A DNA stretch of 64,000 nucleotides, taken from Talaromyces rugulosus (taxonomy: Eukaryota; Ascomycota; Eurotiomycetes; Eurotiales; Trichocomaceae). Shown here piece by piece: positions 1 through 64,000 of the stretch (the first letter of the stretch is position 1; every line of letters begins with the position of its first letter). Below the pieces are notes generated by a model. That model was not told the origin of the DNA. It did not search any database and saw nothing but the letters and a program-made list of their open reading frames with translations. The DNA is taken from the NCBI RefSeq assembly GCF_013368755.1, contig NC_049561.1:1116001-1180000 (forward strand). Reading direction: 5' to 3'. Position numbers and translations under genes: made by a program.

Positions 1-591
1 CAGCTGAGTCGGTTGGCCAAGAGCGAAGTGCCAATCCCGGTACCCATATACTTGGGTGTCAATTCAGGGTCGCGATACAGAATGACTTCGTAGTCTCTTG
101 TCGATGCCGCGACATACACTGAGGTCTTGGAACCTTGGATTTGGTCCAAACGCGTACCGGCTGTCTCATATTAGCATCAATGGAGAGAAGAGCTTGATCG
201 CGAATGTTGAACAAACAATTTTCTAGAGCTTTATAAGATGTTTCTAACAAAAGCCTCTGCTGAGGATCCATCGATTCTGCTTCGATCTGCTGAATCGAGA
301 AAAATGGGGCATCGAATGCAGCAATATCTCCTGTGATAAAATTTCCGGTGCGCACATTGGCCTATGTCCATGTTATTAATGATTTTGTGACAATACAACA
401 AATCGAAAATGACGACCTACCGTGTCTGTACGATCTGGGTTTGGATGGTAAAATGCATCCATATTCACTCTCTCCTTAGGCACGCTCGTCACGGCATTCC
501 GGCCTTGCAAGAGCATATCCCAGAATTCCCGGGATGAGCAGGCATCCTGAGGAAGCCGAGCATCGAAGCCGATGACCACGATGGGATCCAT
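1..591 (-). CDS. Polyketide synthase, N-terminal fragment (ketosynthase start), cut by the window edge
   Basis: This is the first ~158 residues of an iterative type I polyketide synthase; the rest lies left of the window. The start ATG is at 589-591. Two introns fit by splice signal and reading frame: 362-420 (59 bp) and 161-216 (56 bp, CTAAT branch). The joined protein starts with [14 protein letters not shown] and carries the ketosynthase signatures [28 protein letters not shown] and YMGTGIG. These are typical of the N-terminal half of a fungal highly reducing PKS or PKS-NRPS ketosynthase. The active-site cysteine lies beyond the edge, so activity cannot be judged. The enzyme would condense malonyl-CoA units. 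Nearby hydrolases, an SDR, an aldo-keto reductase and a Zn2Cys6 regulator fit a biosynthetic cluster. The PKS assignment is very secure; the product is unknown. Confidence 0.93.
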
Positions 592-1323
592 GTCTCAATG
601 CTTCGGTATCGTGGTGGAATTTATGATTGGGGACGGTTGAATCTACAAACTCTAAGGACTTGGATAAAGACTTGCACAAATCTATCGTTTGTTTTTCAAA
701 TGTTTTCTTCAACGTTCCAACGACCAACATTTGTACTACTTTTTATATACAGTATATAGCCCCATTTCAGCCTAGATGGAGCATTATTCTATTTAGCGTA
801 CGCACACTCCACGTACAACTAGGATCTAGTGTCGCTAGCGGCGGCAATTAATTATAATTACCAGAGCTTCAGCGCTACAAGGCTAGACCAAGCCAATTGC
901 AGTACTATAATTCAAACCGGAATGAACTGATCAACTGTAGTATACCAGTTAGCCCTAACTAAGTGCTGCTAGCCTCCGCACCGGTTACACTACGAACCAA
1001 TTCCCTAACTAAGCCTAATTAAAGTACGTAACGACTAAGGACCCCAAATGCAATACCTCACGCTATTGCGACTACTTACGCTACTGCAACTACGTATCAC
1101 CCAGTGCCCTATCGCCGACCAGGCGTCGAAGCAAATTCCTGCTTCTCCCACGTATCGGCGTGATTATGATATGCATGATTATATGCATGATTATCCCAAC
1201 ACTGAAGCCGATGCTCTTATTGGAGAGAGAGCTCGGCGGGGTGGTGTGCAAAAATGTGAACAGACCTAAATGCCATGACTGCAGCTATGGCTAACATAGC
1301 TAGACTAATTACGTGATGTGTCC
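592..1323. other. Intergenic region between the PKS and the rhodopsin-type gene
   Basis: The genes on either side are transcribed away from each other, so this ~730 bp should hold both promoters. I see a short direct repeat (TATGCATGATTA twice) near 1170-1192 and no convincing ORF. Confidence 0.5.
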
Positions 1324-2564
1324 ATGTCAACCTCTATTCACCAACTCTCTCTCAACTGCTTCACCCAACGACATAGACTTGTCGCGATGGTGGTACTTCA
1401 AAAGACGGGCCGCCTTACACTCCGGCTGACGATTGCGATGATTGTCATCGCGGTGCTGTCTGTCGTCATCCGATTTGCGGCGCGGATAAAAACACGCACC
1501 AAGTTCAAGATAAACGATGCGTTCCTTGTGGCCGGACTGTTATCTTTTCTCGGAGTGGAAATTAGTCTCCTCGCAGGTATGATGACATGCATCCGAGTCG
1601 CATAGAAATGGCTGGAGCTGACAACACCAACTGATACAGGGATATACACTTCCGGCGGTACCCTCGATGAGTCGCAAATCAAAGACCTGCAAGACCTAAT
1701 TAATCTATTTAAATACGTCTTCGCGCTCGAATCCTTCGTTACAACCGCTATCACTTTAATCAAATTGTCAATCCTTGCACTCTACCGCGACCTTTTCCCA
1801 ATTCAGCAATTCCGGGCTTACACCGTTGTTATCGGCACTCTATGCTTGATCTGGTATATCATATGCTTCCTGATAAACATATTCCAGTGCACCCCAGTCA
1901 AGGCGGCATGGCAGCTCGATCTGCTGACGAAGGGAGAAGCGAAATGCCTTGTTTACGGCCACTATATCATTGGTTACGAGGTTTCCAACATGTTGTTGGA
2001 TATTACCATTCTAGCGCTGCCCATTCATGTGTTGCATACACTACATCTATCGCGGCCCCGAAAGATCATTGTCGGAGGACTATTCGCACTAGGAGGATTG
2101 TACGATTCCTAATTTTTGAGAAAAACCAAAGGTAATATTAGCTCACGCTTTTACAGCATTATTATCGTCTGCATTATTCGCACCGTGTATTTGAGCGATG
2201 CAACTCTTGAGAATCCCGGTATGTCCCCCTGCTTCCATGCCAGTATGCGGTACTAATATAATTTAATACAGTTGCGTTATACAACGGGTTGAACTGGACA
2301 TCGGTCGAGCTAGCAGTCGGAATTCTCTGCGCTTGCATACCAGTCTATGGGCCCCTACTCCCCACGCAGCGAGCAGTTAAGGCCATAACCAAATGGTCCA
2401 GCCAGAAGACACGGGGGAATTACTTTTCTTGGATGTTCAAGTCATCGTCGCGATATGAACAGCACCAAGGCGACAGCAACGAGCTGGCCGGGTTATCTCA
2501 TCAGCAACTCACGGAGGAATCATCCATACGACAAAAGAGAAGCTCAAATATCAGTGCGGTCTAA
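1324..2564 (+). CDS. Fungal rhodopsin-domain integral membrane protein (Fung_rhodopsin/PTH11-like family)
   Basis: Four exons join in frame: start-1576, 1640-2099, 2157-2218 and 2272-2564. The introns are 63, 57 and 53 bp with GT-AG ends. The start is ATG 1324 (355 aa) or ATG 1387 (334 aa); the first transmembrane segment follows closely on the second, so either is possible. About seven hydrophobic helices are visible. The family signatures are ARIKTRTKFKINDAF, FQCTPVKAAW, the loop before SNMLLDITILALPI, and CIIRTVYL. This is the fungal rhodopsin domain of unknown ligand, very common beside fungal metabolite clusters. It lies between the PKS and the tailoring genes, and the sequence itself gives no specific function. 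The C-terminal ~60 residues are polar and cytoplasmic-like. Confidence 0.85.
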
Positions 2565-3092
2565 TGCGGAAACAAGTAACGACGTTATGTATTAATTGTA
2601 ATATTGTTTTACATACCATCTGTATATATATTTTGATAGGCCTCTTGTACATATTGCCAATGATCAAATCAACATTGAATAACATTAATTTATTGGAAAT
2701 CTAACTCGCAAGTCAGCTGGTGGCTTATAATTAACAGAAATATTGAATCTGACATGAAGTTTATACATGCACTGAAACCCAGTCATACGACGGAGTGACT
2801 TTGAGGATGTTCGCTTAGGATGCATGTGGACTACATGTAATCATACTTCCTATCCCTGCTGGCTTGGCCGAGGCAGGAAGTAGCACAAAGAAATCGCCCC
2901 CACCAACATTGAAGCACAAAGTCCTAAAAGGCTAAAACCCCTGCAAGGATGTCAACAACCAGTAGGTTAGTATTACCCCGCTTACGTCTTAAAGAACCCC
3001 TAGTTATTGTTTTTTTTTTTCCTCCATAGTTTGAGCCAAAGCTATCTCCTACTTTCCCCACGTCCCTGATTAACCAAGACACCAGAAAAGAG
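2565..3092. other. Intergenic region
   Basis: 528 bp between two plus-strand genes. It is AT-rich and has a T10 tract near 3010. No ORF or repeat stands out. It should hold the terminator of the rhodopsin-type gene and the promoter of the hydrolase. Confidence 0.4.
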
Positions 3093-4253
3093 ATGCCAGA
3101 GTATTGGGACCCCGAGCAACCACTGGTGGCCCGCCAGCCATGGAAGCTCTTGTACTCATTTTGCTTCATCGTGTCCGTTGTTGCACGTCTTCCTATCTGG
3201 GCTTTGTCTTACACGATTCCATGGCTCCGACCAGTTCCGTCATGGTCTTACAAGACCGCCCTCACCGTCAGCTTATGGCGACAGGGGTTTCGATTCCTCA
3301 GCAACATCCGCTTTCGTACGGCACAGCCTCTGGAGCCAGGTTCTGAAAAGGACCTTTTTGTTGAACTCAAACCAACGGCCGACTTGAAAGCGTACACCGG
3401 GCTCCTGGAAAACCCTAGCGTCCAGCCAACTAGTGTCGGGGGGTTCTGGCTTCCAAGTCTCGAATGTTTATCGACAATTTCAGCAAATAATAATGATAAT
3501 AACACTAATAATGCTTCCAAGAATTGGGTCATTCTCCATTTCCACGGCGGCGGCTACGTGCTCATCTCTCCGCGCGTCCCAACAACCCAACAAGGACCGA
3601 AGCAGCTCTGCGAAGAACTTCCAGCTGATGGCGCTCTGTGTGTCTCATATCGACTCTCCTCGAATCCATAGGGAAGCTATCCAGCACCAATCCAAGACGC
3701 AGTGACAGCGTACAACTATCTCATCCACGAAAAAGGCATTTCTGCGTCTCGAATCCTCGTGTCGGGTGACTCTGCTGGCGGACATCTCGCCATCCTCTTG
3801 CTCCGTCATCTTATTGCGCATCCAGAGACAGGGTTACCATTACCGCGCGTCCTCCTACTGCACAGCCCATGGCTAGACTTGACAGCTAAGGGCACTTCAG
3901 TCGACTATAAACCGGGCTCGACACAAGACTACGTCTGTGACCCATTTTTAAAATGGGGCGCCACCACATTCACGCCTGGAGGAGTGTCGCCCGAAGCAGA
4001 GTTCATAAGCCCCGCGCTTCACCCATTTAAAAGCCCTGTACCAATCTGGGCATCGGCGGGTACTGTTGAGAAGCTGTATCCTGTTATCGCAGAGTGGGTA
4101 GGCAAGATGAGAGATGCCGGTTCGACGATTGAGTTGCATGATTTGAAGGACATGCCGCATGACACGTTTGCCGTTTCGACTGAATGGGGCTTAGAAAGTC
4201 CGGCGAGAGAGGCGATTCGCGCTGCGAAGGGCTTTCTGGAGCGTGTTTTGTGA
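3093..4253 (+). pseudogene. HSL-family alpha/beta hydrolase interrupted by one in-frame TAG
   Basis: The frame from ATG 3093 to the TGA ending at 4253 is one uninterrupted alpha/beta-hydrolase reading frame except for TAG at 3669-3671. The part before the stop has the oxyanion-hole motif HFHGGGYV. The part after has the nucleophile motif SGDSAGGHLAI and a late histidine in DMPHDTF. Both halves are in the same frame, and homology to the family runs straight across the stop (YRLSSNP, stop, GSYPAPIQDAVTAY). No GT-AG intron removes the stop without deleting conserved residues. A hydrophobic N-terminal segment around residues 20-45 suggests a membrane anchor. The intact enzyme would be an esterase/lipase of about 386 residues. 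As read, translation would end before the catalytic serine. Possible causes are a recent nonsense mutation, a sequencing error, or read-through. Confidence 0.8.
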
Positions 4254-4257
4254 GAAG

Positions 4258-4275
4258 TTAGGGTTAGGGTTAGGG
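4258..4275 (+). repeat. Interstitial telomere-type repeat, three TTAGGG units
   Basis: Three perfect tandem TTAGGG units begin four bases after the hydrolase stop codon. TTAGGG is the standard telomere unit of filamentous ascomycetes. An internal copy may mark a past break repair or rearrangement, though three units can also arise by chance. Confidence 0.9.
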
Positions 4276-4401
4276 CTAGCCGTACTCTAAAGCACTTCGA
4301 TACTAATGCGATACGCTAATTGCGACCATGAGTACGTGTAATATTGTCAAATAATAGTAATTTCCTGGCATATACAATCTCATACTCGTAGGTAGAATAA
4401 A

Positions 4402-5558
4402 TTATCGAGCAAGGAACCCGCCATCGACAGACAGGTCGATTCCAGTCACATAGCCGCTTTCCCTGCCACTCGCCAGCCACACCGCTGCTTGTCCAATATC
4501 CTTTGGCTGACCAAGACGATTGAATGGCGACGCCTTCTCAAGCCAGGTCACATCGTCCGTGGTCTCGATGATTTTGTGGAGCAAGGGTGTCATAATATCT
4601 ACGAATGTTAGTGTCTCTTCAAGCCACGTAGCCCTAAGCAAGACTCCAGAGCTAATAATTGTACTTACACCCTGGTTTGATTGCGTTGCATCGAATTCTC
4701 CTCTCTGCATACTCGATAGCAACCGAGCGAGTAAACCCGATAATCGCCGACTTAGCGGCGCAGTATGCAGCTAGGACATGGGGGTCAACAACCATACTCT
4801 CTCTTTTTGCTTGTGCACGGCGACTTACAGCATCCCGGTAATCCGGCAGAGCCTGCAATACTCGAGACATTGATGATATTTCCACGGAATCCGTACTCGT
4901 CTTCGTCTTGTTGGAGGAATTGAGTCACGGCGAATTTGGTGGCGATGAATGTGCCTGCTGAATCCACACCACTGAAAACGAATACGTATTTAGTCATGCA
5001 CATTGTGTCATAGACAACTTACAAGCATTGGTTCCATTGCGCAGCGGTCATTTCATGGAGGGGGATATCCAAAATCCCTGCTCCGGCATTATTGACAAGT
5101 CTTTGAATCTGATTAGCAGAAGTAGCACGAAATAAAACGGAAACAGATACGGACACGTCCAATCTTCCAGTCCTCGAAACGGCTTCTTGGATGGCATTTT
5201 CAATCGAGAAAATTCCATCGGCGGCATCGCTCTTCTCGCGACTAATATCACAGCGAACGAAAATAGCGCGTTCTTTTCCATATCGAGCATGAATAAGCTC
5301 ATGCGTTGGTGTATCGACACTTTCGTCGTTGTTGTCCTTGGAAGTCACCAAGGCCCGCGACACCATTTCGGCGCCGTGCGATAATGATGTCTTGACAGTA
5401 GCTGCCGAAGTCGATAGCGCGACATGTCCCTCTTTCAGATCGGCGCAGACAACAAGGCGAGCACCAGCTGCTGCCAATGCTAGTGCGATGCCACGGCCGA
5501 TGCCCGAGGAGGACCCTGTGACCACCGCGGTTAAGCCTTCCAGCCGAGTTGCTGCCAT
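4402..5558 (-). CDS. Classical short-chain dehydrogenase/reductase
   Basis: Five exons join to 307 aa: 5558-5155, 5100-5023, 4971-4829, 4770-4669 and 4598-4402. The introns are 51-70 bp. I chose ATG 5558 because the Rossmann strand begins six residues later; a longer frame upstream has no family match. Visible SDR motifs are TGSSSGIGRG (cofactor loop), NNAGAG, the catalytic serine in NVSSIAG, the YCAAK catalytic Tyr/Lys, and the C-terminal PG turn. An insertion of about 40 residues, including SKDNNDESVDTPTHE, lies between the second and third Rossmann strands. The first intron could use a nearby alternative donor (two GT sites within 7 bp); the choice given restores GRLDVLVNNAG. It probably uses NAD(P)H on an alcohol or ketone, perhaps as a tailoring enzyme for the neighbouring PKS. 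The substrate is unknown. Confidence 0.9.
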
Positions 5559-5798
5559 TGTCAATTGATATATTGGGGGGGCTAGGATGATGAGAATGCG
5601 TTGGGAGTAATTGATATAGAGGTTAAGTAGCTGGTGTTGATTCTCTTTTATGTCTGCAAAGTAGTCACAAAGTGGGGGATAAATATTGATAACAAAGACC
5701 CAAGCCACTGTATCAGGGAAGTATGGAAATTATTTACAATACAGCCCCCAACAGGTTGATTACTTGGTTGATTACTTGCTGTGCTTGTTACTTAACAG

Positions 5799-6668
5799 TT
5801 AATCAAAAGCCCCCGCCTTCTTCAACCCCTCATGAACCGCCCTCTGAACCAGAGCAGCCAGTTCACGGGGTTGGCTAAGAAACGGCGAGTGGGATGTACT
5901 CAGACTCGCTGTAGCAACACCGTCCCCCATCAAGCCGACAAAATAATGCTGGCCCGGTAGCGGGACACAATTGTCTCGTTCTGCGAAAATGTATGTGCAT
6001 GGCATATCCCTCCACGGCTCGTACGAGTTTGGCATGTCGAAGCATGCCGCATTTATCGGCTGGAGCTTCGAAATGGCTTGCTCTTGCATCGTCGGTGGCA
6101 GGTCGTTGTAGAGTGTATGTGCTGGGTTGCTGATGTTGCGATCGTTGGCGAAGATTTGATTGCCCTAGTATATATCATCAATTCTTATACATCCCCTTCT
6201 ATATCAATGCCATGATCTCATAGACTGAGTTATGTATACCTTGTACTCCCACCACGGTGCAGGACTTCCTCCACAGCTCTGGACGACGGTCATACCCTCA
6301 GGAATTGCACAAGCAGCTAGGTACACAACCATGACGACACCACCTCTTTTGCCTATCCGCTTTCGTTCAGCGTATCCCAAGTCTTTAACAGCCCCCGAAG
6401 CGACCATGCCGCCATACGAGTGTGCTAGGACAGTAATAAATTTGTCTTCTTGTTCAATTAATTGGGTAATAACAGAGCGAAGGTTGTCCACATCGTCAGT
6501 CAGCGTTTTGGAGACAGTAGCATCTCCTACTGAAGGATTAGCTACCGCGCTGCTCGATAGATTCAGCTCGGATAGCACCGAGCGGAATTGGTCGAAACAG
6601 TCTGGCGTATGCCATGCTCCTGGAACAAGTACGATAGACGACAGAGGGGAGCTCATGGCGACGTACAT
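5799..6668 (-). CDS. Alpha/beta hydrolase (AB hydrolase-1, small esterase type)
   Basis: Two exons, 6668-6240 and 6164-5799, are joined across a 75-bp intron at WWEYK/GNQIF. The protein is 264 aa from ATG 6668 or 260 aa from ATG 6656. The N-terminus IVLVPGAWHTPDCFD is typical of the salicylate/methyl-ester hydrolase-like branch common in fungal clusters. The catalytic triad is visible: Ser in LAHSYGGM, Asp in IFAERDNCVP, and His in TSHSPFLS. There is no signal peptide, so it is probably cytosolic. It lies in tandem with the SDR on the same strand, about 240 bp downstream of that gene's start. A role in ester or lactone hydrolysis is likely; the substrate is unknown. Confidence 0.9.
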
Positions 6669-7892
6669 GTGGAAGTACGGGATTCCAAATTAGTGGTTGG
6701 CTGATCGTTGTTATATGTATTAATTGTCCAGCCTGCGGTCACGTGGAAGCAAACAAAGAAAACAGTTTTTATTAGCGAACCACACACAAATCCTGTACTT
6801 ATCCTTATACACAGTCATTTTGTCATTTCTATCAAGCAAAGCTGTCTCATGCGATGTAGGACCTCAATATCCAACCTACCTCTAGTTCGACATTAATAAT
6901 ATAAAATCATATTTGTCTACCTTGTATATATCTATAAGAGCCGCCTACCTTATTTCAAAGGAAATCCGGTTTTGACGGAAACAGAGTAGATCTAGTTCCA
7001 GCACTAGGGCTCTATCCTGAACTCTAGGTGCTTGAATTATAGTCTCACATACAAATTCTCCATTAGGCTCTTCTATATAACTACTTTTTCATACTATAAA
7101 TTAGCCTATACAAAATTATCATACAAAAAAATAAGTTTTCTTATATTTAAAATAGCGGAAAATAACGATCTTATATTTCTTACATTAAAGATAGAAAGAA
7201 AAAGAAAGAGACAGTGTAAAGGGTTAGGCTCGGAATAACCCAAGCCTGTAGATCCCATGCAGGCTTTAGGGCGAGTTGATAGATCACAAATGAGGTATTT
7301 ACCCCTCGTCCTTGCGGTATACAGCCCGACGAGGAAAAGGAGAAGCTTTCTAGATTACCATGGAAGCTTGAGGACTTACCCTGATTATGGGAAAACCTCA
7401 AGCGGTTTATTTCGAATGAAGAGAATCCATTTCTTACTCTATTACTTTACATTCCTCCTAGTCAGAGCTGTGTAGATTCCAACACCTCATATATGTATAG
7501 TTATCTTAGATAGTATTTTTTTACATTATAAACTGTTTCTATAAGGAACTGAATCGATTCCGAGACGATGGTAATTACTAGTGGCTTGACGACGCCGTAT
7601 GGTGTTGACACCCTCTTGTCCTTCTATACATGTAATAGATACCGGATATAAATACTAGCCAATCAATTAATATACAATGGTTCTAAGTTTTTGAGTCGAT
7701 GTTAGTTATAAGTATGAACATTGAATGTTATATATGATACTGTAACGTTGCATATATTATATAATTTTATACATATGTTTTTCTGTGAGGCTTCAGGCAG
7801 CCAGGCATAGTTTCACAGATACAGTAATGCGTTCAAGATATAATAATAGAATCGATCACAATACCTAATTTGAAGAACGATAAGCTTTTCCT
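6669..7892. other. AT-rich intergenic region
   Basis: About 1.2 kb between two minus-strand genes. From about 6890 to 7860 it is strongly AT-rich, with T runs near 7510. Short ORFs at 7032-7475 have biased composition and no recognisable domain. No inverted repeat pair or known element was found. Confidence 0.4.
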
Positions 7893-9043
7893 TCAAAGAG
7901 GCGGGGTGTCGGCAATGGAGTTCATATTCATCCTATTTTTTTAAAAAAAAAGTATTAGCAGGGAGTATTCTCCAACCAAACAAACTGAGACTTACGCATC
8001 AGAATAGCGAGGGCCTGGGACCTCCGAACGCTCGGCCAGATCACGAATATGTTGTACCTCCTTCTCAGTCAATTTCACCAGCGCAGACCCGGCATTCTCA
8101 TCCATCCGTTTCGTCGATTTAGTGCCAGGAATCGGGATAATTTCAGAACCCTGTGCAAGCAGCCACGCGATGGCAGCCTGTGTTGGTGTGCACTCATGAT
8201 GAGCCTGGGAAACATCCTTTAGACCCTGGACCAACTGCAAAATCTTAGGGAAGTGTTCCGGTTGGTATTTTGGCAAGACGCGGCGGAAATCTTTTGCGGG
8301 GATATCGTCAAACGATTGGATTTGCCCAGTGAGTAGGCCACGACCGATCGGGCTGTAAGCAACGATAGCAACACCAAGCTCACGACAGGTGTTTAGCAGA
8401 TCAATAGACGGTTTTTCAATGTCTAGTGCAAAAGGGCTGTACTCCATCTGGAGTGCGGAGATGGGGTGAACGGCGTAGGCTCGACGTAGTGTTTCTGCTG
8501 AAACCTCAGAGAGACCAAGGTACCGGATTTTTCCCTGGCTATGTTAAATATTTTTAGCAACCCATCTTAGTTTCTTTTCACAGGAGAGGACAGGGTATTA
8601 TACTTCTTCAGCTCGACCATAGCCTCGACGGTCTTCTCAATGGGAGTCACCTTATCCACTCGATGACAATAATATAGGTCAATGGAATCCACCCCAAGTC
8701 TCTTGAGACTCTTCTCACAGGCAATCTTGGCATACTCAGGATCGGACCGGATGGACCCAGTCCCGGCCTTGGGGTCAATCTGGATACCGAACTTGGTTGC
8801 AAGGAAGATGTCGTTGCGCTTGCCAGAACGCTTGAACCATTCACCCACGGCATCCTCGCTGTCAAAGTACATGTCGGCTGTGTCCCAAAACCGCTGACCG
8901 GTTGCATGAGCATGCTCCAGGAAGGCAACTTTTTCATCAAGGGAGCCTGCTGGACCGTAGATATCACCCAGACTCATCAATCCAAGGCCAACTGCAGGCA
9001 CCTGGGGGCCATGACGACCAAGGCTTCGAGTTGGATAAGACAT
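7893..9043 (-). CDS. Aldo-keto reductase (AKR13/YakC-like)
   Basis: Three exons give 340 aa: 9043-8604, 8538-7996 and 7932-7893. The last 40-bp exon replaces an apparent stop (RYSDA then TAA) and yields the family C-terminus ending DTPPL. The first intron (8539-8603) joins [16 protein letters not shown]. The catalytic tetrad is visible: Asp and Tyr in WDTADMY, Lys in LATKFG, and His in YYCHRVD. NADPH-binding signatures PIPGTKST and a nearby Asn complete the family. The enzyme reduces an aldehyde or ketone with NADPH in the cytosol. It is divergent from a Zn2Cys6 regulator across ~440 bp, so the pair may be co-regulated. The family is certain; the substrate is not. Confidence 0.93.
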
Positions 9044-9483
9044 TTTCTTTTGTGGAAGTTTTAAAGTTTTACAAGTGAAGATGTAATAGAAAACTGATTT
9101 GAAAATTGAGATGAATAGAAAACTACCTGCGGCACACACGGCCTTTAAATACTTTTTTCAGATACAATCAAAGAGGCTAACAGAATCACCACCCTGGAAT
9201 CCTCGGAAGATTTCTCATGGCTTGGATTGATCATCACGTCTAAACTTCTATACAGACCGGATTTAACAGCGGGCTTAAAGTAGAAACCAATAATAAATCG
9301 TCGTTATGAAGTAGCGTCTAATCAGGCCCACTTATCATGCGTGGTAACCAATAATGAACCGTAGTTTCCGAGGCCCCAGGGTGTCCCGACAGGCCCCACT
9401 TGAATATTATCAATTATTACATTTGTTCTCCTCCACATGTTTGTTCTTTCCGATTCCCCACTACCCAATTGCCATGTATCACC
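9044..9483. promoter_or_regulatory. Divergent promoter region between aldo-keto reductase and Zn2Cys6 regulator
   Basis: The two genes start 440 bp apart and point away from each other, so this segment holds both promoters. I could not identify a clear CGG-N-CCG palindrome by eye. A repeated CCATGTATCA occurs at the regulator's start (9472-9491) and includes an out-of-frame upstream ATG at 9474. Confidence 0.5.
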
Positions 9484-11201
9484 ATGTATCAATCTATCGG
9501 AAAATCTAAGCAACAGACTCGAGGTAGAGAAAAGGTCAAGACCGGCTGTAAAACCTGCAAGTGAGTGTTGATACCAATCTCAACAATGCAACTACCAGTC
9601 TAAACCAAACCTGCAGGGCCCGCCGTGTCAAGTGTGACGAGGGCTGGCCAGCCTGTCGACGCTGTATCTCAACCGGCCGCGTTTGCAAGGGCTATGGCAT
9701 CTGGGGAGGTGGTGGTAGTCCACACGACCAGCAGCAGCCGCAGAGTAGCAGGGCGCTATCAATCTACTGCACCCCGGTTCCAGTCGGCAATCTCAGCCGT
9801 GAGGAGCAAACCCATTTTGACTGGTTCGTGAATAAAACCAGGGAAAAATTTGCCGGTTTATTTACGTCTGAGTTTTGGGGGACTCTTGTTTTCCAAGCAA
9901 GCGCTCGAGAGCCTGCTGTTCGGCATGCCGTCGTGGCCTTGTCGGCGGCGCATAGATTCGAAATAGGCTGCGACCCATGGATAATACCGGCAATATACGG
10001 AGTTGGTGTTGAAAAGTTCACGTTGCAGCAGTATAACAAAGCTATCAGCTATCTTCGGGTGGCCACAGGAAAAAGTGGTCAAAGTGGTCTATACGTGGCA
10101 CTGATCACTTGTATGATCTTTGTGGCGTTAGAATATCTGCGTGGGCAGTATCAGATGGCCAGTGCACATCTCCGCTATGGAATCCAACTACTCTCCAACA
10201 TCTCTGTACCGCTGCCTCGATCCTCAATGTCTCCTAGGATGTTTAGTCCCGTAGAGGACTTTGTTCACAACACTTTGGCCGAATCATACGCACGTCTTAG
10301 TCTTCAGGCTGCATTATTCGGCTCTGTACCGTCAGATATGTGTGTTATGACGCGGAAACATTCCCTTCCATACTCTTTTTGTTCTCTCTTGGAAGCACGA
10401 CAGACCCTAGATGATCTACTAAATAGAGTCTACTGTCTAGAACGACATTGCCACAGTCTTCGGGTATCACAATTATCAATAGAAGACCCGGAAATCATCG
10501 AGACACAAAGCAAAATTATGAGTGATCTATCTCTCTGGCGCAAGATATACAAAGCATTGCTCATCCAAATCGAAGCAAATGGAGCGCTCAAAGAGAAATT
10601 CGGAAGCCGCCTCTTAAACATATACTACGAGCTAGCTGTGATCATGGCCTCGGTCTGTCTATCCGAAGACGAGATGATCTTCGACTCATTCACAAAGAAC
10701 TTTCTAGGAATATTGACCGGCTTTGTTGATTTATGGAATTACTGGGCAAGCCAGGACCCCGATGTCGAAGAAATGCAGGATATATTTGTATACAAGATTG
10801 AAAACCATGGATTCACCGTGGAATCCGGGTTCATTCCTCCAGTATACTACACGGCGCTAAAGTGTCGCATTCCCGGCATTAGGAGACAGGCGATTCGAAT
10901 TCTGCGGTCAGCTCCTCACCGGGAGGGTGTATGGAATGGGCAACTTCTTGCTGAAGTCTTGGAGGAGGTGGTTAGAATCGAGGAGAGCGAGTTAGGGCCT
11001 GCCCAGCTGGGGAGTACCAAGGAATTTCCGCTGTCAGAGATAACAGCGTCGTCGCGCATCTCGGGTGTATCTGTCATTCTTCCAAATAGGGCCAAAGACG
11101 ATACGTTCGTAAGGTATAAAAAACGGATCGACAATGGCCAGTGGGTGGTGATGTTTGAGCTGAAAATCATGTACTCTGCGAAACAAAATTCCTTAAAATA
11201 A
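9484..11201 (+). CDS. Zn2Cys6 transcription factor (Fungal_trans_2 type)
   Basis: Two exons, 9484-9560 and 9617-11201, give 553 aa. The 56-bp intron splits the zinc cluster, as is common in this class. Joined, residues ~22-49 read as the six-cysteine cluster CKTCKARRVKCDE...CRRCISTGRVC. A basic stretch, RGREKVKTG, precedes it. The remainder resembles the fungal-specific Fungal_trans_2 region: FDWFVNKTREKFAGLF, the FWGTLV segment, and helical repeats through residue ~500. It would be a nuclear DNA-binding regulator. Its position, divergent from the aldo-keto reductase and near the PKS, suggests it controls this gene group. There is no frameshift or stop. Confidence 0.92.
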
Positions 11202-11366
11202 GGGATTTTTGTTAGATACCACGTGAGATCTACTATAAATAATATATTTTAAAATTATATAAATTATATTAAGGAATACTCAGGGTCCTGTGTAAAATTA
11301 ATTCCGGACCCTAGTGGACCCCAGCCTAACCATGACAGATTGGTGGAAACAACAATAATAATAATA
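11202..11366. other. Intergenic region downstream of the regulator
   Basis: An AT-rich 3' flank of 165 bp between the stop codon and the MITE; it ends in an AAT/ATA-rich tract at 11354-11366. Nothing else was seen. Confidence 0.4.
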
Positions 11367-11840
11367 CAGTAAACCCTGTTTATAAGCACTCACTTTTATA
11401 AGCACACCCGGTTATAAGCATATGAATCTCGTGTCAGAATTAGAATTACATACAAATATGCTTAACACCTGGTTATTACCCATGTGCTTAAGTTTTTGAT
11501 CTTTCCCATATAAATTTGCTTATAATCAGGTAAATATTTACTAAAAATAGGGATTTATATCCCTATTTTATTCTTCCCGAGAGATATATATATATAGATT
11601 CTACGCTACTAGGCCTCAAAGTCATCTCATAGTAATAAAATAAGAAAGAATAAAGATCTATATCACTCTTAAAGACAAGTCTAATAATTAAAAAAGCCTC
11701 TAATAACACTTCCGTATAAATTAACATCCATTTTCTATATAATTTCTATGTAAATCGGTCGCAGCTGGCCACAAGCATAACCTCTTTATAAGCACAAAAA
11801 GCCATGGTTTCCTTTATGTGCTTATAAACAGGGTTTACTG
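11367..11840. mobile_element. MITE with 23-bp perfect terminal inverted repeats and TA target duplication
   Basis: The element is 474 bp. Its left end at 11367-11389 starts CAGTAAACCCTGTTTATAAG. The right end at 11818-11840 is the exact reverse complement over 23 bp. TA lies on both sides (11365-11366 and 11841-11842), the target duplication of Tc1/mariner/pogo-type elements. TIRs beginning CAGTA also fit the pogo/Fot family. No transposase frame is present, so it is non-autonomous. TTATAAGCA-like motifs recur inside both ends (near 11396, 11412 and 11785), which could be subterminal transposase sites. The interior is AT-rich. The structure is clear; the family assignment is inferred. Confidence 0.88.
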
Positions 11841-13234
11841 TAATGCCAATGAAATAATAATTATAACTTATATGGCAAGTCTAACCGAGAAAATACCGAG
11901 AACTACCGAGAGATGTCCGTAGATTGGTTGTTATATGCAGGTTAGACAGAATGCGGAATAGAGAGAACCTTGAAGATCATGCGGTAGTAGCCAATGACAT
12001 CACTTAAGTGGACCTACTGTCTAGCAACTGGACGTACCATCTATCTATTCTTTTCTTTTTTTCTTTTTTTTTTTTTTTTTTGTTATTATGCTCACAGAGT
12101 TAAATCTCGTTTCGAATGAAAATGTCACCGTGTAATACAAATTAAATGCAATAGTATGTACTACTGCTTACTATATGTAGTACGAGTAAGGTTCTTCAAG
12201 GAAGCTAGCCATTTCCGGCTAGCTTATCTTGCAAGCTAGGCCCAAAACAGAAAAGCCGAGCAGCCGCTTTTCTACTAGATTTAGTACTACTGCATACACA
12301 GATAATGATTAAATAATAATGGAGAACAAGATCATGGCGTCAAAGCGATGATGTCACCGTGTCCAAGGGAATATAGTCACAAAGGCTGCTCAGGCGACTG
12401 GACTTTCCGACAAAATCCTGGACATTGCTCCCAACTGGGTCGCTTTTTGCGCTCGCGGAGACGCTGGAAAGAGGAGGCAAACACGGCAACCGAAAGAGCG
12501 ATAAAAAACCAGTTTGAGCCTGTCTTGGACCCTTTGATGGACCGAGCGACTCGCGCAAAGCAAGTTTTTTGGGCATGTTGGATCAATGGATTCCCTGGAT
12601 TTCTTGTTCTGGCGATGCTTTGCTACAGACAGGGCCAGGCTAGCCCCGGGCGGCCGATGTTCTAGGCTCCTGCCCCGGTGGACCGCCTGATGTCATCCAT
12701 TAACCTGACACTGTCATTACCGCTTACCACCGCTACCACCACTACCACCACTACCACTACTACCACCATGACTACGACCACCACCACCACTACCACTATA
12801 GTGCCAACCACTGCCAACCACCACACACAGCGAAAATAACCCTGCAAAGACCTGTTGCCACGTGATGTGTAACACGTCCCTCGCCGGCCTTGTTTCTTCT
12901 GCTGGACGCGCTGCCCGGCTAGACGAGCCCGAGGGAGGGAAAAAAAAAAGGGGAAGAAAACATCGCTAGTCTCACCCACATAGTACCCTGACAGCTCAGT
13001 CTTCTCCTGTCGATACAGCCTAGCGCCATTTATTTCAGCCCGCATCCTGTTTTTCTACTGTACAACAGTCCCGCTCCTGGAACTGCTTTTCCACCCCAGT
13101 GACTACTTGCCGCTTTGACCAAACTCAACCCCACAGTCGCTGGCGATTCTGGTTCAGGCCGGCTTCTCGTCTGCGTCGTTTGTTGACGATGAATGAGTCG
13201 GCACTCTTGATCCCGACCTAACCCTCAAAAAGCC
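11841..13234. other. Intergenic region with poly-T tract and ACC/CCA triplet repeat
   Basis: This is non-coding sequence upstream of the WD40 gene. It has a near-continuous T tract at about 12053-12081 and an ACC/CCA/ACT triplet microsatellite at about 12725-12797. Apparent ORFs over the triplet repeat are low-complexity artefacts. ORFs around 12340-12665 have no recognisable domain. The last few hundred bases are CT-rich, typical of a promoter and 5' leader. Confidence 0.45.
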
Positions 13235-16200
13235 ATGAAGTCGTCGCTGTACGATCGAATTCTGCACAGGGAGCTGGGCCACGGCCCCCGCAGTGCGGGC
13301 ATAAATGGCATCTACAGCGCCGCCGAGTGGATGGACAGTCTGGACATTGTCAATGAGCTCGGCGGCCATACTGGATGTGTCAATGCTCTCAGGTGTGTGT
13401 TTTCGGTCCTGACTTTAGTGAGGGCCTCTCTGGACTAACAGTCTCAGTTGGTCTCGGTCCGGACGCCTGCTGGCTTCTGGCTCCGACGACACCTGCTTGA
13501 ATATCTACTCGTACCAGCCCGAGTCGTCAACGGCTCCCTTCGCCCTGAGCACGTCCGTCTCTACTGGCCACAGGGCCAATATCTTCTCGGTCAAGTTCAT
13601 GCCGCACTCGGATGACCGCACCCTGGTCACTTGCGCGGGCGACTCCGAGGTCCGCGTCTTCGACGTCGAGCATTCTTTCCAAAAGAACGCTTCCGCCACT
13701 TCAGTTGCCGCCGCAAGAAGCAAGCGGATGACCGATTTCTTCACAGGAGTGCGCTATCTAGACCACTCAAATACTAACACCCGCGTCTACAGTTCCCATT
13801 CAGACCGCGTGAAGAGGATCGTGACAGAGTCGTCTCCGCATCTGTTTCTCACCTGCTCGGAAGATGGCGAAGTGCGCCAATGGGACCTGCGCCAGCCCAC
13901 GTCCGCTTACCCGGCGCCTGAGAGCGGTCATGGGCTCGCCTCATACAACCAACCCAGTTATGCTTCCAATGTGCCGCCACCTCTAATATCCTATAAGCGT
14001 CACAACCTTGATCTAAATACAATTTCCTGCTCTGCAAGCCAGCCGCACTACATCGCCCTGGGTGGCGCCCACTTGCACTGCTTCCTTCATGATCGTCGTA
14101 TGATGGGACGCGACCTGCTTGCCGAAAAGGGCCAAATGGACGGCTCCTCTCCGCTAGAAAGCACCCGCGATGACGAAGCCATGAACCGCGCAACACGATG
14201 CGTGCGCCGCTTTGCCCCCAAGGGCCAAAAAAGAATGAAACCCAAAGACAACGGCCATATAACCGCATGTAAAATCAGTGACGCCCGTCCAAACGAACTT
14301 CTCGTTAGTTGGTCCGGTGACCATATCTACACCTTTGACCTCGTCCGCTCCCCGGATGCCCGCGAAAAAGATGACAGCGTTATATCTTACGACACGTCGA
14401 GGAAACGTAAGCGTGGAAAAGTGTCTTCGTCGACTTCTCTTAACAGTGCAATCCGACACCACTCTCGCATGAGGTCTGAGGATGTAGGTCAAAGTGACCC
14501 CGAAATGTCATTTCACATTCGTTACAGAAACAGAGACTCGGAAGACATCCCAATAACATCATTGGCGGACGAGTCATTTCCCCCTAATGCACCAGAAGAA
14601 GCCGTCGATGATTCGGTACTGACTGACGCACAGAAAATGAGCTATGAAATTGCCAAAAGCTTAGTCAAATTGCGAAAGTACCTGTTTTCTCTCGAGTCAT
14701 CGATGCGCGAGACCACCCTATCTCAGTGGCACTACGATCTCACTCCGTACGAGCCGACCTTCACAGCCGCCCTAGACTATGCTTTCGCCTGTCTTATTCC
14801 AATGGATGATATCCATCGGTCGTGGAGGTACCCGATCAACCCTTCGCCGGACGAGGTGATTCGGCACCAAACGTTCAGGCGGCATCGTGAATCCGCACGG
14901 CGATTCGTCCAAGCTTCGGCTACTCTGGCTCACTTTCTAGGAAGCTGTGTCGAAGACTACGCCGAACGAGAAGATGTGCGAGAGGATTTATTCGAGACCA
15001 TAGTCCCCGCGCCGTCCGAGGATGGGAAAATCGACCCAGAGTCTCAGTTTGGATATGACTTTTTGAAAGCAATTCTGCTCTGGCTTAATGGCGGTCGAGA
15101 AACGCTCAAAGACGGATTTAAATTAAAACGCAACTCGCCACGCAATCGAAGGCGCTTTCCCATCCCGGACGATGGAGACGACCGCGCAATTGAAGACTAT
15201 CTTATACCGTACTTGCGAGAACTGGCTGGGTCGTCGCCCATTGTCGATGTCGATGCCTCGCGGTTCGAGCATGACGAATCACGGATCCTTTTCCCCACAC
15301 AACATGCTGCTGTCACCGCCTTTGAAAAAGCTATCAAATTATCCCTGGAGGAGTCGGACAACGCAGTCATTCACGAGGAAGAAGATGAAATTTCGGAGCA
15401 CGTAGTGCGTGCCTTGAATAGACAGGCGGCGAACAAGTATTGGGCGCTCCGAGTTGGCCGGGGTTTGTTAATGAGTGTGGGTGACGGAATCGATTTTGCA
15501 TTTGTTAACCGCGCATTTGGAGGATCGCCCGCTATCACCGGCCAAGACGACGACGACGATGATGAACGGATGCAACAGGATATCGACCCGGAAGATGAGT
15601 CGGAAGAGATTGAAGATTTCCGGCTGGTTTCCAACCGACGAAGAACACATCGACGTCGCCCTCATAATGTCACTCATCTCCATGCCCGCTCCAATATGTC
15701 TGAAGACGAGGATGACCATTTGGAGCTAGATAACGGCAATGCTAGCGACGGCGATGAAGAGGTTCTGGACTTTGACGACGATGACGACGACGACGAAAAT
15801 GATGGTAGCAACGAAGATAGCGACGATGACGATTCTGACGAATTTTTCCTCAGACGCGGCAGACTTGCAAATAGTCGGCATGGAGACAAGGTCGAGATAC
15901 AGGCACCTTGCGGCACTCCTGAAAATGTTTACAAAGGACACTGCAATGTCAAGACTGTTAAGGACGTTAATTATTACGGCTTGGACGATGAATATGTTGT
16001 CAGCGGGAGTGACTCTGGACACATCTTTATTTGGGATCGCAAGACTACCAAGCTGGTCAATATCCTTGAAGGAGACGGCGAAGTTGTCAATGTTGTTCAA
16101 GGTTGGTTTTTATTTTTTAAATTTTTTTCTTGTACGAACGCAGCTGACTGTATAGGCCACCCATATGAACCGACTCTTGCTTGCTCAGGCATAGACAACA

Positions 16201-16439
16201 CTATCAAGATTTTCTCGCCTGATCGACGATTGCAATATGACGCTCGACACGGCATCAACATTTTGAATCCGGATCACCCGGCCAATATGTTTTCAAGCCG
16301 CCCACAGAACAGCGCAGGCAGCTCGCAAGTGTTTGGACTGCGGAGTTGCAAGCGGATGAAGGACAGCTATCAAATCATGAGCCAAAATGACGCCGAGAGA
16401 CAAGGCGGCATGAGCGAAGCTTATATCACGGTATTTTAG
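13235..16439 (+). CDS. WD40 protein of the DCAF/WDTC1 type (CUL4-DDB1 substrate receptor candidate)
   Basis: Three exons (13235-13392, 13448-16101, 16156-16439) give 1031 aa. Introns are 55 and 54 bp; the second contains no stop and is recognised by its GT-AG ends and by restoring VVQGHPYEP. N-terminal WD repeats include GHTGCVNALSW, GSDDTCLNIYSY, GHRANIFSVKF and CSEDGEVRQWDLR. The last has the WDxR motif used to bind DDB1. The final repeats, VVSGSDSGHIFIWD and CSGIDNTIKIFSPD, lie after residue ~850. This layout, with first and last blades separated by a long insert, matches the WDTC1/DCAF6/DCAF8 group. The insert (~270-850) is helical to disordered with Asp/Glu-rich runs such as DFDDDDDDDEND. 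The likely role is a ubiquitin-ligase adaptor; targets are unknown. Confidence 0.88.
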
Positions 16440-16488
16440 TTCACTTTAGTTTCCAGTTTTGAAATTTCTAACACGCCCAAAGAGGAGT

Positions 16489-16656
16489 ATGCTGTCTCGC
16501 CTCGCTGCAACGCTAAGACAACGACATACCATGCCACATACAAATCCCGGCATGGATTCTGACGGCGCCACTATTGTGCTCGACGAAAACTGCACTGTAA
16601 GTTTTTTGGTCTTAATAAATCTGGGCAATGGCTAATATTTTGCATAGGTCATGTGA
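16489..16656 (+). CDS. Putative CaaX-terminated micropeptide, lipopeptide-pheromone-like format
   Basis: A short two-exon frame runs 16489-16596 and 16648-16656, with a canonical 51-bp intron (GTAAGT, GCTAAT branch, CATAG). It encodes 38 aa, or 24 aa from an internal ATG at 16531 (MPHTNPGMDSDG...). The spliced C-terminus is CTVM followed by TGA, a CaaX box with Met at the end, which is a farnesylation signal in fungi. The second exon supplies only Val, Met and the stop, so the CaaX exists only after splicing; unspliced RNA reads through to a different tail ending at TAA. Ascomycete a-factor-type precursors are 20-40 aa and end in CaaX, often with VM. The frame begins 49 bp after the WD40 gene stop, so it may lie in that gene's 3' UTR. 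Expression is unproven. Confidence 0.5.
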
Positions 16657-17007
16657 GTGCTCTTCTACTTCTATAGTAAATATGAACCCAACCATTGTTG
16701 GATTGTTGGTTAGCGTTGTGCATAGCTCTCCAAGACGAGAGCAGGAGTTATGGCTTATGGACAAAAATGACCACCAGATTGCGGCCATGGAGTACGGTGA
16801 ACATAATTAGTAGGAAACCAAAAAAAAAAATTAAATAATTACTAAACTGTAATATTATTCTGCAAGTTCAGAAAATTGTACAATACTTTGAGCAGATGAA
16901 TTAGCCAATCACAGGCTGTTATTCCATTTGATAGAGAATTTTCTCCGCAGCCCCTCCACATACATCCTTAATCTTCAATTTTCAACATTCAAACGATTGA
17001 AGGAAAA
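16657..17007. other. Intergenic region before the SET gene
   Basis: 350 bp, AT-rich, with an A10 tract near 16820. It should contain the promoter and 5' leader of the downstream SET gene. No other feature was seen. Confidence 0.4.
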
Positions 17008-18609
17008 ATGGATCCATCAACAGATCTGGTCCAGCAGATCACATCTATTTCCCAATCAATATACACTTCAGACCCGCACAACCCTCATTTATACCTTGCG
17101 CGAGGCAAACTGCACGCCCAGCTGGGCTTCCACGACCTCGCTGCGGCAGATGCATATCGCGCACTGACGCTTTTGGAAGGTGTTGTTGAGGAAGAGCCAG
17201 ATTGCGTGGAGTATGTTGCGAGGCGAAGGGCTAGTACTTTGACAGGAGAAAAAAAAGAGGAAAAAGAGGAAGATGATGATGATGATGATGATGATGGCGG
17301 GTTCGTACGGATTTCGCGAGACGAGTATGACGCCAATATCGCGCCGGTGTATGTCCTGCTCGTGCAGAGTCTGACGCAGTGCGGGTGTCTGCGTGATGCG
17401 TTTGAGTTTGGTAGTAGGGCAGCGCGCCATTTGCGTTTGCTGGGCGATCAACAATATGCAGACAGTATTGACATACTCGAGAAGAACGGACTTGGGCAAA
17501 ATCCAAACACCCTGCCAGCTCAGGGTTATGCGCGTCGCGTGCTGTATCCGTGGAACACGCATGAACCAGACCGCAAAGCACAGGAGACGTTGTCGCTACT
17601 GAATAAGAGACTGGAGACAGTGGCGCCGGCGTGCGAAGTACGCGCTGTGTCTTTGCCGGCGTTGCATGGCGAGAAGCTGCAAGAAGATGAAGAAAAAGAA
17701 GAAGGAGAAGTATCTGTACAGTTGGGCCTATTTGCCAAACGAGACCTCCAACCCGGCGAGATTATTCTGCGCGAATCGTCGCTCCTGACAGCGACGAACC
17801 GACTGCACGACGACCTGTGTGATGCGTGTAATGGGCCATTGCCTGGGCTGAGTGAAGCAGTCGCGTGTCAAGAGTGCGACGATACAATCTTCTGTAGCCA
17901 GACATGCCACGACCACGCGCAGGCTGTATATCATGCCGCCGTGTGCGGCCACGAAGGGCTGGAATCGCTGGGCAAGGACGTTGCTGATCCACAGGACAAG
18001 GCGGATTACCTCTATTTCCTGCTCCTCGGACGCGCAGTCGCCATGGCCGCGACACAGGACTGTCATCCGCTCGATCTGCCAGAAGTGAAATACATCTGGG
18101 GCGATTTTCACGAGTACGACTCTACCGAAAAAGATTTGCCGTTCTCCTTCCAACTCAGCATTCTCCAACCCATGCGCTTGCTGGAGGAAATGGGGCTGGA
18201 CCCATTCACCACGCTGGCTCGTTATGATACCTGGGTTCTGAACACGCTGTATGCCAAATTCCGCGGAACTGCGTCTGGTCGACTGTCCACGTGGGACGGT
18301 GGGCCAGAGGTTTGCGCTGTGCATCCATTGTGGTGTCTAGCGAACCACTCGTGCGATCCCAATGTGCGCTGGGAATGGGGTGGTGAGATTACCTTTATGG
18401 TTCGGAGGGAGGAAGAGAAGGCGGTTTGGAAACGAGGCGATGAGAAAAAGGAAGTATCGGCGGCGCTGCTTCGCAAGGATGAGGAGATTTTGAATCATTA
18501 CTGTGATATCGGGCTTGGTGTGCGGCAGAGAAGGGAATGGGCGCAGGGGGCTTTGGGAGGGTTGTGTCAGTGTACCAGGTGTAAATGGGAGGAGAAGCCA
18601 TCTAGCTGA
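17008..18609 (+). CDS. SET-domain protein with TPR-like N-terminus and MYND-type zinc finger
   Basis: A single exon of 533 aa. Residues ~1-60 resemble one TPR-like helical pair (LYLARGKLHAQLGFHDLAAADAYRAL). An acidic Asp/Glu stretch follows at ~80-97. The SET domain is split. Its first part starts near residue 235 (LGLFAKRDLQPGEIILRE). A Cys/His-rich MYND-like finger covers ~270-313 (CDACNGP...CQECDDTIFCSQTCHDHA). The second part carries ANHSCDPN at ~444 and LNHYCDI at ~495. The post-SET motif CQCTRC closes the protein. The architecture matches SMYD-like methyltransferases, which act on histone or non-histone lysines with S-adenosylmethionine. The key motifs are intact. The substrate is not predictable. 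Confidence 0.9.
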   Translation: MDPSTDLVQQITSISQSIYTSDPHNPHLYLARGKLHAQLGFHDLAAADAYRALTLLEGVVEEEPDCVEYVARRRASTLTGEKKEEKEEDDDDDDDDGGFVRISRDEYDANIAPVYVLLVQSLTQCGCLRDAFEFGSRAARHLRLLGDQQYADSIDILEKNGLGQNPNTLPAQGYARRVLYPWNTHEPDRKAQETLSLLNKRLETVAPACEVRAVSLPALHGEKLQEDEEKEEGEVSVQLGLFAKRDLQPGEIILRESSLLTATNRLHDDLCDACNGPLPGLSEAVACQECDDTIFCSQTCHDHAQAVYHAAVCGHEGLESLGKDVADPQDKADYLYFLLLGRAVAMAATQDCHPLDLPEVKYIWGDFHEYDSTEKDLPFSFQLSILQPMRLLEEMGLDPFTTLARYDTWVLNTLYAKFRGTASGRLSTWDGGPEVCAVHPLWCLANHSCDPNVRWEWGGEITFMVRREEEKAVWKRGDEKKEVSAALLRKDEEILNHYCDIGLGVRQRREWAQGALGGLCQCTRCKWEEKPSS

Positions 18610-18825
18610 AAGAGAGTTCAATGATAATCTAATAAGCTCATTGAAAGAGAAAAAAAAAACATGATTGTCTATAATTGGCATCAGCGTCAAGTCGTTTACA
18701 TGAATATCCTCCATCAAATAAAATAGACGCCAAGTTGCAAATGTACATGCGAGAAAAAAGTAATATACAGAAATGAATCAGATACTGTACAAAAGCTCAA
18801 ATGATGTATAGCCGGGACGAACGAA

Positions 18826-20335
18826 CTACTTCGCATGATCGACGAGGTCGCCGTAGACATCATCAGGGATTTTCCGCACAAATGAGACCGTTAGACTGAT
18901 AATCTTGTCTGCTTCGAGTGGTGGGAAAGATCGCAAAAGCTTGTTTGGACTGGTAGATGGTCAATAGCATTTCGATATATAGAGACAAAAAAAAAACATA
19001 CCTTTCGCTTTGCATAATTGCATCTCGCATGCGGTTTAGTTGCGCCACAATACAGAGAATGTTCAGATGAGGCCCGTAGGCAAATAGGAAATCCCAAAGA
19101 TGAAGGACCTCTGGCAAAGGCGGAGTGCAGGCACACAGAGTGAGCACTGACGGAAACGCATACAGCTCAGCCTGCATCCCCTTGGAGAAAAGATAGGCCG
19201 CCAGCTTTGGATCGACGATCTCTAGACAGCGATCAACCAGTCGCAGCCCCTTGTGCACCCCATCCATGGCGCCTCGCACATAGCCAGGGCATTCCTTGGT
19301 CACAAAGTAGTGAAAGAGCGCAAAGGCTTCGACCTCGCTGCGGGCGGCGTACAGAAAGGGGGCACAGAGGACGTTCATGCCCTGTACGTATATCGCACCT
19401 TGAGCTTTGGTATCGCTTTTTGCCGGTGGCTCTCCTTCAGCAGTCTCCTCTGTGATAGTGGGCGGACTGTCAATAGCCATTTCTAACATTTCTTTTCTTC
19501 TCGATGAGGGCCGTGACTGTGGTTTGGGATTCTGTGTATCGTGTAGCTTCCATGCAACTGCATTCAGTAACCGTATAAGACTGGCCTCGGTGACTCGGCG
19601 CTTGAACAACGGGTCGGTTGCAAGGGTGCGGAAAGTGTCGTTTCTGATTTTAGTATAGACTGGCGACCTTCCCCTATGGACAAGACCGAGGTATTCATCT
19701 GTCGGCACCGGGGGAATAGCGAACAGCGCCAACCAGAGGTATATTCGATGTGACGACTGAGGAAGTTAGCTGACATGCCATTCAACATCCTTTCTTTCTT
19801 GTTTTAGAAGAGGAAGAGAGAAAAAACCCACCATCCCATCAGTGTCAGCTTCCACCTTGTTCGACAGAACCATCAGCCTCAATTCCTGCAGTGTGTCGAG
19901 AAGCTTGCCATCGGCCGGGCCATCACGCAGCAGTGTTTCCAAACCGGTCCGTTTCATAAAATAACCCGACGATCCAGTCTTCCTGGCCGGCCGTTTCGCC
20001 TTTGGAGGCGCCGTTATCAATGGAGTCGCTATGCTAGACCCAGATTCGCTATTTGATCTCGCTCGCTGACGATTATTGTGCTGAGGTTCTGCATTCTGCT
20101 GCGAGCCAGTGCCAGTGCCAGTGGCATTAGGTGGCGTGTCACGCTGGCGCACACCGCTTCCATGTGCAATTGACGGCAAGGGCTGGCCAAACGTCGAGAA
20201 CGATGTCGAAGTGAGCGACTGGTGCGACTGATATTTGCGAAGTTTTCGAGGAGACTGCGGCGACGCGGGACCAGCGGCGGCAGTTGGTGCAGCAAACGAG
20301 GGAATGTTGGTCAGCGGCGAGGGCTTCGAAGCCAT
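18826..20335 (-). CDS. bub2: Bub2/Cdc16-type TBC GTPase-activating protein of the mitotic exit/septation checkpoint
   Basis: Three exons (20335-19832, 19756-19002, 18949-18826) give 460 aa. Introns are 75 and 52 bp. ATG 20335 is the first Met; the frame upstream begins only with GTG. The TBC domain begins at SHRIYLWLALF (~171). It has the arginine-finger motif IRNDTFR (IxxDxxR, ~205-211) and the glutamine-finger motif YVQGMN (~291-296). Bub2-specific stretches follow: RGAMDGVHKGLRLVDRCLE, ELYAFPSVLTLCACTPPLPE and LWDFLFAYG. The last exon restores the family end KLLRSFPPLEADKII...DLVDHAK. The N-terminal ~165 residues are Ser/Pro-rich and disordered, longer than in yeast Bub2. With a Byr4/Bfa1 partner it should switch off the Tem1/Spg1 GTPase at spindle poles. 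Confidence 0.93.
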
Positions 20336-20748
20336 GATGCCGATTGAAGACACAGCAAACGACTAGGTCACGAGAGCAACAGTGTGAGGATATCTTGGAT
20401 CGATCATCGCAGGTGTCGAAGCTTTGGGAGTGGATTGCGGGGTGCACGCGATCTGTCGCGTTAATTAATTGGGGAGGCGGCGGAGCGGAGCTGCGAGGCT
20501 GGGCGTTGGAATTCATGATTCTTGGCACGCATTTCTATATTTAACAACTCGCTTTTATTCTTAAAAATATTTATTTTTTATATAAGAATATATATGTATA
20601 TCAGTGCAAAAGTGAATATGTCATGTTGATTCTGCAAACCAATCATCAAGATTATATAAATTCAACAACTACATGAATAGTAACCAAATTAATAAAACCA
20701 GCCCCCCCCAACTCCAAAACCATGAATCATGCACTATTCTCAAGCTGT
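20336..20748. other. Intergenic region
   Basis: 413 bp between two minus-strand genes; it serves as the bub2 upstream region and the light-chain 3' flank. It contains an AT-rich stretch at ~20550-20700 and a C8 run near 20702. No other feature was seen. Confidence 0.4.
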
Positions 20749-21717
20749 CTAAGCTTTCGTAGGCGTGTCCGCTCTGTTCCCAGCCCCTGAACCATTATCT
20801 GCGCCCCCCATGACGCTGCTAACGAATTCTGGATACTGGAAAACTTCGCCTCGTTTCACTCCATTCAGACCTGCTGATTTCCCTTTGCCGCCAAATGCTC
20901 TTCGCCCCGTGAATCCACCGAGGACGTCGTCGACCTCTCTTTCAGTCAGCGGACTTTCTCCGGCTTCTGGGCTGGTGTGTAGAAGAGCGTCACGCAGCTC
21001 GGCAATGTCCACCTGTCCACTATCGTCATCGTCAAAGGCCGCGAAGGCGTTGAGCAGTTCTGTTCGAGAAGACAGCGGCGCCAGAAGTGATGAAATTGTA
21101 TTCAGAAATGTCGGTAGGTTCATTGTCTGTGCTGCTCCAGCCGGGAAAAATTGAGCTGTCGCACTGGACGACGAGTCCTGGCCTATATCAGATATTAGCT
21201 TGTGAATTCAATGCTAGATCAAATAATTTATACCCAGATTTGAGAGAATATCGGCGACATCGGCCCGATCGACATTGCCATCGTTGTCTCGATCGAGCAC
21301 TTGAAAAGCCTCTCGCATATCCCTCAACTGCGCCGACGGCAGCTTCGACAGAGTATCAGTGTTGCCCAGATTCGAACGCGACAGTCGCGACGCCGTCAAC
21401 GACGAAAAGCTTCCTCGCCCGTTGTTGGTATTCTTTGTAGGCGAAGCGGGTGGCTCGCGAAATCTGGGAGACCTCGGCGACGGAATCGGTTGGTTATCGT
21501 CTTCAACCACTGTTCCCTCCGTATCGCCGATAGTATACGACTGGTTTAGTTTGCTAGGCGACTGCACCGGTGTTGGGCCTCTTCCGGGAGAGCTGGTGGG
21601 AGTGCTTGCTCGGATCGCTGTTGTCGGCGAGCCGGGTGATGACGGTCGCCGAAAGGGAGAGGCTCGGGGGGAATTAAAGGATAGAGGAGATGGCTTGTAG
21701 GATGTATTCGAGTTCAT
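20749..21717 (-). CDS. Myosin II regulatory light chain-like EF-hand protein
   Basis: Two exons, 21717-21234 and 21182-20749, give 305 aa. The 51-bp intron joins SNLG/QDSSSS. ATG 21717 was chosen because the preceding in-frame sequence looks like a 5' leader. Residues 1-125 are Ser/Pro-rich and disordered with many SP sites. The first EF-hand is at ~135-163, with loop DRDNDGNVDRAD. A conserved linker NLPTFLNTISSLLAPLSS precedes a second acidic loop DDDDSGQVDIAEL. The C-terminal motif GGFTGRRAFGGK and QYPEFVSSVMGG match the filamentous-fungal regulatory light chain group (Rlc1/Mlc2 relatives). It probably binds the neck of myosin II and acts in the cytokinetic ring. The N-terminal extension is longer than in animal light chains (about 170 aa in total). 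Confidence 0.82.
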
Positions 21718-22283
21718 CTTGGTATCATTAGCTGTGTTTCTGTCTTTGCAATGCTGTTCTTCTCTTCCCTTGGTTGCTATAAGCCGCGGGGACTCAAGTG
21801 CTGCTTTCCTGTCGATCAAGAGCGAGCAAAACCCGAAAATGACGAGGCAACCGGGAGTATAAATTACTCAGTTTCACAAATTTGAATAAGTGCGTCGCAG
21901 TCGTAACGCGATAAGAATTCCTGGACGTTGTTGAGGTCAATCGGTGGTTGTTGACTGACGACATCGGCCGGAGAGCGGCAAAAGTAAACAAAGCGGTTGT
22001 CATGTCGGACCGGCCTCTTATTGGCCAAGAACCGCAAGTGGGGATTTAGGGCTTCAGCGTTCTCCGAAGGGGGAAAACTGGTTGACTACAGCTATATTTA
22101 TTATTTATTATTTAAAACGGCGAGTTAGATGATGAAATGGAATAATTAATATAATTTGCAACTGGCCTGATTGAAGTTGCCAGGCTTGCCGGTGGCTAGC
22201 GTTGATATATCTGATTTCCAACCGTTAATTATTCCAAGTACGGACTCCTATCGAATTATGAAATACTAAAAATCAATGCTGGT
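21718..22283. other. Upstream region of the light-chain gene
   Basis: 566 bp. It holds the promoter of the EF-hand gene and the 3' flank of the transporter relic. AT-rich at 22090-22160. No ORF with a domain was seen. Confidence 0.4.
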
Positions 22284-23125
22284 TCACCGAGCTTCAATCG
22301 TTGCAATGGCTTTCTCTTCTGCAATCTTTCTCGGAGACTCGGTACTGCTCCTTGACTGTGCAGTCGTACGAAAAGGGTTATATGGAACTGCAAAAGTGGA
22401 ATCAATCTCTTCAAGCGTCCGGCACTATTAAAAAAAATATTAAGTCAACAATTCTTCTAAGTGTATGAAGTAAGCTTATTTTTTTCTCAGGTAGAAGGAA
22501 GATGGTTAACAGGAGCGCTAGCAGTGAAATACTGCTAAACACCCATCCGACCTTGAAATGAATATTGTCAATCATAAAAGGGATCACAAAGTTTGTGACA
22601 AATTCCCATATAAAATTCCCAAGGGTCTATCTCTTTTCACGGATAGAAGGCGTGGGAATTTCTGCGCCAAGGAGTAGGGGGTATGAGATTGAATTGCAAA
22701 AGTCATGGCGTGGTGCTAGAGCGGGCAATACGTAGATAGCGCAAAATGCACTTTCTATGAAATTGAATAACCGAAAAGATATTTTTTGTATCAGAAAGCA
22801 TTATTGTGACGGCAAGTCATAGACCGGGATCTCTAAGGGGTTTGCTCCAACTTTTGTTCCGAGCGAGCTACTCCTTTCGTCCTAGAACCTCGAAGACTTC
22901 TATTTCCAAAGAACGACTGATTCGCGGACTGTTATGTTGGAAATTGACGGCATAGAAATAAGTAACACGCTGGTGGGGGTTCAGGACTGCGTGATAGTGC
23001 TCAAGGAAATGCATATATGTATTAAGACTGTTCGAGAGTACATAGTAGACGTAGGATACAGTCTCCAAACGCAATCCCAAGAGTAATATGGCAATATGCA
23101 TCCCAAGGACCTTCATATCCTTCAC
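22284..23125 (-). pseudogene. Relic of an MFS sugar transporter
   Basis: The minus strand preserves the C-terminal third of a fungal hexose/lactose-type permease in pieces. One piece reads LGNFIWEFVTNFVIPFMID followed by HFKVGWVFSSISLLALLL and FLLPE, which is the last transmembrane region. After a damaged intron with no usable GT donor, RTLEEIDSTFAVPYNPF ends in IAEEKAIATIEAR and TGA (stop at 22284-22286). In-frame TAG occurs in REKR-stop-TLGN, where the family usually has a sense codon such as Gln. Upstream to about 23125 the frame is scrambled and matches only weakly (NSPR... EVFEVLGRKE). No full-length frame can be assembled. A CAG to TAG change would fit RIP or ordinary C-to-T decay. Confidence 0.75.
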
Positions 23126-23626
23126 GTCACTGATAATCTACTTCATTGAGAGTGTTTTTTAAGTAATATAGAAAACTGGGGAAATACTTACATAAGCAGG
23201 ATTTTAGGGTTTGCCTGAGACGGACAAGCGGGGTTCCACTCCGCGGCCAGGGGGAGACCTCGTTTCATCGCCAACGAGAATAATATCAGTCGCTCCCAAT
23301 TGCTTCGGCCGATACAGTCTCCTTCAGGGCTGTTTGATATTGATCATATGTAACCTGTGCCAGCGGCGCATGGCCTAGGCCGCTGTCTCCGAGTCAGGCT
23401 AATCAACGTCGCTCAATTGTCTCCACCGAGTTGCCCACTAGCGTTTTTGCGTGCAGCCTATCTCCCACCCGTACGTCTGCATCTATTTTCGCAAGGCGAT
23501 TTGAGTTGGGGAATTGAACGTTGACAATGCGCAATAGGCCAGGGCTGGATTCTTGGACGAGCAAGGAAAGGGTACGAATTATTGTGACAACCATCGAGCG
23601 TCTCTCCCGTATCAGCATCACACACC
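23126..23626. other. Upstream region of the Afi1-like gene
   Basis: Non-coding; its last ~200 bp should hold the promoter and leader of the plus-strand DENN gene. Antisense ORFs at 23403-23856 overlap that gene's start and show no domain. Confidence 0.4.
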
Positions 23627-26184
23627 ATGGCGAACCCACTGCCAATCCGAACACCGACAGGTGAATCGCAGACCGAGAAGCCACCACACCTGGCTTCATT
23701 TCCGTCCTCGTCGCAACTGAGCGCAAGTGGAAAAACTCGAATTTCGCCAGCAGCCTCGTTCTTGAAACGCTCCCCGAGCAGTGCGCAGAAGCTTCGTCGC
23801 CGGGCGTCGGTAGAACATCCAGATCTTTTGCAGACGGGCAAGCCTCGACGATTCAAGTCTCAATACCCGCTTGACTCATCTGAACGCCATGTGGAGTATA
23901 TCCTTGTGGCGTCCTTTCACATCGACCGTGGACCGATTATGGAACACCAATATCCTGCTGCGATTAGCGGTGACGAGAGTATGCTTGCGGAGCTGATGCT
24001 TCCCGATCAAACTCATGTTCGAAGTCAAGATTGGACAATATTTTTCTTACACAAGGACACGGGGGAGGACGATGAAGACGCGGACCAAGAGGGAAAGAAA
24101 AAGCGGAAAAAAGGACGGAAAAACAAAGACACTGATGGACAAGAGAACCAATATAATGATCATGAAAGGAATGCAGAGGAAAGCAGTGATGATGATTATG
24201 ACGACGACGACGATGACGATGATAACGAAGGCGATGACGATGACGAAGAAGAGGAAGGTGGAGAAGGCCCTCCTCTCATGTACGTGTTGAATCTGGTCAA
24301 TACGAAGCAAGACAACACAGTTCGACGGTTAGTTTTCACAGAGTGGCCACAACATTATCCGCAGGAGCTGACCAAACTAGTGGAGCGGTTGTGAAAGCCA
24401 TGGCTATCTGCACTCGTCATTCATTTCTGCATATATACAAAGTGAGCCGAACCAAAGAAAAAATCATTGGACATGCCTTTACTAACACGCAGTAGCCTTT
24501 ACTTTTATTGGCCTTGGAAGAATATTTTAAAGCACCATATCCGGAAACGCTCGCATCCCTATATGATGCTGTGAATGCCATGGATCTTTCGCTCCTCCCC
24601 CGCTTCTCTTTGCTAGAGCGGAGTATTCTACAAGCCAGTGATTCAAAGGATATGTTTATTGAGAAATTCGAGCGTATGATTGAACAGCGGGTTGCTGATG
24701 ATGAGTCTGAACGAGGTTCCGGGTCATCTTCACTAGGTTCCCCGACCAAAGCACGATACACCTTGCCACGAGACACTCACGAATATGAATCCAAAGTCGT
24801 CTACAATGAGATACCAATTCCCGTGAAAATCCCAACGGTTATTTGGCCAGAGACAGTGGGAGATTTCTCACTCATCAAATTGATTCAGATCTTTGCAGCT
24901 CCGCACTCCACAGCGCCACAACCATTTGCTCTTCACCCCCACCTCACCACTAATGGCGCCTACACACACCCTATCATCGTCTTAGTCAATGCCATGCTCA
25001 CTCAAAAACGGGTCGTTTTCCTGGGACATAATCGTCCTTCTGGAGAAGTAGCCGAAGCCGTCCTCGCAGCATGCGCCTTGGCATCTGGGGGTATTTTGCG
25101 AGGCTTCACTCGCTATGCTTTCCCATATACGGACTTGACCAAGATTGATGATCTTTTAAAGGTACCTGGATTTGTTGCCGGCGTGACCAACCCGACTTTT
25201 GCCAACCACCCTGAGTGGTGGGACTTGCTTTGTGACCTCCCTACCGGTCGTATGAAAATAAGTAGTCGGGTCGAGCCAGCACCAGTCACGGAAGGGTCAA
25301 AATTCTTCCAGCAAAACAATACTCCTTCGGGACAGGCAGCAGCATCTCTGGATCCAACCGGTGATATGACTTTTATGAACGATATCCTGCAGAGTATTAA
25401 CCAAAGGTATGGAGAGGGAGTTATCCGCGCAAAATGGCGGGCCTATATTCTGAAATTCACCAGAGTGGCTGCAGCATTTGAGGAGACTGTTTATGGAGCA
25501 TCAGCTCTGTATATAATGGGACCAGGAGAGGAGTCAGCGTCAAGCGGTGGTGGTTTGAAAGTAGACCCGTCAGACCCGGCATCGCTTCGGGGTCATGGCT
25601 ATGTCTGGCCGGATGAGTCAGCCAAAAATCGAGAACTCGCAGCATGTGTTTCTCGAATTGAAGGCTGGCGAAACACACGGTCCTACTATGGATTTATCCA
25701 GGATGTCGCTGCATCGTATCATGCCACGGGGCCCGTCAAGTCGACGGATCTGCAGCACCACCACGATCGACTGCGATCCTTGAAGCTACCATCAGAGGTT
25801 GCGGGGACGATTTACCTTGCTTTCGCACACTCGATCCGAGACTATGCGGGCATCTGCCAACTACTCACAGTCACGCCAGAGAGCCAAGCTGGACTGTTCT
25901 ATGTCAGTCTCGGGCTCTTCCACACAGATCCGGTGGTTCGGGAGGCGACAGCAGACCTGATTGACCGCATTTCTAGCCACGAAGCCGGGCGGCACTTCTG
26001 GAACCGCGTCGGGCGGTTCACGAAGCTGGCATACTCTCGCGCGCGACGCGATCGAGATGCACTAGTAAACAGTCCCGCGCTGTCTGCAGGCAGTCATGGA
26101 GACGTGTTTGGTGCACCGCTTCAACAACAACAGAGCCTCGTCGGCGTTGCGTTGGGGGAGACAACGTCCAATCGGAGGAGCTGA
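23627..26184 (+). CDS. Afi1-like DENN/SPA-domain protein (Arf3-interacting polarity factor)
   Basis: Three exons (23627-24327, 24381-24441, 24496-26184) give 816 aa. The joins restore [18 protein letters not shown] and [15 protein letters not shown]. The N-terminal uDENN-like Afi1 domain starts near residue 88 ([23 protein letters not shown]). An acidic Lys/Asp-rich insert sits at ~140-205. The core SPA/cDENN part includes [44 protein letters not shown] and [15 protein letters not shown]. The C-terminal helical part has [12 protein letters not shown]. In yeast Afi1 binds Arf3 and helps polarise growth at the cortex; a similar role at hyphal tips is inferred. The poly-Asp insert is probably a disordered loop. 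Confidence 0.9.
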
Positions 26185-27209
26185 GAGTATATGTCCTTCA
26201 AGGTGTGAAAAATATCGACTGTAGCTCTCTAGTTTATACTCTTCGGGTATCTGAATTTCAGCATATATAGAATTTACGAATATACCACAACAGTTTGAGT
26301 GCATGCATTTTGATTGGCACATGCCTAGACAACTACGACTTGACCTGCCGATATTTTAAGTACAAAATATATACATGTATACGTCTTCTCACCGGGTCTT
26401 GGCAACGCGCAACGAGTCCCCCTAGGGGGTCTGCTGCTAGTCCTGCTACACAACAAAAACATCTGACTGTCGGATCATTACGAATGGTGCCTGGACAGTG
26501 TTGGATAGTGTTGGTGCCAGTGGCGCTTTTGGCTGAATTAGGATTAATGAGCGACGTGAGAGCAGTTCGTCGACACGAAGAGCCAGTTGAGCCAGACGTC
26601 ACTTTCTCACTTCTTGGACGGTGTTTGTGCTGAGTACGTACTAGTCAGTAAAAGGAATTACTAAATATATTTAGAGGCAAAATTAGTTAGACACCGAACT
26701 GAGTATCGTTTCCATTCCTGAAACAATGGCTTTGATGGCATCTGCTTAGACACAGGTAGCTGCCCAAAGGTCATCATCTAGCCGCTAGGATTACCAGACA
26801 TCTTGCTAGCAACTCGGTGACTGTGGAGAGCTTGGTGAATCGAGAGCAGAATCAATTAATGAGAGGGGGGAGCAGAGAGAGAGAAAGAGAGAGAGAGAGA
26901 GAGGAGCGGATATGGATTAAAAAATCAGACAGGCGTTGCTCTGCCTAAATAGGAAATACCAGCCATTTTGTCCTGACTAGATCAATCATGGAATTAAAAA
27001 TTCAAACATTTATCAAGCTTCGTTAGTGTTTTTGTTGTTGTTGTTGTTGTTGTTGAGGTGACTGACTGGACCCACCGGCGCATGACTGAATAATTACTCG
27101 CTGACCATCTTCCCCCCTCCTCTTTCTCTACCAACTTTTTCTCTGCCAGATTCTTTGCACTCCCAATTTTCTACCTAAATTATTCAAAGTATTCTTGAAT
27201 CTTGTCAAA
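26185..27209. other. Intergenic region with GA and TTG microsatellites
   Basis: About 1 kb. It contains a GA-rich tract at ~26860-26905 and a (GTT)n repeat at ~27028-27054. The CT-rich segment just before 27200 looks like a fungal 5' leader. The ORF at 26295-26633 has no recognisable features. Confidence 0.45.
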
Positions 27210-28298
27210 ATGGCTAGCACAACGTCTCGAATTCGCAACAAGCTTAACGCGTTATGGGACGCGCTTCTCCATAAGGACATGAGCCAGAATCTTGGGCAGA
27301 ATCAAGTTATCGAGCCTCTTTTTCTTAAGAGCAAGCAAATTTATCTCATAGACCATGATTTCAGCTCCACAAAAGTTGAAGACCGCTATCCACCTGTGCT
27401 ATTCGAACCTTGTCCTCAGAGTCTTCTTGATAGAAATCCAGTTGATATAGCAGGATATGACGATCCGCAGTTTGGTAACCGCGTCACTGAATTCCAAGAC
27501 TATGTTGCTGGTGCAGAATTATCGAGCATAAGACACTGCACAAATCGTGTTTCCTCGCAACTCGGGGCATGGGCGTATACCTTCACGCGGAGAGATACAA
27601 CATCGGCCTTCGTCAACCTCCAAATTATGAGGGGTATATATCCCATCGAGTACGCTATTTTTCAACACTCAAGTTCAGATTGAAGAATTAATTACTAACG
27701 ATAAAATAGAGAGCCACATGGTATCCTCTTGTCAAAAGGATTCACAATGTCGACTCGCGACATGAAATGGTCAGCAAATATGTACGAGCATAACCTGGTC
27801 GTCTGGGAAAAGGAGCTCCCCCACGTTATAGTGCTCTCTAAACAGTCGCAAATTGGCACTGATGACTCTATTATGTATGGTGAGCTAGCACAACTTGTCA
27901 CCATCATGAGGAATCGCGCCTGCCAACCGGAAGAGGTGTTAATCGATGAGGATCAAAATTTCGAGGACGAAAAAGAGGAGCAAGACGCCCGGTGGCCCGT
28001 ACGCTCAAAGTACGTCTTCGGACTCGAGCAGAGATTTCCGGTACGCTCATTACTAGCATTCTCAATAAGAATCTGACTGAGTCATTTCTAGGTTCTGATG
28101 GTGTCTATTGTTGGTCCCCAACATGGCCGCATTTTTTTCGCCTGCATGGACGGTCATGATGACTTGATCATCAGGAAATCCTCTCTCTTCAGTTTCGAGC
28201 GCCTTGCAACTGCACCCTGGGACCTTTTTTCTAGGTTTCTTTTAAGTGGTCCACTGTTGGAAGACAAACACGGCAATTTGATTTCTCCTCGCCGTTAA
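27210..28298 (+). CDS. Unrecognised three-exon gene, hypothetical protein
   Basis: Exons 27210-27649, 27710-28040 and 28092-28298 give 325 aa. The introns are 60 bp (ACTAAC branch) and 51 bp, and they keep the frame. ATG 27210 starts MASTTSRIRNKL; a second Met lies 15 bp upstream. No domain is recognised. The sequence is mostly globular, without a signal peptide or membrane segment. Regions look alpha/beta (KQIYLIDHDFSSTKVEDRYPP, LVVWEKELPHVIVLSKQSQI). A short acidic linker DEDQNFEDEKEEQD precedes WPVRSKYVFGLEQRFPVLMVSIVGPQHGRIFFACMDG. A fungal-specific accessory protein is the most that can be said. It borders the gene-poor AT-rich tract, so it may be a variable gene. Confidence 0.7.
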
Positions 28299-28339
28299 TT
28301 TTTTATTCGGGTTTGACGATATCACACCCTAGGCGCTAA
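28299..28339. other. 3' flank of the unrecognised gene
   Basis: A short 3' flank between the stop codon and the minisatellite. Nothing else was seen. Confidence 0.3.
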
Positions 28340-28450
28340 GTAAGCTGTTCAACCCCTGGACGCTGGATTAAGCTGTTCAACCCCTGGACACTGGATAAGC
28401 TGTTCAACCGGTATTGGATGCTGCATAGGCTGTTCAGCTCCTGAATGATG
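28340..28450. repeat. Minisatellite, about four ~28-bp units
   Basis: Tandem units begin TAAGCTGTTCAACCCCTGGA at 28340 and about 28368, followed by two diverged copies (TAAGCTGTTCAACCGG and TAGGCTGTTCAGCTCC). The first two units are nearly identical and the last two are decayed. Confidence 0.8.
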
Positions 28451-31400
28451 ATGAGGCCAGAGTCGCCTTACAGGCATTTTACAAAATCCCATTTATATAA
28501 TGGGTACCTGGCTGGCCACCAGGTCTCCAGCGATGTGCTCGCACCTCATCGTGGTGCTGGAGTCTAGTAGTCATTCTGTTAGAAAAGCAGCTGGCGAAGC
28601 CAAGACGAGCTCTTCTTGTAGATTATTTCAAACCTAGCCTAGTTGGCTTCCTCGGATTGTTTCTGTTGTCCACTGCGTAAGTAAAATAATTCTTAATTAG
28701 ATCAGCAATTAGACGAGAAAGTTATTCAGTTTGAGATTACTTTGATTGATTTTTTTGGACTAGATACAGTACTAGCTAGAAAATGTTATTAGAATCACTG
28801 TTTCTAGTATCAGGCAATAGAAAATACCATATACCTCACAAAACAAGAGGAATTTTATTATTTTTCATATCTTACACTCGATAGTCATATGCCGCCCTAC
28901 CACCTCTTTTTTATTATCTTTATTTTATACAGACGATATAGAGACTTCCAGATAGCGGGAGATGGGGCATCCAGGACACCATTTTGAAACGTCTCGGAGA
29001 CGGTTTTTTTTTTGCCTCAAACACGGTTGCACTACGTTGTATTATTGAGATACCGTAGCATTACGGTATTGTTTGCGGCACATCTTCAATCCGGCACGTA
29101 TTTTTGTAATATAAAACGCGCTAAAACCGGGAACGTATGTAAAAAAAAAATGTGTCGAAAAAAATAGACGTCTTTTTTGACCAGAGGTGTCGAGTAGTAT
29201 CCACAACGTATCCAATACTTTAAAAGCGTGTTTGATTTACACCACGTCTTTTTTTTTTTACAAAAAGACGTTTCCTATACGTCTTGTTTATTAGTATCCG
29301 TCTCATTTTACCAATGAAGTATATAATTAACCCCAGTGCCTCAATCAATCTGTGCTGGCCTCTGGAGAAAATTATTTATATATGTAGTCAACTGCATCAA
29401 TTAATAGTTAACCGATGGATATTAATATTGCACATATGATCAATATATATCCATTCCACATTGATGCATCAGCATCGAAATTAATACATGTAGATGTCAA
29501 ATATTCAATGTTAATCGACACGTGCAGATTCAAATGTTATTTCAATCAACGTTGATGTAACTCAAAATGTAGTACAACTTCAATATACATCAATATAGCT
29601 GACATTGACATGGATGTAAATTATATTGCACCTGGATATCAAACATAGTCTATCAGTTAACATTAACATTGAATGCTGCATGAGTTAATCTATACTAGCA
29701 GCTGCGGACATCATTGATTATCTAGTAAATAAAGAGATTAATATTTAGATACATTAATATATATTGATTATTTAATCTAAATGTGTAAACTAACTGAGCT
29801 ATTTTATAAATTAAATGCACGATTTCGCAGCGATAGGCGAAAAAAATACTATAACACTAAGATTAAACATTTATTAGCATAACATTATCAATCATCTATA
29901 TATGGTATCATATAAAATAAACTCCGGCTGAGATTGCGCTTGGAACACTGAAAAATTAAAGTCATTTCGAAAAAGTGAAAAAGAAAATCGAACGTTGTAG
30001 TACCAGTCTAACAGATATACCTTCGAGCTTAATATTATCTAATGGTTATACTAGTTATTCTACATAGGGTTTTTTTCCCGCGCGATGTATAATTGTTCTG
30101 TTTTGATCTTAGAAATTCAAAATCGCGACGAAATGGTGTTAGAAGATAAGTTTTCGATTTAAGTAAGTATAGACCTGTTTATTATTGATTCTATATTCTA
30201 TTCACTATCTAGAGTATATTCTGTCTACAGTTTTTTAGCACTTATCATCCTTAAGTAGCTATAATTTACTAATTTATTATAATTCTATTAGAGATGGCCA
30301 ATCCACAACAACACTGTCGATGAATGATTGCATTTTCTATCGAAAGGAGATAATGGGTAGGATCGAAGGCATATTCCTCCACCAGTTGGAGGCATCTCCT
30401 CTTTGTGTTTTCTTTTGGTTCAGCGAATTCTCCCTAGCGAGACAAAAGACCGACTACTGGGTCTACCTATACGTAACCTGGAAGATGATGCAGAAGTTGT
30501 TGATTTATCCGCTGTTGATAAAACCAATGTCCCCAAGTCTCTGTCTTCAGCTGGCTGAAATGGTCCTCACATTCTGGATAAACATGTCCTAACCGCCTCA
30601 CAGCCATAAAAAGTCCTCTACAGGCGCTGAATACTCTCCACAGAGGCACAACATCCTCTACGGAAGCTGAAAGACTTCCACAGATGCTCAAGACACAGAG
30701 CGTCTCAGTAATATCAGCATATCGATGTGTCTGGGAGTTTCTTAGGCTGCCGATGCTTGGTTTCCGTTATTCAAATTTCCCCGATGCAGAGTGCGTAAGC
30801 TGTTGGAGATTCGCTGTCTTCGTTCGTATGACTGTCGGGTTTATTGCTAGTGTTGGGTAAACCAGCACGGGCATCGAGCGAAACATGCTGATTGAGAAGA
30901 AACATGGATCGCGAGCCAGAAGGCGTGGGGCTCGTTTACCGCAGTTAGAGTACGTATTCCACGACCAACGTCATTTGAATGTCCAAGTGTATGATGAAGT
31001 GTGCGAATCATTTGTTTCACGAAGGGCTTTAAGACAACAGCCCTGAAAAGACTGCGTTTTCCAACATTGTCGAAACGATGGGAATTATGACAGACGACTT
31101 TCCCTCGCCCATGTTAAGTCGAAACAGAGGGTTTTCGTTGGGGAGCATAATTTCTTTTGCGAGAAGTGCCTGTATCTCCCGGATGGAGACGTTGTTTTCC
31201 AACTAAACGGGCAACCACCCTGACAAGACAACTGCTTGCAGAACAACCACTGACAGAACAACCGACGTGAGAAACTCATCGCTCTGAAAGAGCAACTGAT
31301 TTGGGTGTTCCAGTCGTCAAGATGTCCGACCGTACTTGACGAATGTTGTATGTTCTCCAGACCAGAAACGAATGGATATGTAGCTCCCGTACCAAAAAAA

Positions 31401-32847
31401 GGCAGCGACTCACATAACGAAATCCACACGCCCCATCTCACATGCAATATCAATTTATCTGCTGTTGACAGCATGATACGGCCTGGTTTGTGGTCCTGGA
31501 TCCCCACAGCTTGTCGTTGCCACCCGATTGGCAGTTGCTGCAACTGAAATTGGTCGAATACATGCAACGGAGTGATCACTGGCATATCTGCCATCATGCC
31601 TTTGGGACACGCTCATGCGACTAACAAGGTATGGCCAAGTCTCGATATGTTTGAAAACATCTAATGAAATCGAGCAGTAGACAACGTTTTGAAACGCTAA
31701 AACAAGTTGTTGAGTGATATGGAGTGTAACAATTTTGAGAAGATAAGTGTCAAGAGTGATAGAGATCATGAAGAGCTAAGATTTTCAGCAGGACAGACGA
31801 TGGCGGAGAAGATAAATTGAGGGTGAGACTGCCCTTATTAATAAATCTTGAATGACTGGAAGCAGAACATGAGTCCCTCTTACATATGTAGTGGGTCAAT
31901 CAGCTGCAGGGCGTTGTCAGTCCTGATTCAGGGATTAGAGGCGCGTGACTCACTCTACTTCACTGGTCTTGACTTCCTGGTACTGATTCTTTGTCTTGGT
32001 CACTCTCATCTACAAGGATCCCTGTATCGTGCGCCCTGCATCTACGCCCGGCGGTGCAGGCGGTGCAAATTTTCATCAAAGAAATCCTCCTGGATGTTGT
32101 CAATGGTCTCCTGATAATGGCCGCCCTGGTCTCAGACAGCCTGCCCTATAGGCGTCGGTGAAGGAAGTCGGGTTCACCGGCATCATGATGCGTGTATTCG
32201 GAAGATTTCCGTAGGACACACGAGGCGTTGTGCGATCGAGGAGACGTTGCATGGTTTGGAAAAGTGACCAGAGAATAGACGTTATATGGTAAAGGAGACG
32301 TTGTGCGAGAAGACGTGACCAAAGAAATAGATGCAACAAATATGTACTACGTTTTATAAATGCATATCAGTATCTATTATATCACGACGTCTTTCGTAAT
32401 TTAACACGTATTACTATAAGGCAAAAGGTAGTAAAATAAACTACGTCTAATATTTGATACGGTTTCATAACCCAAATACGGACGTTGTTTTAGATACAGA
32501 TGTCGTTTTTTGGAGAGTGGTGTCGAAAATGCAGACGTGTCGAAATTTGGAGACGTCTGCAAATATGTCATTTGATACGCAACCCCGCTTATCACGTTAT
32601 GCACCTTTTACACCTTTTGCGCAATGTCTGCGGGTGACTTTGTATAAAAGTCAAACGTGGTGTCGCAGAGTCCCCAAACGGGATCGAATAATATTATCCT
32701 ACCAGTTGATTACTAGACTACTTGTGTGCACATGTGCAAGAAGTGCACCCACATCTTAGTTTATTTATTTTATTATAATTTATTTTTATTTAATAAAAAA
32801 AACTCCCCGCATAAACAGACACAAATTAGTTATTATTTTATTTTTTT
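28451..32847. other. Gene-poor AT-rich tract, possible decayed mobile DNA
   Basis: About 4.4 kb with no convincing gene. The flanks at ~28950-29300 and ~32380-32660 share a vocabulary of ACGTCT, GTGTCGA and CGTATC motifs and T/A runs. The left edge GGGGCATCCAGGACACCATTTTGA partly matches, inverted, the right edge near 32660-32685. This hints at degenerate inverted ends of one old element. Between them lie a degenerate ~20-bp tandem repeat at ~30612-30695 (CCTCTACAGGCGCTGAATAC-like) and short ORFs near 30320-30600 and 31085-31770 without a recognisable domain. Composition differs clearly from the flanking gene blocks. Confidence 0.35.
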
Positions 32848-33065
32848 TCAAGCCCCAGGGACAGGGGCGGGCTCGACGCGCAAACGGCGGAGCGAGGGCG
32901 GCAGGCAGGGCGGAGCGGGGTCGACAGGCGGAGCGGGATCGGCGGGCGCAGGCGGGACAACGGCCGCAGCGCGGCGTCGCCTCCGATTGCGAGCGTTGTT
33001 GCCACCATCGGTGGCTGGACGGGGGCGGGGGAGGGCCGACACGGTGCTCGTTGGCACCCTGCTGA
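32848..33065. other. Abrupt GC-rich island in an AT-rich setting
   Basis: About 215 bp of strongly GC-rich sequence (GGCGGAGCG and GGCGGGCG units) lies directly between AT-rich blocks. On the minus strand it can encode a Pro/Ala/Arg-rich peptide (RNRRRRRAAAVVPPAPADP-like). A minus-strand ATG at 33139-33141 followed by GTAAGA and a CAG acceptor near 33062 could splice into it, but the resulting frame is not that of the Pro-rich peptide. The origin is unknown. Confidence 0.45.
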
Positions 33066-33139
33066 TTGAGTTAGATCGAATGTAGGAAGAGAAAACTTTC
33101 TAGAGGACTCTTACTGCTTCGTAGATGTTCGCCACAACC

Positions 33140-33415
33140 ATTTTGGCAGAGAGAGAGGGTGACAGGGCGAGCGAGAGAGGCAATGACAGAGAGCTAGAGA
33201 GTGAGAGAGGGAGAATGAGAGAAAAAAAAGTGAGAGATAATAACAGAAAGCGAGAGAGTGAGAGAGTGAGAGAGAGAGAGAGAAGCAATAATAGAGAACT
33301 AAAGAGTAAGAGAAAAAAAGTAAGAGAGATAATGATAGAGAGCTAGAGAGTAAGAAAATAAGAAAATAAGAGAGTAAAAGAGTGAGAGAGTCAGAGTCAG
33401 GGAAAAAAGAAAGAC
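33140..33415. repeat. Purine-rich GAGA/GAGTGAGA microsatellite tract
   Basis: About 275 bp of almost pure purine on the plus strand, made of GAGAGA, GAGAGT and AGAAAA words. It is low complexity; ORFs across it are artefacts. Confidence 0.85.
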
Positions 33416-34774
33416 TTCCAACTCACGGGGGACTTAAGACCCTGGACCTCGTGATCCTCTTATAGGATTGGTCGATCCATAAAAGTGGCCTCACTACAAC
33501 ATTGAAGCTTCCTCAGTACATTAAGATCCTTTTTATAAGGCGTGTCAAAACCCCCTGAAACGTCTAGGACACTGGTCCCCATATACCCTGGCTCCAGGGT
33601 TCCATATACGTATTATATATCGTATATTTCGTCCGAGTAGACGATATAGGATATATCTTATTCCTGTAATCATCTGTCTTGGGTAAGATATACTTGCTAT
33701 CGTATCTGTTCGTTCGTATATCTTATCCACGTGACTTCCCGTTTATTGCCGCTTTGTCTTGTCCAACCAAAGCGTTGCGTTGCCTTAACTGGTATCGTGT
33801 GTTTGTCCAGTCTAAACCTTTTCATGTTTGTAACATGGAAAGGCTACGAATTTCAAGTCTAAAACCACGCACAACCGTGGTCCATATTTACTTCGTATGT
33901 TGCTGCTGATAGGCTGACTGACGCGTCATTATTAGGCAATGATAGTCCTAATTTAACAGTTAGTTACTATTCCTGTCTGTCTCAACGGCCCTTGTCCTCT
34001 GTCTCACCTGCTGTGCCAGGTTGAATGCGCCTTTGTCCACGTTTCAGGAAGCCGATGTGCCACCATGGAATTACCATCATTTTTCTCCTCGGTCTGCAAC
34101 GGATCCATTGTCTACAACGCCTCGTGGAATCGTCTTTCCACAAAAGCCAAGAGAGACTTGTCTGCAAATAGACAAGCGCTGCTGGCTAGCCCTGCAACCC
34201 TGCAAGCCCTTGGGTCTTGGCTCCGGTTTTGCGTCTACCGAGCCCACTTTTTTGTCTTTTCTGCCCTGGTTTGTGGCCTTGGCTTCCCACTAGACCATGA
34301 TGAAGAAAGCCTGTTCTACCGGGAGGGAAAGAAAAACCGGATGTACCTGGCCCAGACCGGCCTGGGCTGTGCAGTTCCCCTCTTGCGGTCTGGTCCCCGG
34401 CCATGTCGTATAAAACTCTTTGTCTGCGCGCTGCGGCACTCCCGGACTGACCCTCGCGCTGTTGAGGATGCGATCCGGGGATCGCAAGACGAATCACTGA
34501 TATACACTGTTGAGCCCTCGGATCGTATCGGCTACTCCGTACATCGTTGACAACACCGGAGTCTTTCCTGTCGACCATTCTAAATGTTCAGCGCTCGGCC
34601 ATAGAAAGAGGGCATGCTAACGTATAGCGACACTCTCCTTTCATTTACTTGAATCGTCTTTGACGAACCACACTCGTTCACCAACCACCTACTCGCGCCT
34701 AATATAATATACATAATACGACTACTACTCTTTGTTAATCTGTTGTTTTCCGGTGCTCTCCTTCTCGCACAACC
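33416..34774. other. Intergenic region with an LTR-like segment and one uncertain ORF
   Basis: Read on the minus strand, 33740-33420 contains a TATA-like CCTTATAAAAAGG and ends just before the purine tract, somewhat like an LTR promoter, but no matching second copy is in the window. A plus-strand frame at 34065-34550 (161 codons, MELPSFFSSVCNG...) has no domain and overlaps antisense frames of similar length; I do not call it. The last ~100 bp should hold the promoter of the surface-protein gene. Confidence 0.35.
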
Positions 34775-35731
34775 ATGCCGCCATCACCTATTGGGATCAG
34801 ACGCGGACTGGCCGGAGTCGCATTGCATCTGACATTAATCTTATTCTTAATTACCAGCGGGCGCAGTTCGCCTACCGAGATATCAGAGGAGTTATCCGAC
34901 TCACCCGAGGTGAACGAGCACATCACACCGTCTACAGCAGACGTAGACGCAGAAGGACAACCACTCGTGAAGCGGTCCAGCTCGTTCCCAACCGCCTTTG
35001 ACACGCTCGGGAACAACTTCACGGAGACGAGCTGCCCGGACTTTTTTCATACCTTTCTCAACGATACCACGTATCAATCATGTCACGCAATCGCGCCCCT
35101 TCTCGAGAACTCCAACTCCTTCTTCAAAGCCATGGGCTCTCCAAGCACTCTCGATCCCCTTCTCGATACTTCGTGCTCGGCCAACATCACCGAGTGCTCG
35201 ACCTTCATGACGAACATGGCCTCGAACCTCACCGATAACAAAAACTGTGGCTCGGACTACCAGCTAGGAAACCCGGCTGTGGTCCAGGCATACGACAGCA
35301 TGGTTTCATACGGCCCTATCGCAAAGGCGGCCTGTCTCAAAGATCCGTCTACCGAGAAATACTGCTTCACCGAGGCGGCTACCAATTCCTCCAACGTCGC
35401 CAACTTCTATCTTTACCTTTTACCACTAGGCAACTCTCTCCCCGGTGGTAGTCGACCAACTTGCAACCAATGCACACAAGCGACCATGCAGGTGTTTCAG
35501 CAATCAGCCATAGTCAAGGGCAACCCTCTGGTCAACACCTACCTCTCGGCCGCAGAAATCATCAACGTCAACTGCGGACCCGGCTTTGTCAACGCGACTG
35601 TTAACGTCGGAACTCAAGATGCCACCAAAAACGGCTCCTCAGCGGGTAGCCGATTGGGGATGAGCCCGTCTTTATCATCCGCGGTTATTTGCTTACTTTC
35701 TGTTGGCGGGATGCTTCTCGCATCCCTATAA
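34775..35731 (+). CDS. Secreted GPI-anchored cell-surface protein (DUF7729-type)
   Basis: A single exon of 318 aa. An N-terminal hydrophobic segment (LAGVALHLTLILFLI) is a signal peptide. A Kex2-like site KR lies at residues 66-67 (PLVKRSSS), so a propeptide may be removed. The mature domain carries a conserved cysteine pattern: TSCPDFFHTFLND, YQSCHAIAPLLENSNSFFKA, CSANITEC, KNCGSDY, KAACLKD, YCFTEA and CNQCTQATMQVF. Many NxS/T sites are present. The C-terminus ends in a Ser/Gly-rich spacer, a probable omega site near GSSAGS, and a hydrophobic tail AVICLLSVGGMLLASL. It is therefore a glycosylated, GPI-anchored wall or membrane protein. The function of the family is unknown. Confidence 0.85.
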   Translation: MPPSPIGIRRGLAGVALHLTLILFLITSGRSSPTEISEELSDSPEVNEHITPSTADVDAEGQPLVKRSSSFPTAFDTLGNNFTETSCPDFFHTFLNDTTYQSCHAIAPLLENSNSFFKAMGSPSTLDPLLDTSCSANITECSTFMTNMASNLTDNKNCGSDYQLGNPAVVQAYDSMVSYGPIAKAACLKDPSTEKYCFTEAATNSSNVANFYLYLLPLGNSLPGGSRPTCNQCTQATMQVFQQSAIVKGNPLVNTYLSAAEIINVNCGPGFVNATVNVGTQDATKNGSSAGSRLGMSPSLSSAVICLLSVGGMLLASL

Positions 35732-36212
35732 GACTGCCACAGTCTTGTTCACCTAGATTGTCTTTTCATCCGCCATTATAAAACACTCCTTCCCTCACTT
35801 TACTTTCACAACGACAACCACCACTCCTTTTCTTTATTCAATTTTGATCGGACGTTTCTCCATCATTAATTCTGCTTTCAGCGATTTGGCGTTTTCTCTT
35901 CTGTGGAGTCCAAATTTGTCCATGTATTATGAGCTGACAGCAAGCGACGTTTGAATTTTCTTGCTTTCTGCCAGTTAATATAATAAATCAACGCAATATA
36001 TACTTCATAGCAAAACAGTATGCGTAGTATACATAGTATGCAAGTGTTAGATTAGACGAATCAAAAGACAGCCGAGGGCCCACATGCGGCTTCCGCGGAC
36101 TCCGGTGCGTCACTCCCAAGACTGCAACAGGCCAGATCAATCACTGTTTCTGCACTGCACATACATTCTCCTGCAAATAATCAACCTGCATATATAAAAC
36201 TCTATATGAGAC
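35732..36212. other. Intergenic region
   Basis: 481 bp of 3' flank and promoter. CT-rich to ~35880, AT-rich after. No other feature was seen. Confidence 0.4.
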
Positions 36213-38877
36213 ATGCAGCGAGATGTTGACGAAACCGGGAGGGACGAGAATACCCCAACGTGGCGGGCAGTAAGCACCATCCGACCTGCTCGTTAACAAA
36301 TCTATACCCTAACCGGAACGAACCAGTGCGACAATTGTCGGAACAGAAAGGTATTGCATGACTTCCATATTGGGAGTTTACTATCATGCTGATTTTATTC
36401 AGATAAAATGTGACAAGAGATCGCCCTGCTCGAATTGCAGGGCGTCAAGTATAGTGTGCCGCACTGCTAGTCGTCCTAAGGAACAGCGTCAGCGCATTCT
36501 GATATCTGATCAATAGTATGGAGCAGCTTATTTTCCATGTGTGTTTATGCTTCTGTTTGTTAATCCTTATTTGCATAGTGAGAAGAAAATAGAGGCCATC
36601 GAAGGCCGATTGGCCCATATAGAAACTCTGCTGGAGAATCTCACCTCGCTTTCGGCTGCAATTCCTGCCAGGATGCTGGCAACTCCTAGCATGTCATTGC
36701 AGTCATCGTCGTCGCCGTCAAAGGCGCAATTAATCCCTCCTCCCTCGACTCATCCCTCAATATCGTCGGCAGCAGCGTCGTCAACTTCATTATCCCGGGC
36801 AAGGCGTGACACAAAACCGAATGCCGCGTTCGAAGGAGATTCATCGTTAAGAGCACACTCAGTACACGCAAGCCGAGTCATTGAGAATGCCATGAATAGT
36901 GACACTGGGTTTGGCCCGAACCCGGAGATGCAGGATGCTCTTGTGGCGCTTCGGAATTTGATTGAAAAGCAGCATTCTGGGTCTGTTAATCAGGATTATC
37001 GATTTGCTGCCCCCCAGCATGGCGACGCTTCGACGGTGGATATCTCATCGGTCAAGATGCCGGCTATGGAATCTGTTGTTGGAATGTTGCGTATTTGCAA
37101 AGGTAAGCCAGAAACGGCACGATAAGATAACATGCATATTGATGCCTGCTTTTAGAAACGCAGAATTTCTTGGATCTTCCCTTTATCGATTTCGAGCAAT
37201 TCAATGAACTGTGCAAAAAAGTATACTTTGCCACGGAGGACTACTCTGTTGCCACCTTTGCCCTAGTAAATGGCGGGCTTTATCATCTCTTCAAAGGCCT
37301 GGCTTTTCTGCAAGGCAAGGAATTCCCCGAAGCTTCCGAAAACGTGAGCATATGCCGAACAAATCTAGAGTACGCTCTCAGTCGGTTCAATATCTTCACG
37401 GCGGCTACCAGTGAGAACCTGCAGGCACTTCTTATTGGGGTTGGTGATCTTCTTCCGTGTTATTCTTCTCTGTCTAACTGTTGGCCTAGGCATCGTACGC
37501 GATAGACATATCACAGCCTTCACTATGCTGGGCGCTCACCTCGACGGCTGCTCGTCTTTGCCAAACGCTTGGATACCATCGAACTGTAGGAACAGCGGGC
37601 GATAACCCCTTGGACCTGAAGCTCAGAAATCGGATGTTTTGGTTCACCTATATCTTGGACAAATGCCTCTCGCTGCGCCTTGGACATTCGTCGATTCTGC
37701 AAGATTTTGACATTACCCTCCCTCTCCCCGAGCCATCTGCCGATTCCAAAATGAGCATGTGGGACAGCATGTACCACCACTGGGTCAAAATTGGCTATTT
37801 TCAGGGCCGCATATACGAAGAACTCTACTCTCCTCGCGCACTTTCCGGACCCGCTGCAGATCGCACTCAGAGGGCCAAACAATTAGTTGCCGATATGCAG
37901 CTGTGGTATCAAGATGTTGCGCAGATTGATCCGTCGCGCGCGTACAATCCAGTTTACTATGAAGCAGCCGCGTCGTCGTCGGAAATTATGTACTACGGTC
38001 TTTCGACGCTTGCGTACAGGGCCGTGCCGCCGGGTCCGTTGGATAGTTCGATTATCTTCAGCAATGGGTGCATTGAAACAGCGCGAGCGGCGTTGAGGGC
38101 ACATCAACGCAATTCCGAACGATATAAGAATAGTAACAGTCATATCTGGCATGGATATATTTCTTGGTAAATCACTTTTTTCCTTCTCCTGCTTCCTCTG
38201 GCTATCAACTAATATTGATTTTTAGGGTCTTGATCAATTGTCCTTTTACCCCATTCATGGTCTTATTCTGCCACGCAATTGCCACTGCCAACCTCGAAGA
38301 CCTCAAATGCCTCGGAGATTTTGTATCGTCTCTCCAGTCGCCGGGCGGAACCGTCGAAGCCGCCGAAAAACTCTGGCGTCTCTGTCAAGTCTTCCACCGC
38401 GTGGCGGAGCTATACATTAAGACAAAAATAAACCACCAGGAGATGTACCAGCAACAACAACAACATACTCATCTAGATCCAGGTCATCAATCGCAAGACG
38501 CATTCCAACAACAGCAGCCTTCTGTTAAACATGCCAACGACGAAACTCTATCAGACTTCAGTACACCAAAATTCGCACCCCTTCAACAGCAACAACAACA
38601 ACAGCCTCCGCCATTCGCTACAGATGACTTTGAGCCATATCTTAGCGCCCTCGGATTTCCGAACGCCGCTGGCTTTCTGAATATCGGGGACCAAAACATG
38701 GCGACAGAAACTACCGCCGAAGACTATAGTAGCAGTAATGCTCCCAACGGGGCAAGTGATAACATCGGGTCATGGCTTGGAGGAGACTCGTTTTCCTTGG
38801 AGAATTGGTTTACCGGGAATGTTAACATTATGTCCCTTGTCGAGACGGATTTGTCTAATTTTGGTGGGACTGGGTAG
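36213..38877 (+). CDS. Zn2Cys6 transcription factor with middle homology region and poly-Gln tail
   Basis: Seven exons (36213-36269, 36327-36350, 36403-36515, 36579-37102, 37156-37439, 37490-38166, 38226-38877) give 776 aa. Introns are 50-63 bp, and every junction preserves frame and motif. The second exon is only 24 bp and codes CDNCRNRK. Joined, residues 20-46 form the zinc cluster CDNCRNRKIKCDKRSPC...CRASSIVC. A coiled-coil linker KKIEAIEGRLAHIETLLENL follows. The fungal_trans (MHR) region spans roughly 220-560, with LCQTLGYHR and RNRMFWFTYILDKCLSLRLG. The C-terminus has poly-Gln blocks and an acidic, aromatic end. It is probably a nuclear pathway regulator. The target is unknown and no adjacent pathway genes point to one. 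Confidence 0.92.
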
Positions 38878-39552
38878 TTGGTAGTGCACTCGGCTACTTC
38901 TTTGACTATTCTCTGCTGCGTACATACATAAAAAGAAATCCAGAGCCTCTCCGAGAACCATAAGATTCCCGGAGGCCGGGGAAACCACCTTTCCGAGGGT
39001 CCAATGCAGTGGTGTACCACTACAGTATGTAGTCGAGTTCGGGGTTTTCGGGAGAAAGAATGATGCTGTAATTTGAGGCGATGTATATCAGATAGTCAGG
39101 AGGCGGAGATTTGCTGTTCTATCTTGATGGCATCACTCTTCCCAATGTCCCTCTCGACGTGGTGGTAAATGAATACAGCGATTAGCAGCAATCACGCGTG
39201 GAGTCGGAAATGCAAAAAGGCATAGTTGAAAAGGATCGAGATTTGGTGCTGGCAATGGGGTGGGATCTGAAGCAAAATCTGAATGAAAGTCTGAAATTAA
39301 ATCATGAGAACGACAACGAAATCACATTCAAAACATTCATGATTTCTCTCCGCAAAACATCGACCAATTCGTACGATTAAGTGTTGAGTATAGTAGAATA
39401 ATTATCGTTGAATCCAAGAAGCAAAACAATCGTACAACCTGATTGATTTGCCCTAAGTGGGTCACGTGGAGTATAAACGGAGCCAAAAAATTAAAGCTCT
39501 GGTTCCCGTCAAGTTAGTACGTACTATCCCCGCACCAGGCTCCACCGATGGA
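38878..39552. other. Intergenic region
   Basis: About 675 bp between two plus-strand genes. A small ORF at 39198-39380 is not convincing. A two-codon upstream ORF (ATG GAA TGA) at 39548-39556 overlaps the start codon of the J-domain gene. Confidence 0.45.
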
Positions 39553-40689
39553 ATGATGTCGGGATCGACGCTTTGTCACGATTATTACAAAATCCTTGAA
39601 ATCCCGCAAACAGCGGATTCTGCCTCTATTACAGCAAGTTATAGGCGTCTGGCAAGGCTCCGGCACCCTGATAAGAACCCTAGCGCTACTGCTACATCTG
39701 ACTTTCAGCTAGCAAGCATATTCTTTTCTGTTGTAACCTATCATTACCTAACACCATAGTAGCTCCAAGAGGCATACTCAACCGTTAGCGATCCTACCAA
39801 ACGCAGAGAGTACGACGTTCAATATGCTACGGCCAACTTCCATCATACGACGTCACCTCAAGCAAAACGATCAACGACGGATACACCTAAGGCAAGCGAG
39901 AAAGAGACACGACGATATGATATGCAACAGAAACTGCAACAACTCAAGAGCCAATTATCAAGGCAGGAGAATGAGTTGCATAATGAGAGGAAACGTTTGA
40001 GTTCATTAGACAGAGAAGTTCTCGATTTGCAAAGAGAAATAGAGAACATAGTAAGGGAACAAGCTGGGAAAATGTCATGGTGGGGATACCTCGGTTCTTT
40101 TCTTGAAACAGAAGAGCAGAAAACAAGACGAGACCTTGAACGAATTGAGAAGACCGCGGCGTGCAGAATTAAAGAGGCCACCATCAAACGACAAAAATAT
40201 CGTGTTCAGAGCAATGAATATGCCATTCAATCTACCAGAGAAAGCATACGCTCGATTGAGACTGATATTAGAATGGAGAAATTCAGAGAAGAACAGGAGA
40301 GAAGAAAGATGGAGGAAATCCGTCGCAACAGAATGAAAGAAGAAATGAAGGCACGCGAAAAAGAACAAGCCGACAAAGAAAGGCGCAACAGAGAGGACTC
40401 GTGCAAAGCATCACAGACCAGCAGCAACCAAAATCCTCGTACCAAAGATATATGCCTCCATCAACGTTGGTGGAATCAGATTGATGGTCGCATCGTTTGC
40501 AGTCACTGCTCGGTTTGTACCCGAAAGTTCGCTTTCAAATGCCCCGGCTGTGGCAAGTTAGCATGTGCTTCATGTAGGGACATCATGAAACGGAATAAAC
40601 CAGATTGGGGCAAGAGGTCGGGGGCCAGTAATTACAACTCATGGTATTCAGGTTTTACCGGGGATGACGACTATTTTTATTCAGATTGA
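39553..40689 (+). CDS. J-domain protein with coiled coil and C-terminal zinc-ribbon-like module
   Basis: Exons 39553-39711 and 39763-40689 give 361 aa. The 51-bp intron (39712-39762) has a GC donor (GCAAGC), CTAAC branch and AG acceptor; no GT donor restores the frame. The J domain occupies residues ~9-75, with HPD at 38-40. Residues ~90-255 are a charged coiled coil (QQKLQQLKSQLSRQENELH and beyond). The C-terminal ~50 residues hold several CxxC-like pairs: CSHCSVC, CPGCGKLACASC. It ends in a Tyr/Asp/Gly-rich tail. The J domain should stimulate an Hsp70; the rest suggests a specialised adaptor rather than a general DnaJ. It lies at the border of the accessory island. ATG 39556 is an equally possible start. 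Confidence 0.83.
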
Positions 40690-41282
40690 TATTAATCTTG
40701 TTTTACACAGCACATGATTCCGGATGCTTAACATCGCCATGTATTGGTACTGTTGAGATTATATTAAGATTTAAAGTTCTATTTTATTAGGTCTAGATAA
40801 GATCTATTTGTTGTACTGTCCATAGATGATGAACATGATTTCCCGGCGAGTTGGACTCCTCTTTTATAATATAAGCAGTCCTTAGTTGTGCTGCATGATC
40901 TAGTCATGAACCATCCATGCGATCTCCGCATTACCGGCGATATGTATAATCGGCGATTTACTAGGGGAGGGTCTCGAAGGGATATCCCATCTAGATTACT
41001 GTAGGATGATATAGTGCGAATTCAAATCTATGTGTCTGTACTGAGATATAGCAGAATTGGAAGGAGAAAAGCCTCCACGTCGAGGGCCGGTCTATAAACG
41101 ATTAGGTTCATTACGGAACGCTTCAGCATGATTTAAGTATTCTTTTCCAAATTTTGCTGATAATTTTATTTTGAATATGTTACTTTCGACTTGAGAATAT
41201 GCCCTATAGCCACTAGCTTCCAAAGTCTTCCTAAACGTATTCCGAAATGATAAATTGTATTTTCTCAATTGTGGGATGTTTA
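40690..41282. other. Convergent intergenic region
   Basis: 3' ends of the J-domain gene and the GTP cyclohydrolase gene face each other here. A 64-codon frame at 41092-41286 directly follows the cyclohydrolase stop but lacks an ATG start (it begins TTG) and is not a family extension. Confidence 0.4.
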
Positions 41283-42146
41283 TCAAGTATGCTTCATCTT
41301 TAAGAGGAATTCAAACTGCTCTTCAGCTGCCTTATCGGTTTTAAAAACACCAGTCTTACAGCTCGTGATTGTAACACTGTTAGTTTTTTGAACCCCCCTG
41401 GTCATCACGCACATATGGACCAACTCCATCACAACTATCACTCCCTGCGGATGTAAAATTTCTTCGATGGCTTGAGATATCTGCTGTGTGAGACGCTCTT
41501 GAACTTGTAGTCTTCGTGCGTAGATCTCTGCAATTCGAGCCAGCTTGGACAAGCCTAGTATCCTACCATTAGGGATGTACGCAATATGGACCTGTTTTTC
41601 ATCGTTAAACCATGGGCTGGTTTGGTACTAGGGTCTATACCTTGCCCCAGAATGGGAGCAAATGATGCTCACATATACTGAAGATTTCGATGTCCCGGAC
41701 CAAAACGATTTCGTTATGATCCGCTTCGAAGATGGCTTTTTTCGCAACATCATATATGTTTTCTCCGTACCCCTTGGTGAAAAAGAGCATCGCTTTAGCA
41801 TATCGTTGGGGGGTTTTGAGTAAACCCTCCCGAGAAGGATCTTCCCCTACGTCTTCTAGGATGTTTCGTATACTAATCGCCATTCTGGCCTCTCGGGATA
41901 AGTCTGAGTCGCCGGATAAGTCTGCGTCGCCATTAAGGCCTTTGTCATAAAGTCTTATTAGCGACCGACTGAATTATAGACGTGTGGTGTTGTATACATA
42001 CTTGGGTTACCCTCATCAGCGACTCCCGTAGGATTGCTCTTATCAAGGTCGGTAATTGTTTCATTAACGATCGGCTTGTCTGAGGCTACAATTTTCATGT
42101 GGTCTCCAATATGGGTCACACAAAAATCTGTGTGGAAGTTTTCCAT
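41283..42146 (-). CDS. GTP cyclohydrolase I, accessory copy
   Basis: Exons 42146-42002, 41939-41641 and 41591-41283 give 250 aa; introns are 62 and 49 bp. The enzyme converts GTP to 7,8-dihydroneopterin triphosphate, the entry step to folate, pterins and 7-deazapurines. The catalytic core is complete: [21 protein letters not shown], zinc ligands Cys138 and His141 in ICEHH, Cys209 in [11 protein letters not shown], and [24 protein letters not shown]. The N-terminal ~65 residues are unlike the usual fungal enzyme and contain a small [11 protein letters not shown] repeat. A longer frame upstream to 42362 could add 72 residues. It is divergent from the four-domain enzyme across ~985 bp. Its setting beside relics and a NACHT gene suggests it is not the housekeeping folate copy. 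Confidence 0.92.
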
Positions 42147-43131
42147 TGCTAGTATGGATTGTCCGTAACTCTCAAGGTTGGCTTTGAATTTGATGGTATG
42201 ATGGAATCTGACTCTACTAGATACTAGTGGGTAAAATGAGACGGTAAATACGTTATCTAGGAGCAGTAAAATGGATAAACAGGGAAACCCGCGCAGGTTC
42301 TTCTCTCTTGCACACTTGTTTTCTTTCTTTGCTTTTTGGGAACCGGGATGATTTAGATTCAAGTTTTAGTGAGTTATGATCGGTCAAAGCAGTTACCCCG
42401 AAATATGAGCTGATAAGGGTTGCATATTACGTGAGTTGTTTAGAATGCGTTGCGATTTGTTGCCTCGTTTTTCCTGACGAATCATTATCGGGATATATAT
42501 TGATACATTTCAAAGCATATAATTTTGAATATGAGCTAATGAGAGATGTATATTAAGTGCTTCGTATTTTAGGGTTTGTGATTTGTTGCCTCGTTATCCA
42601 CCCCGGCTGCAGTATATCATATATACAGAACGATGCATTTTTGACGTGGCAATGTTGTGTAACATGCCTACAAATTTAAATAGTTGCAAGGGTATAGGCA
42701 GCTCAGGAAGATGGACTAGACTTAAAAAGGGTTAGTCGAACTCATCTAATGGCCCCTAGTACTGCAGCATACTGAAAAAGTCAGTATACATAATAACTAA
42801 AGATGCACGTCACCCAACAAGATAAGTGTAGCAGCTGTCTGACTTGCTAAATCGTCCGGCTTCCCAGTAGGATTGACGCCTTGTTTGATCACAGATTTAT
42901 CGTACGAGCGGCAAGCGGGCGTTCGCATAGCAGGAGTCCAGACCTTCAAAGATGGATTGAATTAAGCACCCGACCCCATCAAAATGCGCCTACACAGACG
43001 TTTCTGTTGCACTCAATAGCAGCACCTCGTGACATTATCGTTAGTTTCTGTCTGCTTCAGACTCTGCTATTTCGGCCTGCACCAAAACTCGGCGTCATCT
43101 TTAACACTTACAAAGCGGGTACTCAAATAAA
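42147..43131. promoter_or_regulatory. Divergent promoter region between GTP cyclohydrolase and the four-domain enzyme
   Basis: The two starts face away from each other over 985 bp, so shared control is possible. A repeated block occurs twice: GATTTGTTGCCTCGTT at ~42451 and ~42580, each following a GAGCTGATAAGGGTTGCATATTA- or GAGCTAATGAGAGATGTATATTA-like stretch. This is a diverged direct duplication of ~90 bp at ~42400-42595. A plus-strand frame at 42881-43135 is not convincing. Confidence 0.5.
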
Positions 43132-46100
43132 ATGAACAGCCTCGACTCACTGAAGCGAGCCCTCAGACAAGAAGTCCAGGAAACCGGATTCTCCGCGAAG
43201 CGCACATTGTCTAATACACAGTACAGCGCCGGTTTCAATATCTTGTTGCAAGACTCGGGATGGATGACGTACCAAAACTTCGTCATCCCTCAATTATGTC
43301 AGCTACTAACATCTTTCTTCAAATTGCGTGCCAGCATCTCAGTTTTGGAGATTGGACCTGGTCCGAAGAGTGTGATTGGATATCTTCCAAAACATTTGAG
43401 GCGGATCGTTAGAAAATATACGGCGTTTGAGCCTAATATATTATTTGCTACAAAACTGGACGAATGGCTTCGTTCTGAGACAGATTCTCCGCTACCCTGT
43501 CTAACGAACTTGCCTGATATTCATAAAATTCCATTCAGTGGGGGCGACGACATAGAAAGTGGTCGGAATGATGAAAGATACGACATCATACTATTTTGTC
43601 ACAGCATGTATGGCTTGAAACCAGAACATAGATTCATTCAACGAGCCCTGAATATGCTTGTCGAGCAGCCACGTCACGGCATAGTGGTAGTCTTCCACCG
43701 TGACAGACCCATTCAACTTGGAAGCATGGTGTGCCATCGGGTAGCTTCATTTCCTAACGGAGAAGTTCGTGTGGCAAATCGCGACGGAGAACTGGACTCT
43801 TTTGCTTCCTTCTTGGCAGGATTCGTCATGCAAGACGCAATTATGGATAAAGATATTCAAGCCAAGTGGCGTGCAGTGTGTCGCAAATTAGGATATAAAA
43901 AGGAATTCGACCCAGATCATCTATTCTTCGGCTCACCCAACATCATGGTGGCTTTTACTCAAAAGGCGGACAGGTTGGGAGAGATAATGGCGCATGTGCC
44001 GTTGACGAGGGACGACAGAATAGTCAAGAACTGGGAGGCTCGCCTTCACTGTGCTGCCTCAGTTTTGAGACCGACTGAGATTGCACAAGTCCAAAAATGC
44101 GTTCGATGGGCTCGAGGACACAACGTCAGTTTAACCGTCCTCGGTGGGGGCCATAGTGGACATTGTTTATGGCCGCACGTTGTCTCGGTTGATATGGGCT
44201 CCTTTGACCGTGTGCATGTGCTGGCAAGAGAAGAGGGACAGGAGCAATCAAGTCACTTGGTAGTCGCCGAAGCTGGTTGTAAAACAGGAGATATTGTGAG
44301 GGAGACCATGGCGGCTGGCGTGACAGTACCTTTGGGCTCTCGTCCAAGCGTAGGTGCAGGGCTGTGGCTACAAGGGGGCCTGGGACACCTATCAAGATTA
44401 TACGGTCTCACCTGCGACGCCATCGTAGGTGCCGTGATAGTCAGCACCTCCAGTAAGGTCCTCTGCGTTGGGCTCGTTCCTGATCAACTCCAGCCGGCTG
44501 ACGCCATTCGCCCGGAAAACGAATCTGATATCCTATGGGCAATTAAAGGCGCTGGAACCAATTTCGGCATCGTGATCAGCGTAACTTTTGAAGGGTTCGC
44601 CGCTCCAACCTATTTGTGCCAAAGTTATGTGGTCTCGCTGAGCGATCATGTCGATGCCCAGCTCAAACTCGGTGATTTTGACAAGCTTCTCGCTAGCCAG
44701 CTTCCGCGCAACTGCTCTGCAGACGCATATCTTTACTGGGATGCCGGAAAGCTGCGTCTTAGTGTGACGACGCTCGAATCTCACCAGAGCAAGTGTGACT
44801 TTGCGCCAACCACAGCTATCACCACGCCCGCTCTTGCATATTTGGAGCAGGCAGGAGACCCCAGGTTCGTGAATGGTGTGGAGCTGTTCGATACTGAAAT
44901 GTACATGTCCACCATGCATGGCGGAGGACACGGCGGTGGCAAAACCTCCTCTTTCAAGCGATGTATTTTTTTGAAACATGTCGGAAAAGCAGAAGTCGCT
45001 GATATCCTTGTAACAGCAATTGAAACACGCCCTACACAACTTTGTTATCTCCATCTACTCCAAGGTGGCGGGGCTATTGGCGATGTTGCGCCGAAAGACA
45101 CCGCATTTGGTTGCCGGGAATGGGATTTTGCCTGTGTGATCACTAGTGTCTGGCCTCGCGAACAAACTGATATCGCGCCATGTGCTGTGCAGTGGGTCTA
45201 TAATGTTGCGGAGAACTTGATGTCTGTGAGTAGTGGAGCTTACGGCGCTGATCTTGGGCCGGATCCTAGAGATATCGTGCTATCAACAAAGGCTTTTGGA
45301 CCAAACTGGCAGCGACTCGCCACTCTCAAACAAAACCTAGACCCACAAAACGTTCTGGCTTACGCCTGCCCGATTCCGAGATTAAAGCTCATTGTTCTCG
45401 TCACGGGTGAAAGCGGCGCTGGTAAAGATTATTGTGCTGAGATATGGGCTTCCGAATTCATTGGATATACCCAAAAAACCATCACGGCGTGTGTAATCAG
45501 CATTAGTGATGCGATCAAACGAGAATACGCGGTGGCTACCGGTGCTGATATCAAAAGCCTGCTTTGGAACCGTACCTACAAGGAGCAACATCGGCCAGCG
45601 TTGACCAAGTTCTTCCAGGAAAAAGTGCGGCAACAACCTCGTCTCCCGGAACAGCAATTTTTGAACGTGGTGAATAATAACACGGATGTGGATGTTTTAC
45701 TGATCACGGGAATGAGGGACGAGGCGCCAGTCGCCGTCTTTTCTCATCTGTACCCTGACAGAAGGCTCGTCGATGTTTACGTTCAAACAAGTGAGCAGAC
45801 ACGGCGAAGTCGCCACGCTGGTAATAATAACGAAGATAACGACAGTGGAAACACCGAAACCAGGCCGAATAAAACTCGATTAAATTATCACCCTAGTTTC
45901 ATCTTCGAAAACGAGGAGACCGGAACTAGGGCGGCAGAATTGTTCGCTTCAAACTGCCTGCTTCCATTTTTCCACGAGGATTTGCAGAAACTAGATAGTA
46001 TGGTGCGCCGGGTACCTAACTTTCCACGTGTAGACATCGAGTTCCGCCATGTGCTCGGTATTTCTCAGCAGCCGGATGGGCTGAGATTAACCACATCTTT

Positions 46101-46569
46101 ACTTAGAGACCAGTTCAGCGGTGATTGGGGCAACATCGATACGGTAGCATGTTGCGAGGCTGGCGGTTTCGTCTTTGCCTCTCCCGTGGCCTTACAAGCT
46201 GAGGTACCTTTGACACTGATGCGCGATGCCGGCAAGCTTCCCCCGCCTACAATTTCCATAGTCAGGCGCTCGTCTTATATCTCCTCGTACACGATACCCA
46301 ATGAGTCAATAGCTAAAGAGAAGCGAATTGAAATGCAGCCGGGTATGCTTTCTAGTGGCTCCCGAGTGGTGATTGTGGACGATGTCCTTTCCACAGGAGA
46401 GACGCTCTGTGCAATGTTACAGCTACTAACTAAAACCGGCATCAATATTGAGAATATTCACATCATGGTTGTGGCCGAATTCCCAATTCACAAGGGCCGG
46501 GAACGATTGCGCCAGCGGGGGTTCGGCAAAGTCCATATCCAAAGTCTCCTAGTTTTTGACGGTGCTTAA
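43132..46569 (+). CDS. Four-domain enzyme: methyltransferase-like, FAD oxidase, phosphomevalonate-kinase-like kinase, phosphoribosyltransferase
   Basis: One uninterrupted exon of 1145 aa. (1) Residues ~1-280 are class I SAM methyltransferase-like, with LEIGPGPKSV at ~71 and YDIILFCHSMYGL. (2) Residues ~285-745 are a PCMH-type FAD oxidoreductase of the berberine-bridge group: TVLGGGHSGH at ~334, whose first His is the usual flavin-link position, GLWLQGGLGHLSR, and the C-terminal FGPNWQRLATLKQNLDPQNV. The usual second (Cys) flavin link is Arg (SRPSVGAG). (3) Residues ~750-960 carry a P-loop GESGAGKD, then SDAIKREYAVATGADIKSLL and TYKEQHRPALTKFFQEK, the pattern of animal-type phosphomevalonate kinase. 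(4) Residues ~975-1145 are a type I PRTase with PRPP loop VVIVDDVLSTGETL. Together with GTP cyclohydrolase this suggests nucleotide or base chemistry. Confidence 0.88.
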   Translation: MNSLDSLKRALRQEVQETGFSAKRTLSNTQYSAGFNILLQDSGWMTYQNFVIPQLCQLLTSFFKLRASISVLEIGPGPKSVIGYLPKHLRRIVRKYTAFEPNILFATKLDEWLRSETDSPLPCLTNLPDIHKIPFSGGDDIESGRNDERYDIILFCHSMYGLKPEHRFIQRALNMLVEQPRHGIVVVFHRDRPIQLGSMVCHRVASFPNGEVRVANRDGELDSFASFLAGFVMQDAIMDKDIQAKWRAVCRKLGYKKEFDPDHLFFGSPNIMVAFTQKADRLGEIMAHVPLTRDDRIVKNWEARLHCAASVLRPTEIAQVQKCVRWARGHNVSLTVLGGGHSGHCLWPHVVSVDMGSFDRVHVLAREEGQEQSSHLVVAEAGCKTGDIVRETMAAGVTVPLGSRPSVGAGLWLQGGLGHLSRLYGLTCDAIVGAVIVSTSSKVLCVGLVPDQLQPADAIRPENESDILWAIKGAGTNFGIVISVTFEGFAAPTYLCQSYVVSLSDHVDAQLKLGDFDKLLASQLPRNCSADAYLYWDAGKLRLSVTTLESHQSKCDFAPTTAITTPALAYLEQAGDPRFVNGVELFDTEMYMSTMHGGGHGGGKTSSFKRCIFLKHVGKAEVADILVTAIETRPTQLCYLHLLQGGGAIGDVAPKDTAFGCREWDFACVITSVWPREQTDIAPCAVQWVYNVAENLMSVSSGAYGADLGPDPRDIVLSTKAFGPNWQRLATLKQNLDPQNVLAYACPIPRLKLIVLVTGESGAGKDYCAEIWASEFIGYTQKTITACVISISDAIKREYAVATGADIKSLLWNRTYKEQHRPALTKFFQEKVRQQPRLPEQQFLNVVNNNTDVDVLLITGMRDEAPVAVFSHLYPDRRLVDVYVQTSEQTRRSRHAGNNNEDNDSGNTETRPNKTRLNYHPSFIFENEETGTRAAELFASNCLLPFFHEDLQKLDSMVRRVPNFPRVDIEFRHVLGISQQPDGLRLTTSLLRDQFSGDWGNIDTVACCEAGGFVFASPVALQAEVPLTLMRDAGKLPPPTISIVRRSSYISSYTIPNESIAKEKRIEMQPGMLSSGSRVVIVDDVLSTGETLCAMLQLLTKTGINIENIHIMVVAEFPIHKGRERLRQRGFGKVHIQSLLVFDGA

Positions 46570-47117
46570 AAACTAAAACTTGGAATTACAAGGAGTCTTA
46601 GTAATCGGCTTGCAGGCTTCTCGGACACGTTAAGTTAGTGTTTATGGCCAATAGGCCTATAGGTCTTGCTGCAGCTTCCTGAGTACACTGTTATATTAGT
46701 CTTGTGGGCCTTGGTGCTGGCCTTGCTGCAGATTCTTAATTTGTAATTGGAATATCAAAAATACAAGTAATTTCTATATGGATTATAATTCAATTTATAA
46801 TATATTAAGAAATATAAATATATTGATTTTTTATAACATATCAGGTTTCTGTAACTTGTAAGTAGTTTGAACTTGTAGTTAGTTTATAACTTATAGGTTG
46901 TTTGTAATTTGTAAGTGATTTATAACTATTTATATTTTGCAATGTTACTATATTACCAATATATTATAGAAAGTCAATATACATATCAATATTTGCAATG
47001 GTAAGGTATGTGTAGATTTCTTGTAGCGTTGCAAAACAACGCAACGTTGCCGCAACGCTGGTTGCACGGTATCCGTGTTCTTCAAAAACCGGTATTGGAG
47101 GCTTCGGTTGATATATT
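46570..47117. other. AT-rich convergent intergenic region
   Basis: Low-complexity AT-rich sequence with short repeats of the type ACTTGTAAGTAGTTTG and TTATAGGTTGTTTG at ~46850-46925. A minus-strand frame at 46964-47209 lacks an ATG-driven domain and overlaps the truncated NACHT end in another frame; it may be decayed coding sequence of that gene. Confidence 0.45.
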
Positions 47118-48666
47118 TCAACACTTGATACTGGTAATCCCAGAAAAATCCTTTCGAGCAACGCCATCGTCTTGACTGACCAAAAGACAGCGCAATTTTT
47201 CAGGTTCACTGGTAGGAAGATCCTCTACTAATTTCCGGAACCACTGTGTAATTCTACTTCGCTCTTCTCTTGCACACTCGTCCAGGCCATCAAGGACGAT
47301 GTATGCACTTTTGCATTTTTTGAAAGCAAAGTTTAAAAGCTCTTCAATCAGAGACGGCGAAGTAAGTTCCGTTTCGGTACTGCTATAGCACTTTTTGTAA
47401 AAATAGAGCAACAGGCCTCTATCCTGTTTGAGGAATTGTGCGAGGAGGCTCCGAGCAAGTGCAGGGAAATTGTTCCGATCGGAGTCATTGCGTTTGAAGT
47501 AAAAGAACAACACTAACGGAGTGGGCGTGAGCTTCTGGGCTTCCTCTATGACAAGGGAGGCGAGAACATTCTTTCCTATTCTAATGTTAGCGCCCCATTT
47601 TAAACATCAGTGCGAAAGTTGGAGTAACAACCTGTACCAGGTAGACCGCTGAGCCAGAGTAATGGCGGAATTGCAGGAAATTGTGGGTCAAACCACTTTT
47701 TGAAGGTCGGATTTTCCAAGAGCCATTGTCCAGTGCCTGGGTTATCTTTTCGGATCTCGGAAAAACGATAGTGATCAGTGTCGATATTCGTTGCCCTCAG
47801 CCATTCGTATACGGCTTCGGATCGTCTTAAATCTTCATCCTTCATTTCGGTTTCGAATCGACGATCTTCTGTTCGCCGAGACTCATGAAAGTCTTCAATC
47901 TGACTGGGGCTGGCCTCACTCTCAACGAGGCTTCTATATCGACCTATTTCGGAAACGATACTATAGAAGCGAAATTTAAGCGTGTTCCATGTGACTTTGA
48001 AAAGCTGCTTCCATTCTGTACAATGACCATTAGCAAGACGAAAAATTCGTACAGCGGGAAAAAGAAAAGTGATACAGACGTGGCTGCTGAAAATAGTCCA
48101 GTACAATGTGGTGAAACTCGAGGATTTTCTCATATATGGGGAATATAATTCGACCCATTTGAGGGTTGGCACTGAAGTAATTCTTATACTGTAAAAGAAG
48201 TGGCAGGTTCTCTCCAATGCTTTCGTATATGCCAAGAAGTTCGCTGAAGGCCTCAGTGTCCGCGCTTACTACCTGCTCTCAGAGATCAGCAGTTGAGACC
48301 TTTTAAAGCGACGAAGAAACCATACCTGTAACAAGAACCTGATGGGCCCCTATGGAGAGATGAGTTCTTATGTCACAGTTTCCTATTTCCGGAATCACTC
48401 ACCCAGATAAAAGGGACAATTTCATCATTACTGAAGAATACCTTGACCACATTTTCAAACTGCCTGACTGCCTCTAAGAAAGGTTTCAAGCGATTTAGGT
48501 TCTGTGGCCGTCGTTCCGAGTGTTGCCTAGCTTGTATATCCCCAATGGTATTTTCTAGCTCTTTGAATGTGGTAATCCTAAAAGTTTCTCGTTCTCTTCT
48601 CTTCAATGTCTTTTTGAATTCCTCGAGCAAACTCTCAAATTTTAGCTGGTAAACGTTGCTGGCCAT
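47118..48666 (-). CDS. Truncated DUF7708-NACHT protein (NLR-like STAND ATPase)
   Basis: Five exons (48666-48403, 48349-48326, 48272-48080, 48015-47632, 47575-47118) join to 440 aa. Introns are 53-64 bp. The N-terminal ~200 residues are the helical DUF7708 type (FKELENTIGDIQARQHSE, FENVVKVFFSNDEIVPFIWGPIRFLLQ, YFQQPQWKQLFKVTW). The linker GTGQWLLENPTFKKWFDPQF leads to the NACHT domain. Walker A reads GLPGTGKN, with Asn where Ser/Thr normally binds Mg. Walker B is AYIVLDGLDE. The frame stops soon after LRCLLVSQDDGVARKDF, inside the NACHT domain, so the winged helix and any ankyrin/WD repeats are missing. A +1 frame continues briefly downstream. It is either a short adaptor or a decaying NLR. 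Related proteins act in non-self recognition and cell death. Confidence 0.8.
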
Positions 48667-49924
48667 TTTTGGCAATTTTATTGCAGTAAATTAGTATTCA
48701 AAATACAGGGATCAAAACCGTAAGTACTATAAAATGCTTACGAAACTCAATTGGTGCGGCTCTGTGTCACCTCGTGGAGAGTCGTTCTTCGAATTCTAGG
48801 GAAATTGGAAGAGGGGTCTACAAAATTAGATGTTGTTAGACATACGGGGTGCTGAGTTGGCTAATTGACGGGCTAATTGGGGAGAAACACGTATCATGGA
48901 GGGGTTGTATTTGCAATATTCTTCCCCACTGGCACAAATACATCAGATGTTACACAAAGCCCGGAAGAATGCGGCAGCTTGACAGGGTTAAGTTGTCAAT
49001 AGTCTGGTGGCTCGGATCCAGGCTCGGCCAGGATACTAATTGTTCAGCCTTGTTTGGAAAAAGGAAAAGTCAAACAGCTAACTACGTATAGGCGAAGAGC
49101 CTGAACTGTAGCCAATAAGAATAAAGGCCGCCTGGCCACTTGTATTTTCCTTTTTCTAAAGCAGTAGGGATCGCTGGGCTGTGTTTTACTATAGAGCTGG
49201 GCCCCCGTTGATTTTCTGGCCAATGATTAATTGGCTTCTCTAGTCGATAGCCTCTATAAATTTGTCTTGGCAAATTTCACAACTTGGGCTCGAGAAAATC
49301 CTCTGGAGCTGTTGAACTGAAAAATACCATGCAGGGTGAGCCCTCAAGGGCTGTTTAGTCGAGCAATAAAAACTTGATAAAGGCCTAAAACACCTTCTGC
49401 TGCTCGAACCCTACTACAATGCAATCATTTCTGAGCGACGTCTTCTCAACAGCGAATACATTAGAGTTTTCGCCGACATGTGCATTTGACTGGCTTGAAG
49501 CGGAGGAACAAAGCTATACCCCCTCTAGGTTTACACTACCAAGTATCCAGCAGGCCAGACAGGCGTCGAATCTTGGAGTAAACGAAATCACATGTTTCGC
49601 CGGTGTAAAGCTATTCCTCTTCCAGTGTCTGCCCAGGCTAACTTTAGCTCAGATTATTAGTGTGAAAGTGCAAATATCCAACATACATATCTAACACAAA
49701 CCGACTTAAGGAAAAAGAGTATAGACTCAGCACAATCCTTCACTCTGGTGCAATATAGCGATTAAAGTATAATAAATAGAAATTTATATAGTTAAATAAC
49801 ACTTTATATAGTAATCTTTATGTTTTTGTTATTAGAAGGCAAGTTCACATCTAGGCATTTATACCCAGTAAGGATTGGATGACAATACTGTACTCCTATT
49901 GTACAGAAACCTCGACAGTTCTCG
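48667..49924. other. Intergenic region upstream of the NACHT gene
   Basis: About 1.26 kb. A plus-strand frame at 49419-49694 (MQSFLSDVFSTANTLEF...) could be the N-terminal relic of the SNF2 gene that follows, but I cannot confirm it. AT-rich at 49750-49850. Nothing else was seen. Confidence 0.4.
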
Positions 49925-50690
49925 TAGAGATCAACAAAGATGAGGCCAAAAGTGGTATTATTGCAGATTAAATGGGTTTAGGAAAGTCACTCGTCATCCT
50001 GTCCACAATTGTCGGTTCTCTTGACCGTGCAGAGAATTTTATCATCGCTGAGAACCAGCTGGCCCAACCAAAGCAACACTCATTGTAGTACTATCTTCGC
50101 GTAAGTAGTGACTCAAAGGATATTATTTACATCTAGTTTTGATAGACAACTGGGTTGACGAAATCCGCAAGTATGGCCTATTTGATTCATAGTCACCTAG
50201 CTAACTGGTGAAGTACGATACAAAATGATTGATGGGTCACTCTCTTTGAGAGGTCGTATTAAAGTGTTACAAGACTTTCCTTCCCCTGGTGGCGCAAATA
50301 TTCTACTAATGACTCTAGGAACGGGCGCAGTAGGGCGAGTGTTCTATGATAATGTTGTTTAACGTATTGTTATTAACAATTAGCAGACTAAATCTTGCAG
50401 TTGCATCACACATCTATCTTTTAGAGCCACAATGGAACCCGTCTATTGAATCTCAAGCGATTGGAAGAGCACTTCGACTCGGCCAGACAGCTCAAGTCGT
50501 TATTGTCCGATACATTATGAAGGGTACAGTCGAACAGGTCTGAACTCGGCTCCGTAGTGTTTTTTGTTCCAAAGCTGACTAGTTGCAGAGCAGTGTCTTG
50601 TCTCGTCAAAGAAAAAAGCTGCAACTGGCGCATGGTGGATTTGGCAAAGAGAAGGGCCAGTCGTCTGAAAGCCTTCAGTCGCTTCTGGTA
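49925..50690 (+). pseudogene. Relic of a SNF2-family helicase/ATPase with internal deletion
   Basis: The plus strand preserves pieces of a Rad5/Rad16-like SNF2 gene. First comes EAKSGIIAD, an in-frame TAA, then MGLGKSLVILSTIVGSLDRA (Walker A region), followed by a frameshift. Then LIVVLSS, an intron, and LIDNWVDEIRKYG (helicase motif Ia area). The sequence then jumps to the second helicase lobe: KMIDGSLSLRGRIKVLQDF, ILLMTLGTGAVG, an intron, LNLAVASHIYLLEPQWNPSI, QAIGRALRLGQTAQVVIVRYIMKGTVEQ, and after a third intron VLSRQRKKLQLAHGGFG. Several hundred codons between the lobes are absent. It is clearly non-functional. Confidence 0.82.
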
Positions 50691-51241
50691 AGAGAAGTCT
50701 CGCGATTGATAGATAGGTCCTTGGCCATATTGACGTTTTAAGGATATTTTCGGCGTTGATCCGGCCTCTGTCTCACGATAAGGTATCTTCTTATTGCCTA
50801 TTGAAAGTTATATTTGCTATGATACGCCTTTGCAGCGGAAAGGAGAGGGGGTACATCGCAATGATACATGTACATGTACCAATAGGTTAAAACACCAAAT
50901 ACTTAAATCAATTGCCCTAGCCTGAAATCATTAAAAATACATCAATTCATCGAACCGAAATTTACCAAACATTGAACTAGACATCAATAAACAAAACAGC
51001 AAGTATTTTCCCTCGCGGTAAATCGATATATACAACGAAAAAAACTCCCTCGTCATAAAAAAACTATTTGCACCATGCCCTCAGAAAACCTCCCGAGTTT
51101 ACCGACGAGAACATAAAACGACCAAAAGGATATAAACTCATACAAGGCATAGCTGATTGAAGAGAAGAGGGAAAAAGTATAAACATGCCACAAAATCGAC
51201 CGAAAAAAAGACTGAAAAAGAGGTCATTAGGGGGTTAAGGC
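50691..51241. other. Convergent 3' region
   Basis: About 550 bp between the SNF2 relic and the 3' end of the cytochrome b561 gene. AT-rich at ~50930-51060. A short palindromic repeat (ATGATACATGTACATGTACC) lies at 50861-50880. No gene was seen. Confidence 0.45.
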
Positions 51242-53550
51242 TCAGGTGAACTCGACGCTGTGCTGTGCCTGTTGTCTCGCTCGTGCCTGAGCCCGTTCTG
51301 CCCTGCGTCTCCTCCGGTTATTGGCATAGTCGGCACTGGCTTCAGTTCCCGTCCACGTTCCGGGGGATGTCAAACTCGCCGTAGGAGGGTACTGCATATT
51401 CGACGGAGCGGGAGGAACCGACATCTGACTCGTAGCAGCATGCGACATTGGCGGAGGGGCCAATGGAGCAGGTGGTGGTGAGATGGGCGCCACGGACGCT
51501 GTTGCTGCGGATTCTGCTGCGAGGGCGGCTGCTTGTTCTCGTTGGGTTTGTTCTGCCTGACGACGCTCCATCTCCTCGACTCGTCGCCATCGATCAGATC
51601 CCCCTTCGTTGCCGGACAGGGAGCTGGCGCTGCCGCGTCTCCGAGAACTGTGTCGTTCCCTTGAGTGCCGCTTTGCTTGTCTGTTGGCTGCTGCCTCTTC
51701 TTCGGTCAGTCTCCGGAGAGTGACGTGTCTGCCATCATTATGCATTTTGACCTTGACAGACACTGGTGGTGAGGAAACACCGTCGTGTCGTCTTCTGCTA
51801 CTGCTACGACGGCGGCTAGCCGACCCTGCAGCGGCTCCTGCAGCGGCTCCAGTGACGGCAGATTCGAGATCTGAATCAAAAACGCTTTCCGGGGGTTGTC
51901 CATGTTGTGGAGGGGCGGGTGGAATAGTCGATGTATCGTCCCTCACACCGCCACTGACCATGGCCTCCTGGGTACGGTTGTCTGGGCGGGCTGGTCGCGG
52001 TGTTATGTCGGACGTCATTTCGCTAGATAGCACTGATTGCGATGGCTTCTGTCTTCGTGGGACAAATCCATCTCCACTTTGTTTCCGCTGACTGTTCGCC
52101 CTAGCCACTTTTTCTTCTTCTCTGTCTCGACGTTTGATATCCTCTATACGACGCTGCTCGTCGTCGTCTTTTCGGCGTTTAAATAAGTTCTTGACTGCAG
52201 CAAAGGCTCCAGCACCTAGGATTGCGTTACGAGCTCCATGCCCTTGGTCTTGCTCGGGATGCGTATAGTAGCTATAATCCATGGAGCTGTAGCTCTGCCG
52301 TCGGCCGGGATGTAGGTACGGGCCTGGCGTGCCAGCAACTGGGCGACCTTCTTCAACGCGACTTATGGTGTCCTCACTCATGCTATCACTGTGTGCATGT
52401 GGCGCCGGTCGATAGCGACCCGCTTCATTGTCGCTCTCACGTTTCCGTCTTCTATCCCAAAACGATTTCGCCAACGCCGCGGCACCAGCAACAGCGCCAA
52501 CTTCGACCAGACGCTTTCCCCATCCGGTTTTGTGCCCCTCGTCAGAGTACTTTTCGTCCATATAAGAGCTTTGGATATCCTCTTCAGCATGGTCATGGGA
52601 TCGACGACTTTTGAAAAGTTTCATTAATCCGGCACCTGCCACTACTGCAGCAGCTGTTTTTCCAAGTCCACTGTGGCGTTTTTCTTCTGGAGACGACGGT
52701 CCGGACATGTAGCTGCCTCGGCTATCGTAATCAGAGCCATAGTCAATTCCACCTTCGTCGTAGCGATAAGAGAGGATGAAGAACAGAGCAAGCCAGAAGA
52801 AGCCTGCAACTGCGAATAGAATGAAAAGCGATTTTGGAGAGCCGTAAAGAGTCAGTCCAAGAGGGATCTGGACAATTCCTAGAATGGCTGTAGCCCGTCC
52901 TATCCATCGGTGAATCTAGAGGCGGTCAGATATATATATTTATGTATTAAGCACAACGACAAACATACCACTAATTTTAGAGGCGACCGGTGACGTCTTT
53001 TCCCCAATTCTACCTTGTGGGAAAACCAACCCCAAAGGGCCTGGAATATAATCAAAACATATATAGCAAGTCCAATGCCATGATGTGGATTCGTCAGGCT
53101 TCGCCGGGGTCCGACAGCAAACCAGCCCAGGATAAACACGACAGTCGACAGGAGCAGCGTCAGCACCTGCAGCCAGGCGTGGTATTTGTATGCCCAGTAG
53201 CGGTTCCATATGGAGTAGTATCGAACAATCAGAATTGCGGCCGGCACAAATCCGAGGAAGACAATCGTGGCGATGATACCGTGTGCGAGTATCATCGAGT
53301 GATAGCCGGGCATATCTCGAAAGCGGTTACCCATCCCTATTAAATCAGTATGGTGTTTACTATATATATATATATATATATATATATGAAGTGAGAAATA
53401 CACACCATTGTATCTCATCGTATCAAAGTTGACTCCCATCAAGTTGGGCAGCAGAAAGGTATTCCGTGTGCTGTCCCAAGTTCCGTCGCCGACGTACATC
53501 GTGTCAGATGCATAGACACTGCTCCCCGGGGGAGAGAGGGTGTCTGACAT
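51242..53550 (-). CDS. Cytochrome b561-domain membrane protein with long disordered cytoplasmic tail
   Basis: Exons 53550-53406, 53336-52969 and 52915-51242 give 728 aa; introns are 69 bp (with a TA microsatellite) and 53 bp. The N-terminal ~240 residues form the b561 core with five or six helices. Four heme-type histidines are visible, in ILAHGIIA, YKYHAWLQ, NPHHGIGL and IHRWIGRA. A last helix, LFILFAVAGFFWLALFFILS, ends the core. The remaining ~480 residues are polar and charged, with Gly-rich short hydrophobic stretches (LGKTAAAVVAGAGLMKLFKSR, VGAVAGAAALAKSFWDRR, ILGAGAFAAVKNLFKRRK) each followed by basic residues. That triple pattern suggests peripheral membrane binding. The core would move electrons across a membrane, using ascorbate or iron. 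The tail's role is unknown. Confidence 0.85.
53361..53387. repeat. TA dinucleotide microsatellite inside an intron
   Basis: 27 bp of TA repeat within the first intron (53337-53405) of the cytochrome b561 gene. Length variation here would alter the intron but not the protein. Confidence 0.95.
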
Positions 53551-54636
53551 CTTGTCGAAATTATTTAAATCCTATCTCAGTTTGCGTCCAGTTTCCACGT
53601 GGGAGGTCGTTAAAGCTGAGGAATGCTAGATTCAACAGAGGAGATCCTGCGAGATCCCCCGCTTGGAGGAATGCACCATGCGACGTCAATGGAAAAGTTG
53701 CAGTACGTTTCGATCGGACTGATTGGATGTATTCAAGAGCAAGTAACACTTTTTGTACGGTGAATTGAAGACGACGATGGAATCGATGGAATCGATGAGT
53801 GATCACACGGAGCAAGACTTGGTCCAGAGAGATCTAGCCAGTAAACGAGTGTAGTCGGTTAAAGTACGACGTGAAAGTGAAAGTTCCGTTATAGGGCAGG
53901 GCCATGTGAAGGTTGTGAGCAACAGATTGATGCGAACAGAAGCAGAGAGGATGGTGGAGAGACAGACAGATCCTTGGGCTGGACACAACAGTTTGCTGTT
54001 TCGAGCTTAGTGAAAGAGCGACCCGCGGGGACGGGCTGCGTTGTCGCGGACAACGGGGCCGCTAGCTGTAAGGGGTTAGTTCGTATCGTGATCTGGCGGA
54101 CTCGGCCTAACCCGATGTGGCAACTGAAAGATCCAGACTCATCTCCATTCGAGACTCCAAGCAACGCATTCTGTAAAAGAGACTTGGAGATGCAGCATGA
54201 TTATACGCGCATCTCGTGACTACAATCACCGTTCAAGTCGCGGTGTTGATAAGTACTACATATAACCCCGAATCGGCCCGAGATGCGCAGAATATGGCGG
54301 TGTGAACAGTAACATTGCAAATACTTTGATCCCCACAGGCAACTTATTTTAAATATATTCGTCCAATAATCTATAAAGACCATCTGGATATTTGAAGCAT
54401 TTTTAAAATAAATTTCATATCAACCGTAAGTTTATTCGAATATTGATCAGTGTAAAATGTAAACCGCTTATCTAAGATTAGCTATCAGCATGACTAAGCT
54501 GGATCGCGTGCTTCTCTCCTCTGGTCTCACCAGCTGATGGCGACACCGCAACAACATCATCTGTAGATAGCAACACTTCCTGTACCAGTTACCAGCTGTA
54601 GACGACGTGCTGTTCGCAGTCTAATACGCGGTCACC
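53551..54636. promoter_or_regulatory. Divergent intergenic region between cytochrome b561 and cystinosin genes
   Basis: About 1.09 kb containing both promoters. The antisense ORFs at 53466-54164 overlap each other on both strands and have no domain. AT-rich at 54340-54480. No specific site was recognised. Confidence 0.4.
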
Positions 54637-55715
54637 ATGCCGTCCGAGAGTCTGCAGGTCTTTGTCAAGGCCGTATCACGGTTCGTTATCATCCCCTCGC
54701 GATGACCTCAATACGTACTGTACTGACTGGGTCTATCTGTGTATAGTCTGCTGGGCTGGATTTAGTAAGTATTGAGCAAGCCAGAATATAGTCATAGTCA
54801 TAGTCTAACTGAAAGAAAAAAAAAGTATGCTGTGCTGGTCGCTCTCATTCTATCCCCAGCCCATCAACAACTTCCGGCGCCGCTCCACATACGGTCTGGC
54901 CATCGACTTCCCAACCATCAACGTGCTTGGCTTCGTGTGCTACGCCATCTATGCCGGCGCATTTCTGTACTCGCCGCTGATCCGCGAGCAATATGCAGCG
55001 CGCAACCCGGTTTCGCCAGAGCCGTCGGTGCGGTTCAATGACTTTGTGTTTGCCGCGCATGCGGTCGTTTTGAGCGCGATCGTGTACTCGCAGTTTTTCC
55101 CCGCGGTTTGGGGATTCAAGGTTGCGCGGTACCAGCGAGTAAGCAAGCCGGTGGCCGGGCTGTTTTGGGGGTCCTTGGTGGCCGTTGCGGGGTTGGTTTT
55201 GATTGTGCTGAGGGCGAGTCCGGATGGGGGGAGTGATGCCTCGTCGTGGGCTTGGATTGATGTGGTATGTTTTTTGTTTTTTCTCCTTCTTTTTCTTCTC
55301 TAAAATATTCAAGGTGGTGCTAATGGTATAGCTCTACGGGATTTCCTACGTCAAAGTGGTCGTCACCGTGGTCAAGTACATCCCGCAGGCATGGCTCAAC
55401 TACAAGCGCAAATCGACAGTGGGATGGGACATTCGACAGATTCTACTTGATCTCTCTGGGGGCGTGCTGTCGATTGGCCAACTAGTCTTAGACTCGAGCT
55501 TCGAGGCTGACTGGAGCGGGGTAACAGGGAACCCGATCAAGTTCCTGTTGGGCAACGTTTCCATTATCTTTGATGCAGTTTTTGTCGTGCAGCACTATAT
55601 CTTGTATAGACACCGGTCAGGGGAAACGACAGGGGAGGAAGAGGAAGATGATGATAACAAGGGTCCAGATTTGAGAACGCCTCTGCTTTCGGAAGACGGC
55701 GGTCTTCCTCGATGA
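54637..55715 (+). CDS. Cystinosin-type PQ-loop transporter (vacuolar cystine/H+ exporter)
   Basis: Four exons (54637-54680, 54747-54764, 54826-55264, 55332-55715) give 294 aa; the second exon is only 18 bp (RLLGWIY junction). The protein has seven hydrophobic segments and two PQ-loop motifs: SFYPQPINNFRRRSTYGLAID near residue 30 and KYIPQAWLNYKRKSTVGWDI near 180. GNVSIIFDAVFVVQHYILY is the family's last helix. Cystinosin homologues (yeast Ers1) export cystine from lysosome or vacuole with protons. The acidic C-terminal tail ends with TPLLSEDGGLPR; the PLL segment resembles an acidic dileucine-type vacuolar sorting signal. All key motifs are intact. Confidence 0.92.
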
Positions 55716-57552
55716 ATAACAGTGGCTGAATACGTCAACTGGTGTTGGACAGTGGGGGCAGGAGATATAGTTGGGATCTTTAAAATGAGACAATTTAGCA
55801 GGGAGACTAGAGGAACGCAACCATGGAACGGGTCTGATCACGGATCGATGCTTCCACCACGAGGGATTTACAGATGAGATGGTGAATGGAGAAGAAGACT
55901 AAATTTATTTATTATTATTATTATTGAATGACTCGAAGAGAACAGAGCAGCCCACCCCACGTGAAGTCGGGACGCAGGAGCCGGCTTTCAATAGTTGCGG
56001 CTAGTTGCACCCTGCGCGGGGCTGACAAAAACTCTGAGAGCGCCGTCGATCAGGCGCATTAATGGGACTGCGCTGCATGACGAGCAAGCATGCGAATCCT
56101 TTATATTGCAATTGCGTTTGCAATTACAATGTGCCATTTACAAATTGTGAGTGTGTGTATACACATGTACATGTATACACATACATACACAGGCACAAAC
56201 TACATATACCAGTGACTCGATAAACGTGTACGAACTTACCAAGTGCTATATAGGACAATCTAATTATGGGCCACGGAAGCGGCCAGCCGAGTCAATCCCA
56301 TGGGCTGGCGACTAATGATCGCCCATCTAAGTTTGCACTTGCATGTGTCTAGGTGGGGGAGAGAATCTTAATTCCTTCCAAGCAGCCCAGTTACATTCTC
56401 CGTTGGATGTTGGAAGATTTCTCTTTTTGGCCTTTAACCCATGGCTCTCGGCATGACTCGATTCGACAGCAGCTCCGGCCGTGCATAGCTATCTCCCCGT
56501 AATGTGCTAAGGAAGACAGAGACACAGAAAATACACTTTGGCCTCTTGCAACGAGACCGCATGAGACTATTGCCCGTTGCTGCTAGTTGTCAAGGAAATC
56601 CTGCAGTCCCACCTTGCTAATGCGTGAACAAATGGCACTTCGTTTCTTCTATGTAAGGCACATGGTGTGACTGCCGGGATAATATTATCTCTTGTGCTAA
56701 CCACGTTGCGTAGATCATGTTGATGTAACGACATAAATAGTACTAGTAGTAGTATAACTGAGCACACAATAATACCGAGTACGAAGTGCACAGTACGAAG
56801 CCATATACGAGCAACTAGTAATTACCCAGCGTAACCCCAAAAAAAACACAAATTAGGTTGAACGGCGCTATGGCTCTCGGTGGGCCAGACTTTCTGGCGA
56901 TCGTGACCCAGTGTTTTTGTGTCTCTGATTAGCCAAGACCTGCACGCTGGGGGAAGTGATGTAACCGGATACGTACAGTAAACTTAAATGCAAACTCTGA
57001 CTGCAGAATTTCAAATTTCTTTCCGACATGTTGGATCTATTTGAATAGTGTGTGTTTGGAGTGTTGGCAGATAGATATTCGTGTACGAAGTTAAGGGGGG
57101 GGGGGGGGGGGGAACTCAACAGGACATTATGAAATGAATCACCATTATTCTAAAGCAACCGATGGGACACTGTGGTCCGCGTCGTACATGTAGATTATGT
57201 ACGGGCCATTCCGAGACTAGGATAGGGCCAGGGTCAGGTCAGGCCAGGACTAAGGCTGGGGCGACAGTTCGTTGTTTGGCGTGGGATCCTGCATGCAGCG
57301 TGGCTGGCAAAAGGATCATACTCCTCTTGATCCTTAGCGCGCTCAACATGTGCGTAGTGGAGACCAACGTTATGTCTGATCGAAAGCCGGCGTTGGTGAT
57401 CATACGAGCTAGGGCCGTGGTATATAACCGTCTTACATCTCGATCTTCAATGTTTGTCGTCTTACCATGCTATATTCAATATCATATATTACCTTATACC
57501 TTATACTTGATATTCATCCCTTGATATCAATTATTCAATTTTCATCTATATC
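55716..57552. other. Long intergenic region upstream of a C2H2 regulator
   Basis: About 1.84 kb. It holds a TTA/TTATTA repeat near 55906-55925, a palindromic GT/TACA segment near 56151-56193, and a run of 18 G at 57095-57112. The long, AT- and CT-rich last ~150 bp before 57553 looks like a 5' leader. Long upstream regions are usual for developmental regulators. No gene was recognised. Confidence 0.5.
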
Positions 57553-58494
57553 ATGATTGATGGTCAAGACCCCGTCAACATGTTCGTGACAACCCAATTC
57601 CAACAATGCCCAGAGGTGTACTCTGCGGGCAAACTGCCGTATACCGCGCTGTTCGACATGTCGGGATTCTTCTCCGAGCAGGCCCGGCGAGCACTCGAGG
57701 GCGACAACGAGATGGCATCGCATCTGTTTGCTGCCGACTCGTGCCACCAGCAGCAGCAACAGCAGCCCCAGCCCTTGGTCATGTCGACGTCGCCGTCGCC
57801 GACAACAACAGCATATCCGTACCCCCAGCCGGCCTTTTACGAGTCTCAATACTATCAAGTGCCGTTCATGGCTGGATCGTTTGACTCTTCTGCTTCTGTG
57901 TCTCCGGTCTCGCCGGTCTCGCCTGTCTGGAACAGCCATCCACAACAGCAGCAACAACAACAATTCGAATTCGCCATGCAGAGATATGCAGAAGACGCAG
58001 CGGCCAGACAGCAACAAATCAACCCTGTCCCATCATATCACGCTGTACCACGCCTCTCCCACCCCCGTCGCCATCATATTCACAACCATTACCACCAAAA
58101 ACAACAACACCAACAACGACATTTACCTTCCTCTTCTTCTTCATCCTCCCCCAGTATAACATCCGACTCCCTCGACAACCTCTCCGACTGCGGCGTCCGC
58201 AGCGCCAACGGCACCTGGCGCTGCGCCCACCCTGGCTGCAGCAGCAAGACCGTCTTTACACGGGCCTGCGATCTTCGCAAACACTACAACCGGCATCGCA
58301 AATACCTGTTTTGCCGCTTCGACGGCTGTCCGCAATCGCGCGAGGGCGGGTTTTCTAGCAAAAAGGATCGTGCGAGGCATGAGGCCAAGCATAATCCGCA
58401 GATTACCTGTGAGTGGCAGGGCTGTGGGAGGGTGTTTAGCCGAGCGGATAATATGAAAGATCATGTGCGTCGGATTCACTGTCGGGGGCGGTAG
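57553..58494 (+). CDS. C2H2 zinc-finger transcription factor
   Basis: A single exon of 313 aa. The N-terminal ~215 residues are low complexity: Gln runs (QQQQQQPQP and QQQQQQQFEF), a repeated SPVSPVSPV, and a His/Gln-rich stretch (RRHHIHNHYHQKQQHQQRH). The C-terminal ~90 residues hold three C2H2 fingers: CAHPGCSSKTVFTRACDLRKHYNRH (~222-246), CRFDGCPQS...FSSKKDRARHEAKH (~254-280) and CEWQGCGRVFSRADNMKDHVRRIH (~285-308). Finger spacing and the extra residues in finger two resemble fungal C2H2 regulators rather than animal Kruppel arrays. A DNA-binding nuclear role is likely. Targets are unknown. Confidence 0.9.
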   Translation: MIDGQDPVNMFVTTQFQQCPEVYSAGKLPYTALFDMSGFFSEQARRALEGDNEMASHLFAADSCHQQQQQQPQPLVMSTSPSPTTTAYPYPQPAFYESQYYQVPFMAGSFDSSASVSPVSPVSPVWNSHPQQQQQQQFEFAMQRYAEDAAARQQQINPVPSYHAVPRLSHPRRHHIHNHYHQKQQHQQRHLPSSSSSSSPSITSDSLDNLSDCGVRSANGTWRCAHPGCSSKTVFTRACDLRKHYNRHRKYLFCRFDGCPQSREGGFSSKKDRARHEAKHNPQITCEWQGCGRVFSRADNMKDHVRRIHCRGR

Positions 58495-58691
58495 TTTTTT
58501 TTTTTCTTTTTTTGTTTTCGCCTGTCAGTTATCAACCTAGGTATAAGCCGTGTCTCAGTATGCAGGGTTGATGGTGGTATAGACGCATTGCGCGGAGTTG
58601 TGCTTGCTACTGGTCTTACGATTCTCATGTATTTTATTTTTATTGCTTTAATTTATTTGCCTTGCTGGCTTTACTTGCTTTGATAATATAC
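58495..58691. other. 3' flank of the first C2H2 gene
   Basis: About 200 bp after the stop codon, with a T-rich run at ~58496-58516 that may contribute to 3'-end formation. No other feature was seen. Confidence 0.3.
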
Positions 58692-58850
58692 TACACTTAT
58701 CACCTACATTATCAACTTCATTATCACCTACATTATCACCTACATTATCAACTTCATTATCAACTATATTATCAACTATATTATCAGCTATATTATCAAC
58801 TACATTATCAACTACACTTATCAACCACCCTTATCAACCACCCTAATCAA
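58692..58850. repeat. 12-bp tandem repeat rich in GATAA sites
   Basis: About 13 units of roughly TACATTATCAAC, with variants TTCATTATCACC and TATATTATCAAC. Nearly every unit contains TTATC, i.e. GATAA on the minus strand, at 12-bp spacing. It lies ~200 bp after the stop of the first C2H2 gene. Confidence 0.9.
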
Positions 58851-58912
58851 ATGATGACTTTGCAGACGGCATTCCTTCTATTTCGAGACATGTTCTTTTT
58901 TTTGTCATGTAC

Positions 58913-58913
<1 letters not shown>

Positions 58914-58957
<44 letters not shown>
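58914..58957. repeat. GT dinucleotide microsatellite
   Basis: About 44 bp of uninterrupted GT repeat. ORFs across it are artefacts. Confidence 0.95.
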
Positions 58958-58958
<1 letters not shown>

Positions 58959-60915
58959 CCAATATTGGGACATGCAGCATCATGGATACTCGGGGGCGGT
59001 TTTACATGTAGAATGCCTGTCTTTAACAAGTCATGGCGCAGAGCTAGCCAGGCACCATAAGAAAGACTGCCGATCAAATTTTCTCCAGCTCCTGCATGAT
59101 TAACTACTGTCAGTCAAGGAGAGTAAGACTCAAAAGGCAAAAGTTCGGCCGCCTCCGGATTTCCCTCTAGGGCTACTTCATCTTCGTTTACTGTATTTGG
59201 GCAAGATCGGCAGAAATCGTTTGGGATGAAAGAGAAAATCATAAGCAGATCATTATTGGATAGAAGCAATGGAAATCACAAAAAGAATTTCATGTTGGTT
59301 GTGTGATCCGCACACGATCGACAATGGGCCCCGGTGTCAGCCTCTTATCTGGGCGATTTGCCAGAACGTTTTTTTTTCTCGGTCTAACCTAGCCTTGATC
59401 TGAGGATCGTATAAAAGTTTTTGGGGATTTGGCTATACGAAGCTGGCACGTGGCTTGTGGTGTAGTATCTATAGAGTAAACAACACTAAACTAGGTAGTT
59501 TTAGATGAAAGGTGGGAAGAAGGCTGGAACCCCCCGACCCTCGTGGCAATCATCACCCTTGGCACTTCACAGACACACACACAGACAGACACACGGACAA
59601 CGCCGGCAGATACCTCATTATACTCCTTTTGGTAAAAAGGATACTTACTCCATAGTTTAGTTGCCCAGTTCAGTCTACCCCCGTTACTCGTACCATTTTG
59701 AGTTTCTTGGTTCGGTCGACAAAGCCAATCACAGGCCGGCGAGTTGCAGCCGCGTATCTGTACAAAACCCAAACAGGTAAAATGAAGCGTGGGGTCCGTC
59801 TACTTTTTTTGACAGCGCTTGTATTCCAGTATCAGGATGTACGTGCGTAGTGTACGAACTGCAAAAGTACTCTGTAGTGGGTTTATGTACAAGGACGTGC
59901 ATGAACCCTGCATTGCATCTTAGTTCTTAGTTTCTCCATGCCATATGCGCATGGGCTTTATTCAGCCCTGAGGGGGAGGGGGGAAGAGCGGAGGAGGGGT
60001 ATGACCGTGGCACAAAGTGTACATACTACCACACTGTACCTTGTACAAATCACATGGCGAGTCATTCCCACGAGTTCCCATCAAATCAAATCAGCATATG
60101 GCGTAACCCCCCCATACGGAGAAAAAAAAGCCATGTCAGATCTGTTTCATATACTTGGTTTCAGGTTGACTGCCGCTGTCGCTGCTGCGGGTTATTGGTT
60201 GGCCGTACACCCTACGTTCAGTCGAACTGCATGAGCTATCAGGGCATCAGGGTATCAGCCGTCAATTGATGTGCTTGCATATGCACGTGTGGTGCTATGA
60301 TGCACTACTATTGTGAGAACGGCCCCAGGGTTCACTTTGTCCGAGTTTGTCGACAAGGTGTTGACGGGAGGGGTCTAGCTTGAGAAAGAAAGTGAAGCGC
60401 CAGGAACGAAGCAGATATGGTCACTTCCACGTGACTAGTGCTACTTGTCGACTGGCCTAAAGCGTGTATGCCAGATACTGGATTAGGAAGGCGTGGGAAT
60501 TACTGTATTGGGCAAGTTCTACTGGTCAGGTGACTACGCACACAGTCACACACATCATGTCGTCATGTCATACTAAAGTTATAGATATCAATTTGTATTC
60601 GACGTCGGCTCATAGCCAACACGATTGTATCTGCATGTACCTATGTACATCGTCTCCATGGAGGCGACCTCAATATGTCCAATTCTAAATCATACGTCGT
60701 AACTCGTCACTTCGTTAGCTGTCGCCGGATGTCCCCAGTGGGATTTCTGCAGTGTATACAGAGAGCATCGTCGGTCGTGACAGGCTGGCTCTGTATTCAA
60801 TCAGTATCTACTATAATACATTCGTTATAGTATATTGATTGACATACCTGTCTGGCCAATTCTTTCGTGTTTGGTTTGTAGGGTTCAAGACTACATCAAA
60901 CGTCAATGCGTCTCA
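58958..60915. other. Long intergenic region between the two C2H2 genes
   Basis: About 1.96 kb between convergent genes. I see a CA/GACA-rich tract at ~59567-59597 and G-rich sequence near 59970-60000, but no convincing ORF. Short ORFs at 59491-59772, 59938-60234 and 60464-60688 lack any domain. Confidence 0.4.
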
Positions 60916-62404
60916 TCATGTGTGCCCCCGTCGTCGACGGCCGCGCCCGCTGCCTTTGGGCCTTTGTGAAAGCACATCGCGCAGCTCTGGGTCGTCCTTG
61001 CTTCGGTCGATGTGGTGCGCTTTGACATGTCTGGGCTTGTTAGACGGCTACAAAGAGAGCAAAGAAGGCAAAGAAACTAAGTACCTTTGCAGATTGTCCG
61101 GCCGAGGGTATTTGTGCTGCTGATCCGTACAAAACGGACACACGTATCCTGGCGAATCGTGCACCAGCCCGTGCCGGATCATCTCGTTTTTCCTCTTGAA
61201 ACCTTTGCCGCCTACGCCACGCGGGCAATCCTGGACGGGACAATAATGCGGTCGCTCTTGTGAGTGAACATTGGCATGTGAGCTAAAGTAGTCAGTACGT
61301 ATATTTTATGTATATTTGAGAAACATACTTTAAAAGATACTGTGTTTGGAATGGCGCAGCGTTGCAGTCGGGAAACTGGCATTTATACAGACTGCCAGCC
61401 TCGGCATTCTCTTCTCCCGGCGGCCGAGGCTCAGTAGGAGTCGGATAGCTGTTGGCAGGACTTTTCCCTGTGAGCGGCCCTTGTGATGGCGTCTCATACA
61501 CGGTAGACACAGTGGACCCCTCGGATTTAAAGCCTGACGGCCGCCATGGATATGGTGACGGTGCGGCGGGCGAGTACGGTGTAGGCATTTGGGATTGGGG
61601 AGGAAGCGGTGGTGGAGGCAGCGAGGTCGAGACCCGCCGTGAGTGGACACCAGCAGGAGAAGGAGCCGAAGCAGCACCATAATGGGGCGAGGAGACGGAA
61701 ACTGAACTGATGTCTCTTAGAAGAGACTGAACCGGCGGCAGACTCTGGGTGTTCTCCGGAGATCCAGCAGTAGAGTGCGGGGGAGAGTGAAGTGCAGGCA
61801 GCAGTTCTTGAGCGGGCATGTTTGATGGGGAGATGGTATATCTAGCTACGACCGAAGTAGCCAGGCCATCGTGGATGACCTGTTCAGAGCCGCGACGATG
61901 GTAGGGCAGCGGCGGGAAGACGAGTTCTGAGATAGGAGGCAGGATGTTATTGTTGTTGTTGTTGTGGTGGTGGTTGTTATGGTTGTTGCGGACGTGCTCG
62001 TTGTGTACCAGGCCCAAGGCATCGCTGGCAACCTGCTTGGCGACGTCGCTGGAAGGGACGATGCTGGGCCGGGGAGAGAGCTTGACGGCGCGCTCGCGAT
62101 AGTCGTCATCCGAGTCGGACTCGCTTCGCAGCGGCCTCGCGCCGGCTTGCTGGGCAATGTCGGGGCGGTTTGGGCCTAGAATGCCGATCAGGACGGCATC
62201 GCCTTGGGTAGATCGGAGTGCTTTGTGCGTCCGGTGATGCTTACGCGAACGGCCACCGTCCGAGCCTGGCGAGTCTCGGTCTCGCGAAGCAGGCCGCTTG
62301 TGAGGGAAGGGAGGCGAGGGTTCGTCGGGCCCGTACTTGATCACCGCCGGCTGCAGGGCCGGGGAGCGATTGCAGGCGTCATCGGAGTCATACACGTCGG
62401 CCAT
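60916..62404 (-). CDS. C2H2 zinc-finger transcription factor with long disordered N-terminus
   Basis: Exons 62404-61329, 61282-61085 and 61030-60916 give 462 aa; introns are 46 and 54 bp and fall inside or next to fingers. The first ~335 residues are disordered, Ser/Pro-rich, with an Asn/His run (NNHNNHHHNNNNNN) and a repeated proline motif SLPPPPLPP. The fingers are CQFPDCNAAPFQTQYLLNSHANVH (~345-368), CPVQDCPRG...FKRKNEMIRHGLVH, and CPFCTDQQHKYPRPDNLQRHVKAHH. The C-terminus is basic (RPKGSGRGRRRRGHT). The first and third fingers depend on correct splicing. A possible 5'-UTR intron (donor GTAAGC at 62465-62470, acceptor just before the start) is visible. This is a nuclear regulator of unknown targets. 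Confidence 0.9.
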
Positions 62405-64000
62405 GGGAGATCTGTCGGATGCGTCAGAAGGATATACATGTGGATGGACATGATGTGGTGGCGGCTTACCGGATGATGCACGAATGCACTCAAAAGCTCA
62501 GTCAATGACCATCAATAGTACGAGAACACAATGACCATCAATAGACGAGGACACAGTAACCATGTAGCACGAGGACAAATGTACAATGTCGCGGCAATGG
62601 CACGAGAAGAGCCGCAGTTATAGGCAGGGCGCCGAGGCAGCCAGAATAAAGCACAATCGCAGGAAATTGGCAGGCTGACGAATGCTGGCGCGCAGCAGCC
62701 AATCACGGGGCGGGCTAGCTACCAATTACGCGGCGCAATCAAGTGCGGCGGTAACAGTGTCGATCGCCCCTGACAGGATGGGAGAAGAAGCACGGCAAGG
62801 GAGGAGGAAGTGAGAGGAAGAGGGAGAACGGCGAGGCAGAGAATTTGAGCGAGGCTGAACAGCGAGGTAGGGAGGTGGAGGGAGACAGAGGGAGGTCTCC
62901 GAGAACTGAGGGAGAGACAGAGGCTCAGCTGGCACAAACAGCGGAACTGCGGAAGTCGGGCTGCAGCAAGAAGAGCACAGCACTCGGCGGAGAAACACAG
63001 GGTTTCGGTCGGTCAGCAGTCTCGCGCTCGAGTCGATAGTTATCGAGGACTATTTGGAGCGGAAGAATCGAGCGAAAAAAGTTGCAGCAAACAATTAAGG
63101 CCATGAGGCTCTGAAGTGGCACGAGCCGCAAGAAATAGGAATCGACGGGCGGGCCCACGGCAACGACGACGACGCCGATCGTTTGCTTCCCCTCTCCGAC
63201 CCGTCGCGGGCTAGTGAGTGGCGCCAGCGAGTATTCCACGGTGCAGGCCTAGTACTGCAGGGAGGCTAGCCTGCATTCTCGAGGGCCTGCTGACGGAGAC
63301 AGACAGAGGCAGAGATACAGAACAGAGTCTGAGAGAGACTGAGAGAGAGTCGGGAGAAACAGAGACACTGTCGAGACAGACACGCAAAACAGCAAGAGAC
63401 AAGACGCCGACCGGGAAGGAAGGAGCGCGCGATGACGAGGCCTCTGCGCCACACGCTCTTTCCTCGCGGCTCATCCGGGCCCGTATTGGCCATACGCGGC
63501 TCCGTCGCTGCCGGCCGCGTGTTTGCGGTAACTTTTGGTAATTACCGCGTATCGCCAATAAGCCGCGCCGGAATGAGGCTCTTCTAGTGGACGCCGCGCC
63601 CCACAGCGGGGCCCCGTAGCGGCCAATGGCAGCGGCCAGCGGCTCTGCCAAGCCCGCCGTCCGTCGACGTCGTATGCATGCGTGTCCAATGGGCACCGTA
63701 TTATGACTGGATGGGCGTGCGTGGCACAGGCTATATTGCTACTATCTACCAGATTGCGCCATTTATATATTACATATATGTATGTACATTTATTCCAACA
63801 TATTGGGAGCTTTGTTCTTGATATCCTTCTCAACATGTCCAGAAACAAACAAAACAAGAAGGAATCATCCAAGACACGGGCAGTCCGAACCACGTCAGCC
63901 ATGCAGTACTACTACCACGTAAATAGTAATAGTAATATCATAGTTATAGGTCAGCATAACCTGACCTGACCTGAAACATGAGTAAGATCCAGACTGGGCT
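62405..64000. other. Upstream region of the second C2H2 gene
   Basis: About 1.6 kb to the window end. It contains purine-rich GAGAG/ACAGAG tracts at ~62800-62940 and ~63300-63400, and GC-rich stretches near 63440-63620. Antisense ORFs over these tracts are low complexity. It should hold the promoter and a long leader of the minus-strand C2H2 gene. No other gene was recognised. Confidence 0.4.

Follow-up and report, generated by a model that had tools for sequence, protein, structure and literature searches.

The analysed window, a 64-kb stretch of the Talaromyces rugulosus genome, contains an intron-free reading frame of 1145 codons that starts with ATG and ends with TAA. From N- to C-terminus, its product combines a methyltransferase-like module, an FAD oxidase of the berberine-bridge type, a phosphomevalonate kinase (PMK)-like P-loop kinase and a phosphoribosyltransferase (PRTase); a GTP cyclohydrolase I gene lies upstream in head-to-head orientation (Table 1). 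The stop-free run extends over 1154 codons, compared with at most 211 in 30 mononucleotide shuffles of the window. The original prediction had placed four modules in this single frame, and both Pfam and full-length family alignments bear this out: PF01565, PF08031, PF04275 and PF00156 all score above their cut-offs, and PF13489 falls short with 23.6 bits on the whole 1145-aa protein (cut-off 27). The signature motifs LEIGPGP (residues 72-78), GGGHSGH (338-344), TGESGAGKD (758-766) and the PRPP loop (1079-1092) were found within four residues of where they had been predicted.

Table 1. Features of the fusion gene and its upstream neighbour (positions in the window).
Feature	Position	Strand	Basis
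GTP cyclohydrolase I paralogue, 250 aa, three exons (42146-42002, 41939-41641, 41591-41283)	41283..42146	-	PF01227 on two frames; our own gene model
Inter-start-codon region, 985 bp; two 86-nt copies of a direct repeat, 71% identity	42147..43131	.	
Single-exon gene, 1145-aa four-module protein	43132..46569	+	Open frame, Pfam, family alignments, shuffle control
Module 1, residues 1-290, class I SAM-dependent methyltransferase-like	43132..44001	+	PF13489 near cut-off, weak profile matches
LEIGPGP motif of module 1	43345-43365	+	
Module 2, residues 291-749, FAD-linked oxidase, berberine-bridge / 6-hydroxynicotine-oxidase type	44002..45378	+	PF01565, PF08031, PDB matches
GGGHSGH with predicted FAD-linking histidine 341	44143-44163	+	
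Module 3, residues 750-945, P-loop kinase, animal phosphomevalonate kinase family	45379..45966	+	PF04275, PDB 3ch4/7xnd
P-loop TGESGAGKD of module 3	45403-45429	+	
Module 4, residues 949-1145, type I PRTase related to APRT	45976..46566	+	PF00156, APRT structures, motif test
Pyrophosphate loop CCEAGGF	46150-46170	+	
Altered catalytic loop	46276-46335	+	
PRPP loop, VVIVDDVLSTGETL	46366-46407	+	

The fusion is not unique to T. rugulosus. Among the matches listed, 119 further full-length relatives cover 96-100% of the protein at 61-65% identity, and alignment over this length implies that the module order is conserved. The named full-length relatives are filamentous ascomycetes; the fusion is carried by fungi of several classes. 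The open frame and the conserved order suggest that the four-module protein is made from one transcript. Narrow searches of the open-text literature found no characterised enzyme with the same module order, in agreement with the original prediction, and the available excerpt of PMC3857490 holds nothing on the gene. The fusion is a large, strongly conserved fungal enzyme that has no described function in the open-text literature searched.

The family also includes shorter proteins. The 120 listed C-half proteins start at the kinase boundary (35), inside the oxidase module (59) or inside or after the kinase (23), and three hold parts of the methyltransferase; ten of them lie on a contig of the same size as that of a listed methyltransferase piece (112 of the 114 pieces being comparable), which indicates that at least some represent parts of four-module genes that are split or broken. 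The 114 listed methyltransferase relatives, 33 of which were aligned, have no Pfam domains other than PF13489 or PF01565, and we take these stand-alone proteins to be putative pieces of the fusion family. A tree of 63 rows, 18 of which were labelled as two-module, shows no clustering of this label: it requires 14 changes, while shuffled labels require 15.9 on average and do no worse than the real ones in 90 of 500 shuffles; labels were set by hand and some of the other 45 rows are fragments. Start positions, matched contigs and the lack of clustering led us to set aside the idea that the family descends from a separate kinase-PRTase enzyme of two modules, although genuine two-module genes may exist alongside broken four-module ones. 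Bacterial relatives (80 of the 522 loci among the matches listed) cover query residues 923-1143 only, and 22 viral-contig loci cover residues 942-1143. One C-half relative labelled as a Sphingomonadales MAG (P0228; 62% identity over 73% of the C-half) is taken as putative fungal contamination.

The methyltransferase-like module has an intact SAM motif and, when scanned alone, reaches 26.9 bits with PF13489, just below the cut-off; 25 of 34 module 1 rows match this profile at E≤0.01. Its N-terminal and SAM-binding stretch is collinear with histamine N-methyltransferase (1jqe) and type-11 methyltransferases (3i9f). These profile matches are weak and non-significant (E 0.41-1.1) and two unrelated chains appear in the same list at E 1.3-1.5; the likeness is therefore treated as a lead and not as a claim of homology.

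In the oxidase module, PF01565 (FAD_binding_4; residues 309-443, 2e-16) is found in the T. rugulosus protein and in family members, and the predicted FAD-linking H341 is kept in 119 of 120 aligned rows. Structural matches include EncM (4xlo), 6-hydroxy-D-nicotine oxidase (2bvf) and chitooligosaccharide oxidase (6y0r), berberine-bridge-type enzymes with which the module shares FAD_binding_4 and the GGGH histidine. A BBE-like C-terminal tail is seen in the T. rugulosus protein (PF08031, BBE C-terminal domain; residues 719-749, 2e-5; 25.1 bits against a cut-off of 20.6), but this domain is matched at E≤0.001 in 4 of 40 family members. Unlike these oxidases, module 2 is fused to other modules and lacks the cysteine for a second bond to FAD; the corresponding site, which we take to be R404, is an arginine in 119 of 120 rows.

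PF04275 covers residues 757-875 of the kinase module (6e-25; 87.7 bits, cut-off 33.8) and is found at E≤0.001 in all 40 family members scanned; among structures, the module matches the phosphomevalonate kinases 3ch4 (E=2e-4) and 7xnd (E=0.016). It shares with animal-type PMKs an intact P-loop ending in GKD, the S-x3-K-x2-YA and YKE-x2-R motifs and the first residue of a paired arginine, R862 (120 of 120 rows). The second arginine of the pair is absent, the next residue being D in 115 and E in five of the 120 rows, and structure alignments with the 120-row counts show that the P-loop KRK is replaced as well. In known PMKs the paired arginines serve phosphomevalonate, and the KRK belongs to the P-loop.

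The C-terminal module belongs to the PRTases (PF00156, residues 977-1116, 1e-19) and matches APRT structures with a best E of 8.9e-19. With APRT (EC 2.4.2.7; TIGR01090; 1ore, 5b6h) it shares the family, the PRPP loop and an R-x-x-GKLP flexible loop, and it is 29-35% identical to bacterial APRT-type loci (80 among the matches listed). The PRPP loop is intact: D1084 is present in all 120 aligned rows and D1083 in 119 of them, and 215 of the 235 family members scored show the loop pattern; the flexible loop is conserved as well (R1031, 120 of 120; K1035, 119 of 120). In contrast, the EYG stretch is replaced by an ISSL-like one and [AS]RG by [AV]GG, and three modules stand in front. None of the 235 scored members (of 240) has the EY motif, presumably a working part of the APRT catalytic loop, or the [AS][RK]G[FY] pyrophosphate-loop pattern, whereas the same patterns are found in 77 of the 80 bacterial PRTase loci that served as APRT controls, the other three having no readable frame. 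A conserved arginine serves the beta-phosphoryl group of PRPP according to PMC8836349, and we equate it with the arginine of the [AS]RG loop. The TIGR01090 equivalog cut-off is also missed by far (86.1 against 185.85 bits). On the motif test a true APRT was set aside, and since a separate APRT-type gene is present at C1:6127905-6128499, adenine salvage is not a missing function.

The divergent neighbour matches PF01227 in two reading frames, with scores of 135.4 and 91.8 bits, and its model keeps CEHH and HMC, which we take to be the Cys/His/Cys zinc and active-site motifs of GTP cyclohydrolase I. It is one of two such loci found in the 35.8-Mb genome; the other (C4:4899776-4900356) is 54% identical to it. 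In Rutstroemia, one predicted protein contains a complete GTP cyclohydrolase I together with the modules of the fusion, and a Dendryphion protein (P0171) starts with the GTP cyclohydrolase signature MRGVQK, a match of 11 residues at E=1.2. Among the 354 collected proteins, the GTP cyclohydrolase profile matches one (E≤1) and a motif search finds two. It is important to point out that gene neighbourhood was read in one genome, that of T. rugulosus, and that the Rutstroemia and Dendryphion links are predicted proteins that may be merged neighbours. The Rutstroemia enzyme is closer to the unlinked T. rugulosus gene, at 70.5%, than to its linked paralogue, at 54.3%, so the cases of linkage need not go back to a single inherited cluster. 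Matches to FolB and to pterin-4a-carbinolamine dehydratase are found at other places in the genome, and the part of the neighbouring frames that was scanned holds no further pterin gene. An exon-by-exon search found no PTPS/QueD match in the genome at E≤0.1, a search that a split gene could escape; this counts against a route that leads from the same precursor to 7-deazaguanine or biopterin.

The head-to-head gene, the joined Rutstroemia protein and the Dendryphion signature lead us to favour pterin modification (methylation, oxidation, phosphoribosylation and phosphorylation) over purine salvage, and we tentatively propose, at somewhat less than even confidence, that the fusion is a conserved multifunctional pterin-modifying enzyme of filamentous ascomycetes. 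The linked GTP cyclohydrolase I, presumably dedicated to the fusion, would convert GTP into dihydroneopterin triphosphate. In a conceivable order of steps, the methyltransferase module would N-methylate a pterin formed downstream and the flavin oxidase, its FAD bound to His341, would oxidise the reduced ring. The PRTase module would transfer phosphoribose from PRPP to the pterin, and the kinase would act on a phosphate ester, phosphorylating the pterin ribotide or else a pterin-methanol phosphate.

The original prediction proposed base salvage followed by phosphorylation, with oxidase and methyltransferase as modifiers. In a purine-type version, the PRTase would turn a purine, perhaps a modified one, or a cytokinin-like base into a nucleotide, the kinase would take it to the diphosphate, and methyltransferase and oxidase would trim the base. 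APRTs are the nearest relatives of module 4, and the known relative of the adjacent kinase has a phosphate ester as its substrate; the transfer of a PRTase product to a phosphate-acting kinase is still plausible. The purine part is weakened by the missing EY and [AS]RG motifs (together with the low TIGR01090 score), the APRT gene elsewhere and the linked GTP cyclohydrolase I, which it leaves unexplained and which points to a pterin rather than a purine; we regard purine salvage as unlikely. The PurR repressor senses PRPP, and a non-catalytic module 4 might similarly regulate a methyltransferase, oxidase and kinase that make a non-nucleotide secondary metabolite. Retention of the PRPP loop despite loss of the EY motif and the pyrophosphate-loop arginine would suit such a sensor, for which trypanosome APRT2, a protein with a PRPP motif and no PRTase activity, provides a precedent (PMC8836349). 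Yet the flexible loop remains conserved and the loss of APRT motifs fits a changed substrate as well; we regard a sensor as unlikely.

Coincidence is a further explanation of the GTP cyclohydrolase I neighbour, the substrate then being of another class: linkage comes from one genome, and merged gene models could account for the other two cases. By post hoc arithmetic, the chance that either of the two loci lies ≤2 kb from a given gene is ~2 in 10,000, and a second species, Rutstroemia, repeats the link; we judge coincidence quite improbable. That module 3 is a true PMK in an isoprenoid-linked enzyme would agree with its PF04275 score but is very hard to reconcile with 40.8 bits against a TIGR01223 equivalog (animal PMK) cut-off of 188.15, the altered RR and KRK residues, and an ERG8-like gene present elsewhere, whose two pieces score 266.7 and 43.3 bits and thus both stay below the model cut-off of 376.95. 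This identity was set aside on these grounds. The enzyme used by fungi is ERG8, one of the GHMP kinases (PMC13412983).

Returning to pterin modification, we suggest more speculatively, and with low confidence, that the gene and GTP cyclohydrolase I form a minimal, widespread unit for an undescribed class of asperopterin-related pterin ribotide, namely a methylated, oxidised pterin with phosphoribose, perhaps in diphosphate form. Its PRTase would then represent an APRT adapted to accept a pterin, to our knowledge the first of its kind. Asperopterin carries a methyl group and a ribose, and a methylated, oxidised and ribosylated pterin would need the types of chemistry found in the fusion and GTP cyclohydrolase I. 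Asperopterins A and B are fluorescent pteridines of an Aspergillus oryzae strain that is no longer available, asperopterin A being an isoxanthopterin glycoside according to a cited title; the available excerpt of PMC6208954 names no biosynthetic gene for them. A GO table lists pterin genes as over-represented in Penicillium solitum, with no link to the fusion gene seen in the available excerpt of PMC6330040. If the pterin link is true, it would provide the genes behind a type of fluorescent pteridine that has been known from fungi since 1969, and a case in which an APRT-related module has come to use an acceptor other than a purine.

Finally, amino-acid changes from the family consensus lean from GC to AT, both across the 120 rows (5360 against 2501 of the reverse type) and in the T. 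rugulosus protein (108 against 45), counts that stand without a control gene. Despite this lean, repeat-induced mutation of the fusion gene was set aside, as its DNA indices are ordinary (TpA/ApT 0.67; (CpA+TpG)/(ApC+GpT) 1.25).

The fusion gene comprises 1145 codons in one open frame; shuffling the window's mononucleotides 30 times gave stop-free runs of at most 211 codons. Along this frame Pfam places first a methyltransferase-like stretch (scoring slightly below the cut-off), then FAD_binding_4 plus a BBE tail, next P-mevalo_kinase and last Pribosyltran; the PDB relatives, namely berberine-type oxidases, phosphomevalonate kinases (PMKs, weakly) and adenine phosphoribosyltransferases (APRTs), agree with this assignment, which bears out the original prediction of four modules in a single frame. 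A profile of the methyltransferase module (34 rows) gave weak matches only, to a type-11 methyltransferase (E=0.41) and to histamine N-methyltransferase (E=0.85 and 1.1); two unrelated chains follow close behind at E=1.3 and 1.5.

The homologue search yielded 1087 proteins at E<=0.001, drawn from the 8000 candidates with most shared words, and the matches listed are the best 120 of these, including the window's own. The 119 others among the matches listed are 61-65% identical to the query and align over 96-100% of its length; the named organisms among them are filamentous ascomycetes. A Pfam scan of 40 full-length members, the window's included, recovered the kinase, PRTase and FAD families in all 40, the methyltransferase model in nine and the BBE tail in four (E<=0.001). 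The fusion is single-copy in the window genome: no second methyltransferase module was found elsewhere at E<=0.1 and no further kinase-family match at E<=0.001, while the oxidase part has 17 other matching places. Narrow term sets in open PMC text, which excludes subscription literature, returned no description of the four-module architecture, an absence that is not proof.

Catalytic residues are strongly conserved in the 120-row alignment of the family. The SAM motif (E73, G75, G77), the P-loop (G764, K765, D766), kinase residues K796, K817, R821 and R862 and the PRPP loop (D1084, G1089, T1091) are present in 120/120 rows and the FAD histidine H341 in 119; the window copy retains every one. 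Over the four modules it shows 54 departures (11, 20, 8 and 15) from the 95% consensus, partly at insert positions; one of them is R787C, where 115 of 120 rows have R.

Two APRT hallmarks are absent from the PRTase in all 235 scored family members (window's included; five of 240 unscored), compared with their presence in 77 of 80 bacterial PRTase loci. The bacterial loci were judged by identical loose patterns and had been retrieved through kinase and GKLP patterns, independently of the tested motifs. Because of this absence, and because separate APRT-type and ERG8-like genes exist in the genome, the labels 'APRT' and 'PMK' should not be transferred as functions to the fusion's modules.

Features of the fusion locus and related genes in the same genome
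Feature	Position	Strand	Remarks
Fungal_trans transcription factor, partial	37490-38167	+	~5 kb upstream of fusion
Degenerate direct repeat	42384-42469 and 42510-42595		86 nt, 71% identical; in 985-bp region separating the two divergent genes
Fusion gene	43132-46569	+	
NPHP3_N/NACHT-type sequence	47121-48265	-	frames 47121-47606 and 47603-48265; downstream of fusion
APRT-type gene	C1:6127905-6128499		EYG and ARG present; pieces at 147 and 30 bits vs TIGR01090 cut-off 185.85
ERG8-like phosphomevalonate kinase	C3:4572642-4574046		two pieces, 266.7 and 43.3 bits vs cut-off 376.95
Other GTP cyclohydrolase I locus	C4:4899776-4900356		54% identical to fusion's neighbour

GTP cyclohydrolase I converts GTP to dihydroneopterin triphosphate, and its gene (250 aa in the three-exon model built here) is the immediate, divergent upstream neighbour of the fusion. 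Following this enzyme, one chain could act on a pterin in four ways: the methyltransferase module would methylate it, the flavin oxidase module oxidise it, the PRPP-dependent transferase module phosphoribosylate it and the phosphate-acting kinase module phosphorylate it. Observed are only the parts, their conservation and their neighbourhood. The sugar of asperopterin A is ribose, and the compound is N-methylated. A strain of A. oryzae has been reported to produce asperopterins A and B, fungal compounds of the sort envisaged; both have a pteridine ring, and A is titled an isoxanthopterin glycoside (PMC6208954).

In Rutstroemia, a 1404-aa protein carries a complete GTP cyclohydrolase I ahead of the four modules, which suggests that the two are co-directionally adjacent or truly fused there. 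The N-terminus of the Dendryphion homologue P0171, MAMRGVQKTGA, shares 10 of its 11 residues with part of this GTP cyclohydrolase I (E=1.2). Four GTP cyclohydrolase I matches at two loci were found in the window genome; a search there for the PTPS/QueD family found no member, and the matches to FolB and to pterin-4a-carbinolamine dehydratase are located away from the fusion. Table 3 of PMC6330040 shows two kinds of gene over-represented in Penicillium solitum, those for GTP cyclohydrolase I and those for pterin-4a-carbinolamine dehydratase. The Fungal_trans factor is a possible regulator, and the NPHP3_N/NACHT-type sequence is probably an NLR-like gene.

Identity was compared over 29 rows, 27 of them, taken from P0001-P0120, with presumed class labels (that of Sarcosagium doubtful) and two, the window and Umbilicaria vellea, unlabelled: the median is 81.1% within classes (57 pairs) versus 80.0% between them (294 pairs). 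Congeners share 79-86%, the two Hyaloscypha species 79.0%, and Trichoglossum and Lepraria, of different classes, 90.9%. The near-equality could reflect inter-lineage transfer, hidden paralogues or unequal rates. Among 34 labelled rows, the nearest neighbour belongs to the same class in 17 cases versus 8.1 by shuffling; judged from these sequences, therefore, some weak taxonomic signal is left.

Three short homologues (P0164, P0184 and P0188) join a methyltransferase-like start directly to the kinase module, a layout that suggests internal deletion or odd gene models. A further homologue, P0228, represents a C-half of the family, is catalogued as belonging to a Sphingomonadales bacterium MAG and is probably fungal contamination.
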